Virus record (IMG/VR): IMGVR_UViG_3300028025_003492
Location: 1-37,215 of that record
Strand: one strand, 5' to 3'
Length of the DNA stretch: 37,215 bases
From: a virus
The translations under genes and the position numbers were made by a program. The notes under the pieces were generated by a model. That model did not search any database, was not told the DNA's origin, and saw only the letters and a program-made list of their open reading frames with translations. This document shows positions 1 to 37,215 of the stretch, in pieces. Position 1 is the stretch's first letter; every line of letters begins with the position of its first letter.

Positions 1-173
1 GTAAGTTCTTCATCACCTCGGAGGACAACTACGACCGAACAGCACGCCTGTTCACGATCAGGTGCATTGATGAAGCGGGGATGATTGACACCGTGGGCGA
101 GTTTCAGGCGCACGCCACTCTAGAGGACGCTATCTCGGAGTTGGTTGATGTAATGGCAGGGGCGAAGGCGTGA
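1..173 (+). CDS. C-terminal fragment of an unrecognised phage protein
   Basis: The reading frame open from base 3 to the TGA at 171-173 gives the last 56 residues of a protein whose start lies left of the window. The visible part begins KFFITSEDNYDRTARLF and ends ISELVDVMAGAKA. It is mixed alpha/beta in look, with a helical end, and has no motif I recognise. Its stop overlaps the GTG start of the next small gene (GTGA), which is the usual sign of translational coupling in this block. I infer it is real from that coupling and from the compact arrangement; function unknown. Confidence 0.6.
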   Translation, partial: KFFITSEDNYDRTARLFTIRCIDEAGMIDTVGEFQAHATLEDAISELVDVMAGAKA

Positions 174-292
174 AGGGCTACCGATTGACAAGGCGCGGGG
201 AGTTCGTGGCAGGGGTAGCCGTGGCACTGTTCATCCCGCTTGCGATTGTGTTAGGCACGGCACTGGGCGACTGGGCTACCGGCTTACTGTAA
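170..292 (+). CDS. small single-pass membrane protein (40 aa)
   Basis: A GTG start overlapping the upstream TGA opens a 40-residue frame. After a short basic N-terminus (KGYRLTRRGEF) there is one hydrophobic segment at about residues 13-34 (VAGVAVALFIPLAIVLGTAL), then a short polar tail. This is the pattern of a tiny inner-membrane protein with the N-terminus inside. It is followed 5 bases later by a GTTTAAAC palindrome and the start motif of the next gene. I do not recognise a family. The gene could be spurious because of its length, but the coupling overlap and clean membrane segment argue for it. Confidence 0.5.
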   Translation: MKGYRLTRRGEFVAGVAVALFIPLAIVLGTALGDWATGLL

Positions 293-328
293 GGTACGTT
301 TAAACACTACTAACTAGGGAGAAACACA

Positions 329-658
329 ATGAACACGAACACGTTTAAACTGGGCGATAAGATTACCCTACAAGGCGGGCTGATGGAGGTGGTGCTGACC
401 GAGGAACACTACGCGCTATCACTGGAACACGGTACGATTGTGGACATCGCGCTTAACTATGAGACGGCTGAAAACTTAATCAGTCACGGCGAGAGGCTAC
501 TAGCCCTACCGTGGGCAACTGCACCGTGGACTAAGGAAGGGCTATCTGCCCAACAGTTATTGGACAACTGGCAGGCGGTGTGTAATGACAACTGGGGGGG
601 TGGAATAATAACACCGTTTAAACATAGCGTGTCGCGTCTAGGTTCTACACTACCGTAG
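329..658 (+). CDS. unrecognised small phage protein (109 aa)
   Basis: ATG at 329 is preceded by AACTAGGGAGAAACACA, a strong ribosome site of the type shared by this block. The 109-residue product starts MNTNTFKLGDKITLQGG and looks beta-rich at the N-terminus (a small barrel-like KLGDKITLQGGLMEVVLTEE pattern), followed by an amphipathic segment with two Trp residues near 62-82. It carries GTTTAAAC copies near both ends (343 and 616), encoding TFK and PFK. Its TAG stop lies in the 3' arm of a hairpin (645-663). I do not recognise a family; it is likely a host-takeover or accessory protein, by context only. Confidence 0.75.
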   Translation: MNTNTFKLGDKITLQGGLMEVVLTEEHYALSLEHGTIVDIALNYETAENLISHGERLLALPWATAPWTKEGLSAQQLLDNWQAVCNDNWGGGIITPFKHSVSRLGSTLP

Positions 659-697
659 TGTAGTGTGGTTCCTAGTCCTGACAAGCAGGACTCTAGG
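645..697 (+). other. two tandem RNA hairpins between genes
   Basis: CTACACTA (645-652), loop CCG, TAGTGTAG (656-663) forms an 8-bp stem that contains the stop codon of the upstream gene. Ten bases on, AGTCCTG (674-680), loop ACAAG, CAGGACT (686-692) forms a second stem, extendable by CCT/AGG across a two-base bulge. Neither is followed by a T run, so neither is a standard intrinsic terminator. They sit immediately before the start-associated sequence of the gene at 715, so RNA processing, mRNA protection or translational control are the options. Confidence 0.6.
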
Positions 698-714
698 AGC
701 AAGGAGCAAACACA

Positions 715-1293
715 ATGGAAACAAGCGCAGACCAACAAACAGCACGTTTAAACGATCAGTTTGTCACTCGTATCACCGAACTGGGGCGAGAGATTGACAA
801 GTGGAAGAACGAGAACGAACTAACAGGGCACAAACTATTGGTGAGTCAACGTGAACTATGGACGTTTAAACGTAGCGTTGAGGCAAGTATCAAGGAAGCA
901 TACACAATGCAGGTGGTTGACCTTGAGCAGGCAAACAACATCCTTAGAAACCTAATGCTTAACGAGATTAGCCTTGAGTGGAACGTGAGCGGGCACTACG
1001 ACGCGACCTACCACCTACACCTAAGCGACAAGGGCTTGAGCGTGACCGTGACCGTTAATGTAGAGGTTCCCTTTACCGTAGTCGTGGAGGCTGGCGACGA
1101 GGACACCGCTACCGAGGAGACCGAGGGTATGCACCTTAGCGACCTAGAACTTGACTGGGACAACGCTGAAGTGGACATTGACAACAGTGACCTTGACATT
1201 GAGGACTTGGACGACCTCGTGCGAGCCTTGATGGATACTGAACCATACCTCACGGCTGAGATTGTGGTTGATAGTGTTGAGCAAGAAGGATAA
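715..1293 (+). CDS. unrecognised protein with coiled coil and acidic tail (192 aa)
   Basis: ATG at 715 follows a GGAGC-AAGGAGC ribosome site. Residues about 10-75 are charged and heptad-like, rich in Leu, Glu and Lys, suggesting a coiled coil. Residues about 85-125 are beta-like with repeated Val/Thr. The last third is very acidic (for example DLELDWDNAEVDIDNSDLDI), which resembles a DNA-mimic or highly charged interaction surface. GTTTAAAC copies at 746 and 864 lie in the coding region; the latter is in a 12-bp palindrome. No family is recognised. An anti-host or DNA-mimic role is only a possibility suggested by the charge. Confidence 0.75.
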   Translation: METSADQQTARLNDQFVTRITELGREIDKWKNENELTGHKLLVSQRELWTFKRSVEASIKEAYTMQVVDLEQANNILRNLMLNEISLEWNVSGHYDATYHLHLSDKGLSVTVTVNVEVPFTVVVEAGDEDTATEETEGMHLSDLELDWDNAEVDIDNSDLDIEDLDDLVRALMDTEPYLTAEIVVDSVEQEG

Positions 1294-1355
1294 CGTTTAA
1301 ACAACATCAGGTGTGATCGCCGTGAGGCAGACCACCACAAACTAGGGAGCACACA

Positions 1356-1721
1356 ATGAGCGAGACGTTTACCATTGACACGGAGATCAAGAAGCAAGAC
1401 CTATGGGAAGCGACAATGGGCTCGGGCTGGGAGTCTGACCCTGTAATCAACGCCTTTTGTACCAACGTGGAGTATTTTGGGGACACGGACTGGGACAAGA
1501 TCGGTACGTTTAAACTGACGTACTACAATGAGGATGAGGAGGAGCGAGAGATTACGCTGGGCATAGCAGACCTTGAGCGTGGGCTGAGGGTGTGTATGGA
1601 CAAGCACTACCGTCACGTCCCTTGTGGTGGGGTGATTGACACTGACTTTGATAACTGGGACGCTTGTGTAGGAGCACTCGTTATTCAGGTCTCTATCTTT
1701 GGCGAAGAAGTGTACGCATAG
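1356..1721 (+). CDS. conserved hypothetical phage protein (121 aa)
   Basis: ATG at 1356 follows AACTAGGGAGCACACA. The product begins MSETFTIDTEIKKQDLWEA and ends with CGGVIDTDFDNWDACVGALV and FGEEVY. From memory, that C-terminal D-x-W-D-x-C arrangement recurs in small proteins of aquatic and actinobacterial phages, but I know no function. Residues about 50-70 hold an acidic stretch (YYNEDEEEREITLG) that looks like a beta hairpin. One GTTTAAAC copy at 1508 encodes TFK. The gene is followed by GTTTAAAC at 1725 and the next start module. Confidence 0.7.
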   Translation: MSETFTIDTEIKKQDLWEATMGSGWESDPVINAFCTNVEYFGDTDWDKIGTFKLTYYNEDEEEREITLGIADLERGLRVCMDKHYRHVPCGGVIDTDFDNWDACVGALVIQVSIFGEEVYA

Positions 1722-1753
1722 TACGTTTAAACACAACAACTAGGGAGCATAAA

Positions 1754-1909
1754 ATGAAGTTCACTGAGAAGCAAGTTGAGAAGGCACTGGAACTAGCGGA
1801 AGAAAAGTTTGGGGGCTGGAGCATGAGCGCAAGCGATGTCATTGGGTTCATTGAGTTGGCTATCTTTGAGCCGGAAGAAGTAGAGAACTGGAGTAGGTGG
1901 GGGCGATGA
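1754..1909 (+). CDS. small helical protein (51 aa)
   Basis: The start is placed at ATG 1754 because it follows AACTAGGGAGCATAAA; an upstream in-frame start at 1664 would overlap the preceding gene and has no ribosome site. The 51 residues read MKFTEKQVEKALELAEEKFG at the start and are mostly helical and acidic, ending in ENWSRWGR. The stop overlaps the next start (ATG at 1906, TGA at 1907-1909). Function unknown. Confidence 0.65.
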   Translation: MKFTEKQVEKALELAEEKFGGWSMSASDVIGFIELAIFEPEEVENWSRWGR

Positions 1910-2043
1910 TGTTTAAACGTGGCGAACCTCAACCGTCTGGCTGGTGTCTGAGCAATAAGCACGAGGGTTGTCCGGTGTTGTTTAAACGTGAGGCTGGTAG
2001 CAAGGTGTGTCCTTGTGACTGTCACGACACGCCGGAAAACTAG
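1906..2043 (+). CDS. small Cys-rich protein with C-x-C-x-C-H motif (45 aa)
   Basis: ATG at 1906 overlaps the upstream TGA; a second ATG follows at once at 1909. The 45-residue product holds WCLSNKHEGCP and, after a basic spacer, KVCPCDCHD. Short proteins with this Cys pattern (one C-x7-C pair and a C-x-C-x-C-H cluster) are familiar from actinobacterial phages and probably bind one metal ion; no function is known. Two GTTTAAAC copies (1911 and 1980) both encode FKR, so the protein has an internal FKR repeat that comes from the DNA motif. The frame ends at TAG inside an AACTAGGG motif. Confidence 0.65.
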   Translation: MMFKRGEPQPSGWCLSNKHEGCPVLFKREAGSKVCPCDCHDTPEN

Positions 2044-2048
2044 GGTAC

Positions 2049-2076
2049 TTGACAAGTGTGATACACTGATTACATC
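2049..2076 (+). promoter_or_regulatory. candidate promoter with operator-like dyad
   Basis: TTGACA at 2049-2054 is a perfect -35 element in an intergenic space. It is followed at once by the dyad AGTGT-GAT-ACACT (2055-2067). Possible -10 elements further on (TTACAT at 2070-2075, TACATC at 2071-2076) are weak, with spacers of 15-16. The dyad within the spacer would let a dimeric repressor block the polymerase. The gene at 2099 would be first in the transcript. The weak -10 is the main doubt. Confidence 0.4.
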
Positions 2077-2098
2077 AACTAAGAAAAGGAGCAACACA

Positions 2099-2320
2099 AT
2101 GAGTAATGACATCACCACCGAGGAACTCACCCGATTGTTGGGTGAACTAATCACAAGGATGGAAGAAGAATACGAGCGCACAGTTGAGGAAGACGAAGCA
2201 CAAGAGGACGAACTGGAACTAGAAGAGGTGGAGTACAACAAGGGTTGGGCTGGTGGCATGGTCAATGGTCTGAACCACATTAGGGAGTGGCGAGATGTTA
2301 TCCTCTCCGATGAGTCCTGA
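2099..2320 (+). CDS. acidic coiled-coil protein (73 aa)
   Basis: The start is taken at ATG 2099, preceded by AAAAGGAGCAACACA; the longer in-frame extension from 1988 would run antiparallel in logic to the upstream gene and lacks a ribosome site. The 73 residues (MSNDITTEELTRLLGELITR...) are almost all helical and strongly acidic in the middle (EEDEAQEDELELEEVEY), ending in a small hydrophobic segment, GWAGGMVNGLNHI. It overlaps the next gene by 26 bases. No family recognised. Confidence 0.65.
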   Translation: MSNDITTEELTRLLGELITRMEEEYERTVEEDEAQEDELELEEVEYNKGWAGGMVNGLNHIREWRDVILSDES

Positions 2321-2483
2321 CTGGTCAGACGAGGAAGGTAGCCTACGCGAATGCTGGGAGTGTGGTGAGGTGATCGGTTGGGATGGGTGTGCTAGTGACC
2401 CCGACAACTGTGCTAGTTGCCATGCTACTGGTATCACTACAACAACTGGTGAAAAAATAATCTTCGGTTGCTGTGCCGTTTAA
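2295..2483 (+). CDS. small zinc-ribbon-like protein (62 aa)
   Basis: ATG at 2295 has AGGGAG at 2282-2287 upstream. The product contains C-x2-C (CWECGE, residues 20-23) and a second C-x2-C (CASC, about 39-42), spaced like a small zinc ribbon, and ends FGCCAV. It starts inside the upstream gene in another frame. The stop codon TAA is formed by the GTTTAAAC copy at 2478-2485, so this palindrome doubles as the gene's terminus. Metal binding is inferred from Cys spacing; function unknown. Confidence 0.6.
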   Translation: MLSSPMSPDWSDEEGSLRECWECGEVIGWDGCASDPDNCASCHATGITTTTGEKIIFGCCAV

Positions 2484-2512
2484 ACAAACTAACTAGGATA
2501 AGGAGCAAGACA

Positions 2513-2824
2513 ATGATTTACACAACGAGTAAGGATATGGACATCACTGGTACATCTTTGATGGGGTACATCAACACCACCTACGACCGTTTGGTTGAGG
2601 TGTTTGGCGAGCCCACGCATTACGAGAGTAGTGATGGGAAAGTCACGGCAGAGTGGGACATTGAGTTCACTGACGATGAAGGCGATGTTCACAAGGCTAC
2701 GGTCTATGACTGGAAGCAATACGAGGATGGTACGCCCGATGGTAAGTACGACTGGCACATCGGTGGCAGGACTGGCGAGGTTGTCGGTTTCGTACAAGAC
2801 CTAGTGTTGGGGAAGGTGTCGTGA
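2513..2824 (+). CDS. conserved hypothetical phage protein (103 aa)
   Basis: ATG at 2513 follows ATAAGGAGCAAGACA. The N-terminal region reads MIYTTSKDMDITGTSLMGYI, then LVEVFGEPTHY, AEWDIEF and ATVYDWKQYEDG. This pattern (T-S-L-x-G-Y-I, then F-G-x-P, then W-x-I-x-F, then Y-D-W-K) belongs to a small protein family that I remember as widespread in phages of aquatic bacteria, with no known function. The single domain fills the whole length. Its TGA overlaps the next ATG by one base. Confidence 0.8.
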   Translation: MIYTTSKDMDITGTSLMGYINTTYDRLVEVFGEPTHYESSDGKVTAEWDIEFTDDEGDVHKATVYDWKQYEDGTPDGKYDWHIGGRTGEVVGFVQDLVLGKVS

Positions 2825-3036
2825 TGGGTAATATGCCGGAGCGCATTAACGTAATGAAGGTTATTTCTTACGATGTCCAGGACATTGTAGAAAGGCTTAC
2901 CGAAAACGATGAAACCCTGCGCGAAGTAGAGTTGGATGAAGTTATGCAACAGATACAGGCTTGGATAGAGGAAGATTTTCCTGCCGAAATAATAAATGAC
3001 TTGATTATTCAGGACGAAAATGGAGAGGAACTGTGA
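2824..3036 (+). CDS. small acidic protein (70 aa)
   Basis: ATG at 2824 overlaps the upstream stop (TGATG); a GTG one codon earlier is an alternative. The product is 70 residues, mostly helical, with an acidic central stretch (VERLTENDETLREVELDEVM) and an amphipathic C-terminal helix (IQAWIEEDFPAEIINDLIIQ). The junction with the next gene repeats the same TGTGATGGGTA sequence as its own start. No family recognised. Confidence 0.65.
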   Translation: MGNMPERINVMKVISYDVQDIVERLTENDETLREVELDEVMQQIQAWIEEDFPAEIINDLIIQDENGEEL

Positions 3037-3248
3037 TGGGTAGGTTGATTGTGTATGCAGTGACCGTCACTGACCCCGACTACTGGGACTACCACGGTGA
3101 GGACAGGGACATCCCGCCTATGTTTAGCACACTTGATAAGGCTAGGGTTTATGCCCGTGATCTTTACAACGAGTGGTGTGATCTGAGAGAGATACCTAAT
3201 GACGAACTGGACGAGTTCGTTATTGTTGAGCCGATTGTTATTGACTAA
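3036..3248 (+). CDS. small hypothetical protein (70 aa)
   Basis: ATG at 3036 overlaps the stop of the upstream gene. The product (MGRLIVYAVTVTDPDYWDYH...) looks like a small alpha/beta fold: strand, loop rich in Asp and Tyr, helix (LDKARVYARDLYNEW), then a final strand (EFVIVEPIVI). This is the arrangement of several small phage proteins of unknown role. It is coupled to its upstream neighbour and followed by an AACTAGGGA module for the next gene. Confidence 0.65.
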   Translation: MGRLIVYAVTVTDPDYWDYHGEDRDIPPMFSTLDKARVYARDLYNEWCDLREIPNDELDEFVIVEPIVID

Positions 3249-3266
3249 CTAGGGAAGGAAAATACA

Positions 3267-3764
3267 ATGCACGTTTCACACATTATTGCTATTGAGGCAG
3301 ACGATTACGACGAGGCAGTTTCTTCTGTTGACTACTGTTTAAACGGTGGATGGGAAGGAGAAAACAACTTCCCGTGGTCTGACTGGTCTCAAGTTGGTGG
3401 TCGCTGGGTGGATGAGTTTGGCGAGGGCAAGAACGCTCTTTGCTACGCGGATGACCCTGATCGTTTTAACTCATGCGTAAAGATGATGGTTGGCAAGAGG
3501 GAAGAACAACTAGACGAGTACTTACGGATAGCAAAAAAGTCGGGGCTGGATTTAGATAACATAAAGGAGAAGGGCAAGGAAGACCACTACGCTAATGGTG
3601 TTTGGTCTTTGGGTAAGGCTATGTCTATTATTATTGGAGATAGTGCCAGTGATGCTTACTTCTATGATTTAGTAGATTACACCGAGAGCGACGAGTATCT
3701 ACAAGAACGTATCAAGACCGACCCTTCACACCAGTGGATTGTCGTAGTGGATTTCCACTTCTAA
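3267..3764 (+). CDS. hypothetical phage protein with WSDW...GGRW motif (165 aa)
   Basis: ATG at 3267 follows AACTAGGGAAGGAAAATACA. The product has PWSDWSQVGGRWVDEFGEG at about residues 36-54. The D-W-x-x-x-G-G-R-W signature recurs, as I remember it, in phage proteins of unknown function and probably forms an aromatic-rich pocket. A charged helical middle (MMVGKREEQLDEYLRIAKKS) is followed by an alpha/beta C-terminus ending WIVVVDFHF. GTTTAAAC at 3337 encodes the C-L-N at the end of the first helix. Confidence 0.7.
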   Translation: MHVSHIIAIEADDYDEAVSSVDYCLNGGWEGENNFPWSDWSQVGGRWVDEFGEGKNALCYADDPDRFNSCVKMMVGKREEQLDEYLRIAKKSGLDLDNIKEKGKEDHYANGVWSLGKAMSIIIGDSASDAYFYDLVDYTESDEYLQERIKTDPSHQWIVVVDFHF

Positions 3765-3788
3765 TCAAACACAATAAGGAGCAGAGTA

Positions 3789-4136
3789 ATGAGTACGTTT
3801 AAACAAGAGTACCCCATTGGGTGCGAAGTTTTCTACCACTTTGAGAACGACCAAGAAGGAACTAAGTTGCATGGTTATGTTTCGTTTGAGTCGTTGCAGG
3901 AGATCATGGAAGGCGATGAAGATTTCCCCGATGATGATTACCTGAGTGGCAACAACTACACACCATCAGGTGTGCGCGATGATTTCGTGGACATCTACTA
4001 TGACCACAATGAAACCACTAAGGAAAACTTTATTGAGTTTATCAGGGAGTATTCTGAAGGTAGGTTAAGTGGTGGTTCTGAGTGGAGCATTGACAACATT
4101 GTTCGGTTCGTATTCGCTAAGGGGCAACAACAATGA
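3789..4136 (+). CDS. hypothetical acidic protein (115 aa)
   Basis: ATG at 3789 follows AATAAGGAGCAGAGTA. A GTTTAAAC copy starts 8 bases into the gene (3797). The product (MSTFKQEYPIGCEVFYHFEND...) is acidic and rich in aromatic residues, with a DEDFPDDDYLSG patch at about 39-50. No catalytic motif or membrane segment is visible. The stop overlaps the next start as ATGA. Confidence 0.65.
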   Translation: MSTFKQEYPIGCEVFYHFENDQEGTKLHGYVSFESLQEIMEGDEDFPDDDYLSGNNYTPSGVRDDFVDIYYDHNETTKENFIEFIREYSEGRLSGGSEWSIDNIVRFVFAKGQQQ

Positions 4137-4330
4137 ACAAGTATGAACTGAATAACTATGATTACTGGGTTGATCTAGAGTCTGGAACTTACGGCAGTGG
4201 TGACATAGCCTTGATTAGTATGTCCTCTCTGCCACCGGCGGTACAGGACAGAATGACCACGGCGATGGACGAAGGTGACGAACAAACGGTAATCGGTATC
4301 GCTAGGTATCTATCTGGACATCGCGTCTAG
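4133..4330 (+). CDS. small hypothetical protein (65 aa)
   Basis: ATG overlaps the upstream TGA. The 65 residues start MNKYELNNYDYWVDLESG and end in a helix (TVIGIARYLSGHRV). The sequence is acidic and probably a small alpha/beta domain. No recognised family. Its TAG shares a base with the GTG of the following tiny membrane ORF. Confidence 0.6.
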   Translation: MNKYELNNYDYWVDLESGTYGSGDIALISMSSLPPAVQDRMTTAMDEGDEQTVIGIARYLSGHRV

Positions 4331-4404
4331 TGGCTGGGTTTATTGTCGGTCTAGCAATTTTATTATTACCCGTAGCAGTTGAGTATTGGAGAATAGGAAA
4401 ATGA
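4330..4404 (+). CDS. possible 24-aa membrane peptide
   Basis: A GTG overlapping the upstream TAG opens a 24-residue frame, beginning MAGFIVGLAILLLPVAVEYW and ending RIGK. It is one hydrophobic helix with a basic end, and its TGA overlaps the next ATG (4401) as ATGA. The two coupling overlaps and the single membrane helix make it plausible, but its length means it could be only a leader that carries ribosomes to the next gene. Confidence 0.4.
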   Translation: MAGFIVGLAILLLPVAVEYWRIGK

Positions 4405-4589
4405 AAGCATTGTTGAGTATGACTGAGTGCCCTACGCCTGAGCGTAAGGTTTTGATTGAGGAACTATCTGAGTTCCACACGTCCCACTACCGTGAGCCGT
4501 GGTTTAAGGTGCTGGATTGCACCACTGGTATCAGGGTGTATGCCTCGGTGCAGGAGTTGTCGTTGAGCGGGGTGGGTTCAGGTGTCTGA
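4401..4589 (+). CDS. small hypothetical protein (62 aa)
   Basis: The start is taken at ATG 4401, with GGAGA at 4388-4392 upstream, in preference to a TTG at 4386. The product, MKALLSMTECPTPERKVLIE..., contains a Glu-rich helix then a beta segment (WFKVLDCTTGIRVYAS). The last 8 bases overlap the GTG start of the WhiB gene. No family recognised. Confidence 0.6.
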   Translation: MKALLSMTECPTPERKVLIEELSEFHTSHYREPWFKVLDCTTGIRVYASVQELSLSGVGSGV

Positions 4590-4986
4590 GACCTATGTAG
4601 CACAGAGAGACAGTGATCGTGAGTGGTGGGATCGTGCGTCATGCGCCCGTGGATACTCCGACTGGTGGGATGTGGACTTCCACCAACACGAAGCAACACT
4701 TAGTTTAAACAACGTCAAGGGTATCGTGATGTGTGTGCAGTGCCCCGTAAGGAACGAGTGTTTAAACGATGCACTGAAGCATGGTGGTGAACACACCATC
4801 CGAGCAGGCTACACACCTAAGCAACAGAACGAACTAATCAAGAACGGACACGCTTGGTCAAGGTCTATCCGTATCGTGGAAAAGATGCTAACCTTGTCAC
4901 CTGACGATGAGATTGTGGCTGAGAAGTCGCATGAGATGCTGATTAACAGCGCGAAAAGAGTGCAAGGTAAATGGATAGATACCTAA
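4582..4986 (+). CDS. whiB: WhiB-family transcriptional regulator
   Basis: This is a WhiB-like (Wbl) protein, a class that binds a [4Fe-4S] cluster and docks on the principal sigma factor to redirect transcription. The four cluster ligands are C21, C51, C54 and C60 (C-X29-C-X2-C-X5-C). The core includes the typical CVQCPVRNECLNDAL, followed by the turn (HTIRAGYT) where the family usually has G-[IV]-W-G-G. The start is GTG at 4582, overlapping the upstream gene by 8 bases. The C-terminal 50 residues are basic and helical, probably for DNA contact. Two GTTTAAAC copies (4704, 4760) lie in the gene, the latter between the Cys residues. It overlaps a small HTH gene. Phage WhiB proteins are known to interfere with host WhiB function, so host takeover or self-regulation is likely. 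This gene is the main evidence for an actinobacterial host. Confidence 0.93.
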   Translation: MSETYVAQRDSDREWWDRASCARGYSDWWDVDFHQHEATLSLNNVKGIVMCVQCPVRNECLNDALKHGGEHTIRAGYTPKQQNELIKNGHAWSRSIRIVEKMLTLSPDDEIVAEKSHEMLINSAKRVQGKWIDT

Positions 4987-5147
4987 GCAAGCGTGAGACT
5001 ATTGACGAAGCAGAGTTCCTGCTTAGTATGCGCGTGTCTCACTGGCAGGTAGCCGACCAACTTGGGCTACAACTGAAAACATTGGAAACCTACTGGCGCA
5101 AGGTGAAGGGAGTGAGGGCACCGTGGCTACCGAGCATGGAGAAATAG
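4971..5147 (+). CDS. small helix-turn-helix protein (58 aa)
   Basis: ATG at 4971 starts 16 bases inside the whiB gene, in another frame. The 58 residues begin MDRYLSKRETIDEAEFLLSM and include HWQVADQLGLQLKTLETYWR (about 24-43), a clear helix-turn-helix pattern in which VADQLGL forms the first helix and turn and LKTLETYWRKV the recognition helix. It resembles the HTH of small phage regulators and excisionase-like proteins. Translational coupling to whiB suggests a joint regulatory role. DNA target unknown; the GTTTAAAC palindrome is one candidate, with no direct evidence. Confidence 0.65.
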   Translation: MDRYLSKRETIDEAEFLLSMRVSHWQVADQLGLQLKTLETYWRKVKGVRAPWLPSMEK

Positions 5148-5281
5148 AAGAAGTGCAAGAGTGCTGGGCATCCTCATCGTCTGGCTTGTGGGACAAGCAT
5201 GGGGGCTGGGGTCATGGGTCAGATGGCTGTGACAGACCGGCTGAACCAGGTTCTAGGTACTGTTATGAACACCGAGGGTAG
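5123..5281 (+). CDS. small Cys/His protein, possible zinc binder (52 aa)
   Basis: GTG at 5123 starts inside the upstream HTH gene. The product contains a Ser-rich stretch, a His/Gly/Trp segment (DKHGGWGHGSDG), and ends CDRPAEPGSRYCYEHRG. The C-x-R-P-...-G-x-R-Y-C-x-x-H end is a small metal-binding motif common in actinobacterial proteins. It ends 6 bases before the next start. Real coding is supported by that motif and by packing; function unknown. Confidence 0.55.
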   Translation: MATEHGEIEEVQECWASSSSGLWDKHGGWGHGSDGCDRPAEPGSRYCYEHRG

Positions 5282-5287
5282 GGATCT

Positions 5288-5806
5288 ATGAACCAGAAGA
5301 ATGAGATACGGGTTGGCTTTGCTATCTTCGTTGCCATTGTCATCTTGATGACGATTGTTGAGATTATTCTGGTAGGTAGGGCTGAGCAGAACATACAACC
5401 AGAACAAACAACTAAGCAAAGTGTTCGTTCGTTCGTTGTGCCGAAGGATACTAAGCCTACCGCTGGTAAGGCTTTACCCGTTAGGAAGCCACAGAAGCGC
5501 ATCTCACGGTCTAAGGTACGCACCGTGAACGTGGACTCCAAGGCTAAGCGTTATGCCCTTACGTTGGTGTCTAGCCCTGCTCAGATGGCTTGCCTGCTCC
5601 CATTGTGGGAGAAGGAGTCCGGCTGGTCACCCACATCGGACAATCCTACGTCCTCAGCCTACGGTATCCCACAAATCTTGGGGCTTGAGGCTAGGACAGG
5701 GGACGATTACCGAGCACAAGTGCGGGCTGGGCTGGGCTACATCAAGCATAGGTATGGCACGCCCTGTCGGGCGTGGGCGTTCTGGCAGAACAATCGGTGG
5801 TACTGA
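5288..5806 (+). CDS. membrane-anchored transglycosylase-like (lysozyme-fold) protein
   Basis: ATG at 5288 follows GGTAGGGATCT. The 172-residue product has one membrane segment at about 9-29 (hydrophobic, after a basic N-terminus), a Pro/Lys-rich linker (50-85), and a lysozyme-fold domain at about 86-172. The domain shows WEKESGW (107-113; E110 is the expected catalytic acid), NPTSSAYGIPQI (119-130) and GLGYIKHRYG with AFWQNNRWY at the end. This is the pattern of the small actinobacterial transglycosylase domain that cleaves peptidoglycan glycan strands. A signal-anchor would place it on the outer face of the membrane. It lies in the early accessory block, far from the endolysin and holin at 13.8-14.8 kb. 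Lysis aid, superinfection exclusion or secreted wall remodelling are possible. Confidence 0.8.
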   Translation: MNQKNEIRVGFAIFVAIVILMTIVEIILVGRAEQNIQPEQTTKQSVRSFVVPKDTKPTAGKALPVRKPQKRISRSKVRTVNVDSKAKRYALTLVSSPAQMACLLPLWEKESGWSPTSDNPTSSAYGIPQILGLEARTGDDYRAQVRAGLGYIKHRYGTPCRAWAFWQNNRWY

Positions 5807-6024
5807 TGTATTGGTCTTTCGCCCTTGCTGCCGGTTCTATGACTGGCTTGTGGATTGCTGGGAAGCGACCCCTGCAAGGCTGGGTGGTACTGCTGGGAAT
5901 GGAAGTGTTGTGGTGCTGGTACTCAGTAGCAACCAAACAGTACGGGCTGGGTATCCTATGCTTAGCCTATGGAATAATCTACTTTGCCAACACGATCAGA
6001 GAGTGGAGGAAGCGTGAGCAATAG
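5806..6024 (+). CDS. small multi-pass membrane protein (72 aa)
   Basis: ATG at 5806 overlaps the TGA of the transglycosylase gene, so the two are coupled. Three hydrophobic segments are visible (about 3-18, 25-44 and 47-64), separated by short polar turns (GKRPLQG and ATKQYG), with a charged tail IREWRKREQ. The W-x-x-G-K/R-x-x-x-x-G-W layout is familiar from membrane proteins of actinobacterial phages with no known function. Because it follows a wall-cutting enzyme, a holin-like or export role is possible; sequence alone does not prove this. Confidence 0.7.
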   Translation: MYWSFALAAGSMTGLWIAGKRPLQGWVVLLGMEVLWCWYSVATKQYGLGILCLAYGIIYFANTIREWRKREQ

Positions 6025-6187
6025 GGGTGAAGGGTACAAGTACCAACTGGTACTGACCAGAGATGGGCGCAAGTGCGCCACCATGTACGGTAATGATTTT
6101 GATGAGATCACAGAAGTAAAAGTGAACGCCACATTTGATGGTTACCACGCTGAACTCACTGAACTTGACGTAGAAGATAAGAAGTAA
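6014..6187 (+). CDS. small hypothetical protein (57 aa)
   Basis: The start is GTG at 6014, which follows GTGGAGGAAGC and lies in the last codons of the upstream gene; an in-frame ATG at 5984 is further inside it and less likely. The product (SNRGEGYKYQLVLTRDGR...) looks like a small all-beta domain ending in an acidic helix. It is the last gene of the plus-strand block, with a tandem pair of TAA-type stops before the hairpin region. Confidence 0.55.
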   Translation: MSNRGEGYKYQLVLTRDGRKCATMYGNDFDEITEVKVNATFDGYHAELTELDVEDKK

Positions 6188-6201
6188 TAACCTAAAGATG
6201 T

Positions 6202-6272
6202 TGCCGGAACTCACTGCCCCCTAGTCGGTGAACCAACGGCACGCCACACCAAACTTTACCTCTCTGGTGTGG
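6202..6272 (+). other. structured 3' region: nested and adjacent hairpins
   Basis: TGCCG (6202-6206) pairs with CGGCA (6237-6241) and encloses TCACTG (6211-6216) paired with CGGTGA (6226-6231, one G-U). Next comes CCACACCA (6244-6251) paired with TGGTGTGG (6265-6272). With the terminator at 6282-6308 this gives a compact string of hairpins at the end of the plus-strand transcript. It could stabilise the mRNA 3' end or be released as a small RNA. No known RNA family is recognised. Confidence 0.5.
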
Positions 6273-6281
6273 ACACAGAAG

Positions 6282-6312
6282 AACCCCAGTCCTGCTCCGG
6301 CTGGGGTTTTTC
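6282..6312 (+). terminator. intrinsic terminator ending the plus-strand block
   Basis: AACCCCAG (6282-6289), 11-base loop, CTGGGGTT (6301-6308) followed by TTTTC. A strong stem and a T run in the plus direction. It lies between two converging gene blocks. In the minus direction the stem is followed by CTTCTGTG, a poor run, so it acts mainly on plus-strand transcripts. A GTTTAAAC copy follows at 6316. Confidence 0.85.
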
Positions 6313-6327
6313 TATGTTTAAACGAGT

Positions 6328-7011
6328 TTAACTATTGCGTGATGTTTCCACTGCCGCCTGAGCATTAGACTTAACGCGACGTGAACCGAGCCCATCCCAA
6401 GGTGTGTCACCACCAGTGAGTTCAACGATACGTTCCACGGCACGATCGACCCTTGCTTTCAGGGCATGAACAGTGATCTCAAGTTCCATCGCTGCCAGTT
6501 CCTCACTCATCTTATCCAAGTAAAGGAACTCTAGTGCTGAGCGTTGCTCAACAGATAGTTTGGGTAGAACTTTCTCAATGTCAATAGCCATAGCGGGAAG
6601 GTTCCCACCTGTTGATGGTTCCCTTGGTGGCTTACGTCCACCCTCTGGCTCACCACGCAGGGTTTCACGCCATGATCCGTCATAAACTAGGGGCAGGAGT
6701 TCGCGGACAAGCCCGCGATTGAAGAACCACTCATCGGTGTGGTGGTAGCCACACACCTGGGCCTTCATCTTCCGACAGAACCGCTCACCCTGCTTGTGCA
6801 TACGCTTATTCAGAATCCACACGTTAGTTTTGAGAACCTTCTCGTCCTCAGCACTAAGCCACTCAGCGACACGGCGGTGGTTGTGGTAGCCCCACTCAAT
6901 CAGGTCGGAGCGGATGTCGTCTGCCTCAACGTAGCCCGAATACCTTCGGGCAAGGTTGGTAGCAACAGGGTATGCGTGTTGGAGGAAGTCTGGATGCAGG
7001 TACTCGGTCAT
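6328..7011 (-). CDS. sigma-factor-like DNA-binding protein
   Basis: The 227-residue product has two helical domains separated by a Gly/Pro-rich linker (about 117-138). Residues 10-75 resemble sigma region 2 (YVEADDIRSDLIEWGYHNHR, then an aromatic helix). Residues 143-198 resemble sigma region 4 (DIEKVLPKLSVEQRSALEFL, then ALKARVDRAVERI as the HTH). This is the layout of small sigma factors and of sigma-like proteins in actinobacterial phages. It could direct RNA polymerase to phage promoters or act as a late activator. The start ATG overlaps the stop of the exonuclease gene (ATGA). Region 2 is weak, so an unrelated HTH regulator remains possible. Confidence 0.55.
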   Translation of the reverse strand: MTEYLHPDFLQHAYPVATNLARRYSGYVEADDIRSDLIEWGYHNHRRVAEWLSAEDEKVLKTNVWILNKRMHKQGERFCRKMKAQVCGYHHTDEWFFNRGLVRELLPLVYDGSWRETLRGEPEGGRKPPREPSTGGNLPAMAIDIEKVLPKLSVEQRSALEFLYLDKMSEELAAMELEITVHALKARVDRAVERIVELTGGDTPWDGLGSRRVKSNAQAAVETSRNS

Positions 7012-7763
7012 TTTGCACCACGCATCTCAGTGCCACGCAGTTGGGATTTACCTTTAGACCAAGCACCACAAGAACGGCACTGGTATCTTTGGTACACGGC
7101 AGTGGCGGTGTATGCCTGACCACGTTTGGTGAGTCTGCTTTCACCACAGCGAGGGCAACAGCCCTCAACACCACTGAACAACTCGTGTGATGGGTGGTCT
7201 TTGATCCACGAACCGAGCCGGTCGTACAGTTTCTCGGTTAGGCGCACGTCTTGGATGTTGTACTTCTTCATCAACGCCCAAGCTTTCACATCACCAGCCA
7301 TGCACTTGACCCACAGTTCGTGCCCTGTGTGCGGTGTTTTCTGTCCGATACCAAGTTGATCGGAGACGTGTTGCAGTTTGTTTGATGGGAAACGGAACTG
7401 CGACTTGACCACCTTGAGCAAGTCCACGTTCTTGAACGGACTTGGTGGGTTCATGCCAGCAAGTACAAACTCTCGCTGAAAGTGTTTGATATCAAACGTA
7501 ACACCATTGTAGGTCACAACAATGTCGGCCTCATCAAGTAGCCTGTGTGCCTGCTTCACCATCTTGGCATGGCCATCGTGGTGATCTGAATAAAACTCTA
7601 CGTTCCTATCGCCATACCACTTGGCGGCGAATGAGATGACTGACGTGGTGTCCATCAGTTGCGATAGGGATACGTTCTGTTGCCACAGACCCCAAACGTG
7701 CGCCAAGTTTGGACTGGTTTCCAGATCGGTGACGAGGATGCGTGGCTTGTTTGTTTCCGGCAT
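7008..7763 (-). CDS. RNase H-like 3'-5' exonuclease with C-terminal zinc ribbon
   Basis: The product shows the DEDDy exonuclease signature: D13 and E15 in VTDLETSPN, D91 in YNGVTFDIKHF, and Y168-x3-D172 in KKYNIQDVRL. Together these bind two metal ions for 3'-5' nucleic-acid hydrolysis. It resembles the stand-alone RNase_H_2/YprB-like exonuclease group rather than a polymerase. A zinc ribbon follows (C203, C206, C229, C232). ATG at 7763 has GGAAGG upstream. It sits among replication genes and ends by overlapping the sigma-like gene. Likely proofreading, repair or degradation of host DNA. Confidence 0.82.
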   Translation of the reverse strand: MPETNKPRILVTDLETSPNLAHVWGLWQQNVSLSQLMDTTSVISFAAKWYGDRNVEFYSDHHDGHAKMVKQAHRLLDEADIVVTYNGVTFDIKHFQREFVLAGMNPPSPFKNVDLLKVVKSQFRFPSNKLQHVSDQLGIGQKTPHTGHELWVKCMAGDVKAWALMKKYNIQDVRLTEKLYDRLGSWIKDHPSHELFSGVEGCCPRCGESRLTKRGQAYTATAVYQRYQCRSCGAWSKGKSQLRGTEMRGAK

Positions 7764-7820
7764 TGGTATGCCTTCCGTTAAGTAGCCCCCAGTTGCAGGG
7801 CGAAGTTCAGAGTAGTCGGG

Positions 7821-8267
7821 TTAGATGTCGTCAATGATTTCAATGTTGGCAACGTAGCCAACCACATCAACAAGGTTGTCGCGCTTCTCAAGGTGAGCAT
7901 CACGACTAATCTTTTGTAAAACATTCAACCAGCACACATCGCGTGCGTCTAGGTCAAGGTCAATGTCGTACTTGCGGTTCAGGTAGGCAGTCCACATCTC
8001 AGCGGTGCAACCGTGGTTGTCCGCTGGGTGGCCGTAGGTGTCTTGCCTTGCACCGTTCACAATCTCATCAGCCTCAGTAAGGACAGCCGACTTAACCTTC
8101 TTGCTTTCCTTGCGGTAATCATCCCACTGGTGGGGGTCTATGGATTTGCGGGCGGAACTTGTACCAAAACCAGTCCAGCTTGCAGATCCGACTTTACTAC
8201 CCGAAACCCACTGTCGCGGAGAAGGTTCAGCACCTGCTCCCATTCCGTTCGAGTCACTCACAATCAT
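7821..8267 (-). CDS. DUF6378-like protein (148 aa)
   Basis: ATG at 8267 has a strong GAAAGGACGG ribosome site. The N-terminal 55 residues are Gly/Ser-rich and low in complexity. The C-terminal domain (about 60-148) reads LTEADEIVNGARQDTYGHPADN, ARDVCWLNVLQKISRDAH and DNLVDVVGYVANIE. I associate this with the phage domain DUF6378. The E-x-x-x-x-R-x-x-x-Y-G and R-D-N-x-x-D-x-x-G-Y motifs recall MazG-type nucleotide hydrolases, but that is inference. The long N-terminal extension is unusual. It lies between primase and exonuclease. Confidence 0.65.
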   Translation of the reverse strand: MIVSDSNGMGAGAEPSPRQWVSGSKVGSASWTGFGTSSARKSIDPHQWDDYRKESKKVKSAVLTEADEIVNGARQDTYGHPADNHGCTAEMWTAYLNRKYDIDLDLDARDVCWLNVLQKISRDAHLEKRDNLVDVVGYVANIEIIDDI

Positions 8268-8281
8268 CCGTCCTTTCGTTA

Positions 8282-8959
8282 TTAGAATGGTGGTTCATCT
8301 TCATCAACTGGTGGCTTGAGTAAGTCCAAGACATACTGTGGCCCTTGCTTTAACACTGTGCTGTTTAAATCTTCACCTGCTGGCAGGTAAATAATCCTTG
8401 CCCAAGGTAGTGCGTCAATGATCCTGTTAGCCAAACGCAAACCAGGGTTCTCACCGTTCTCCTTCACATCATTATCGGCCATGATGTAGATGTTCTCAAA
8501 GCCTTCAAAGCAACGTGTGAAGTAATCCTTCCACATTTCCACACCGGCAACACCAACAGCGGACACACCAACCACTGAATCCATCACGAGGGTGTCAAGT
8601 TCTCCCTCACAGATAGCGATAGAACTATCTGAGTTGTGAAACGCTTTAACATTGAACAAGTGTGCTCGTTGCCCTGTTGGTACAAGGTACTTCGGTTGCC
8701 TGTGTTCTTCTAGGAACCTGAACTTGAAACCGACTGGCCCCGTTGGGGTCAGGTAGGGAATGGACAGCATCCCCTGGTATGGTTCGTGCCCTGGTTCAGG
8801 CACTTCCACGCTTCCAAGCCGGTAGTTGCTTATGGCTTGCTCGTCCAGTCCCCTTTCTAGCAGATAGGAATGAGCCTTCTCTGACAACTGCTTCTCGTAG
8901 GCTTTCGTAGCTCGCTCCTGTGATTTCTTCGACAAGCCTGACGGCAGTACTGAAGTCAC
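8282..8959 (-). CDS. DNA primase, Toprim catalytic part
   Basis: Residues 1-50 match the start of the primase polymerase domain (AHSYLLERGLDEQAISNYRLG, as in DnaG). The Toprim core follows: E118 in ICEGELDTLV and D162/D164 in IYIMADNDVK, with WARIIYLPAGEDLN after. These residues bind the metal ions used to make RNA primers. The protein lacks its own zinc domain, which is encoded by the gene just upstream; the two overlap by 164 bases in different frames. ATG at 8959 lies inside that gene. It either works with the separate zinc-binding protein or is also made by a frameshift. Confidence 0.85.
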   Translation of the reverse strand: MTSVLPSGLSKKSQERATKAYEKQLSEKAHSYLLERGLDEQAISNYRLGSVEVPEPGHEPYQGMLSIPYLTPTGPVGFKFRFLEEHRQPKYLVPTGQRAHLFNVKAFHNSDSSIAICEGELDTLVMDSVVGVSAVGVAGVEMWKDYFTRCFEGFENIYIMADNDVKENGENPGLRLANRIIDALPWARIIYLPAGEDLNSTVLKQGPQYVLDLLKPPVDEDEPPF

Positions 8960-9158
8960 AATGCTCCTGTTCCCTAACTATTGAAATCGAATCGCCCTTA
9001 ACACCGCAAGTGAAGCAGTAGTAGAGCCCCTTATCCGGGTTGACACACCCACTGTTGTGCCTATCGCCGTGGAATACACACTTGATTGACTTGTCACCAC
9101 CATGATCGGGTACTTTATCAAACCCGTAGTGGATTAAAACTTTACTTATCGTGCTCAT
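8796..9158 (-). CDS. DNA primase, CHC2 zinc-finger part
   Basis: The product has the CHC2 zinc finger of primases: C27-x2-H30 (CVFHGDRHNSG), then C48-x2-C51 (YYCFTCGVKGD). This domain senses template sequence for priming. Residues 52-96 continue as the helical segment normally joining the zinc domain to the polymerase domain (DFSTAVRLVEEITGASY). The frame then leaves primase homology and becomes basic (SARKGTGRASHKQLPAWKRG) over the overlap with the Toprim gene. The relation of frames (Toprim is +1) leaves open a fused product. Confidence 0.85.
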   Translation of the reverse strand: MSTISKVLIHYGFDKVPDHGGDKSIKCVFHGDRHNSGCVNPDKGLYYCFTCGVKGDSISIVREQEHCDFSTAVRLVEEITGASYESLREAVVREGSFLSARKGTGRASHKQLPAWKRGSA

Positions 9159-9349
9159 AGGATGCGGAACACTGGCTCACAAGGGTCTCCACCCTCATCG
9201 TATTCTTCCCGTTCTTCATCAGTCAGATAATCGTAGCCACCATCATGGGTAGCGCAGTATTGCTTACTGATCCAACCCTTGCTGATACCAAAGGTAACCC
9301 AGTCGGCCCTATCGTTCCACTCTTTAGTGGTCATTGCGTTACTGTTCAT
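9155..9349 (-). CDS. small conserved phage protein (64 aa)
   Basis: The product ends in the pattern ISKGWISKQYCATHDGGYDY and DPCEPVFRIL. I recall this C-A-T-H-D-G-G motif with a final D-P-C as common in small actinobacterial phage proteins; the Cys/His residues could bind a metal. ATG at 9349 overlaps the upstream gene by 11 bases, and an ATG five codons later is possible. A GTTTAAAC copy (9351-9358) lies directly upstream of the start. It overlaps the primase zinc-finger start by four bases. Function unknown. Confidence 0.7.
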   Translation of the reverse strand: MNSNAMTTKEWNDRADWVTFGISKGWISKQYCATHDGGYDYLTDEEREEYDEGGDPCEPVFRIL

Positions 9350-9725
9350 TGTTTAAACCGCTCATTAGATGTAGTAGTTGATGCAAAGGTATCACGCACA
9401 TCGCGTCAAGGGTATTCCGTTGCCTCATCTTACGGACAACAACACCAAACACCCTGCCCCTGTTCCCTCTAGCCTCAGACCAGTTGCCTGCTTCAAGTTC
9501 TGCCTGACGTAACCAGTTGGCCCACTCAGGTGTCTTAACATCCTTAGCCTCAAGCACAAGAACCGTGTGCCCCAGATCAATGTGAAGATCACCTTCGTCT
9601 TTAGCACCAGTTTGAGCGGTGCGTTCCACTGCCCAACCGTTCTGTGCCATACCAGTCCAGCCACGAATGTGGCCGAGCAGGTCTGTTTCAAACTTGGTTC
9701 CTTTACGCTTATTCGCTGAACTCAT
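9339..9725 (-). CDS. PD-(D/E)XK endonuclease, Holliday-junction-resolvase-like
   Basis: The 128-residue product has the conserved order of resolvase-type nucleases: E13 in KRKGTKFETDLL, D46 in GAKDEGDLHI, and E59-x-K61 in VLVLEAKDVK, with a following helix WANWLRQAELEAGN. These are the metal-binding PD-(D/E)XK residues. The size and the K-R-K-G-T-x-F-E start fit phage homologues of archaeal Hjc-type resolvases. It probably resolves branched replication or packaging intermediates. It overlaps the helicase stop as ATGA. Confidence 0.78.
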   Translation of the reverse strand: MSSANKRKGTKFETDLLGHIRGWTGMAQNGWAVERTAQTGAKDEGDLHIDLGHTVLVLEAKDVKTPEWANWLRQAELEAGNWSEARGNRGRVFGVVVRKMRQRNTLDAMCVIPLHQLLHLMSGLNNEQ

Positions 9726-10582
9726 ACCACACTATCCCAAAACTGTTGAAGTGCTGGTGCCAGTTGCACCGCTGGTGCAGGAATAGAAGACTGGTAGTCC
9801 ATTGCATCCTGAATCTGCATCCGTGGGGCATCCACGAACAGGGACACATGGCTACGGGCTTGTGCATCGGCTGGCCCTGAACGGTTCTTAACAGTGGCAA
9901 CCTTTAGTTCCCTAGCCATCTCGTCGTAGGCGAGAGTGAGGATTACTTCTGGGAGTTGCGAGACTTTACCGAGGATTGCTTTACGGGGTGGGCACTCGCC
10001 TGCGTTGGACGTGTTCTCACTGACGTGGTGGAGCAGGATGATCCCCGCTTCCGTTGAACGGGCGACGTGGTGCAACGCCCGACTGATCTCACGCATACCG
10101 GCATACTCATCCAAGTGTTCGGCCACTACATTGTAGAGGGAGTCAATAACAATGATCTCTGGTGGACAACCCCACATCTCGGTGAACGCCATTGTCTCAA
10201 GGTCAATGTCATCCAAGGTGGGTGAAGGGTCGAAGCACCAACGAATGTTCTGCAATCCTGTTACTTGTTCGGTGTAGTAGTCGGCACCTGAGCCACTGAT
10301 ACCAGCCTCAACAATGTCCACCGCATCACCGGTTAGCATCGCGGCTACACGGTTAACAATGGTTGAAGCATCGGTGTCTGCACTAAAGAACAGGGTGGGG
10401 ATGTTGTGCTGAGCCACATACCACAACGCAAGCAGGGTTTTCATGTTCCCTGGTGCGGCGGCGATCATGGTTACTTGCCCACGTCGGAGCCTCACACCTG
10501 CCTGCGTCAGGCTTGGTGTCAGGTCTGGCAGTGGTCTGCCTGACTCACCACTAAGCATGATGGTTTGGGCCAGGGACTTCAC
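9722..10582 (-). CDS. DnaB-type RecA-fold ATPase (replicative helicase core)
   Basis: The 286-residue protein is the RecA-like core without the DnaB N-terminal domain. Walker A is AAAPGNMKT (41-49), with Met in place of the usual Gly before Lys48-Thr49; a Walker B is at 143-147 (IIVID) and a LLHHVSEN segment follows at 183-190 like the DnaB H3/H4 region. GTG start (GTGA overlap with the RHH stop). The altered P-loop is a point to note; Lys and Thr are kept. It would unwind DNA at the fork or load onto ssDNA. KaiC/RepA-like ATPases are the alternative. Confidence 0.78.
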   Translation of the reverse strand: MKSLAQTIMLSGESGRPLPDLTPSLTQAGVRLRRGQVTMIAAAPGNMKTLLALWYVAQHNIPTLFFSADTDASTIVNRVAAMLTGDAVDIVEAGISGSGADYYTEQVTGLQNIRWCFDPSPTLDDIDLETMAFTEMWGCPPEIIVIDSLYNVVAEHLDEYAGMREISRALHHVARSTEAGIILLHHVSENTSNAGECPPRKAILGKVSQLPEVILTLAYDEMARELKVATVKNRSGPADAQARSHVSLFVDAPRMQIQDAMDYQSSIPAPAVQLAPALQQFWDSVV

Positions 10583-10749
10583 GCCTTACTCCACCAACGC
10601 TTAGGTACTGGCTGTCCACCTGTTTGAACAAAGTTCACAAGGGCCTGACGCACCACGTTGGATGCTGTGGTTTCTTTCTTGTCAGCAAGGTCAACAATGG
10701 CCTGCCAAATCTCGTCGTTGATTCGGACGTTACGGATTGGTGTGTTCAT
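10579..10749 (-). CDS. ribbon-helix-helix DNA-binding protein (56 aa)
   Basis: The start is taken at ATG 10749, with GGTGGAAGAA upstream; a TTG four codons earlier is the alternative. The sequence NTPIRNVRINDEIWQAIVDL followed by TTASNVVRQALVNFV shows the ribbon-helix-helix pattern: a short strand (RNVRI), helix 1 and helix 2. This class binds DNA as a dimer through paired strands and often recognises palindromes. It sits just upstream of the helicase gene in the operon, suggesting control of replication genes. The C-terminus ends KRWWSKA, echoing KRWWKK of the upstream neighbour. Confidence 0.7.
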   Translation of the reverse strand: MNTPIRNVRINDEIWQAIVDLADKKETTASNVVRQALVNFVQTGGQPVPKRWWSKA

Positions 10750-10937
10750 TTCTTCCACCAACGCTTCTTCTCGTACACAGCCAACTCAAGGTTCGCTGTC
10801 TGGTTCCAAAGAATGTCAATCATATCGTTCATAATGTCCAGTTCTTCGGCAATCGCGGCCAGTTGATAGTCCGTTTCGAACGCGTAGTCTTTGAGGGCTA
10901 GGCGCTTGGGCTTCACCAACTCAATCTTTTTCGCCAT
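10746..10937 (-). CDS. small helical protein (63 aa)
   Basis: ATG at 10937 has GAGAAGGAACG upstream. The product (MAKKIELVKPKRLALKDYAF...) has a basic N-terminus, a long helix with heptad hydrophobics (LAAIAEELDIMNDMIDILWN), and ends KKRWWKK. No family recognised. The stop overlaps the RHH start as ATGA. A 13-base sequence, TCCACCAACGCTT, is shared with the end of the RHH gene (about 10590 and 10753) and encodes the shared Trp-Trp ending. Confidence 0.65.
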   Translation of the reverse strand: MAKKIELVKPKRLALKDYAFETDYQLAAIAEELDIMNDMIDILWNQTANLELAVYEKKRWWKK

Positions 10938-11274
10938 GTCGTTCCTTCTCTAATAGTATTTCTCTTAGGGCTTGCGTGTTGCTTTGCATCGCAAGGTTTG
11001 GATCACCGTTGACCATGAGGGCAACAGCGGAAGCGTAAGCATCTGACATTCCCATGAGGTAACATCTCATGCGCACGTTCTTTGATGAGTTACCAATAAA
11101 CTTTGTGGCCAGTGAACTTGACTGGTCGCGGAAAGCTTCAAGCAACTCAACATAATCAACGGAATCATCCATCTCCCAGCAACCCTCTTGGTCGCTCAAT
11201 GTATCTACCGTCCTCGTGGGGCTGGTGCTGACAAAAGCAGGAGTCGTACTGATCCTTCGGTCGAAGTTCATCAT
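10921..11274 (-). CDS. hypothetical protein (117 aa)
   Basis: The start is placed at ATG 11274 because GAGGATTGCG precedes the ATGATG pair; an ATG at 11286 has no ribosome site. The first 35 residues are Thr/Ser-rich and without clear structure. The rest is helical (DDSVDYVELLEAFRDQSSSL, then MGMSDAYASAVALMVNGD), ending LLEKERHGEKD. No recognised domain. The 3' end overlaps the next gene by 17 bases. Confidence 0.55.
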   Translation of the reverse strand: MMNFDRRISTTPAFVSTSPTRTVDTLSDQEGCWEMDDSVDYVELLEAFRDQSSSLATKFIGNSSKNVRMRCYLMGMSDAYASAVALMVNGDPNLAMQSNTQALREILLEKERHGEKD

Positions 11275-11316
11275 CGCAATCCTCATGCTTGTTAACAGAA
11301 CAAGGAGTGCAAATCA

Positions 11317-11676
11317 TTAGACGAATACCGGCTTGCACTTGTTCGGGTCATCCTTGTCAGTGTTGCAGAACCATGCAGTCCACGGGCCATTCTTGCCAAC
11401 ACCGGTACGGTGAACCCGCGCACCATGTGAACACGTCGGTACACCTTGCTGTGCTGGCTGGTCTTGTGGAACAATCTTGGTTCCAGGGAAAGCAGCGGCA
11501 ATCACCGCTGGTACTGGTTCTTCACCGTTGTACTGGGCGATCAGGTTCGCCACTGATGGGAACATGTTGAACGCTTCGAGTCGGGTGAGGAACGTGGCAG
11601 GGTCATCACCACGGATGGTGAACAGGTCACCGTTGATCTTGGTGGTGAAACTGATTGGTGCTTCGGCGTTGGACAT
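11317..11676 (-). CDS. hypothetical protein with C-terminal Cys/His motif (119 aa)
   Basis: ATG at 11676 shares a base with the upstream stop (TAATG) after GGAAGGTAAG. The N-terminal 60 residues read like a small alpha/beta domain (ISFTTKINGDLFTIRGDD...). The C-terminal part has CSHGARVHRTGVGKNGPWTA then WFCNTDKDDPNKCKPVF, a C-x-H ... C-x9-C pattern that may bind zinc. It lies next to the RecB-like nuclease and may take part in recombination or ssDNA handling, by context only. Confidence 0.6.
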   Translation of the reverse strand: MSNAEAPISFTTKINGDLFTIRGDDPATFLTRLEAFNMFPSVANLIAQYNGEEPVPAVIAAAFPGTKIVPQDQPAQQGVPTCSHGARVHRTGVGKNGPWTAWFCNTDKDDPNKCKPVFV

Positions 11677-11868
11677 TACTTACCTTCCTTGTCAATGATG
11701 TGCCTAGTGAGGTTTAGCAGGCTTTCACCGATTGCAATTAGTGCGAAAGCTTGAGCGCGAAAGTAGTGATCTTCGCCCCATTCCGTACCTTCCATTGCTG
11801 TTTCGGCCTTGTCTAAGAGATCAATGGCCCTGGCTTCATAGTCGTCGTTCATTACTTACCTTCCTTGT
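11674..11868 (-). repeat. 19-bp repeat at two successive gene junctions
   Basis: CATTACTTACCTTCCTTGT occurs at 11674-11692 and again at 11850-11868. On the minus strand each copy encodes the end of one gene (KEGK, stop TAA), a GGAAGG ribosome site and the ATG of the next gene. The identical junctions suggest a duplicated translation-coupling cassette or insertion of the 58-residue gene between two older neighbours. Confidence 0.8.
11676..11852 (-). CDS. small helical protein (58 aa)
   Basis: ATG at 11852 follows GGAAGGTAAGTA and overlaps the nuclease stop. The product (MNDDYEARAIDLLDKAETAM..., ending LLNLTRHIIDKEGK) is an amphipathic helical pair with a central Trp-Gly-Glu-Asp-His turn. No family recognised. 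It is bracketed by the two copies of the 19-bp junction repeat and has the same last residues as the upstream nuclease (KEGK), as though inserted with its own start signal. Confidence 0.6.
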   Translation of the reverse strand: MNDDYEARAIDLLDKAETAMEGTEWGEDHYFRAQAFALIAIGESLLNLTRHIIDKEGK

Positions 11869-12709
11869 TGGTGTAGATTGGGTCAAACTCTTTTGCAAGT
11901 GAACCATTAACTGCGACACAGTAGTTGGCTACACCGCAACCTTTACACATTGACGTAACCCTAGCAGGAAAAAGTTCTGCCTTGATAGCCCGATCAACAT
12001 TAACAATCGTATCAGTCAGTGAGTCTAGGTCTGTCTGCCTGAACGTGGTGGGTATGGATAGTTCACCCTTGCGGGTCATAAAGAAAGCACCCAGCGATGG
12101 TGTTGGCAGGGACAACTTCTCCATAGCAAACGCGTACAGGGCTAGTTGTTGGAACGTGTCTGGTGTTCGTGCGCCAGTCTTGTGGTCAATGACCATGAGT
12201 TCACCAGACGGCAACTCCATGATGAGGTCTGCGTAACCCTTGATACGAACGTCACCAAAGTCCACGTTCAGTTCAATCTCACAGGCAAGGTTCCCCGCAA
12301 AGGTGGGTACTGACCAGCCTTCGTTGATGCGGTCATCAAGCCACTGTTTAAACAGCGTGATCTGACGTAGGCCCTCGTCAATCCAGAACGTGTAGTCCTC
12401 GGCGTTAGGGTTGGCCTTGGTCTTTCGACCGCCAGTACGCCACTCTTTCCGGCTGACACCACTGCGTTCCTCAAGGGAATCAATTTCCTTTTGGAATGCG
12501 TTCTTCCAGCGTTCTGGATCTAACTCCAGGTTGCTTCCCCAACTGTCGTCGTCTTTGGTGATTGCTTCAAGGCAAGCATGAACAGCACTACCAGCGGCTA
12601 GGTACCATGCTGGGGTTTCGGGTACCTTCACAATGCGTGCCAACTGGTAGGACTTGGGGCAGGATAGGTACGATGTTACTTGCGAGTAAGACCTGTGACC
12701 AACGCTCAT
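11852..12709 (-). CDS. RecB/Cas4-like nuclease with iron-sulfur cluster motif
   Basis: The 285-residue product has the PD-(D/E)XK signature of RecB-family nucleases: H44 in GSAVHACLE, D161 in GYADLI, D175-x-K177 in VIDHKTG, and the QLALYA helix motif. Four Cys, C17 in SCPKS and C255/C258/C264 in MCKGCGVANYC, are spaced like the [4Fe-4S] cluster of Cas4 and AddB nucleases. It probably degrades DNA ends 5'-3' or 3'-5' for recombination. It is in one operon with the RHH, helicase and resolvase genes. No CRISPR array is visible, so a defence role is not indicated. Confidence 0.85.
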   Translation of the reverse strand: MSVGHRSYSQVTSYLSCPKSYQLARIVKVPETPAWYLAAGSAVHACLEAITKDDDSWGSNLELDPERWKNAFQKEIDSLEERSGVSRKEWRTGGRKTKANPNAEDYTFWIDEGLRQITLFKQWLDDRINEGWSVPTFAGNLACEIELNVDFGDVRIKGYADLIMELPSGELMVIDHKTGARTPDTFQQLALYAFAMEKLSLPTPSLGAFFMTRKGELSIPTTFRQTDLDSLTDTIVNVDRAIKAELFPARVTSMCKGCGVANYCVAVNGSLAKEFDPIYTNKEGK

Positions 12710-13125
12710 CCTGTCACCTCTGGCAACATCGCGTCAGCGATAGCGTTCAACGCTTGGGATACACCCTTGCCATAGTTAGCTTTGGTGGGATTCTGCGACC
12801 GTAGTGATTCTCCACCGATCTGTGTACCGGCACGCTTAATGTCATGTGCCAAGGCGAACACGCACATGAACGATGCGGCCTCAGCCGCACCCTTGCGTTG
12901 CTCATCGGTCAGGTCACGGGTACGGAAATGGAAAGGTGAGTTCTCCGAAATGAGAACCTCGGTCAGGAAGCGCATCGTCTGTGAGGACGTTCCCATTTCT
13001 TCTTGGATTTGTTCTTCGCTCACTGCCGGTGTCGGATCAATGCCCTCAATGTTCTCCGAGGACAACGGATCGTAGTCTAGTTCAGGTAGGTTATCGCCCT
13101 CAACGGGCGTATCGTTTGTTGTCAT
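12706..13125 (-). CDS. hypothetical first gene of replication operon (139 aa)
   Basis: The start is placed at ATG 13125; the 30 residues before it in the same frame (Cys- and Leu-rich) overlap promoter sequence. There is no Shine-Dalgarno site; a promoter-like pair lies so close that the mRNA would begin at or near the ATG. The protein has an acidic, Pro-rich N-terminus (DNLPELDYDPLSSENIEGID...) and a helical C-terminal domain (MRFLTEVLISENSPFHFRTR, then GAAEAASFMCVFALAHDIKR). No family recognised. It heads the operon and overlaps the nuclease as ATGA. Confidence 0.55.
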   Translation of the reverse strand: MTTNDTPVEGDNLPELDYDPLSSENIEGIDPTPAVSEEQIQEEMGTSSQTMRFLTEVLISENSPFHFRTRDLTDEQRKGAAEAASFMCVFALAHDIKRAGTQIGGESLRSQNPTKANYGKGVSQALNAIADAMLPEVTG

Positions 13126-13131
13126 ACGGTG

Positions 13132-13160
13132 AAGGTAGTGCAGTTGTGAAACGAGCGCAA
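13132..13160 (-). promoter_or_regulatory. candidate leaderless promoter of the leftward operon
   Basis: On the minus strand TTGCGC (13160-13155), a 17-base spacer and TACCTT (13137-13132) form a sigma70-like pair. The -10 element ends six bases before ATG 13125, so transcription should start at or next to the A of the start codon. With no ribosome site present, a leaderless mRNA is expected, a common form in Actinobacteria. The elements match consensus only in part. Confidence 0.45.
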
Positions 13161-13185
13161 GTTGAGTGACACCAAGGCACCGAAC

Positions 13186-13216
13186 TTGACAGCAAAGGTA
13201 TGCCTGTGAGTACAAT
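13186..13216 (+). promoter_or_regulatory. sigma70-like promoter of the rightward operon
   Basis: TTGACA (13186-13191), a perfect -35, and TACAAT (13211-13216), one base off consensus -10, lie 19 bases apart, in a gap between divergent genes. The spacer is longer than the usual 17, which may make it weak or activator-dependent. The transcript would start near 13222 and carry an 80-base leader with a stable hairpin. Confidence 0.6.
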
Positions 13217-13247
13217 AGAAACAGTTAGTAAAACTGCATAGAAATAG

Positions 13248-13265
13248 GGCCGTCCTAAGACGGCC
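13248..13265 (+). other. leader hairpin
   Basis: GGCCGTC (13248-13254), loop CTAA, GACGGCC (13259-13265): seven G/C-rich pairs with a tight loop, in the leader of the mRNA for the zinc-finger/HExxH pair. There is no T run after it, so it is not a terminator. A smaller CAGTT/AACTG hairpin (13222-13236) lies before it. A role in RNA stability or regulation is possible. Confidence 0.5.
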
Positions 13266-13303
13266 AATAGTAGTACTATATAGATAGATAGTTGGTGCTT
13301 AGT

Positions 13304-13426
13304 ATGTCTAAACTGGTAAAATGTTCTGCCTGCGAAAACTATGCTTCCGTATGGTTCGCAACCTTTGATGGAGAGGAAGTTCCCCTGTGTCAAGACCACC
13401 AACCAAGTCTGGAAGTAAGCAAGTAA
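13304..13426 (+). CDS. small zinc-finger-like peptide (40 aa)
   Basis: ATG at 13304 begins a 40-residue product: MSKLVKCSACENYASVWFAT, then DGEEVPLCQDHQPSLEVSK. C-x2-C (7, 10) and C-x2-H are spaced like a single small zinc knuckle. The ribosome site is weak. It is the first gene of a two-gene plus-strand operon, overlaps the next gene by 40 bases and is transcribed against all its neighbours. Function unknown. Confidence 0.6.
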   Translation: MSKLVKCSACENYASVWFATFDGEEVPLCQDHQPSLEVSK

Positions 13427-13746
13427 CCCGACCACAAACTGTGTACGTTAGTCCGTACACTTGGGGCATCAAGTACTCCAAGGCTGAGGTGCTCAAACAC
13501 CACCCAACAGGGGACGCTTGTGGTTCCTGTGACCTAGAGTCCATGACCATTGCTGTTGATCCAGGTAAGTCCGAGGATTACGCACGGGTCACCTTGCTGC
13601 ACGAGATCCTGCACGCAGCGATCCGTTCCTCTGATCCCAACATTGAGTCCGATGCTGAGGAGATGGCTGTCGCTTCCATGACCGGCCCACTGCTAGCCAT
13701 GCTCAGGGACAACCCAGAAGTAGTGGCATACCTAATAGCCAAGTAG
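13387..13746 (+). CDS. small HExxH metalloprotein (possible peptidase)
   Basis: GTG at 13387 has GAGAGGAAG upstream. The 119 residues contain LLHEILHAAI (71-80): H72-E73-x-x-H76 is the zinc site of metallopeptidases, and E91/E92 in SDAEEMA is a possible third ligand. A preceding C45-x2-C48 pair may bind zinc as well. The C-terminus, MLRDNPEVVAYLIAK, recurs in small phage metalloproteins of this type, from memory. The fold resembles ImmA/SprT-like minimal peptidases but the target is unknown. It may process host regulators or phage proteins. Confidence 0.65.
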   Translation: MSRPPTKSGSKQVTRPQTVYVSPYTWGIKYSKAEVLKHHPTGDACGSCDLESMTIAVDPGKSEDYARVTLLHEILHAAIRSSDPNIESDAEEMAVASMTGPLLAMLRDNPEVVAYLIAK

Positions 13747-13765
13747 CCCTCAGAAGCCACAGGAT

Positions 13766-13847
13766 GCCCCGTAACGAGAGAAAACCCCCTGCCTAGTAGT
13801 AACTACCAGACAGGGGGTTTCAGTCCTTCTACGGGGCTCACAGCCCC
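13766..13847. terminator. nested bidirectional terminator between converging operons
   Basis: The inner stem is AAACCCCCTG (13782-13791) with CAGGGGGTTT (13811-13820), with A and T runs on both sides, so it can stop transcripts from either strand. An outer stem, GCCCCGTA (13766-13773) with TACGGGGC (13830-13837), surrounds it. A competing hairpin, GGGGCT-CAC-AGCCCC (13833-13847), lies at the end of the endolysin gene. It separates the HExxH operon from the late minus-strand block. Confidence 0.85.
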
Positions 13848-14500
13848 ATACGATCCCATTCCTTCTTACCCACCAAACCAGTGGGCTTAATCAAACGGCG
13901 TAACTGCCACCGCTTCACAGCCTTCTCAGTGATAGGGCCAAACCAGCCAGACACAGGAGACACACCCAACTTACGCTGGATGCGCTTCACGTCAGACTTG
14001 TCCTCGCTGTTGCGGTAACCGTTGTGGATCTTCGCAGAAATCTTGCGACCAAACGCCTGACCAGCAGGCAACGGGAACGTCGAACGCTTAACCGGCTTAG
14101 GCTTAGGCTTCACAGTGGCACCAGCCAACCACGGGGTCGTGTCCTTCTCAGCCTTCTCAGACTGCATGATAGACACATGAAGGTGCTCGGTGTGAGGACT
14201 AGCACCAGAGTACGGTTCAGCCTTCCAGTTGTTTGAACGGGAATAAATCTTCCGGTTGAAAATCACATAGTTTGCTGATGGGTGCTTGGACACAGCCGAA
14301 ATGATGATCTTCGGATCAACGCCTGGATAAGTAATATCAAAAGCGTTCACCGAACCACGAGCATTAGGGTTATGGTCAGACTTACGGGCACTGTGACTTG
14401 TGTCACCAACAGTGCCATCGGAACCCTTAGGGCGGTTAGGCCAACGCCTATTCACCTCAGCACGAAGTTGCACCAACGATGGTGCCAGATGCCAACTCAC
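13838..14500 (-). CDS. endolysin: M15-like peptidase with peptidoglycan-binding domain
   Basis: The N-terminal domain has zinc peptidase motifs of the VanY/M15 type: SDHNP with H43, AFDI with D55, and HTEHLHVS with H106/H108. It should cut peptide cross-links of the cell wall. A Lys/Pro linker (131-139) leads to a C-terminal PG_binding_1 domain (about 169-220; SDVKRIQRKLGVSPVSGWFG and GLVGKKEWDRMGL). No signal peptide is visible; export through the holin encoded just upstream is likely. GTG start overlaps the holin stop. It ends the late block at the bidirectional terminator. Confidence 0.85.
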   Translation of the reverse strand: MSWHLAPSLVQLRAEVNRRWPNRPKGSDGTVGDTSHSARKSDHNPNARGSVNAFDITYPGVDPKIIISAVSKHPSANYVIFNRKIYSRSNNWKAEPYSGASPHTEHLHVSIMQSEKAEKDTTPWLAGATVKPKPKPVKRSTFPLPAGQAFGRKISAKIHNGYRNSEDKSDVKRIQRKLGVSPVSGWFGPITEKAVKRWQLRRLIKPTGLVGKKEWDRMGL

Positions 14501-14751
14501 GCGGTCTCATCACCGATAGCGTCCAAGTCAACGCTGTCATCAAACTCAAACGTCACCTCAGGGGAACCGTTACCAAACGCAGTGTTCTTCGGGTCAAGGT
14601 AAGCCACAGCGGTACGCACGGTGGTCAAAGCGGCAGCGATCAAAGCCGACTGTAACCAGGAGAAGTCTTGGCTAGCCAAAGCCGACAACGGAATCAAAGC
14701 GATGAATGATGTGACAAACGTGGTCACGGCTGAACGGATCAACTGGTTCAT
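14497..14751 (-). CDS. holin (84 aa)
   Basis: Two hydrophobic segments lie at about 8-26 (AVTTFVTSFIALIPLSALA) and 35-51, joined by a short polar turn, with an acidic C-terminal tail (FEFDDSVDLDAIGDETA). Size, topology and place next to the endolysin fit a class II holin that forms membrane holes and triggers lysis. ATG at 14751 overlaps the gene before it as ATGA, and its own stop overlaps the endolysin GTG. No family was identified by residue signature. Confidence 0.75.
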   Translation of the reverse strand: MNQLIRSAVTTFVTSFIALIPLSALASQDFSWLQSALIAAALTTVRTAVAYLDPKNTAFGNGSPEVTFEFDDSVDLDAIGDETA

Positions 14752-15338
14752 TGAATACCCTTTTCTTTAGATAAATTATCAATCTGCATTTTTACTGAGA
14801 GTTGGCGCAATTCGATGCGCTCAACCTGCTCAATAACATTCTCAAACTTAGCACACAACTCCTCAAGGATTTTAGCGTGCTTCCTATCATTCTCAATGTG
14901 CAGAATGTCTGCCTCAACCCCAGACTTCCAAGCCTTATAAATCTTCCCAGCCCCCAAACCAAGGGTCATGAGGCCAACAAACAAAGAAATGATGAACGCT
15001 GTTCCGTTCGCCAAACTCTCCGTGCTAGCCAAAGCCACAATCAAAGGTGAACCAGTAATCACTGAACCAACCATCGCTGCCGTCAAGGTCGCTTCACCCC
15101 TATCATCAGATACACCCTTGACGTTTCTCAACCTGTGATAAGTCAACTCAGTTAACCAACCATTAGGCACAAGACCGGCAACAGTTTGAAACCCCCGTAG
15201 CCTTTGCTCCAAAGGCTCATCAAACAAATCACTATCTGGTAAAGCCAACAACCGTCGAACACCACGAACCGTTTCGGATGATTCACCACGCACAGCCAAC
15301 ACACCAAATGGGCTTTGAACATCCTTGTCCGGTGTCAT
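14748..15338 (-). CDS. PG-binding-like domain fused to two membrane segments and a coiled coil
   Basis: Residues 20-70 resemble a PG_binding_1 domain (SETVRGVRRLLALPDSDLFD, then FQTVAGLVPNGWLTELT). Two membrane segments follow (about 86-105 and 112-133), then a long charged coiled coil (142-192). The combination is unusual: a wall-binding module on a two-pass membrane protein with a cytoplasmic-type coiled coil. It lies in the lysis cassette (this gene, holin, endolysin, each overlapping by four bases). It may be a second holin, an anchor for lysis proteins, or a spanin-like protein for a thick wall. Confidence 0.6.
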   Translation of the reverse strand: MTPDKDVQSPFGVLAVRGESSETVRGVRRLLALPDSDLFDEPLEQRLRGFQTVAGLVPNGWLTELTYHRLRNVKGVSDDRGEATLTAAMVGSVITGSPLIVALASTESLANGTAFIISLFVGLMTLGLGAGKIYKAWKSGVEADILHIENDRKHAKILEELCAKFENVIEQVERIELRQLSVKMQIDNLSKEKGIQ

Positions 15339-17272
15339 ACCTGTTGCACCGTCAACTCAATGATCCCACCAAAGTTATCAACCTTGTTCTGGGTATTAGC
15401 AACTTCTTGGGTGAAAGAAACATCCTCAATAGTTGCAGTGAACTGCTCACCAGTACGCAAATCTTGGAACACCACAATCGCACCAGTGGTGCAGTGACTT
15501 TGCAGTTCAACTAAACGGTCGTAGGCGTAACCGTCATAGCCACGGGCAGTACCAGCATTATCCGTCTCGTGGTCAAAACACAACAGTGGAATCTTCACAA
15601 GAATCCTACGATTAGAACCAGGAACGGCCTTCAACTGCCAACCAGTCACCGTTGGGGTTGGACTCTCAGGATCCTCCCCCGCTTCACCCTCGGTCAGCGT
15701 AATCTTCAAACCGAGTGACTCTTGCTGTGGATTAGTTGGGATAGCAATAGTGATATCTTGGTTGATATCTACTGCATCTGAAAACGTAAACAATAATTGC
15801 GGATCTTGGTTGTACAGAACTGATGAAACACTAATTGTTCCAGTGTTAGTTGTTCCGCGAAGCCGGAAGTAACGGAAGTTTTTTGGCTCAAGGGTGTTGT
15901 ATCTAACCTGACCGGTAATCAAATATCCAGACGGAACAAAACTAGTGTTACTTTGCTCGTAGAAGTAATCAGAACTATTAACAAAACCGATACGGTCAGG
16001 TTTTTCACCGCTAGCACTATCGTTGATGACGGCAATCGAAGTCACAACACCAGGCTCCAACGCGGCCAAGTCTGTTGCCCATGCGTAACGACCAGAACCA
16101 TCAGTGGACGACAGGTCAATGCGGATCAAACCGGCGTTGCCGTCAAGTTCGCTACCAACACCAGCGTAAACAAAGCGGTCAATACCAGCGAAACCAGTGA
16201 TGTCAACTTTATCTGTGCTAGTGAAAGATAGGGGGCCGTAGGCCAAGTCACCATTACCGTCAACCTCAGCAACACGAACACCACGGTTAGTTCCAAGGAT
16301 GACATAGGTTCCAAGGTAGGAAAACATTCCCGTGACCACTTCACCGTAAGGCAACTCAGCAGCGGTAATTGCTGCCGACAAGTTCGGCAAGGTTCCATCG
16401 GCTTGGTCAAGGGTGAACTTGTAGATTGCCGACTTGTTACCGGAGTAACCAGAAGCAAGGATCGCGGCTGGTGTTTCAACCACAGAAGTCCAACTCCAAG
16501 TATCCAGTGGGTGTGAGTAAAGTTTACCGGTCATGTTCAGGTTGGTGGTGGCACCAGTAATACCAGCCCTTTCGATTAGGTGGTGGCCGTCAGCAATAAT
16601 GAACCGTTGCTTAACCCACCAAGCATTGCAAGTGGCAGTAGTGGCGTTATCTGCAAGAGTGGTTTTTGCACCAGTAAAAGGTGCGGCAAGATACTCCAAA
16701 CCATCAACAGTGCAAACAGCAACACCGTCACCAGTAGAAGTGATGTTCCCGTTCGGGGTATGCGCCCAGCCAGTGATAGTAGAACTAGCAGTGTACGCAC
16801 GCCTAACCGTTGAACCATCCGCAATAACAAAATATGGGTCTGATCCATCGTTTGCGCTAACGATGCTAGGTTTACTATTTGCTATGGGAGTAACAGCGTT
16901 TGTCGAACGCAACAATCTCAACTGCCCACGAGTCCAAACATCAACACCAACAGAAGAAGCAAACCGCTTCATCTGGAACTCATCGTTCGACGGCTCCATA
17001 AATGTTATACCAGCACCACCAGTGAAGTCCTGCTGTGAACGCAACCAGTAACCATCAAGGGACTGCTCACCAGGATTAGCCGAAGCATCAAACTGTTGCT
17101 TACGAATATCGGCAAGACCACGGCGGTAAGGTGTCTTAGCACTGATCCCATTCAGGAACGCATTGTCACCAATAGCAAAGTCGTAGCCAAAGTTGTTGGC
17201 AGAAAACTTTGCTGCTAACGATTCAACGCCAAGGCTATATACCGGTTCATCGGTTACATCAAAGCCAGTCAT
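15335..17272 (-). CDS. large tail protein, probably nozzle or minor tail protein (645 aa)
   Basis: The sequence is beta-rich with repeated Gly/Asp/Thr segments, as in propeller or nozzle proteins. The N-terminal part includes a conserved-looking block (YWLRSQQDFTGGAGITF, then FASSVGVDVWTRGQLRLL). From there, repeated segments of about 45 residues (strands such as VIADGSTVRRAY, AVCTVDGLEYLAA) fit a beta-propeller. The C-terminal third has a carbohydrate-binding look. It follows the fibre gene and precedes lysis genes. In podoviruses a nozzle protein of this size plugs the tail; a host-binding minor tail protein is the alternative. Confidence 0.6.
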   Translation of the reverse strand: MTGFDVTDEPVYSLGVESLAAKFSANNFGYDFAIGDNAFLNGISAKTPYRRGLADIRKQQFDASANPGEQSLDGYWLRSQQDFTGGAGITFMEPSNDEFQMKRFASSVGVDVWTRGQLRLLRSTNAVTPIANSKPSIVSANDGSDPYFVIADGSTVRRAYTASSTITGWAHTPNGNITSTGDGVAVCTVDGLEYLAAPFTGAKTTLADNATTATCNAWWVKQRFIIADGHHLIERAGITGATTNLNMTGKLYSHPLDTWSWTSVVETPAAILASGYSGNKSAIYKFTLDQADGTLPNLSAAITAAELPYGEVVTGMFSYLGTYVILGTNRGVRVAEVDGNGDLAYGPLSFTSTDKVDITGFAGIDRFVYAGVGSELDGNAGLIRIDLSSTDGSGRYAWATDLAALEPGVVTSIAVINDSASGEKPDRIGFVNSSDYFYEQSNTSFVPSGYLITGQVRYNTLEPKNFRYFRLRGTTNTGTISVSSVLYNQDPQLLFTFSDAVDINQDITIAIPTNPQQESLGLKITLTEGEAGEDPESPTPTVTGWQLKAVPGSNRRILVKIPLLCFDHETDNAGTARGYDGYAYDRLVELQSHCTTGAIVVFQDLRTGEQFTATIEDVSFTQEVANTQNKVDNFGGIIELTVQQV

Positions 17273-17284
17273 ATTTACCTATTC

Positions 17285-18562
17285 CTATACGCTCAACAGG
17301 GCTGCTGATAGGCGGGCATCGGTGATGTTGATTGAAGCACCAGCAACGTGGTTTGCGCGTAACTGAATGTAGTCACCGCTGTTCAAGTATTGGATAACTG
17401 TGTGGATTTGTTGCTCCGAGTAAGTTCCCGAAACGGAAGATGAGACAGAAGGCTCGGACACAACCTGCGTACCACTAGGGCCAGTGTAAAACCATAGGGT
17501 TCTACGACCGTCAGCGTCAGGCTCCCAAGCAACAAACGCAGTCAGCAAGTAGTACCCATTCGTAGGAGCAACAACGCGGTTGTTTACCAGATCAATACTG
17601 AACAACGACCACTCTGACGAGTTGAACTCCGTTGAAGTAAAATCAACAGTGGTTGTTGTGTTGTTCGCAATTGACTGGTTAGTTGCCGAAGCGATCTTGA
17701 CAACAGGATTAGCAGTTTGAGTGTGAGTGTGACTACCAGGTGCTGCCTGATATTGACCAGTACCGAGCGTGTGGTGAATGGAAGAAGTAGAAACATCAGT
17801 GTCAACAGACTCGTGAGTGTTGGCCTGCAACAACTTTCCACCACTGGTCGAACCAGCATGAGCATGGTTGGCGTTAGCGAAACCAGTGCTACTAATTGTT
17901 GGTGTGGTTAGCGTTGGTGAGGTCAGCGTCTTATTGGTCAAGGTTTGCGTGTCATCAACACCAACAGGTGAACTGGTCAAACCAATCGCACTATTGGGAA
18001 CATTGGTGATCGTGTTTGATGCACCACTAATCGTCTTGTTAGTTAGGGTTTGCGTGTTTGTTGTACCAACCACAGCACCAGTAGCACCGTGAGCAGTGGT
18101 AGAACCAGTGTGCGTATCCAAACCAACAACAGCAGACGATGGAACAGATGAGAAAGTATTAGACGAACCACTGATAGTCTTGTTCGTTAAAGTTTGGGTA
18201 TCAGAAGTACCAACCACAGAACCGGCAACACCATGCACAGCCGTTGAAGCCGCGTAGTGGGCTGAGCCATCCTCAAAGTCCTGGGAATAAATACCGTGAC
18301 GAACCGTTTCACCAATACCGTGGGCTTGGCCCGACGTACCACCAACACCACGAGTGATCGTCAAGTTGGGGAAGGTACCAGCGGTAACAGTAACAAGTTC
18401 CTCACTGGCAGTGTCCTCACCAATGATGACCGTATAAGGAAAACTTCCAGGCCAACCAGTAATAGTGCTGACCACCATTGTAGTTGCGCTACTGGTTAAA
18501 GTGGCTGTTAAAGTTCCTGCAACAGCAGTAGAAGAATAGTACCGGCGAGTGGGGGACGGCAT
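17285..18562 (-). CDS. tail fibre with duplicated TQTLTNKTI repeats and C1q-like end (425 aa)
   Basis: Residues 20-90 form a beta domain (IIGEDTASEELVTVT). Two near-identical units of about 39 residues (108-146 and 155-193) each contain TQTLTNKTISGxSNT, and a third DTQTLTNKTL begins at 204: typical trimeric fibre stem repeats. A His-rich segment (GSHTHTQ) follows. The C-terminal domain (about 290-425), with SLFSIDLVNNRVVAPTNGYY and IQLRANHVAGASINITDARL, resembles a C1q/TNF-like receptor-binding head. It likely determines host binding. A second, different fibre gene lies at 20700-21860. Confidence 0.75.
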   Translation of the reverse strand: MPSPTRRYYSSTAVAGTLTATLTSSATTMVVSTITGWPGSFPYTVIIGEDTASEELVTVTAGTFPNLTITRGVGGTSGQAHGIGETVRHGIYSQDFEDGSAHYAASTAVHGVAGSVVGTSDTQTLTNKTISGSSNTFSSVPSSAVVGLDTHTGSTTAHGATGAVVGTTNTQTLTNKTISGASNTITNVPNSAIGLTSSPVGVDDTQTLTNKTLTSPTLTTPTISSTGFANANHAHAGSTSGGKLLQANTHESVDTDVSTSSIHHTLGTGQYQAAPGSHTHTQTANPVVKIASATNQSIANNTTTTVDFTSTEFNSSEWSLFSIDLVNNRVVAPTNGYYLLTAFVAWEPDADGRRTLWFYTGPSGTQVVSEPSVSSSVSGTYSEQQIHTVIQYLNSGDYIQLRANHVAGASINITDARLSAALLSV

Positions 18563-18566
18563 CAGA

Positions 18567-19490
18567 TCACCTCAAGTAGTGGATGGTTGGCTGGGTGGTG
18601 CGTAACAATGCGTCGCGTTCTTCTTGCAAACGCTGTTGGTGGAAGGCATACAACTGCTTACCAAAGTTATTGGCAGAACCGCGCCAGTTGTTGCCATACT
18701 GGTCAGCAAGGGCATTAGCCGAAACACCAGTCTGGTTAGTACGGGAACCCTCAACGGCCCAAGCAAGACGGGCAGCAGCACCGTAAGTGATAACATCCTT
18801 CGCTGATGAAGGAATGTTGGTGGTGCTGAACAGTGCAGTGGTTGAAGCGTTGTCGGAGAAAGCAACAGTGTTCTTCGTGTACGTCACGTTTATGTCAGAA
18901 CCCGAACGGATCGGGTCATACAAGTCAATAGACTTACCGGAAGGAAACACAGTGACATTGGCCTTGTCAATGAACTTCCAACGGCGAACCGTGATCCAAC
19001 TATCCGTACTCGTTTCACTATCGTAAGTAACAGCAAGAACATCCAGGAGGTCAGGGAACGTGGCAGTTGACAACTCGTAAGTGACAGTGCCGGATTCGTA
19101 ACTGATCGTACCGTTGGCTACACCAAACAGGTCACCACCAACAGCCTCAATGGTTTCGTTGATGGCGCGCCGAACACGGTTGCGTGGAAGCAACGGGTTC
19201 ATTGTTACCTTCGTCTTATCAGTGTGAGTTGTTGCCGTGGTGCCACGGTAGCCACGACCAAACGGTGCGATCGTTGCCTGCTTAGAAACAGTGTTAACCG
19301 ACTCAACCCACAACAACTCGTCATCAATTTCAATGACACCACGACGCAGGCCCTCAACCGAACCTAGCGTCAACGTCAACGCGGTGGATGTGACAGACCC
19401 GTCTAGGTAAGTAACCTGCTCGTCCTGACCGGTATGGCCCTGCAACAAACCCTCAACGTCTTCAATCATATCGCCAAGTGTGGTAGCCAT
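18567..19490 (-). CDS. head-tail adaptor/connector-like protein (307 aa)
   Basis: An N-terminal beta domain (residues 20-100, GVIEIDDELLWVESV and a GYRGT turn) is followed by a helical region (RVRRAINETIEAVGGDLFG) and a beta sheet. The C-terminus contains VITYGAAARLAWAVEGSR and FHQQRLQEERDALL, an alpha-helical pattern I associate with phage head-tail adaptor proteins. It lies between the small C-rich protein and the fibre. An alternative is a tail tubular protein. The identification is by overall look and position. Confidence 0.55.
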   Translation of the reverse strand: MATTLGDMIEDVEGLLQGHTGQDEQVTYLDGSVTSTALTLTLGSVEGLRRGVIEIDDELLWVESVNTVSKQATIAPFGRGYRGTTATTHTDKTKVTMNPLLPRNRVRRAINETIEAVGGDLFGVANGTISYESGTVTYELSTATFPDLLDVLAVTYDSETSTDSWITVRRWKFIDKANVTVFPSGKSIDLYDPIRSGSDINVTYTKNTVAFSDNASTTALFSTTNIPSSAKDVITYGAAARLAWAVEGSRTNQTGVSANALADQYGNNWRGSANNFGKQLYAFHQQRLQEERDALLRTTQPTIHYLR

Positions 19491-19751
19491 TTATACTCCC
19501 TGAAATGCGACACCAGCGGAATCGCTGATACGACGGGCTTGTTCAACCTGTGCCATGCGGGTACCAGCAGGCTGAATACCCTCAGCACGAGCAGACCTGT
19601 ACGAGTCAAGTTCCTTATCAACCTTGCGTTGGGCCGTATAGTCCTGACCGTTAGCAGAGTTGGCGTAGGCAACACGAATGTTGGCAGCCTGGGCGCACTC
19701 AACCCACGAAGCGTGATCTTTGGTTTTGCAACCTGAACGGCAATTACTCAC
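19491..19751 (-). CDS. small conserved structural-region protein (86 aa)
   Basis: The GTG start (19751) overlaps the upstream stop as GTGA. It begins MSNCRSGCKTKDHASWVECA and continues with a helix rich in Ala and Arg. The C-x3-C-x-T-K-D-H-x-S-W-x-E-C start is a motif I remember from actinobacterial phage virion regions, with no known role. It ends one base before the adaptor gene start. Possibly a virion decoration or assembly factor. Confidence 0.6.
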   Translation of the reverse strand: MSNCRSGCKTKDHASWVECAQAANIRVAYANSANGQDYTAQRKVDKELDSYRSARAEGIQPAGTRMAQVEQARRISDSAGVAFQGV

Positions 19752-20443
19752 GATGTTCTCGTTTCTACTGTGTATCCTGCTGATTCCAATTCGGCTTTCT
19801 CTGCGCCAGTGACACGGTTCTCACAACCACCCTTGAACACATACTCACACTGGTCAAGCCAATCCTCTTGCCTGTTTTGAACAAGTTTCCACACACCGTC
19901 ACGCTTAACAAGGGTTCTTCCCTGGAAGTAGCCGACAAGTTCAAAGTACGGGTCAAGGCTTAGTGGTGAAATCTCCCGTGTTGGCGGCTTAAAGATGTAG
20001 TAAGTGTGGACTAACCCAGCACTTGATGAAGCAGTTGTTGTTTGACCACCATTAAGAACCATTGATTTGCTCATTGAGCAAGAACCATCAGACAGAACAG
20101 TTCCGTTAGAGAAAACCAAATCAACTGGCTTAATAGATACTGACGCACTGGAAGATGCCACTACCGAACCGGAGGACACCATTGATGTTTGTGAAAGCAT
20201 CTCCGATGTTGATGTTGCAGTGACCGTTGATGAACTGTAAAGACCCTGGATAACGATTGCTTCCGACGAAGCCGTCGCTGTTACACTAGAACTTGCCGAA
20301 ACATTTTTGGTAACAGTAATCGTTGATGTTCCGCTACCACTTATTGTTGATGTTGCATCAGCCGTAACCACACCAGACGATGCTTCACCAGGATAAGTAC
20401 CAGTGTTTCTATAAAGATTAGTTGAACGGTACAACTGTGCCAT
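19748..20443 (-). CDS. Ser/Thr-rich structural protein (231 aa)
   Basis: Residues 20-140 are a low-complexity beta-type repeat (segments such as TVTATSTSEMLSQTS and VVASSSASVSI), the look of a fibre shaft or decoration. The C-terminal part, about 150-231, is a compact module (FELVGYFQGRTLVKRDGVWK, then DQCEYVFKGGCENRVTGAEK) ending EKAELESAGYTVE. ATG overlaps the upstream TAA (TAATG). It probably is a virion surface or fibre-associated protein. Confidence 0.55.
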   Translation of the reverse strand: MAQLYRSTNLYRNTGTYPGEASSGVVTADATSTISGSGTSTITVTKNVSASSSVTATASSEAIVIQGLYSSSTVTATSTSEMLSQTSMVSSGSVVASSSASVSIKPVDLVFSNGTVLSDGSCSMSKSMVLNGGQTTTASSSAGLVHTYYIFKPPTREISPLSLDPYFELVGYFQGRTLVKRDGVWKLVQNRQEDWLDQCEYVFKGGCENRVTGAEKAELESAGYTVETRTS

Positions 20444-20697
20444 TACACACCACCAGTTAGGGCATCAATCTTTGCTTGCATCTGTTGGGCTAGATCGTTG
20501 ATAGCGGCTTCGGCAGAAGCCTTAACCTCGTCAACGGTTGTTCCCTCAATGGGTAGTGCTGTGATTGGTGTGTTGTTTATCGTGTCAGCAACAACGTCTG
20601 GTACTTCTAGTTCTTCAACAATATTGTGCAACGGGTGATCGTGTGATTGGTCGCAATCTTCACAATATCCACCAAGACCATACGTTATAATCTTCAT
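20443..20697 (-). CDS. small hypothetical structural-region protein (84 aa)
   Basis: The N-terminus has Cys and His residues (YCEDCDQSHDHPLHN) that could bind a metal, followed by a Val/Asp/Thr segment and a helical C-terminus (VKASAEAAINDLAQQMQAK). It lies between two fibre-type genes with almost no gap (two bases to the gene upstream). Function unknown; a fibre chaperone or linker is possible. Confidence 0.55.
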   Translation of the reverse strand: MKIITYGLGGYCEDCDQSHDHPLHNIVEELEVPDVVADTINNTPITALPIEGTTVDEVKASAEAAINDLAQQMQAKIDALTGGV

Positions 20698-20699
20698 TG

Positions 20700-21860
20700 T
20701 TAGGCCGTCCTAAACTGGAAACGTGGATAGTTGTTAAGCGTTGAAAGGGTTAAAGAACCCAGTGTTGTGAACGCACCAGTAACACTTGATGCCTCGTAAC
20801 TACCGCCAACAGTAACTGCACCGGCGCTAGCACTTGTTGTTCCAAGATAAACTGGTGAGTTGCTATTCATAGAAAGACTTGTCGCTCTAAGGCCGAAGGC
20901 CGTTGTGTTTGTTGTTTGCCAAGCACAAGCAAGCCAAGCCCAACCAGCAGGAATAGTACTACTGATTGTTACTTCTTTAACACCAGTAGAAGTGACAGAC
21001 GCTGTCCCCCAATCAAACAGCAACGACCCTGGACGACCAGTGGCGTTGTCGTGGGCGTACAAACCAAGTCGAACAACACCAGTGCCAAGAGTTGTTACTT
21101 CAACGGCAACACGATCAACCGCTACTGCTTCTGGGAAATAAACAGGGTACATAAGAGCCACCTGGTATTTACCTGATACTGATTGCGAGTTGAAAGCACC
21201 GGTGTTCGTTAACCACCAACCACCAGTTGTCTTATATGCACCAAGAAACTCGTCTTGATAAGTTGCTGGTGTTTCCCACCCAAGAGAAAAAGCGCTAGCA
21301 GTCAAGACTTGACCACTTGAACCCTTGGCTAAACGGCCAACAGTTGAAGAACCAGTACCGTAGATCAAGTCACCGAGGGTAGTAACCGTGGACTTGGGAA
21401 CAGCAGCATTAGCGGTTGTCTGGGCGTTGTTGGCGGTTGCACCAGCCGCAATAGCAAAGTCATAAGCAGACTTCACACTGCTAGGTGTAGCAGCCGTAGT
21501 CGTTGATGTTGAAGTAGTTGAAGTTTCAAGTTGAACCGCACCCTTCACCGACGTGGTGCCATCAGCAATCGTCAAAGTACGATCAGCGGAAAGATCACCA
21601 CCACCAGACAAAGGAGCAGTAGTGCTAATCGTCCTAGTCGCAACAGCCTTACCCGACACAGTGGTGTCAAGCGTGTCAAGACGTGCCTTAACAGTAGCAG
21701 AACCACCCTGCGGGTTAGTGCCAAGAGTTGACTGAACAGCCTCAACGGCGTTAGCAGCATCAGTATGGACAACATCGTGTTCAAATCCAGCGGCGTTCTC
21801 CAACGTGGTTGATGTTGGTTTAGCCAATGAATCTAAACCGGTAGGGTATGAACTAGCCAC
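20700..21860 (-). CDS. tail fibre protein (386 aa)
   Basis: GTG at 21860 follows AGGAGAAACG. The N-terminal half has collar-type fibre repeats: TRTISTTAPLSGGGDLSADR and KGAVQLETSTTSTSTTTAAT, then SSVKSAYDFAIAAG, the pattern of phage tail collar/fibre stems. The C-terminal half (about 200-386) is beta-rich with aromatic residues (FLGAYKTTGGWWLTNTGAF, then RLGLYAHDNATGRPGSLLFD), like a carbohydrate-binding head. Probably a receptor-binding protein, distinct from the 425-residue fibre. Confidence 0.75.
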   Translation of the reverse strand: MASSYPTGLDSLAKPTSTTLENAAGFEHDVVHTDAANAVEAVQSTLGTNPQGGSATVKARLDTLDTTVSGKAVATRTISTTAPLSGGGDLSADRTLTIADGTTSVKGAVQLETSTTSTSTTTAATPSSVKSAYDFAIAAGATANNAQTTANAAVPKSTVTTLGDLIYGTGSSTVGRLAKGSSGQVLTASAFSLGWETPATYQDEFLGAYKTTGGWWLTNTGAFNSQSVSGKYQVALMYPVYFPEAVAVDRVAVEVTTLGTGVVRLGLYAHDNATGRPGSLLFDWGTASVTSTGVKEVTISSTIPAGWAWLACAWQTTNTTAFGLRATSLSMNSNSPVYLGTTSASAGAVTVGGSYEASSVTGAFTTLGSLTLSTLNNYPRFQFRTA

Positions 21861-21899
21861 CGTTTCTCCTAAGTTTAGAAATCTTGATTACAAAAACTA

Positions 21900-22289
21900 C
21901 TAGGCCGCAATCGGCGTGAAGGCCAACGTCAACGTGCTCAACGACAAAGTGTCACCACTAACCACAGCCTTGCTCGCAGTCAAAGCAACAGACCACAGGA
22001 AGTTACCAGCAGTGGAGTTATCCCACAGGCTGATGTGCGTGATCGTCTCAGTGCCAGTCATAGCCCAAGTGCCACCCATAGAGGACAACGCCATTGAACC
22101 ACCGGACGACGCACTGAACGCGCAAGAGTTACGCGTAGTAACAGCGGAAGCACTGGTAGTACCAGCAGATCCAGGGTCACCAGTGTGCAACTTGGCGTAC
22201 AGTAAACCAGCCGTGAACGTGGTACCGGTACGGCCAATCGTGTTAAGCAACTTGTCAGCCGTGTTAACGGCAGAAATGCCAACGGTCAT
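21900..22289 (-). CDS. virion protein with LHTGDPG motif (129 aa)
   Basis: The product has AKLHTGDPGSAGTTSA (about 32-47), a motif I know from small phage structural proteins (tail or fibre base). The rest is beta-rich (ALSSMGGTWAMTGTETITHI, then SLWDNSTAGNFLWSVALTAS) ending SLSTLTLAFTPIAA. ATG overlaps the TGA of the 31-residue gene upstream. It probably sits on the virion tail or head surface. Confidence 0.65.
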   Translation of the reverse strand: MTVGISAVNTADKLLNTIGRTGTTFTAGLLYAKLHTGDPGSAGTTSASAVTTRNSCAFSASSGGSMALSSMGGTWAMTGTETITHISLWDNSTAGNFLWSVALTASKAVVSGDTLSLSTLTLAFTPIAA

Positions 22290-22381
22290 TTCGATTCCTC
22301 ATTCTCGGTAGTAGATGTAGCGGGTGTAACTTCCATCGTTGCCGTGGCAACCAGTTGAGCAATAACAGTTTGTTCAGACAT
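22286..22381 (-). CDS. tiny acidic protein (31 aa)
   Basis: ATG at 22381 has a strong AAGGAAGG ribosome site. The product starts MSEQTVIAQLVATATMEVTP and ends TENEESK. Its TGA overlaps the next ATG as ATGA. Possibly only a translational leader for the gene that follows, or a small virion protein. No family. Confidence 0.45.
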   Translation of the reverse strand: MSEQTVIAQLVATATMEVTPATSTTENEESK

Positions 22382-22444
22382 TTGATTCCTTCCTTAGTGG
22401 AAGTGCAATGCCCCCCACCCACAATATGATGGGGAACAAAGCAC

Positions 22445-22462
22445 AACCACTAAACAGTGGTT
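22445..22462 (-). terminator. stem-loop directly after the capsid stop
   Basis: On the minus strand AACCACT, loop GTTT, AGTGGTT follows two bases after the capsid stop. Seven pairs with a short loop, then GTGCTTTG, which is not a good T run. It could be a weak terminator or a 3' stabiliser that raises capsid mRNA over downstream genes, an arrangement known near phage capsid genes. Confidence 0.5.
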
Positions 22463-22463
22463 A

Positions 22464-23423
22464 TTAGGCAGTAATAGTTGAGGTGGTCTCAATGCGGTAC
22501 AGGCTTTCCTCGCGGTAGCGTGCCCATCCGATCAAAGCCTTCCAACCCACAGGGCGGAAACGCATCAACTTGTCAGTGACGGGGCCAACAACAACTTGTG
22601 GCTCGTAACCAACAGCCTCAGCCAGGGCCTGCTGGCCCATGATGAGGGTACGGTGAACATTCTTGGAAGAAGCACCATCGGCACCGATCAGGGTACGAGG
22701 CGACTCAATGAAGAACGCACCTTCGTACACACCAAGCACGCCACCCCAGATGTCAGATGCACCTGAGTACTCGTGTGGTGAACGCCATCCAGCAGCACCG
22801 CTCTCCGCACGAAGGTCGTGCGAAACGTCGGGGTGGATGTAGCAACCGTACAGGCCATTGGCCAACGGCAGGGCGTTGTTACCACGGAGTTTAGCAACCG
22901 TGTAGCGGACGTGTGCTGACGAGAAATCGTCACCAGTGGTCAGCAAGTTCAGTGCTTGCGTGCTGACAGCATCGCCGTCAGAACGAATCACATTAGTACC
23001 GCCAACGAGCACGCTACGAACCAAGCGGTCAAGGGTGTCAACCTGGTTGTACGCAATGATGTTTGCGATAGCAGGGTCAACATCTGACAAGGATTCGAAA
23101 ACCAACTTGTCGGTGGTGAGGACGGAGTTACCGTACTCATTGAGGGTAACGTCAACATAGGTAGTGTTGGCAAGTGCAACAGAATCCCTGTCTTCGTTTT
23201 CAGTCAATGGGGTAGTAGCGACAGCAAGGTCAACATACTTTTGGAAACGTACAGAGGCACCAGCATGGGACACATCAACCGGACGCTTGGTAGCGGCCTG
23301 ACGGAACAACGGCTGACTACGCAGAGCAAACTCAACGTACTTGTCATAAGCAGTCGTTACGAGGTTAGTGATACCAACCTGGGTCGTGCTAATGTCAACT
23401 GTACCGGTATAGGTGTTAGCCAC
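22464..23423 (-). CDS. major capsid protein (HK97-type fold, inferred)
   Basis: The 319-residue product shows the order expected for a capsid protein: N-terminal arm (NTYTGTVDISTTQVGITNLV), a helix-rich region (YDKYVEFALRSQPLFRQAA), a long core with YVDVTLNEYGNSVLTTDKLV, and a C-terminal domain with GVYEGAFFIESPRTLIGAD and LMRFRPVGWKALIGWARYRE. It resembles N4 gp56-type capsid proteins. GTG start with AAAGG upstream. It follows a scaffold-like gene 45 bases away and is followed by a stem-loop. Position and size fit. Confidence 0.8.
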   Translation of the reverse strand: MANTYTGTVDISTTQVGITNLVTTAYDKYVEFALRSQPLFRQAATKRPVDVSHAGASVRFQKYVDLAVATTPLTENEDRDSVALANTTYVDVTLNEYGNSVLTTDKLVFESLSDVDPAIANIIAYNQVDTLDRLVRSVLVGGTNVIRSDGDAVSTQALNLLTTGDDFSSAHVRYTVAKLRGNNALPLANGLYGCYIHPDVSHDLRAESGAAGWRSPHEYSGASDIWGGVLGVYEGAFFIESPRTLIGADGASSKNVHRTLIMGQQALAEAVGYEPQVVVGPVTDKLMRFRPVGWKALIGWARYREESLYRIETTSTITA

Positions 23424-23468
23424 GTTATTTCACAACCTTTCAAACAGACATTGGATGGGTTAAAGCCA

Positions 23469-23984
23469 TCAGCGTCCAGTCAACAACCGATTCAATTCTT
23501 CTGGGGTAGAAGCGTTCTGGATCGCGGCCAGAGCGGCACCCTCAGAAGTCATAGGAACCGAACCTTGACTGGTTTGACTGATGGTCGTAAAAGCATCAGC
23601 CTGCTGTTGCGAAACACCCACAGGTGGAGTGACCGTACCTGTTAGATCGAAAGGGTTTGCGCCGGTGGGAGCCGGTGCTTCCTCATTAGATCCGCCGAGG
23701 TTGAAGTTAAAGATGCTCGCATTTTCAACAAGCCACTCATTAACAGACGATTCACTATCCACATCAGATGGAATGAACTTAGCAATAGCAGGATTAACGC
23801 CGTTACTATTCAGGACTTCCTTCAACGTACGCTCACGAGAGGACTTCTGGAGTGAAGCAAGTTTTTCTTCCAACTGCTTACGTTCCTTCTGTTCCTTCTT
23901 GAGTGCATCACGCAAAGCCTTCGGGCCGTCGCCGTCATCGCCATACGTTTCATCGTCGAACTCGTTCCATTGGTTGTTGCTCAT
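23469..23984 (-). CDS. scaffolding protein-like (171 aa)
   Basis: An acidic N-terminus (FDDETYGDDGDGP) leads to a coiled coil (22-55; LRDALKKEQKERKQLEEKLA). A central helical part is followed by Pro-rich, loosely structured sequence (APAPTGANPFDLTGTVTPP), then a helix (SEGAALAAIQNASTPEELNR). This composition, and the place just upstream of the capsid gene, fits a scaffold that helps the shell assemble. AGGGAGA ribosome site. It is preceded by 222 noncoding bases. Confidence 0.7.
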   Translation of the reverse strand: MSNNQWNEFDDETYGDDGDGPKALRDALKKEQKERKQLEEKLASLQKSSRERTLKEVLNSNGVNPAIAKFIPSDVDSESSVNEWLVENASIFNFNLGGSNEEAPAPTGANPFDLTGTVTPPVGVSQQQADAFTTISQTSQGSVPMTSEGAALAAIQNASTPEELNRLLTGR

Positions 23985-24206
23985 CGCAACGTCTCCCTTA
24001 CTTGTTATGGTTTACGCAACCCACAACCACCGCAGGGGAAGGGTGATTGGCTGTTACTACCGGTCTCTCATACTCTCCGCAGGGCCGGTCGGTCTGCGAG
24101 AGGCTTATGGGGCTACGGGTTTGCACCGCACATAGCCATGTGTTACTGTGTACTCAAGAAGCAGGTAGCACTTGGTGGGGAAGCCGGGTGTTACCTGCTT
24201 TAAGTT
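23985..24206. other. 222-base structured noncoding gap inside the late operon
   Basis: No convincing coding frame on either strand. Several strong hairpins lie here: CTCTCCGCAG (24073-24082) with CTGCGAGAG (24094-24102), one bulged C; CACAT (24129-24133) with ATGTG (24138-24142); and a long one at 24158-24201. The last pairs fully only when read as plus-strand RNA. The gap breaks an otherwise dense operon. It may encode a small plus-strand RNA, or be the leader of the scaffold/capsid mRNA. I found no tRNA or known riboswitch here. Confidence 0.6.
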
Positions 24207-24208
24207 TT
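24158..24208 (+). terminator. long hairpin with T-rich end, plus-strand orientation
   Basis: 5' arm 24160-24175 (AGCAGGTAGCACTTGG), 8-base loop, 3' arm 24184-24199 (CCGGGTGTTACCTGCT): all 16 positions pair as plus-strand RNA, three of them G-U (24168-24191, 24172-24187, 24173-24186). On the minus strand those become A-C mismatches. Two more pairs extend it. TTTAAGTTTT follows on the plus strand. It has the form of a terminator or an RNA-gene end read opposite to the surrounding late operon. Confidence 0.6.
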
Positions 24209-25040
24209 AGATCCCACCCTTTTCCTGGGCCAAAGATCCAGCACGGACAGCAGAGGAACCACTGAACGAGGCGCGTTCCTTACTGGCAAGTTTCTTCTTA
24301 GTGGTCTCAGCCTTAGCCGCACCAGCCAAACCAAAGGTTTCCTGCGTGGCTTCTTCAATACCGTACTGGTCACCATAAATACTGGACAGTTCCTGACCAC
24401 GGGTACCAAGTTGTTGGGCCTGAGAAAATCCTTGAGCGGCTTGAGCGTAAGTAAGATTAGGGTTAACTTCACGGATCTGTTCGGTCAAAGTAGAACTAAT
24501 TCCCTGATCCATAGCAGCCCCGCTAATCGTAGCGGTAGCAATACGCTTATCAATCAGTGGCTTAGCAACCTCTGGGTTAAGGAAAGCACCCATGAGATCA
24601 ATGGATGTCACACCGTAAAGCCTAGCGTACTCATCGCGTACCGATGATGGGGTGGAGTTAACAAGGTCGTAGGCAGACTTGATACGATCCTCTACCTCAT
24701 TAGGTGACACGGAACCACCGATAATCTTGGCAAGGTCATCACGTTGGTAAAAGTCCTCGGATAAACCATATTTAATCATTCTGTTTTTCATATCATTTTC
24801 AAGTTCAACGTAAGTTTTTTCATCGTAAGGGACGAACCCGGCCTTGCGAAGCATTTCATTGCCAGCAAAACGCTTAGCATACTCAGGTGTCTGCCGAAGC
24901 TTTAAGATGATGGTGTCATCGCCGTAGCCCTGCGTGATGTAGTCCTTGATAAGACCAGTCAAATCACCAAGGCCGTATCCCTCAAATGTGGCGCTGAGAA
25001 ACTCAAACGCATCCAAGTCAGCCCCTGTTAGGTCAGCCAC
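24207..25040 (-). CDS. ejection-like virion protein A (277 aa)
   Basis: GTG at 25040 starts inside the previous gene (8-base overlap). The product is highly helical. The start reads TGADLDAFEFLSATFEGYGL, then IKDYITQGYGDDTIILKLRQ with TPEYAKRF: a segment I associate with podovirus internal virion/ejection proteins. Ala/Gln/Glu-rich helices follow, with a basic tail (TKKKLASKERASF). It is one of three consecutive proteins of 274-287 residues placed between the very large protein and scaffold, all alike in make-up, so I infer they are ejected with DNA. Confidence 0.55.
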   Translation of the reverse strand: MADLTGADLDAFEFLSATFEGYGLGDLTGLIKDYITQGYGDDTIILKLRQTPEYAKRFAGNEMLRKAGFVPYDEKTYVELENDMKNRMIKYGLSEDFYQRDDLAKIIGGSVSPNEVEDRIKSAYDLVNSTPSSVRDEYARLYGVTSIDLMGAFLNPEVAKPLIDKRIATATISGAAMDQGISSTLTEQIREVNPNLTYAQAAQGFSQAQQLGTRGQELSSIYGDQYGIEEATQETFGLAGAAKAETTKKKLASKERASFSGSSAVRAGSLAQEKGGI

Positions 25041-25896
25041 TGAAACCCCACTTCTGCAAGATGCCGTTCGCTACCTTGCTAACTTCTTCACGGGCATTGG
25101 CTGTCTTAGCCCAACGAGGATCTTTACGCAGATCATTCTCAAACTGCCACAACGACTTAGCCTGAGCCTTACCAGTCTCAGAGTTGATACCACTGATCGC
25201 TTCACGGATCGTAGGATCATTCAAGTTAATGTCCTGATCGTTAATCTCAAGCAAAGCACCCATGCGCTGAATGTACGGTGAAGCAATATCCTTCACGTTC
25301 TGACCAGCCTTGATCTGTTCCGCATACACGGGGTAGGCAGAAGCAGCCTGAACACGGACATCGTTGATGTAGTCTTGAACCGTTTTGGTTCCCTTAACAA
25401 TGGATTGTGCTGCTGTCTGGTAATAGTTATCATTGTATGAAACACCATTAGCATCAGCCAAAGCACGCAACTGGTCAATGTTAGAACCAGTGGTACCACC
25501 AACCTGGCCCTGCTTGATGGTCACATAGCCAGAAAGGGAAGCGTTCAGTTGATCCTCAGACCAGCCCTGCCGGTAAAACTGTGACGTGGCATAGTTTAGG
25601 GTGTTGTTATCAAGGGTAGCACCGACCTTAGCGGCCTGATTGATTACGGCTTGACGAGCAGCAGCAATACCAGACTTGTACTGTGTTGGTCGGGTTAGAC
25701 GCTCAACCTCAGTTTCCTGCCAACGAGTACTAGACTTCTTAAACCACTGAGTGTTTCGAAGTTCGGCCTGAAACTTTGTTTGGCTCCAGGTTCCAGCAAC
25801 GGCATCCTCAAAAAGTTTCTTCAACTCTGGGTTTGATTGTAGAACAGCACGGTTCCAACCAACGTCACCAAGATTAAGTTTATCCACCTTAGCCAC
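25033..25896 (-). CDS. ejection-like virion protein B (287 aa)
   Basis: GTG start overlapping the upstream TAG (TAGTG). It is helical throughout: NRAVLQSNPELKKLFEDAVA at the start, a AELRNTQWFKKSSTRWQETE segment at about 45-64, and long Ala/Gln-rich stretches (SQFYRQGWSEDQLNASLSGY, and GTKTVQDYINDVRVQAASAY). The LRNTxWFKKxxxRWQE block corresponds in layout to LRQTPEYAKRF of the neighbour downstream, suggesting a shared fold and distant duplication. Probably an internal virion protein. Confidence 0.55.
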   Translation of the reverse strand: MAKVDKLNLGDVGWNRAVLQSNPELKKLFEDAVAGTWSQTKFQAELRNTQWFKKSSTRWQETEVERLTRPTQYKSGIAAARQAVINQAAKVGATLDNNTLNYATSQFYRQGWSEDQLNASLSGYVTIKQGQVGGTTGSNIDQLRALADANGVSYNDNYYQTAAQSIVKGTKTVQDYINDVRVQAASAYPVYAEQIKAGQNVKDIASPYIQRMGALLEINDQDINLNDPTIREAISGINSETGKAQAKSLWQFENDLRKDPRWAKTANAREEVSKVANGILQKWGFSG

Positions 25897-26720
25897 TACA
25901 CACCACCGCTAATAGCCGACATTAAAGCATCCATGTAAGTTGTCTCCGTCTGGAACTCGGCATAGTCCTCAGCCTTCTGTCCCTGCTCAAGCATGTACGC
26001 ACCACGATCCATACCACCAGTAGTCTCGTTAGTTGTACTGACGTTTGAACCAGAAACGGTTTGGGTAGTTTTAGTAATACTAGGATTCTTCTTTTCCTCA
26101 GCGTTTAACGCTGAACGGAACTGCTTGATCTCATCATCGGTAGCGTCGCGACCAACACTTTGCTGGAATGACTGGTTGATAAGGGCCTTAGCATCCTTAG
26201 CGGAACTGATGTTAACAGATCTTTGAATCTGTGTAGAAGTACCACCACCGCCACCACCAGATCCACCACGACCAGAGCCAGAACCAAATGGACTCTTAAA
26301 ACCAAGAGCTTCTTCTGGTGTTATGAAAGTATTCATTGCGTACATTTTAGCGGAATAGTCAACAGCAGCATTATAGAATCTTTGGAGCTGGGACGTGCTA
26401 TTGATTTTATAACCCAAAGATCTCATGTAGTTAATTTGTTCTGCAAGATACTTTGGATCTTTATATATCTTACTAGCGTATTCGTCTTTTACAGAATCAA
26501 CATTACCGGTTATATTTTTGTAACCCTTTTGCTGGTAGAACTTTCCAGCACGCAGCTCGTCTCTTCCACCCCTAGAAGAAACGCTACGAGTGGCTTCTTT
26601 TGGGCCAAGATAGACAATATTGCCAGGAATAAAAGCTTGTGATTGCTGTCCACCTTGGGGATAGGTGCCATCATCCGCCAACGCTGGCGCACCAGCAACG
26701 TGACCTGGTACATGTGTCAT
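25896..26720 (-). CDS. ejection-like virion protein C with Gly-rich linker (274 aa)
   Basis: The N-terminus is Gly/Gln-rich; a helical segment follows (YKDPKYLAEQINYMRSLGYK, then FYNAAVDYSAKMYAMNTFIT). A flexible linker at about 148-163 (GRGGSGGGGGG) leads to RSVNISSAKDAKALINQSFQ and GRDATDDEIKQFRSALNAEE, a helical segment seen in internal virion proteins. The C-terminus ends in YMDALMSAISGGV. It lies directly downstream of the 1833-residue gene. An ejection-protein role is inferred from position and make-up. Confidence 0.55.
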   Translation of the reverse strand: MTHVPGHVAGAPALADDGTYPQGGQQSQAFIPGNIVYLGPKEATRSVSSRGGRDELRAGKFYQQKGYKNITGNVDSVKDEYASKIYKDPKYLAEQINYMRSLGYKINSTSQLQRFYNAAVDYSAKMYAMNTFITPEEALGFKSPFGSGSGRGGSGGGGGGTSTQIQRSVNISSAKDAKALINQSFQQSVGRDATDDEIKQFRSALNAEEKKNPSITKTTQTVSGSNVSTTNETTGGMDRGAYMLEQGQKAEDYAEFQTETTYMDALMSAISGGV

Positions 26721-26734
26721 ATCACTTCACCATC

Positions 26735-29700
26735 CTAAACATTGATCTCATCAAAGCGAACAAACTCGCCATCAAGATAACGACTATAGATTTCAAATGC
26801 CCGTGGGGATTGGTCACTCATCCAGTTAATATAATTTGAATACCCACGCAGTAGATCTTTGTTGCTTTCAGAGGTAAGAGTTCCAGATCCGCCAGAGTTT
26901 CTGCGGTTTTCAAGTTCGTCCCTCAGCTCGTTACGCCTAGCCAAATAGGCTCCAACAGTCTGCCAAGCAACATCGTTCCTCTTATCCTTACCAAACCTTG
27001 GATCTTCAAGAGCAATCTCGAACGCTTTGGCAGTTGCACTAAACTTATTTGAATTACGGGTACTGTACTTAGAGAACCAAATAGGATTAGTTTCCTCGGC
27101 CCAAGCCAGCCAATCCCTACGGAAAGCCTGAAGATCCTCTGCGCCCCTCTGGCGAAAAGAAGTCAAACCACGAGAAGCAAGAATAGCTTTAGACTTACTA
27201 TTCATGGCAAGGTACTGATCCCAACCAATAGCAGACATAGACTGATCGGAAGCTTCCTTGAAATCCTTACTGCTTCGATACTCAAGTGGAAGCCCAGGGA
27301 CAACCTTGCGACCTTCCTGCCATGCAGCAGTGTACTGGTCATAGGAAGTATCGTTGGGATCATTGAGCAACGCACCAACAAAACCAGGGTCAGCACCAGG
27401 AGACTGGACAAAGATTGATCGGATTGTTGACTGATACTTTTCCGTGTTAACCCGTGCTGTCTTTGTTGCAGTTGTACCAGTTGGATTACTGGACATGGAG
27501 TAAGCAAAACTGTAATACTCTGGGTATTCTTTTAAGAACCTTTCAGATGGTGTCATACCATCAACAACACCCTGTTTTTGAATCATGTTCCACTTATCAA
27601 CAGCCATCTGATATTCTGGCTTCAAGGTGAACTGCGGTGCAAAAGGAAGAATCTCTGACGCAAAAAACTTTAGCAACTGAATGTCGTTAGTCTTTTCAAC
27701 CACACGATCAATGGCATCAGGTGGGATATTGCCATTGTTTTCCTGATTCAACACAGCGTAAATTTTTGCTGCATCGTTAGCCCAATCCGCTGACTTGTCA
27801 CCACGGTAAAGAGACCAAAGTTTTTTAATCGATGATGGTGCCAGTTTGTCAACAGAACCAGGAGCCTTCGATGCACCCATCGTTAGCACACCATTAGCAA
27901 TAAAGCGGGTGATAGCATTATCATCCATTTTAATAAGCTCAGAAGCCGCCATTTGCACGAGCGGCCCAGCAGAAGGAAACAGTGGAAACTCTCCCTGGAA
28001 AACAATGTTCAAAGATTTTAGGCTAATCCTCATGCCACCGACATCTTCAATTCCCATTGCCTTAGTAACTTTGCTTGGAAGCGGGACTACCAGTTTCCAG
28101 TTTGGATTAACCAACTTGTCACCATAACGAACCGGTTGGTCATTCTCATCAAGAACTAAACCGGAACGGACAGGGGCTGAAACGGCTTGCATTGCTCTGA
28201 TGGCAACAGCAGGATCATTTAGCATGATTCGACCCCACGTTTTCAACGTGTTCTCTTGTGCCGCAAAGAACGGCGAAACAAATCGAAGCATTTCAGCGGC
28301 CTGGCTATACCGCTCAATCGTGTACAGGGTTCGCTTTACTTCACGCAAAGCGTAAGCTTGTGCATTGCGCTCATACCGCTGCAACTGCTCGTAAGGAATA
28401 TCGTCAACACCCTGCTCTTTAAGGTTCTTGATTGACTGTTGAACGTAACTGTCATAATGGGCTTTAACAAATGGGTGACGAAGCAATGTATCTTCTGGCA
28501 AAGAGCCAATGTATTTGAATATACGATTAACAAAACGCTTACTTGCACCCTTGTATCCAGGCTCTTTGATAACAGTAAGAATCTGCTTACCGTGAATGGG
28601 TTGCCAACGCTTGTAGCCGTCACCCTTAGTGATAATCTCGTACTCGTTACCATCGGCACCACGAACAGTTGATGCAACCCAACCATCTTTGAGATCTGGT
28701 GGGGTCATACCAGAACGGTAGTAAAGATCCTTAAGAATATCTGGTGCCTCTTCAACAGGGTAACCAGAATCTGTTGCCTGGATAACATCTTCACCTTGAG
28801 AAAGCAGACCAGTTCGTGATTCAATGCGCTCAGGTGCTTGTGGAAAGTTTTTCTTAAGAAACTTTTCAGCCTCAATTGGGCTTTCAAAAGTCTTTGAAAT
28901 ATCTTGCGCCTGAGACCACGATCCGTTCTTCATCCTCTTGGACGGGAGTTGAACCCTGACCGTAAATGTTCCATCAGCATTATTAGTTATATAAGACTTA
29001 TTCAATGCCGTTGTGTACTGGTCAACAACAATGTCCTGAGCGCGTTCAGCAGAACCAACCGGACGGGAAACAATAGTTTCAGCCATCTTCTTATTTGTTA
29101 CACGATCACTATGATTCTTTAACGCTCTCGGCAGGGCCTCTTCTTCAATGGATCGCAAAACCTCTGGAAGCTTTTTTAAATCTTTTTCACGCTTAACAAT
29201 TGAAGCACCTAAAGCGGCTTGCTTAGCTTTAAGATCATTCAATGCTTCGTAGGGGGTAAGCTTTTTACCATTAACAATGTAAGGAACAGTAGGATCAAAG
29301 TTATCAATCCTGTCCTTAATCTTTGTAAGTTTAACTTTTGCCTTAGCAATGCGGCCAGGTTCAACATCAAGTTTAACCTTGATATTTTCTACTGTGTTAC
29401 CAAGCTTCCTAACCCTATTGGCAGCCTTGTCAATATTCTTTTGCGTAACAGGACTTTCAACATGTCGCCTAGCCGAGGCAATGCGCTCAGCAGTAACCTT
29501 CATAAACCCTGATTCTTCCATTGCTTTTTCAATGTCAGTTGGGTGAAGATTTCTTAGTGCCGCTTTAGCCCTAAGTTCCTCTGATGGAAGATACCGTTCG
29601 ATAACATCTTGAACACGATTTACATAAGGTGCCGTGTTTTCGCCTTTTTCAATACCAAGTTCTTTGCGAACGTAAGCAGCATTTCTATCGGTTGCATCAT

Positions 29701-32236
29701 CAAGCCACTTAGCCACGCTCTCAGGACTCTCACCCTTGATGAGACGCTGAAACATGTATGAGTTCATAAACTGTGTGTTAATAATGTCGGCAAGAGACTT
29801 AGAAAAGATTTCGTCCTCTGGATTAATCCGTGTTGGGATGGCCGCCTTAACCTGATCTTCCGCAAGACCATACACACCACGGCTTGCTCCAGCGATTTCG
29901 GCACGCTTAGTTCTTTCTGATGAAGAAAGTTCACGCAAGAACCGACCAGATGCCCCAGCGAAAGCACCGGAATAAACAACACCCATGTACTCTTCGCTCT
30001 CAACACCAATACGATACTTACCAGTGGTTAAATAATCTTCAATGACCGCTATGCGATCAGCATGAACCTTATCAATTTCGTTCATTACCTGATCTAGTTG
30101 ATTTAACTTGGCTGGATCTGGTTTTCCACCGTTCATAAAATCAACCGGGTCAATACCGCGCATTGTCAAACGCTCAGCATAGTGCCCTTCTAATTCATCA
30201 AGAAGATCAAGCGTGTAATCGTCAGCTTCTTCGCCAGTTTCTTTTTTGATAGCTGATCGAATAGCGCGTGCAGTTGCCCCACGCCCACGGTTCAGGGCAA
30301 AATTACCAAAGGCCCCACTTTGCAATCCCTGGAAAGCCATCATGGCACCAGACACTGCCATGAAACGAAGTGAACCTTCACCGATGTTACGAACGGGGTA
30401 ACCAAGTCGGAATAAAACCGCTGGTCGCCAAACAGAGTTGAACGCGTCGTAAGCCCACTTTGTTTTTTCAGCAGAACTTAGTGTTTTAAGATCTAGACCA
30501 TTAGCAGAGTTACGCATTGCGCTATCAAGTTCTTTCCAATTGAACATGACATAAGTATCAGGGGTTTGTGTTTCCAAAAACTTAGCGATATCAATTTCGC
30601 CATTTTCGTTAATCCAAGAAGCATTTTTAGAATCAAGGATTTCTTTAACAGTACGCTTCTTATTATCAATAAGCATATCTGTTACTTTTTTAATCTCTCT
30701 TAAATCAGTTACACCATACTTGGTGGCGATGCGAGCAACTCCCTCGCGCTCAAGTTCTTCAAGAATGGCATTTTGTTCGCTGGTATTAATAGCTGAATTG
30801 TAACGATTAGAGTAAGCCATTGATTCTTCGCCAGAGAACACGCCACTCAAAGGACTGTAACGACTACGAAGTTGAGCTTGCAGTTCAACTGCTCCATCCG
30901 AAGCATTAGCACCCGAAAGGTGAAACACCCCCATAGGAGATCCCTGACCAAAAGAAGCACGAGCCGCTTGATCTGCACGATCAACATTACGAGTCCAAAC
31001 AGTAACTCTCCGCGCAGCATCCCCCTCTTGGAATGTGTTTGGGATAATATCTTCGCTCACGCCCCAACGTAAACGAGCCGAACGCTCAGCACGGCTGATA
31101 ACCTTTTCTTGGCGAGCAACAGTATTAGCCGTAGTTACCGTTGCGTCCTGTGCAATATTTTTACGAACAATAACATTCGTTCCCTCAACATCAAGGGCAT
31201 CGGCAAGAAAACGGTCACGGTCTTTCATCTCAGCAAGACGCTTCTGGTGACCTTGAAGAGCAATGTTGTCGCCAGCAGAAAACTCTTTACCACTTAAAGA
31301 GTTAATCGGTGAGTAACCACCAATGCGATGGAAGCCTAGCGTTCGATTGATCGCTTCAATTTCGTCGTGAACAATCAATTTTTCTTCACGCAAACGAAGA
31401 ATTGCTTGCTGATCTCCACGCGCGGCCATCCAAACGGTAGCTGCCTCGTCGGGAGTTTTTGTTCGTGCAAGAACATCGCCAAGTTTAGGATTAGTGTTAT
31501 TGAGAAACTCATCAATAACAGCATTATTATTTTGTTTAGAAAAATAATCCATCAAGGCCCACGTTGAGCCACTCTGTTCAGCAACATCAGCAGCTTCTTT
31601 TTCAAGCGGTTGAGCATACCTTCTGAGCTTTTCAACCTTAGCGGCTTTACCAGCAAGAACCCACGGGTCAGCGAAAACATTAAGGGCAAAGTCACCAGTA
31701 CCAGAAACAAGATCAGCTAAAAAGTTATTTCTGAAACCATCTAAATGTTCACGCTTTTTAATAGCATTAAGAACCTGGTTTTGCGCTGTTTCACTACCGT
31801 GATTATTTGTAAGATTGTCGTGAATATTACCAAAGTTTGCAACGATGGCTTGGTTTGGGGAAATGTATTCAGACTCGTTCCAAACATTCTTGATATCCTG
31901 GAAAGCATTACCAGTGCTTTTACCACCGCTGTAAAGATAGCGCAACTCAGGGTTCATTGCTATAAGGTTTGTGGTTATTCCACGGAACGCGTAACGTGCA
32001 GGTAAAGCAAGGGCTTTAGCCGCCACTTCCTCGGCTTTATTCTTAGCCTCGGCTGCTCTCTCCCCAAAAACTGTATCAAAATCCCCAGCCGGAGCCACGG
32101 GCGCATCTTGCAATTCTTTATTACGATTACTATACCGAGAGATAGCTTCTGCCCCAGGATTTAACAATTCGTTTAGAACGGCCTTGGGGTTCAGTGCTTC
32201 TGAAATAGAGTTCTTGAAATCATCCCACAGACTCAC
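26735..32236 (-). CDS. very large virion protein, probable ejection or internal protein (1833 aa)
   Basis: The longest gene in the window. The product is helical and charged, with no enzyme motif that I recognise. The N-terminal region reads SLWDDFKNSISEALNPKAVL. A coiled coil lies at about 940-1045 (KAKVKLTKIKDRIDNFD and KREKDLKKLPEVLRSIEE). At about 1300-1330 lies ERYSQAAEMLRFVSPFFAAQ with NTLKTWGRIMLNDPAV, a block I remember from very large proteins in aquatic phages. The last part is Arg/Asn-rich. GTG at 32236 overlaps the stop of a 48-residue gene. It lies downstream of portal, as do large internal virion proteins in podoviruses; a tape-measure role is the alternative. Confidence 0.65.
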   Translation of the reverse strand: MSLWDDFKNSISEALNPKAVLNELLNPGAEAISRYSNRNKELQDAPVAPAGDFDTVFGERAAEAKNKAEEVAAKALALPARYAFRGITTNLIAMNPELRYLYSGGKSTGNAFQDIKNVWNESEYISPNQAIVANFGNIHDNLTNNHGSETAQNQVLNAIKKREHLDGFRNNFLADLVSGTGDFALNVFADPWVLAGKAAKVEKLRRYAQPLEKEAADVAEQSGSTWALMDYFSKQNNNAVIDEFLNNTNPKLGDVLARTKTPDEAATVWMAARGDQQAILRLREEKLIVHDEIEAINRTLGFHRIGGYSPINSLSGKEFSAGDNIALQGHQKRLAEMKDRDRFLADALDVEGTNVIVRKNIAQDATVTTANTVARQEKVISRAERSARLRWGVSEDIIPNTFQEGDAARRVTVWTRNVDRADQAARASFGQGSPMGVFHLSGANASDGAVELQAQLRSRYSPLSGVFSGEESMAYSNRYNSAINTSEQNAILEELEREGVARIATKYGVTDLREIKKVTDMLIDNKKRTVKEILDSKNASWINENGEIDIAKFLETQTPDTYVMFNWKELDSAMRNSANGLDLKTLSSAEKTKWAYDAFNSVWRPAVLFRLGYPVRNIGEGSLRFMAVSGAMMAFQGLQSGAFGNFALNRGRGATARAIRSAIKKETGEEADDYTLDLLDELEGHYAERLTMRGIDPVDFMNGGKPDPAKLNQLDQVMNEIDKVHADRIAVIEDYLTTGKYRIGVESEEYMGVVYSGAFAGASGRFLRELSSSERTKRAEIAGASRGVYGLAEDQVKAAIPTRINPEDEIFSKSLADIINTQFMNSYMFQRLIKGESPESVAKWLDDATDRNAAYVRKELGIEKGENTAPYVNRVQDVIERYLPSEELRAKAALRNLHPTDIEKAMEESGFMKVTAERIASARRHVESPVTQKNIDKAANRVRKLGNTVENIKVKLDVEPGRIAKAKVKLTKIKDRIDNFDPTVPYIVNGKKLTPYEALNDLKAKQAALGASIVKREKDLKKLPEVLRSIEEEALPRALKNHSDRVTNKKMAETIVSRPVGSAERAQDIVVDQYTTALNKSYITNNADGTFTVRVQLPSKRMKNGSWSQAQDISKTFESPIEAEKFLKKNFPQAPERIESRTGLLSQGEDVIQATDSGYPVEEAPDILKDLYYRSGMTPPDLKDGWVASTVRGADGNEYEIITKGDGYKRWQPIHGKQILTVIKEPGYKGASKRFVNRIFKYIGSLPEDTLLRHPFVKAHYDSYVQQSIKNLKEQGVDDIPYEQLQRYERNAQAYALREVKRTLYTIERYSQAAEMLRFVSPFFAAQENTLKTWGRIMLNDPAVAIRAMQAVSAPVRSGLVLDENDQPVRYGDKLVNPNWKLVVPLPSKVTKAMGIEDVGGMRISLKSLNIVFQGEFPLFPSAGPLVQMAASELIKMDDNAITRFIANGVLTMGASKAPGSVDKLAPSSIKKLWSLYRGDKSADWANDAAKIYAVLNQENNGNIPPDAIDRVVEKTNDIQLLKFFASEILPFAPQFTLKPEYQMAVDKWNMIQKQGVVDGMTPSERFLKEYPEYYSFAYSMSSNPTGTTATKTARVNTEKYQSTIRSIFVQSPGADPGFVGALLNDPNDTSYDQYTAAWQEGRKVVPGLPLEYRSSKDFKEASDQSMSAIGWDQYLAMNSKSKAILASRGLTSFRQRGAEDLQAFRRDWLAWAEETNPIWFSKYSTRNSNKFSATAKAFEIALEDPRFGKDKRNDVAWQTVGAYLARRNELRDELENRRNSGGSGTLTSESNKDLLRGYSNYINWMSDQSPRAFEIYSRYLDGEFVRFDEINV

Positions 32237-32379
32237 TGTTGATTCCCTTCAAGAAGCATTAAAGCAAAGTCTTTATGGTCGGCATCACCCAGGGGTGCGC
32301 TCGCAAGATCCCAAGCAGTACCAGCTTCATGCACACCAATAGCTTCCATGTACATATTAAGTTTGTCCCAGAAACTCAT
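32233..32379 (-). CDS. small protein before the very large protein (48 aa)
   Basis: ATG at 32379 begins a 48-residue product MSFWDKLNMYMEAIGVHEAG, ending DFALMLLEGNQQ. It is helical with an acidic end. Its N-terminus, MSFWDKL, resembles that of the 1833-residue protein (MSLWDDF). The TGA overlaps that gene's GTG as GTGA. It lies 4 bases downstream of the Pro/Gly-rich gene. Function unknown; a chaperone or targeting module is possible. Confidence 0.6.
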   Translation of the reverse strand: MSFWDKLNMYMEAIGVHEAGTAWDLASAPLGDADHKDFALMLLEGNQQ

Positions 32380-32383
32380 GGAC

Positions 32384-32866
32384 TCACCCACCAGAAATAC
32401 CACGCAGATACTGTGCTAAAAGTTTAATTTGTCGGCCAGAGTCAGGCATCTCTGCTTGACGCAAAATTGCTGGAAGGTAGCGAACTAAACGCTGTGCATC
32501 TTCCTCAGCAATGTTCATTGGTGCTGGCGCACCAGGGCCAGGCCCCATGTTGGAACCAGCAGTACCGGGTTCATCAGGACGCTCAGTAGGGGCTGTAAGG
32601 CCCGTAGGGAGAGCACCTAGACTGATAGGCGCAGCAGGGGGTGTTGAGCCGTTAGAGGGCATCACAGGGCTTCCTGAGGGCATAGAGCCTTGAGCCATTG
32701 TAGCACCACCCTGAATATCACGCATCTCTTGACGCTCGCCATAATAGGCGGCAGGAACTTCACGAACAGGTTGACCAGGGCCACCATCAGTACGTTGCGA
32801 CAGCGACCCCGGCCCTGAAACAGGAGCAGGATTGCTAGGCTTTCTGTAACCACCTTGCTCTGCCAT
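32384..32866 (-). CDS. Pro/Gly-rich small structural protein (160 aa)
   Basis: Over two thirds of the sequence is Pro, Gly, Ser, Ala and Met and appears disordered (for example APVSGPGSLSQRTDGGPG and GPGPGAPAPMN). A helical C-terminus follows (ALRYLPAILRQ-like segment: VRYLPAILRQAEMPDSGRQI). It lies between portal and the large virion protein. The low-complexity tail resembles the Pro/Gly-rich C-terminus of the portal protein. Possibly an internal scaffold or portal-associated protein. Confidence 0.6.
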   Translation of the reverse strand: MAEQGGYRKPSNPAPVSGPGSLSQRTDGGPGQPVREVPAAYYGERQEMRDIQGGATMAQGSMPSGSPVMPSNGSTPPAAPISLGALPTGLTAPTERPDEPGTAGSNMGPGPGAPAPMNIAEEDAQRLVRYLPAILRQAEMPDSGRQIKLLAQYLRGISGG

Positions 32867-32890
32867 GTTTCACCTCAATCAAAATAGAAC

Positions 32891-32995
32891 TTACTTAGTG
32901 ATCTTGCCCTTACGAACCGGCTTAGCCGTAACAGGCTTACCAGCCTTAAACGGCTTGGGCTTGCGGACGGGCTTAATCGGCCCCATCCCCGGCAC
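32891..32995 (-). CDS. tiny Lys/Pro-rich basic protein (34 aa)
   Basis: GTG at 32995 overlaps the upstream TAG (TAGTG); an ATG three codons on gives 31 residues. The product is nearly a third Lys/Arg, with the repeat KPVRK twice: PIKPVRKPKPFKAGKPV and AKPVRKGKITK. It looks like a small histone-tail-like or protamine-like DNA-binding peptide. Lying between portal and large virion genes, it might condense packaged DNA or bind the capsid interior. Inference only. Confidence 0.5.
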   Translation of the reverse strand: MPGMGPIKPVRKPKPFKAGKPVTAKPVRKGKITK

Positions 32996-33180
32996 TACTT
33001 AACCTTACGCTTGTCGTTGTTCCCAACACCAGGAACCTGAACGCCATCAGTAACCTTGCCAGCACTGCCAGGCTTAGGACTGTTCTTGAAATCAACAGGA
33101 GTACCTGCCTTGATTGGCTCTGCCGTATTAACCGGAGCAGCAGTGCCCTGAGAGCCGAAACTCGGCATCTTCTTAGCCAT
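32995..33180 (-). CDS. small Gly/Pro/Lys protein (61 aa)
   Basis: ATG at 33180 starts a 61-residue product MAKKMPSFGSQGTAAPVNTA..., ending VPGVGNNDKRKVK. It is polar, unfolded in look, with basic ends. It follows portal by 18 bases and is coupled to the tiny Lys-rich gene. No family recognised; probably a minor virion component. Confidence 0.55.
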   Translation of the reverse strand: MAKKMPSFGSQGTAAPVNTAEPIKAGTPVDFKNSPKPGSAGKVTDGVQVPGVGNNDKRKVK

Positions 33181-33197
33181 ATTGTTTTCCTATCTTG

Positions 33198-35069
33198 TTA
33201 CGCCGGTTGGCGGCGGACAACGCTAGCCGAGAGGTTCGGTGCGCCGGAACCAGACAATCCAGCAAGGAGAGTCTGCATATCTGGGCGACCACCAGGGGCC
33301 ATACCTGCTTGACCAGGTGCAACACCCTGTGGGAGTCCAGACTCTTGCATACCAGGAGGCATACCAGAAGGTGTCCCCTCAGGGGCAGGCATACCGGGAG
33401 AGCCAAGTTCGTTAGGCATCTGCTGACCGGCTACACCTGCTTCGGTCTGAGGGGAAGGTGGTGGTGGGGGTGGTGCGAAAGCATCCGCAATAGCGGTCTC
33501 AATCGGAACACCCTTCTTGCGTGATTCAATGATCGAAGCAAGTTTGGTAACAACATCAGTGGGGTCTTGGCCCTGAGCCGCCATAGCGGGAATGGACTGC
33601 ACATAAGCAGCAACACCCTGGAACCCTGCCTCACGCAGACGCTCCACATCAATGAGTTCTTCCTCAGTCTTAACATTCATTGAGTTAGGCAAGTTGCGAC
33701 GAACGAACGACTTGGAAACAAGGTCAGCACCCAAAGCCTGCAACGACCACACCAGTGCTCGGTTCGGGTCAAGACCAGCCATCAAACCGTAAGTTACCTC
33801 AACACCAGTCTCAGTTCCGATGTCGCGCTGGGGAACATACTTGATGGTGTAAGGGTTACCATTCTGTTGCCCCTTGATTTCCTTGCTATCAAGTGGCCAA
33901 AGTTTTGTGTCTAGTTCGAAGCACATTTGGAGTACTTCGACAAAGGTGTCTGCGAGTACGTCTTGTGCGGTTTTGATTTGGGTGTCGAAGCCACCCATGA
34001 GTGCTTGGACTCCGCGACCTGTGATGATGCTTGCGTCAATGTTTCCTTGACGGCCTTCGGGGTAGCGTGCCCCGTTTCGCATTTCTTGGTCTAGGGATTG
34101 TGCTTGGGCGAACGCGGACTGTGGCATTTCGATTGGCGCACGGCGCACGTTTTGTGGTTCACGCGTGCGGATGATTGCGTCCCCACCGATGGGGAAGTGT
34201 TGAATATCCGATGGTACGAACAGTGGGGCTTCAACAGCCTTGTGGGCTGCCTCAAGTGAGAGTAGCGCAAACTTCGCGCGAGCCATCTGTACCCAAAGCA
34301 CATCATCAAATTGTCCACGTTGTTGACCGTCGAAGGAAGGTTTGCGGGCAACCACAACAGGACAGCGCCCTAGTGGGTTGTTTGTTTGTGCAAGGATCAG
34401 GTTCGCTCGTTCGGGCACGAACATGATTTCTTCTTTGTCGTCCACCCAACGAACCACTTCAAGCATTGTGTCACCAGGGGTGTATTGGCCCTGGTTCTTG
34501 TTCTTCAGTTTGTCTGCGTGCTCAGGGAACATGGCAACAAGTTCTGACGTGGGCTTGAGGAAGCGTCGTGCGAAAGCGGTGCAGTTTCCCCAACGGTCAA
34601 ACTCTGGGTACGAACCCATTGGGTCTTCAACGGTGATGTGTGGGCGACGATCCTTGAAGTTTGGTTCAACACGGAAAGGTAGGAAACCGTAGGTAACGTA
34701 CTGGTCTGCACCAGCGTACATTTCCCGACCAAGTTTGGATGCGGCCACATACCAGTTGGCAATGATGGTGCGCTTGTCAGCCTTGGTGCGCTTCGCATCA
34801 TCGGTCATGTTGTTTTGTGAACACGAGAACGTGGGCAGTGGTGCAATCACTTCTGCAAGGTCACGGGCAACAGTGTCAATGAAGTTGGCAACGATTGGCT
34901 TGGGCCACTCGGATGGGAACAAGCCAGGAAAAGCCTCATCGTAGTTACCACCACGGACAGAGGCCACCTTGTTCATTCGACCATCGCGCTCGGCGTAACG
35001 AGACTTGAGTACGTCAAAGCGTTGGCGGATACCACGATCCGCGTATTGTGCAATAGACGCATCAGTCAT
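33198..35069 (-). CDS. portal protein (623 aa)
   Basis: The order, size and position after terminase fit the portal. The N-terminal region (IRQRFDVLKSRYAERDGRMN, then PKPIVANFIDTVARDLAEVI) resembles portal stem/wing helices, and VTYGFLPFRVEPNFKDRRPH follows. The body includes a central clip-like region (ALMGGFDTQIKTAQDVLADT). The last 90 residues form a Pro/Gly/Met-rich disordered tail starting PPPPPPSPQTEAG. ATG overlaps the terminase TAA (TAATG). A segment at about 33893-34180 has different codon use from its flanks (see findings). Confidence 0.82.
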   Translation of the reverse strand: MTDASIAQYADRGIRQRFDVLKSRYAERDGRMNKVASVRGGNYDEAFPGLFPSEWPKPIVANFIDTVARDLAEVIAPLPTFSCSQNNMTDDAKRTKADKRTIIANWYVAASKLGREMYAGADQYVTYGFLPFRVEPNFKDRRPHITVEDPMGSYPEFDRWGNCTAFARRFLKPTSELVAMFPEHADKLKNKNQGQYTPGDTMLEVVRWVDDKEEIMFVPERANLILAQTNNPLGRCPVVVARKPSFDGQQRGQFDDVLWVQMARAKFALLSLEAAHKAVEAPLFVPSDIQHFPIGGDAIIRTREPQNVRRAPIEMPQSAFAQAQSLDQEMRNGARYPEGRQGNIDASIITGRGVQALMGGFDTQIKTAQDVLADTFVEVLQMCFELDTKLWPLDSKEIKGQQNGNPYTIKYVPQRDIGTETGVEVTYGLMAGLDPNRALVWSLQALGADLVSKSFVRRNLPNSMNVKTEEELIDVERLREAGFQGVAAYVQSIPAMAAQGQDPTDVVTKLASIIESRKKGVPIETAIADAFAPPPPPPSPQTEAGVAGQQMPNELGSPGMPAPEGTPSGMPPGMQESGLPQGVAPGQAGMAPGGRPDMQTLLAGLSGSGAPNLSASVVRRQPA

Positions 35070-36991
35070 TACATCACCATTTCATTTCGGGTTGCTGCCC
35101 ACTCGTTTAAGTCAATGACGGCTCGTTGACTCATGCTCCGGGGAGAGGAGTAGGGGTTCTTTGTGAACCAGTTCATGTCACTGGTTGTTTGCCCAATGAT
35201 TGCGCGTGCAGATAGTTCACAGAACCACAACGCCATCACGAGGTCGGTTTTGTTACGGGTCTTAGGTTGCCAGGAAACAAGTTGCTCAACCAAAGCCTTC
35301 ATGCCTTCGGTTCCCTCAACAAGAGGAAGTTCGATCTGGTTGTCACCCATCGGGCGAGCAACACGGTTCTTGTCGCTGGCAGTCTCAATGGTGCCGAACA
35401 GGGTTGACATACTCGCCACACCGAAACCCTCATCCCACTTGTTGATGCGGGACGTGTAGTGGGGTTTAATAACACAACCACGGTTGTTCAAATACTTGTT
35501 CAGGTTTTCGTCGTGAACCAGATACAACTGGAAAGCGTTCGACTCAATGACCCACTCTTGCGGGCGGTACCTGTCCGTCCAAGAAGTAACAAGGTCGTAG
35601 ATCTTGGATGGGGTGGCACCACTCATGCGGGCCGCGTCAAGGATGTAACGCTTACCCGACTGACGATCCACCGCCATAGCAATAGCAGCAGTATCTTTGT
35701 CAGCAGCGGGGTCTAGCCCGCAAACAATGTAGAAACCCTCAGGATTGGCAGGGTGCCCAGCGGCTTGACCGTTCAAAGGCCCAACCTTACGCATACCGTT
35801 GACACTTCCGCGAACAGCGGCAGGGTGGAAGATCGCATCCTCAGCCACATCCTGTTGCTGATACACCATAGACCAAATGCGGGGGCCAACAGCACCACGC
35901 ACGTTGTCAAGGTGAGGGCCATCCCAACGACGGAACAAACCGTTCTCGTCAGGTTCTTCACCCTCAGACCCCTCAAAAGGAACCTCAGCCTTAGGCCACA
36001 AGGTCAACCAGTCCTCAGAGTTACCGTTACCGTAATCCAACACAGCGGGTTGTGAGAAGCGTGTCCAAGGTGACGTACCTGAAACGTAGTGGTCACCGTT
36101 CATAAGTTGTTGATACAGGTCAATGGGCGCAACGCGCGTACCAATAACCAGTAGTTTGCCCGTAGGGGCCAGTCGGGAACTGACCTCAATACGAAGCCAG
36201 TCCATATGCTTTTCCCACTCAGCGGCGTTAGCCAACACCACCGCGTCATCAATAATAATCAGGTCAGCGCGGGCGCCATAGATCTGCCCACCAATACCAA
36301 TGGCCTGAACCGTTGGATCTTTCTCCTGACCATCCCGTTCCTCACCACCCAAATAGATTTGGTTGGCAGTCCACGAGTCAGCGTTCTTTTTGAAACCACC
36401 CTCAGGGCTGAAGTTGGCTTGCAACTTCGCGTACGCCGGGTGAGTCAGTCGCTGCTTGATACCGTACAAGAACTGTTGCGCCATCTTCTGTGTCTTAGAC
36501 ACAAGGATCACGCGGGTGTCAGGGTTCTTACAAATCCGGTACACAACGTAGTCAATAGAAACCGTCTGCGACTTAGCGTGTGCAGGGGGGGTGTTAATCA
36601 AAATACGGCTGGCTTGACCTGGTTGGTACTCAATGGCCGGATGAAACAACTCCGGCTCCCTGCCCTCAAGCAGATCGATCCAGCCCTGCTGATGGGGGTA
36701 AGTTTCCCGATTGAGGAACGTGCGCCGAAACGACGCGAAATCCCCAACAGGTTCCCTACCCGTAGTTTTTACTTCTTTAAGAACAGCACGAGCGTTATCC
36801 ACGTCCCGCTTAAACTCTGGGTAGTCGCGGCGTGAAGCCTCATACCAAGACAGGGAGCGACCAACCTTCGCCAAAGCGGCAGGGTTAGTGGCACCAGTAG
36901 CGATCTCAGCGAGGAACAACCGGCGGGCCTCATTGGGGGAAAGATCCGAACCAGGCTTACGCCCCGAACGACCCTTCTTACCCTCAGCCAT
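35069..36991 (-). CDS. terL: terminase large subunit (640 aa) with N-terminal HTH segment
   Basis: The ATPase domain has a Walker A-like PPAHAKS (135-141) and Walker B LIIIDDA (244-250), and the motor helix IAFxL-type segment precedes it (SFRRTFLNRETYPHQQGW). The nuclease domain begins with the RNase H-type strand YIVCGLDPAADKDTAAIAMA at about 420, and acidic residues follow. It cuts concatemers and pumps DNA into the capsid. The first 70 residues (SPNEARRLFLAEIATGATNP, then SLSWYEASRRDYPEFKRDVD) form an HTH-like module resembling small terminase DNA-binding domains. No separate small terminase gene is seen in the window. Confidence 0.92.
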   Translation of the reverse strand: MAEGKKGRSGRKPGSDLSPNEARRLFLAEIATGATNPAALAKVGRSLSWYEASRRDYPEFKRDVDNARAVLKEVKTTGREPVGDFASFRRTFLNRETYPHQQGWIDLLEGREPELFHPAIEYQPGQASRILINTPPAHAKSQTVSIDYVVYRICKNPDTRVILVSKTQKMAQQFLYGIKQRLTHPAYAKLQANFSPEGGFKKNADSWTANQIYLGGEERDGQEKDPTVQAIGIGGQIYGARADLIIIDDAVVLANAAEWEKHMDWLRIEVSSRLAPTGKLLVIGTRVAPIDLYQQLMNGDHYVSGTSPWTRFSQPAVLDYGNGNSEDWLTLWPKAEVPFEGSEGEEPDENGLFRRWDGPHLDNVRGAVGPRIWSMVYQQQDVAEDAIFHPAAVRGSVNGMRKVGPLNGQAAGHPANPEGFYIVCGLDPAADKDTAAIAMAVDRQSGKRYILDAARMSGATPSKIYDLVTSWTDRYRPQEWVIESNAFQLYLVHDENLNKYLNNRGCVIKPHYTSRINKWDEGFGVASMSTLFGTIETASDKNRVARPMGDNQIELPLVEGTEGMKALVEQLVSWQPKTRNKTDLVMALWFCELSARAIIGQTTSDMNWFTKNPYSSPRSMSQRAVIDLNEWAATRNEMVM

Positions 36992-36994
36992 CAG

Positions 36995-37215
36995 TTACCA
37001 CTTCACCTTATTGGCCCAATAGGCAGCGGAAAGCGTACCCTTATCAATGTTAGCCTTATGGCGGGCCTTGAAAGAAGCCCTACGAGCAGCATCAGCCTTC
37101 GACTCACCAGACTTCTTAGGTGAACCAGACACGCCCTGCTGACCGAAACGAATAGTTTTGATCTGATCCCCAGACTTAGCGACAACAACATGCGACTTAG
37201 TGGGGTGGTTTGGGG
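36995..37215 (-). CDS. basic conserved phage protein, C-terminal 72 residues (start outside window)
   Basis: Open from the right edge to TAA at 36995-36997. The end is strongly basic: QIKTIRFGQQGVSGSPKKSG, then ADAARRASFKARHKANIDKG with a final SAAYWANKVKW. I remember this I-R-F-G-Q-x-G...R-x-S-F-K-A-R-H...Y-W-A-x-x-V-K-W pattern as a small conserved protein found in many phages next to terminase, perhaps DUF6321-like. It may bind DNA. It is upstream of terL, with a three-base gap. Confidence 0.7.
   Translation of the reverse strand, partial: PNHPTKSHVVVAKSGDQIKTIRFGQQGVSGSPKKSGESKADAARRASFKARHKANIDKGTLSAAYWANKVKW

Follow-up and report, generated by a model that had tools for sequence, protein, structure and literature searches.

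At the left end of a linear virus record of 37,215 bp, analysed here over its whole length and referred to as the window, one exact 8-bp palindrome, GTTTAAAC, recurs again and again. The questions addressed here are why this word is kept, which protein reads it and what its role could be. The window encodes TerL, a portal protein, a DnaB-like helicase, a primase, exonucleases, RusA, a WhiB protein and a sigma-like protein. The phage places near Streptomyces phages of the Beephvirinae (~32–43% protein identity); metagenomic relatives are closer, and near-identical DNA was not found among named phages.

Excess and placement of GTTTAAAC in the window

The window contains 18 exact copies of GTTTAAAC, compared to a mean of 0.84 and a maximum of 3 in 100 dinucleotide shuffles of the whole window, so that the excess over composition is real. 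As the original prediction had it, 15 copies fall within 298–4767, three more follow at 6316, 9351 and 12346, and none is seen thereafter. The density declines from left to right, with 10 copies in the first 2 kb, five more up to 4.8 kb and none in the last 25 kb. Every other 8-bp palindrome is present in the window at most twice. One-mismatch neighbours of GTTTAAAC are not enriched over the whole window (9 seen, 19.2 expected), and GTTTAAAC therefore behaves as an all-or-none word. In positions 1–6300, 6-bp palindromes other than TTTAAA are scarce (4 seen against ~78 expected), and every TTTAAA in this region sits inside a GTTTAAAC.

Copies are found both inside genes and between them. The leftmost copy (298..305) lies upstream of ORF 329–658; the fragment L016 has TTTTAGAA at this place. 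Two copies are inside this ORF, one close to its start in codons T-F-K-L (343..350) and one near its 3′ end (616..623). ORF 715–1293 holds the copies at 746..753 (R-L-N) and 864..871, the latter being the core of a 12-bp palindrome (862–873), and another copy is located directly past its stop (1295..1302). The next copies are inside ORF 1356–1721 (1508..1515), in the intergenic stretch between this ORF and ORF 1754–1909 (1725..1732), at the start of the small ORF 1909–2043, where it encodes part of M-F-K-R (1911..1918), and further inside the same ORF (1980..1987). The copy at 2478..2485 provides the TAA stop of ORF 2295–2483. Those at 3337..3344 and 3797..3804 are located inside ORF 3267–3764 and in codons 3–5 of ORF 3789–4136, respectively, and two more are in the WhiB gene (4703..4710 and 4760..4767). 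The copy at 6316..6323 is past the terminator which separates two convergent gene arms, that at 9351..9358 is at the edge of ORF 9155–9349, and the last one (12346..12353), in an exonuclease gene, is the core of a second 12-bp palindrome (12344–12355). The in-gene copies are restricted to two frames, those that avoid TAA. Placement in and between genes, the use of two coding frames, the single stop codon and both 12-bp palindromes had been noted in the original prediction and are all confirmed.

The majority of sites are located in genes, and codon bias, composition or chance could be invoked to explain the excess. However, in 3000 codon shuffles in which the protein and the codon usage were held fixed, the mean number of in-gene copies was 0.28 and the maximum 3, against 10 observed, and the excess is seen in enriched phages over a range of GC from 0.32 to 0.7. 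This explanation is refuted by both observations, and its probability is negligible. As judged by these comparisons, GTTTAAAC is under strong selection which acts at the DNA level; the earlier view that enrichment implies use is borne out.

Distribution of the sites among relatives of the window phage

The closest fragment, L011 (82–97% DNA identity to the window), retains the copies at 3337, 3797, 4703, 4760 and 6316, that is, those of its + arm and terminator. It lacks those at 9351, where it has one mismatch, and 12346, which is not present in the relatives; the 9351 site is retained in a second fragment, L012. Few octamers can be aligned between the window and L011, and no excess of retention is visible among them (5/7 for GTTTAAAC, 7/10 for controls). 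Relatives at ~70–94% identity carry 0 or 1 copy. At position 4703 the window reads AGT TTA AAC in place of AGC CTG AAC in the relatives, a synonymous change that creates GTTTAAAC in the WhiB gene.

In three relatives, G001, G006 and L018, WhiB is 90, 90 and 87% identical to that of the window and the sigma/HTH region is also shared. Despite this, GTTTAAAC is absent from all three, the 4760 copy included. WhiB is therefore not the reader. The proposal that the copies serve as operators, to which a dimeric regulator made by the window itself (WhiB, sigma or HTH protein) would bind, is thus not supported. Nor do the sites in the sister phages described below look like operators: they are genome-wide, most are in genes, and their spacing is fairly even in several genomes. 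A role in replication origins or partition, or as the target of a modification enzyme, had also been suggested; no gene was found that supports any of these. Absence of the sites from relatives with conserved genes, which the original prediction had counted against itself, is literally what is seen; the sites follow a SprT-like gene instead. No convincing substitute over-represented word was detected in the non-enriched relatives of the window.

Occurrence of the word in other phages

When IMG/VR was scanned for pairs of neighbouring GTTTAAAC copies, 119 stretches were obtained, of which 72 were strongly enriched. Whole phages of 63 kb carry 43–54 copies each, against 0–4 of the reversed control. 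In pairwise alignments within a 51-contig cluster, the exact octamer is retained far more often than control octamers: 62% vs 3.3% at 65–70% DNA identity, 86% vs 11% at 75–80% and 92% vs 36% at 85–90%. No octamer excess was observed in Planktothrix phage Pag-Yong1, DSL-LC04, 023Pt_psg01 and HTVC027P, which are relatives of the big cluster.

Among named phages with a SprT-like gene, GTTTAAAC is the top over-represented 8-bp palindrome in R5C (17 copies), Alexa (8), Mica (7), PT1 (6) and Mano (4). The actinophages with a SprT-like gene have GTGTAAAC in its place. Among the named phages with the gene, GTGTAAAC is the top over-represented octamer in Marky (35 copies), KeAlii (23), Zeta1847 (22), Caron (17), Emotion (17) and 4A (13). 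The Beephvirinae relatives of the window, which lack a SprT-like gene, have 0 or 1 GTGTAAAC. Sites of the sister phages are mainly within genes and on both strands, and in six cases in the named phages the octamer supplies a GTG-TAA stop. Sites outside genes nevertheless exceed expectation in KeAlii (11 vs 2.3) and Marky (14 vs 3.0). The spacing is more even than random in Marky (P 0.0004), KeAlii (0.007), Caron (0.025) and R5C (0.03). A search of the literature for GTTTAAAC, GTTTACAC and GTGTAAAC in phages and for SprT in phages returned nothing relevant, and no mention of GTTTAAAC was found in the searched literature on R5C.

Association of the octamer with a SprT-like protein

The family common to most of the unrelated enriched groups, which is absent from 12 non-enriched relatives, is that of a SprT-like protein of ~200 residues carrying a zinc ribbon at its C-terminus (PHROG 6361 / PF10263). 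As the IMG/VR scan was conditioned on the word itself, two unconditioned tests were carried out. In 80 viral loci picked by the SprT-like protein alone, 530 copies of GTTTAAAC were counted, against 12.3 expected from a second-order Markov model and 14 of the reversed control, and 78 of the loci were enriched. In 78 loci picked by an exonuclease gene, none had SprT and none was enriched (18 copies, 11.8 expected). The Fisher value of 1e-43 overstates independence, as only a few nucleotide clusters account for the 80 loci. Of all protein families in the 13 nucleotide-level clusters formed by the SprT phages, the SprT-like one alone is present in at least 4. In all 13, one or both octamers exceed the reversed control, in two single-contig clusters barely. 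Comparison across the 13 clusters shows that, in the genomes sampled, the octamer tracks this one protein family. The association is strong; direct binding is what we infer from it.

Site density in the SprT-picked loci is at its peak in the ~3 kb that follow the SprT gene and declines with distance, a pattern that resembles the left-to-right gradient of the window. In 8 of the 10 named phages, which represent about four lineages, the SprT start codon is preceded by a site at a distance of no more than 62 bp; in the two large metagenomic clusters, a site was within 150 bp upstream of the SprT match start in only 3 of 80. The upstream site suggests that the SprT-like gene may be autoregulated.

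The window contig begins inside a gene, the truncated first ORF (ORF 3–170; 1..172, + strand), and sequence to the left of position 1 is therefore missing. A SprT-like gene is absent from the contig, which is cut at this end and not closed, and from the fragments L011 and L160, and no relatives extending to the left of the window's edge were found. The window's own SprT-like gene is predicted to lie on the + strand just left of position 1, past the contig end. The fall in GTTTAAAC density from left to right fits this location and would be accounted for by it.

The zinc ribbon as the likely reader

All five SprT-like proteins compared with the profiles (from L171, G024, L168, L195 and L138) match PHROG 6361. 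With PF10263, L171 (39.4 bits) and G024 (34.9) score above the Pfam cutoff and the other three below. The HExxH metalloprotease motif is present in 116 of 126 scored loci, and the 10 loci without it keep octamers at 1.6 sites per kb. In Celaena and Bordetella CN2, SprT is present and its Q-x-T-R-M/CxxC signature is lost; these phages have 0 and 1 octamer copies. Sites are thus lost along with the zinc-ribbon signature and kept in the absence of HExxH, which makes the zinc ribbon the likely reader of the octamer. A single residue that convincingly accounts for GTT vs GTG specificity was not found.

The AlphaFold model of the protein (pLDDT 87.8) contains nothing beyond a SprT domain and the zinc ribbon at the C-terminus, and lacks an N-terminal ssDNA-binding domain. 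Residues 6–125 match human SPRTN (6mdw; Z 8.2, 24% identity over 102 residues), and the zinc ribbon (155–198) weakly matches those of MCM proteins (Z 3.8). Neither Foldseek alone with this model nor a search of PDB profiles using the SprT alignment gave a significant match, and PADLOC assigned no defence family to the proteins. The phage proteins thus share fold and HExxH motif with SPRTN/Spartan and bacterial SprT (PF10263). The latter are not known to be sequence-specific, whereas the zinc ribbon of the phage members reads Q-x-T-R-M-x-K...C-x-x-C-G-Y and HExxH is missing in some of them. ArdC of plasmid R388 likewise combines a SprT/Spartan-like metalloprotease domain with a DNA-binding part on a mobile element. 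It differs in that it binds ssDNA, via an N-terminal domain, and is not known to have dispersed sites, whereas the phage proteins have their zinc ribbon at the C-terminus and are linked to an 8-bp word. ArdC is an antirestriction protein of SprT fold, and its function in conjugation is retained with a mutated active site (PMC7213743).

Other possible readers of the octamer

The link to SprT is a correlation, and the SprT gene is not on the window contig. The SprT-like protein could accordingly be a passenger, with the sites read by some other co-inherited factor. This is unlikely, since no other family is present in four of the 13 clusters and the presence of sites follows the state of the zinc-ribbon signature. 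A somewhat less probable reader still is a phage repressor that shuts off transcription by binding the copies as operators or stoperators, the arrangement known from cluster A mycobacteriophages. The stoperators of L5 and Bxb1 (24–34 copies per genome) resemble the octamer in being short conserved sites dispersed in the phage genome, with a phage protein as reader and with variants among lineages. The intergenic over-representation in KeAlii and Marky, the site upstream of the SprT gene and the serine integrase encoded by KeAlii also agree with such a role. However, stoperators are asymmetric 13-bp sites, mainly intergenic and in a single orientation (PMC3029335), whereas the octamer is an exact, all-or-none 8-bp palindrome, mostly in genes, on both strands and without degenerate copies in the window. 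Their reader is an HTH immunity repressor of temperate phages; the phages with the octamer share no HTH repressor, the SprT-like family being the sole one shared, and R5C, with its 17 sites, is reported as lytic (PMC5454422).

A host-driven word, whether an iterated palindrome of the HIP1 kind, a Chi-like site or one that mimics host DNA, would be in keeping with its presence in many unrelated phages. HIP1 of cyanobacteria (GCGATCGC) is likewise an 8-bp palindrome that recurs very often in exact form, and its distribution matches that of a single protein, the CGATCG methyltransferase (PMC4390886). HIP1 is nevertheless found in host genomes, while the octamer is iterated, among the genomes examined, in phages only, and the protein family it tracks is a SprT-like one and not a methyltransferase. 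Three neighbouring copies of GTTTAAAC in 84,980 species genomes were essentially confined to tandem or CRISPR-like arrays, in a scan of weak power below ~one site per 3 kb, and in 22 whole bacterial genomes the word was mostly about as frequent as, or rarer than, its reversed control. In the absence of dispersed enrichment in the bacterial genomes examined, the host-genome HIP idea was rejected. The hosts of the phages moreover span Actinobacteria and alpha-, beta- and gammaproteobacteria. A host-driven word is hence very improbable.

Proposed role of the sites

From these comparisons, GTTTAAAC is probably what a phage-borne system recognises, with the SprT-like protein (PHROG 6361) bound at many sites of the genome. 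The protein would bind exact 8-bp sites over the phage's own DNA, GTTTAAAC or, in other lineages, GTGTAAAC. Contact with the octamer would be made by the zinc ribbon, probably as a dimer; the predicted targets are CGTGTAAACG or CGTTTAAACG, and not their one-mismatch versions. Through the upstream site the protein may control its own gene. Held at these sites along the phage DNA, the protein could keep host DNA-acting proteins away, either through its protease domain or simply by being bound; ArdC, which does this for plasmid DNA, provides a precedent. Such tethering is tentatively considered the most likely role. Members without HExxH count against a purely proteolytic function. It is a possibility, though a doubtful one, that the unmodified word serves as a self-tag, with a DNA-tethered, sequence-specific SprT-like protease clearing host proteins in cis, and that this system is carried independently by many phage lineages. 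No description of the octamer–SprT pairing was found in the searched literature. The mycobacteriophage gene LHTSCC 83, a SprT-like gene and a possible member of this family, has a bactericidal effect on M. smegmatis and makes its cells filamentous (PMC7474061).

The main alternative to tethering against host defence leaves the SprT-like protein as reader but gives the sites a part in genome organisation, replication, recombination or packaging, and it too has to be regarded as possible rather than probable. The genome-wide sites, spaced more evenly than random in Marky, KeAlii, Caron and R5C, and the presence of sites with SprT members that lack HExxH speak for it. Against it, the sites of the SprT-picked loci and of the window are concentrated near SprT or one end and do not cover the genome, and we know of no such role for SprT proteins.

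SprT-like genes are present in more than 100 sequenced phage records and, to our knowledge, have no known role; the link to the octamer gives this family a candidate target site. If the sites do tether a protease to phage DNA, they would provide a means of discriminating self from host which needs no modification of the DNA.

Palindrome avoidance and occurrence of the octamer in other DNA

Six-bp palindromes other than TTTAAA are extremely depleted in positions 1-6300 of the window, where 4 were observed against about 78 expected; AGCT, GGCC, TCGA and TATA are absent altogether from the same segment. Elsewhere in the genome such palindromes are less strongly avoided, occurring at 0.28-0.36 times the expected number.

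Twenty copies of GTTTAAAC are found in the 4.9 kb of L160 (1-4893), an actinophage-like fragment which also carries WhiB and sigma-like genes, and one of them (position 1183) lies within a terminator-like hairpin. In the G019 phage cluster (stretches L294-L301 and their relatives), GTTTAAAC (n=273) and the sister octamer GTGTAAAC (n=142) are both enriched within the same phages.

GTTTAAAC is also seen in repeat arrays. CRISPR-like arrays of Phormidium (L268, 2606-6571) and Hydrocoleum (L225, 3659-6872) have repeats that include it, with 54 and 44 copies respectively, and in the short tandem arrays of viral contigs L180 (6546-6767) and L206 (6526-6794) it recurs every 16-17 or 29 bp.

Two reading frames in the window

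A possible zincin-like ORF of 119 aa with an HEILH motif is located at 13387-13746 on the plus strand, opposite the late genes. Its similarity to DUF6782/IrrE is weak, and the region is retained in relatives without the octamer. A small ORF (9155-9349) has GTTTAAAC at its edge (region 9155-9358). Several relatives lack this ORF, the alignment breaking at 9157/9355, and it looks as if it had been inserted as a cassette.
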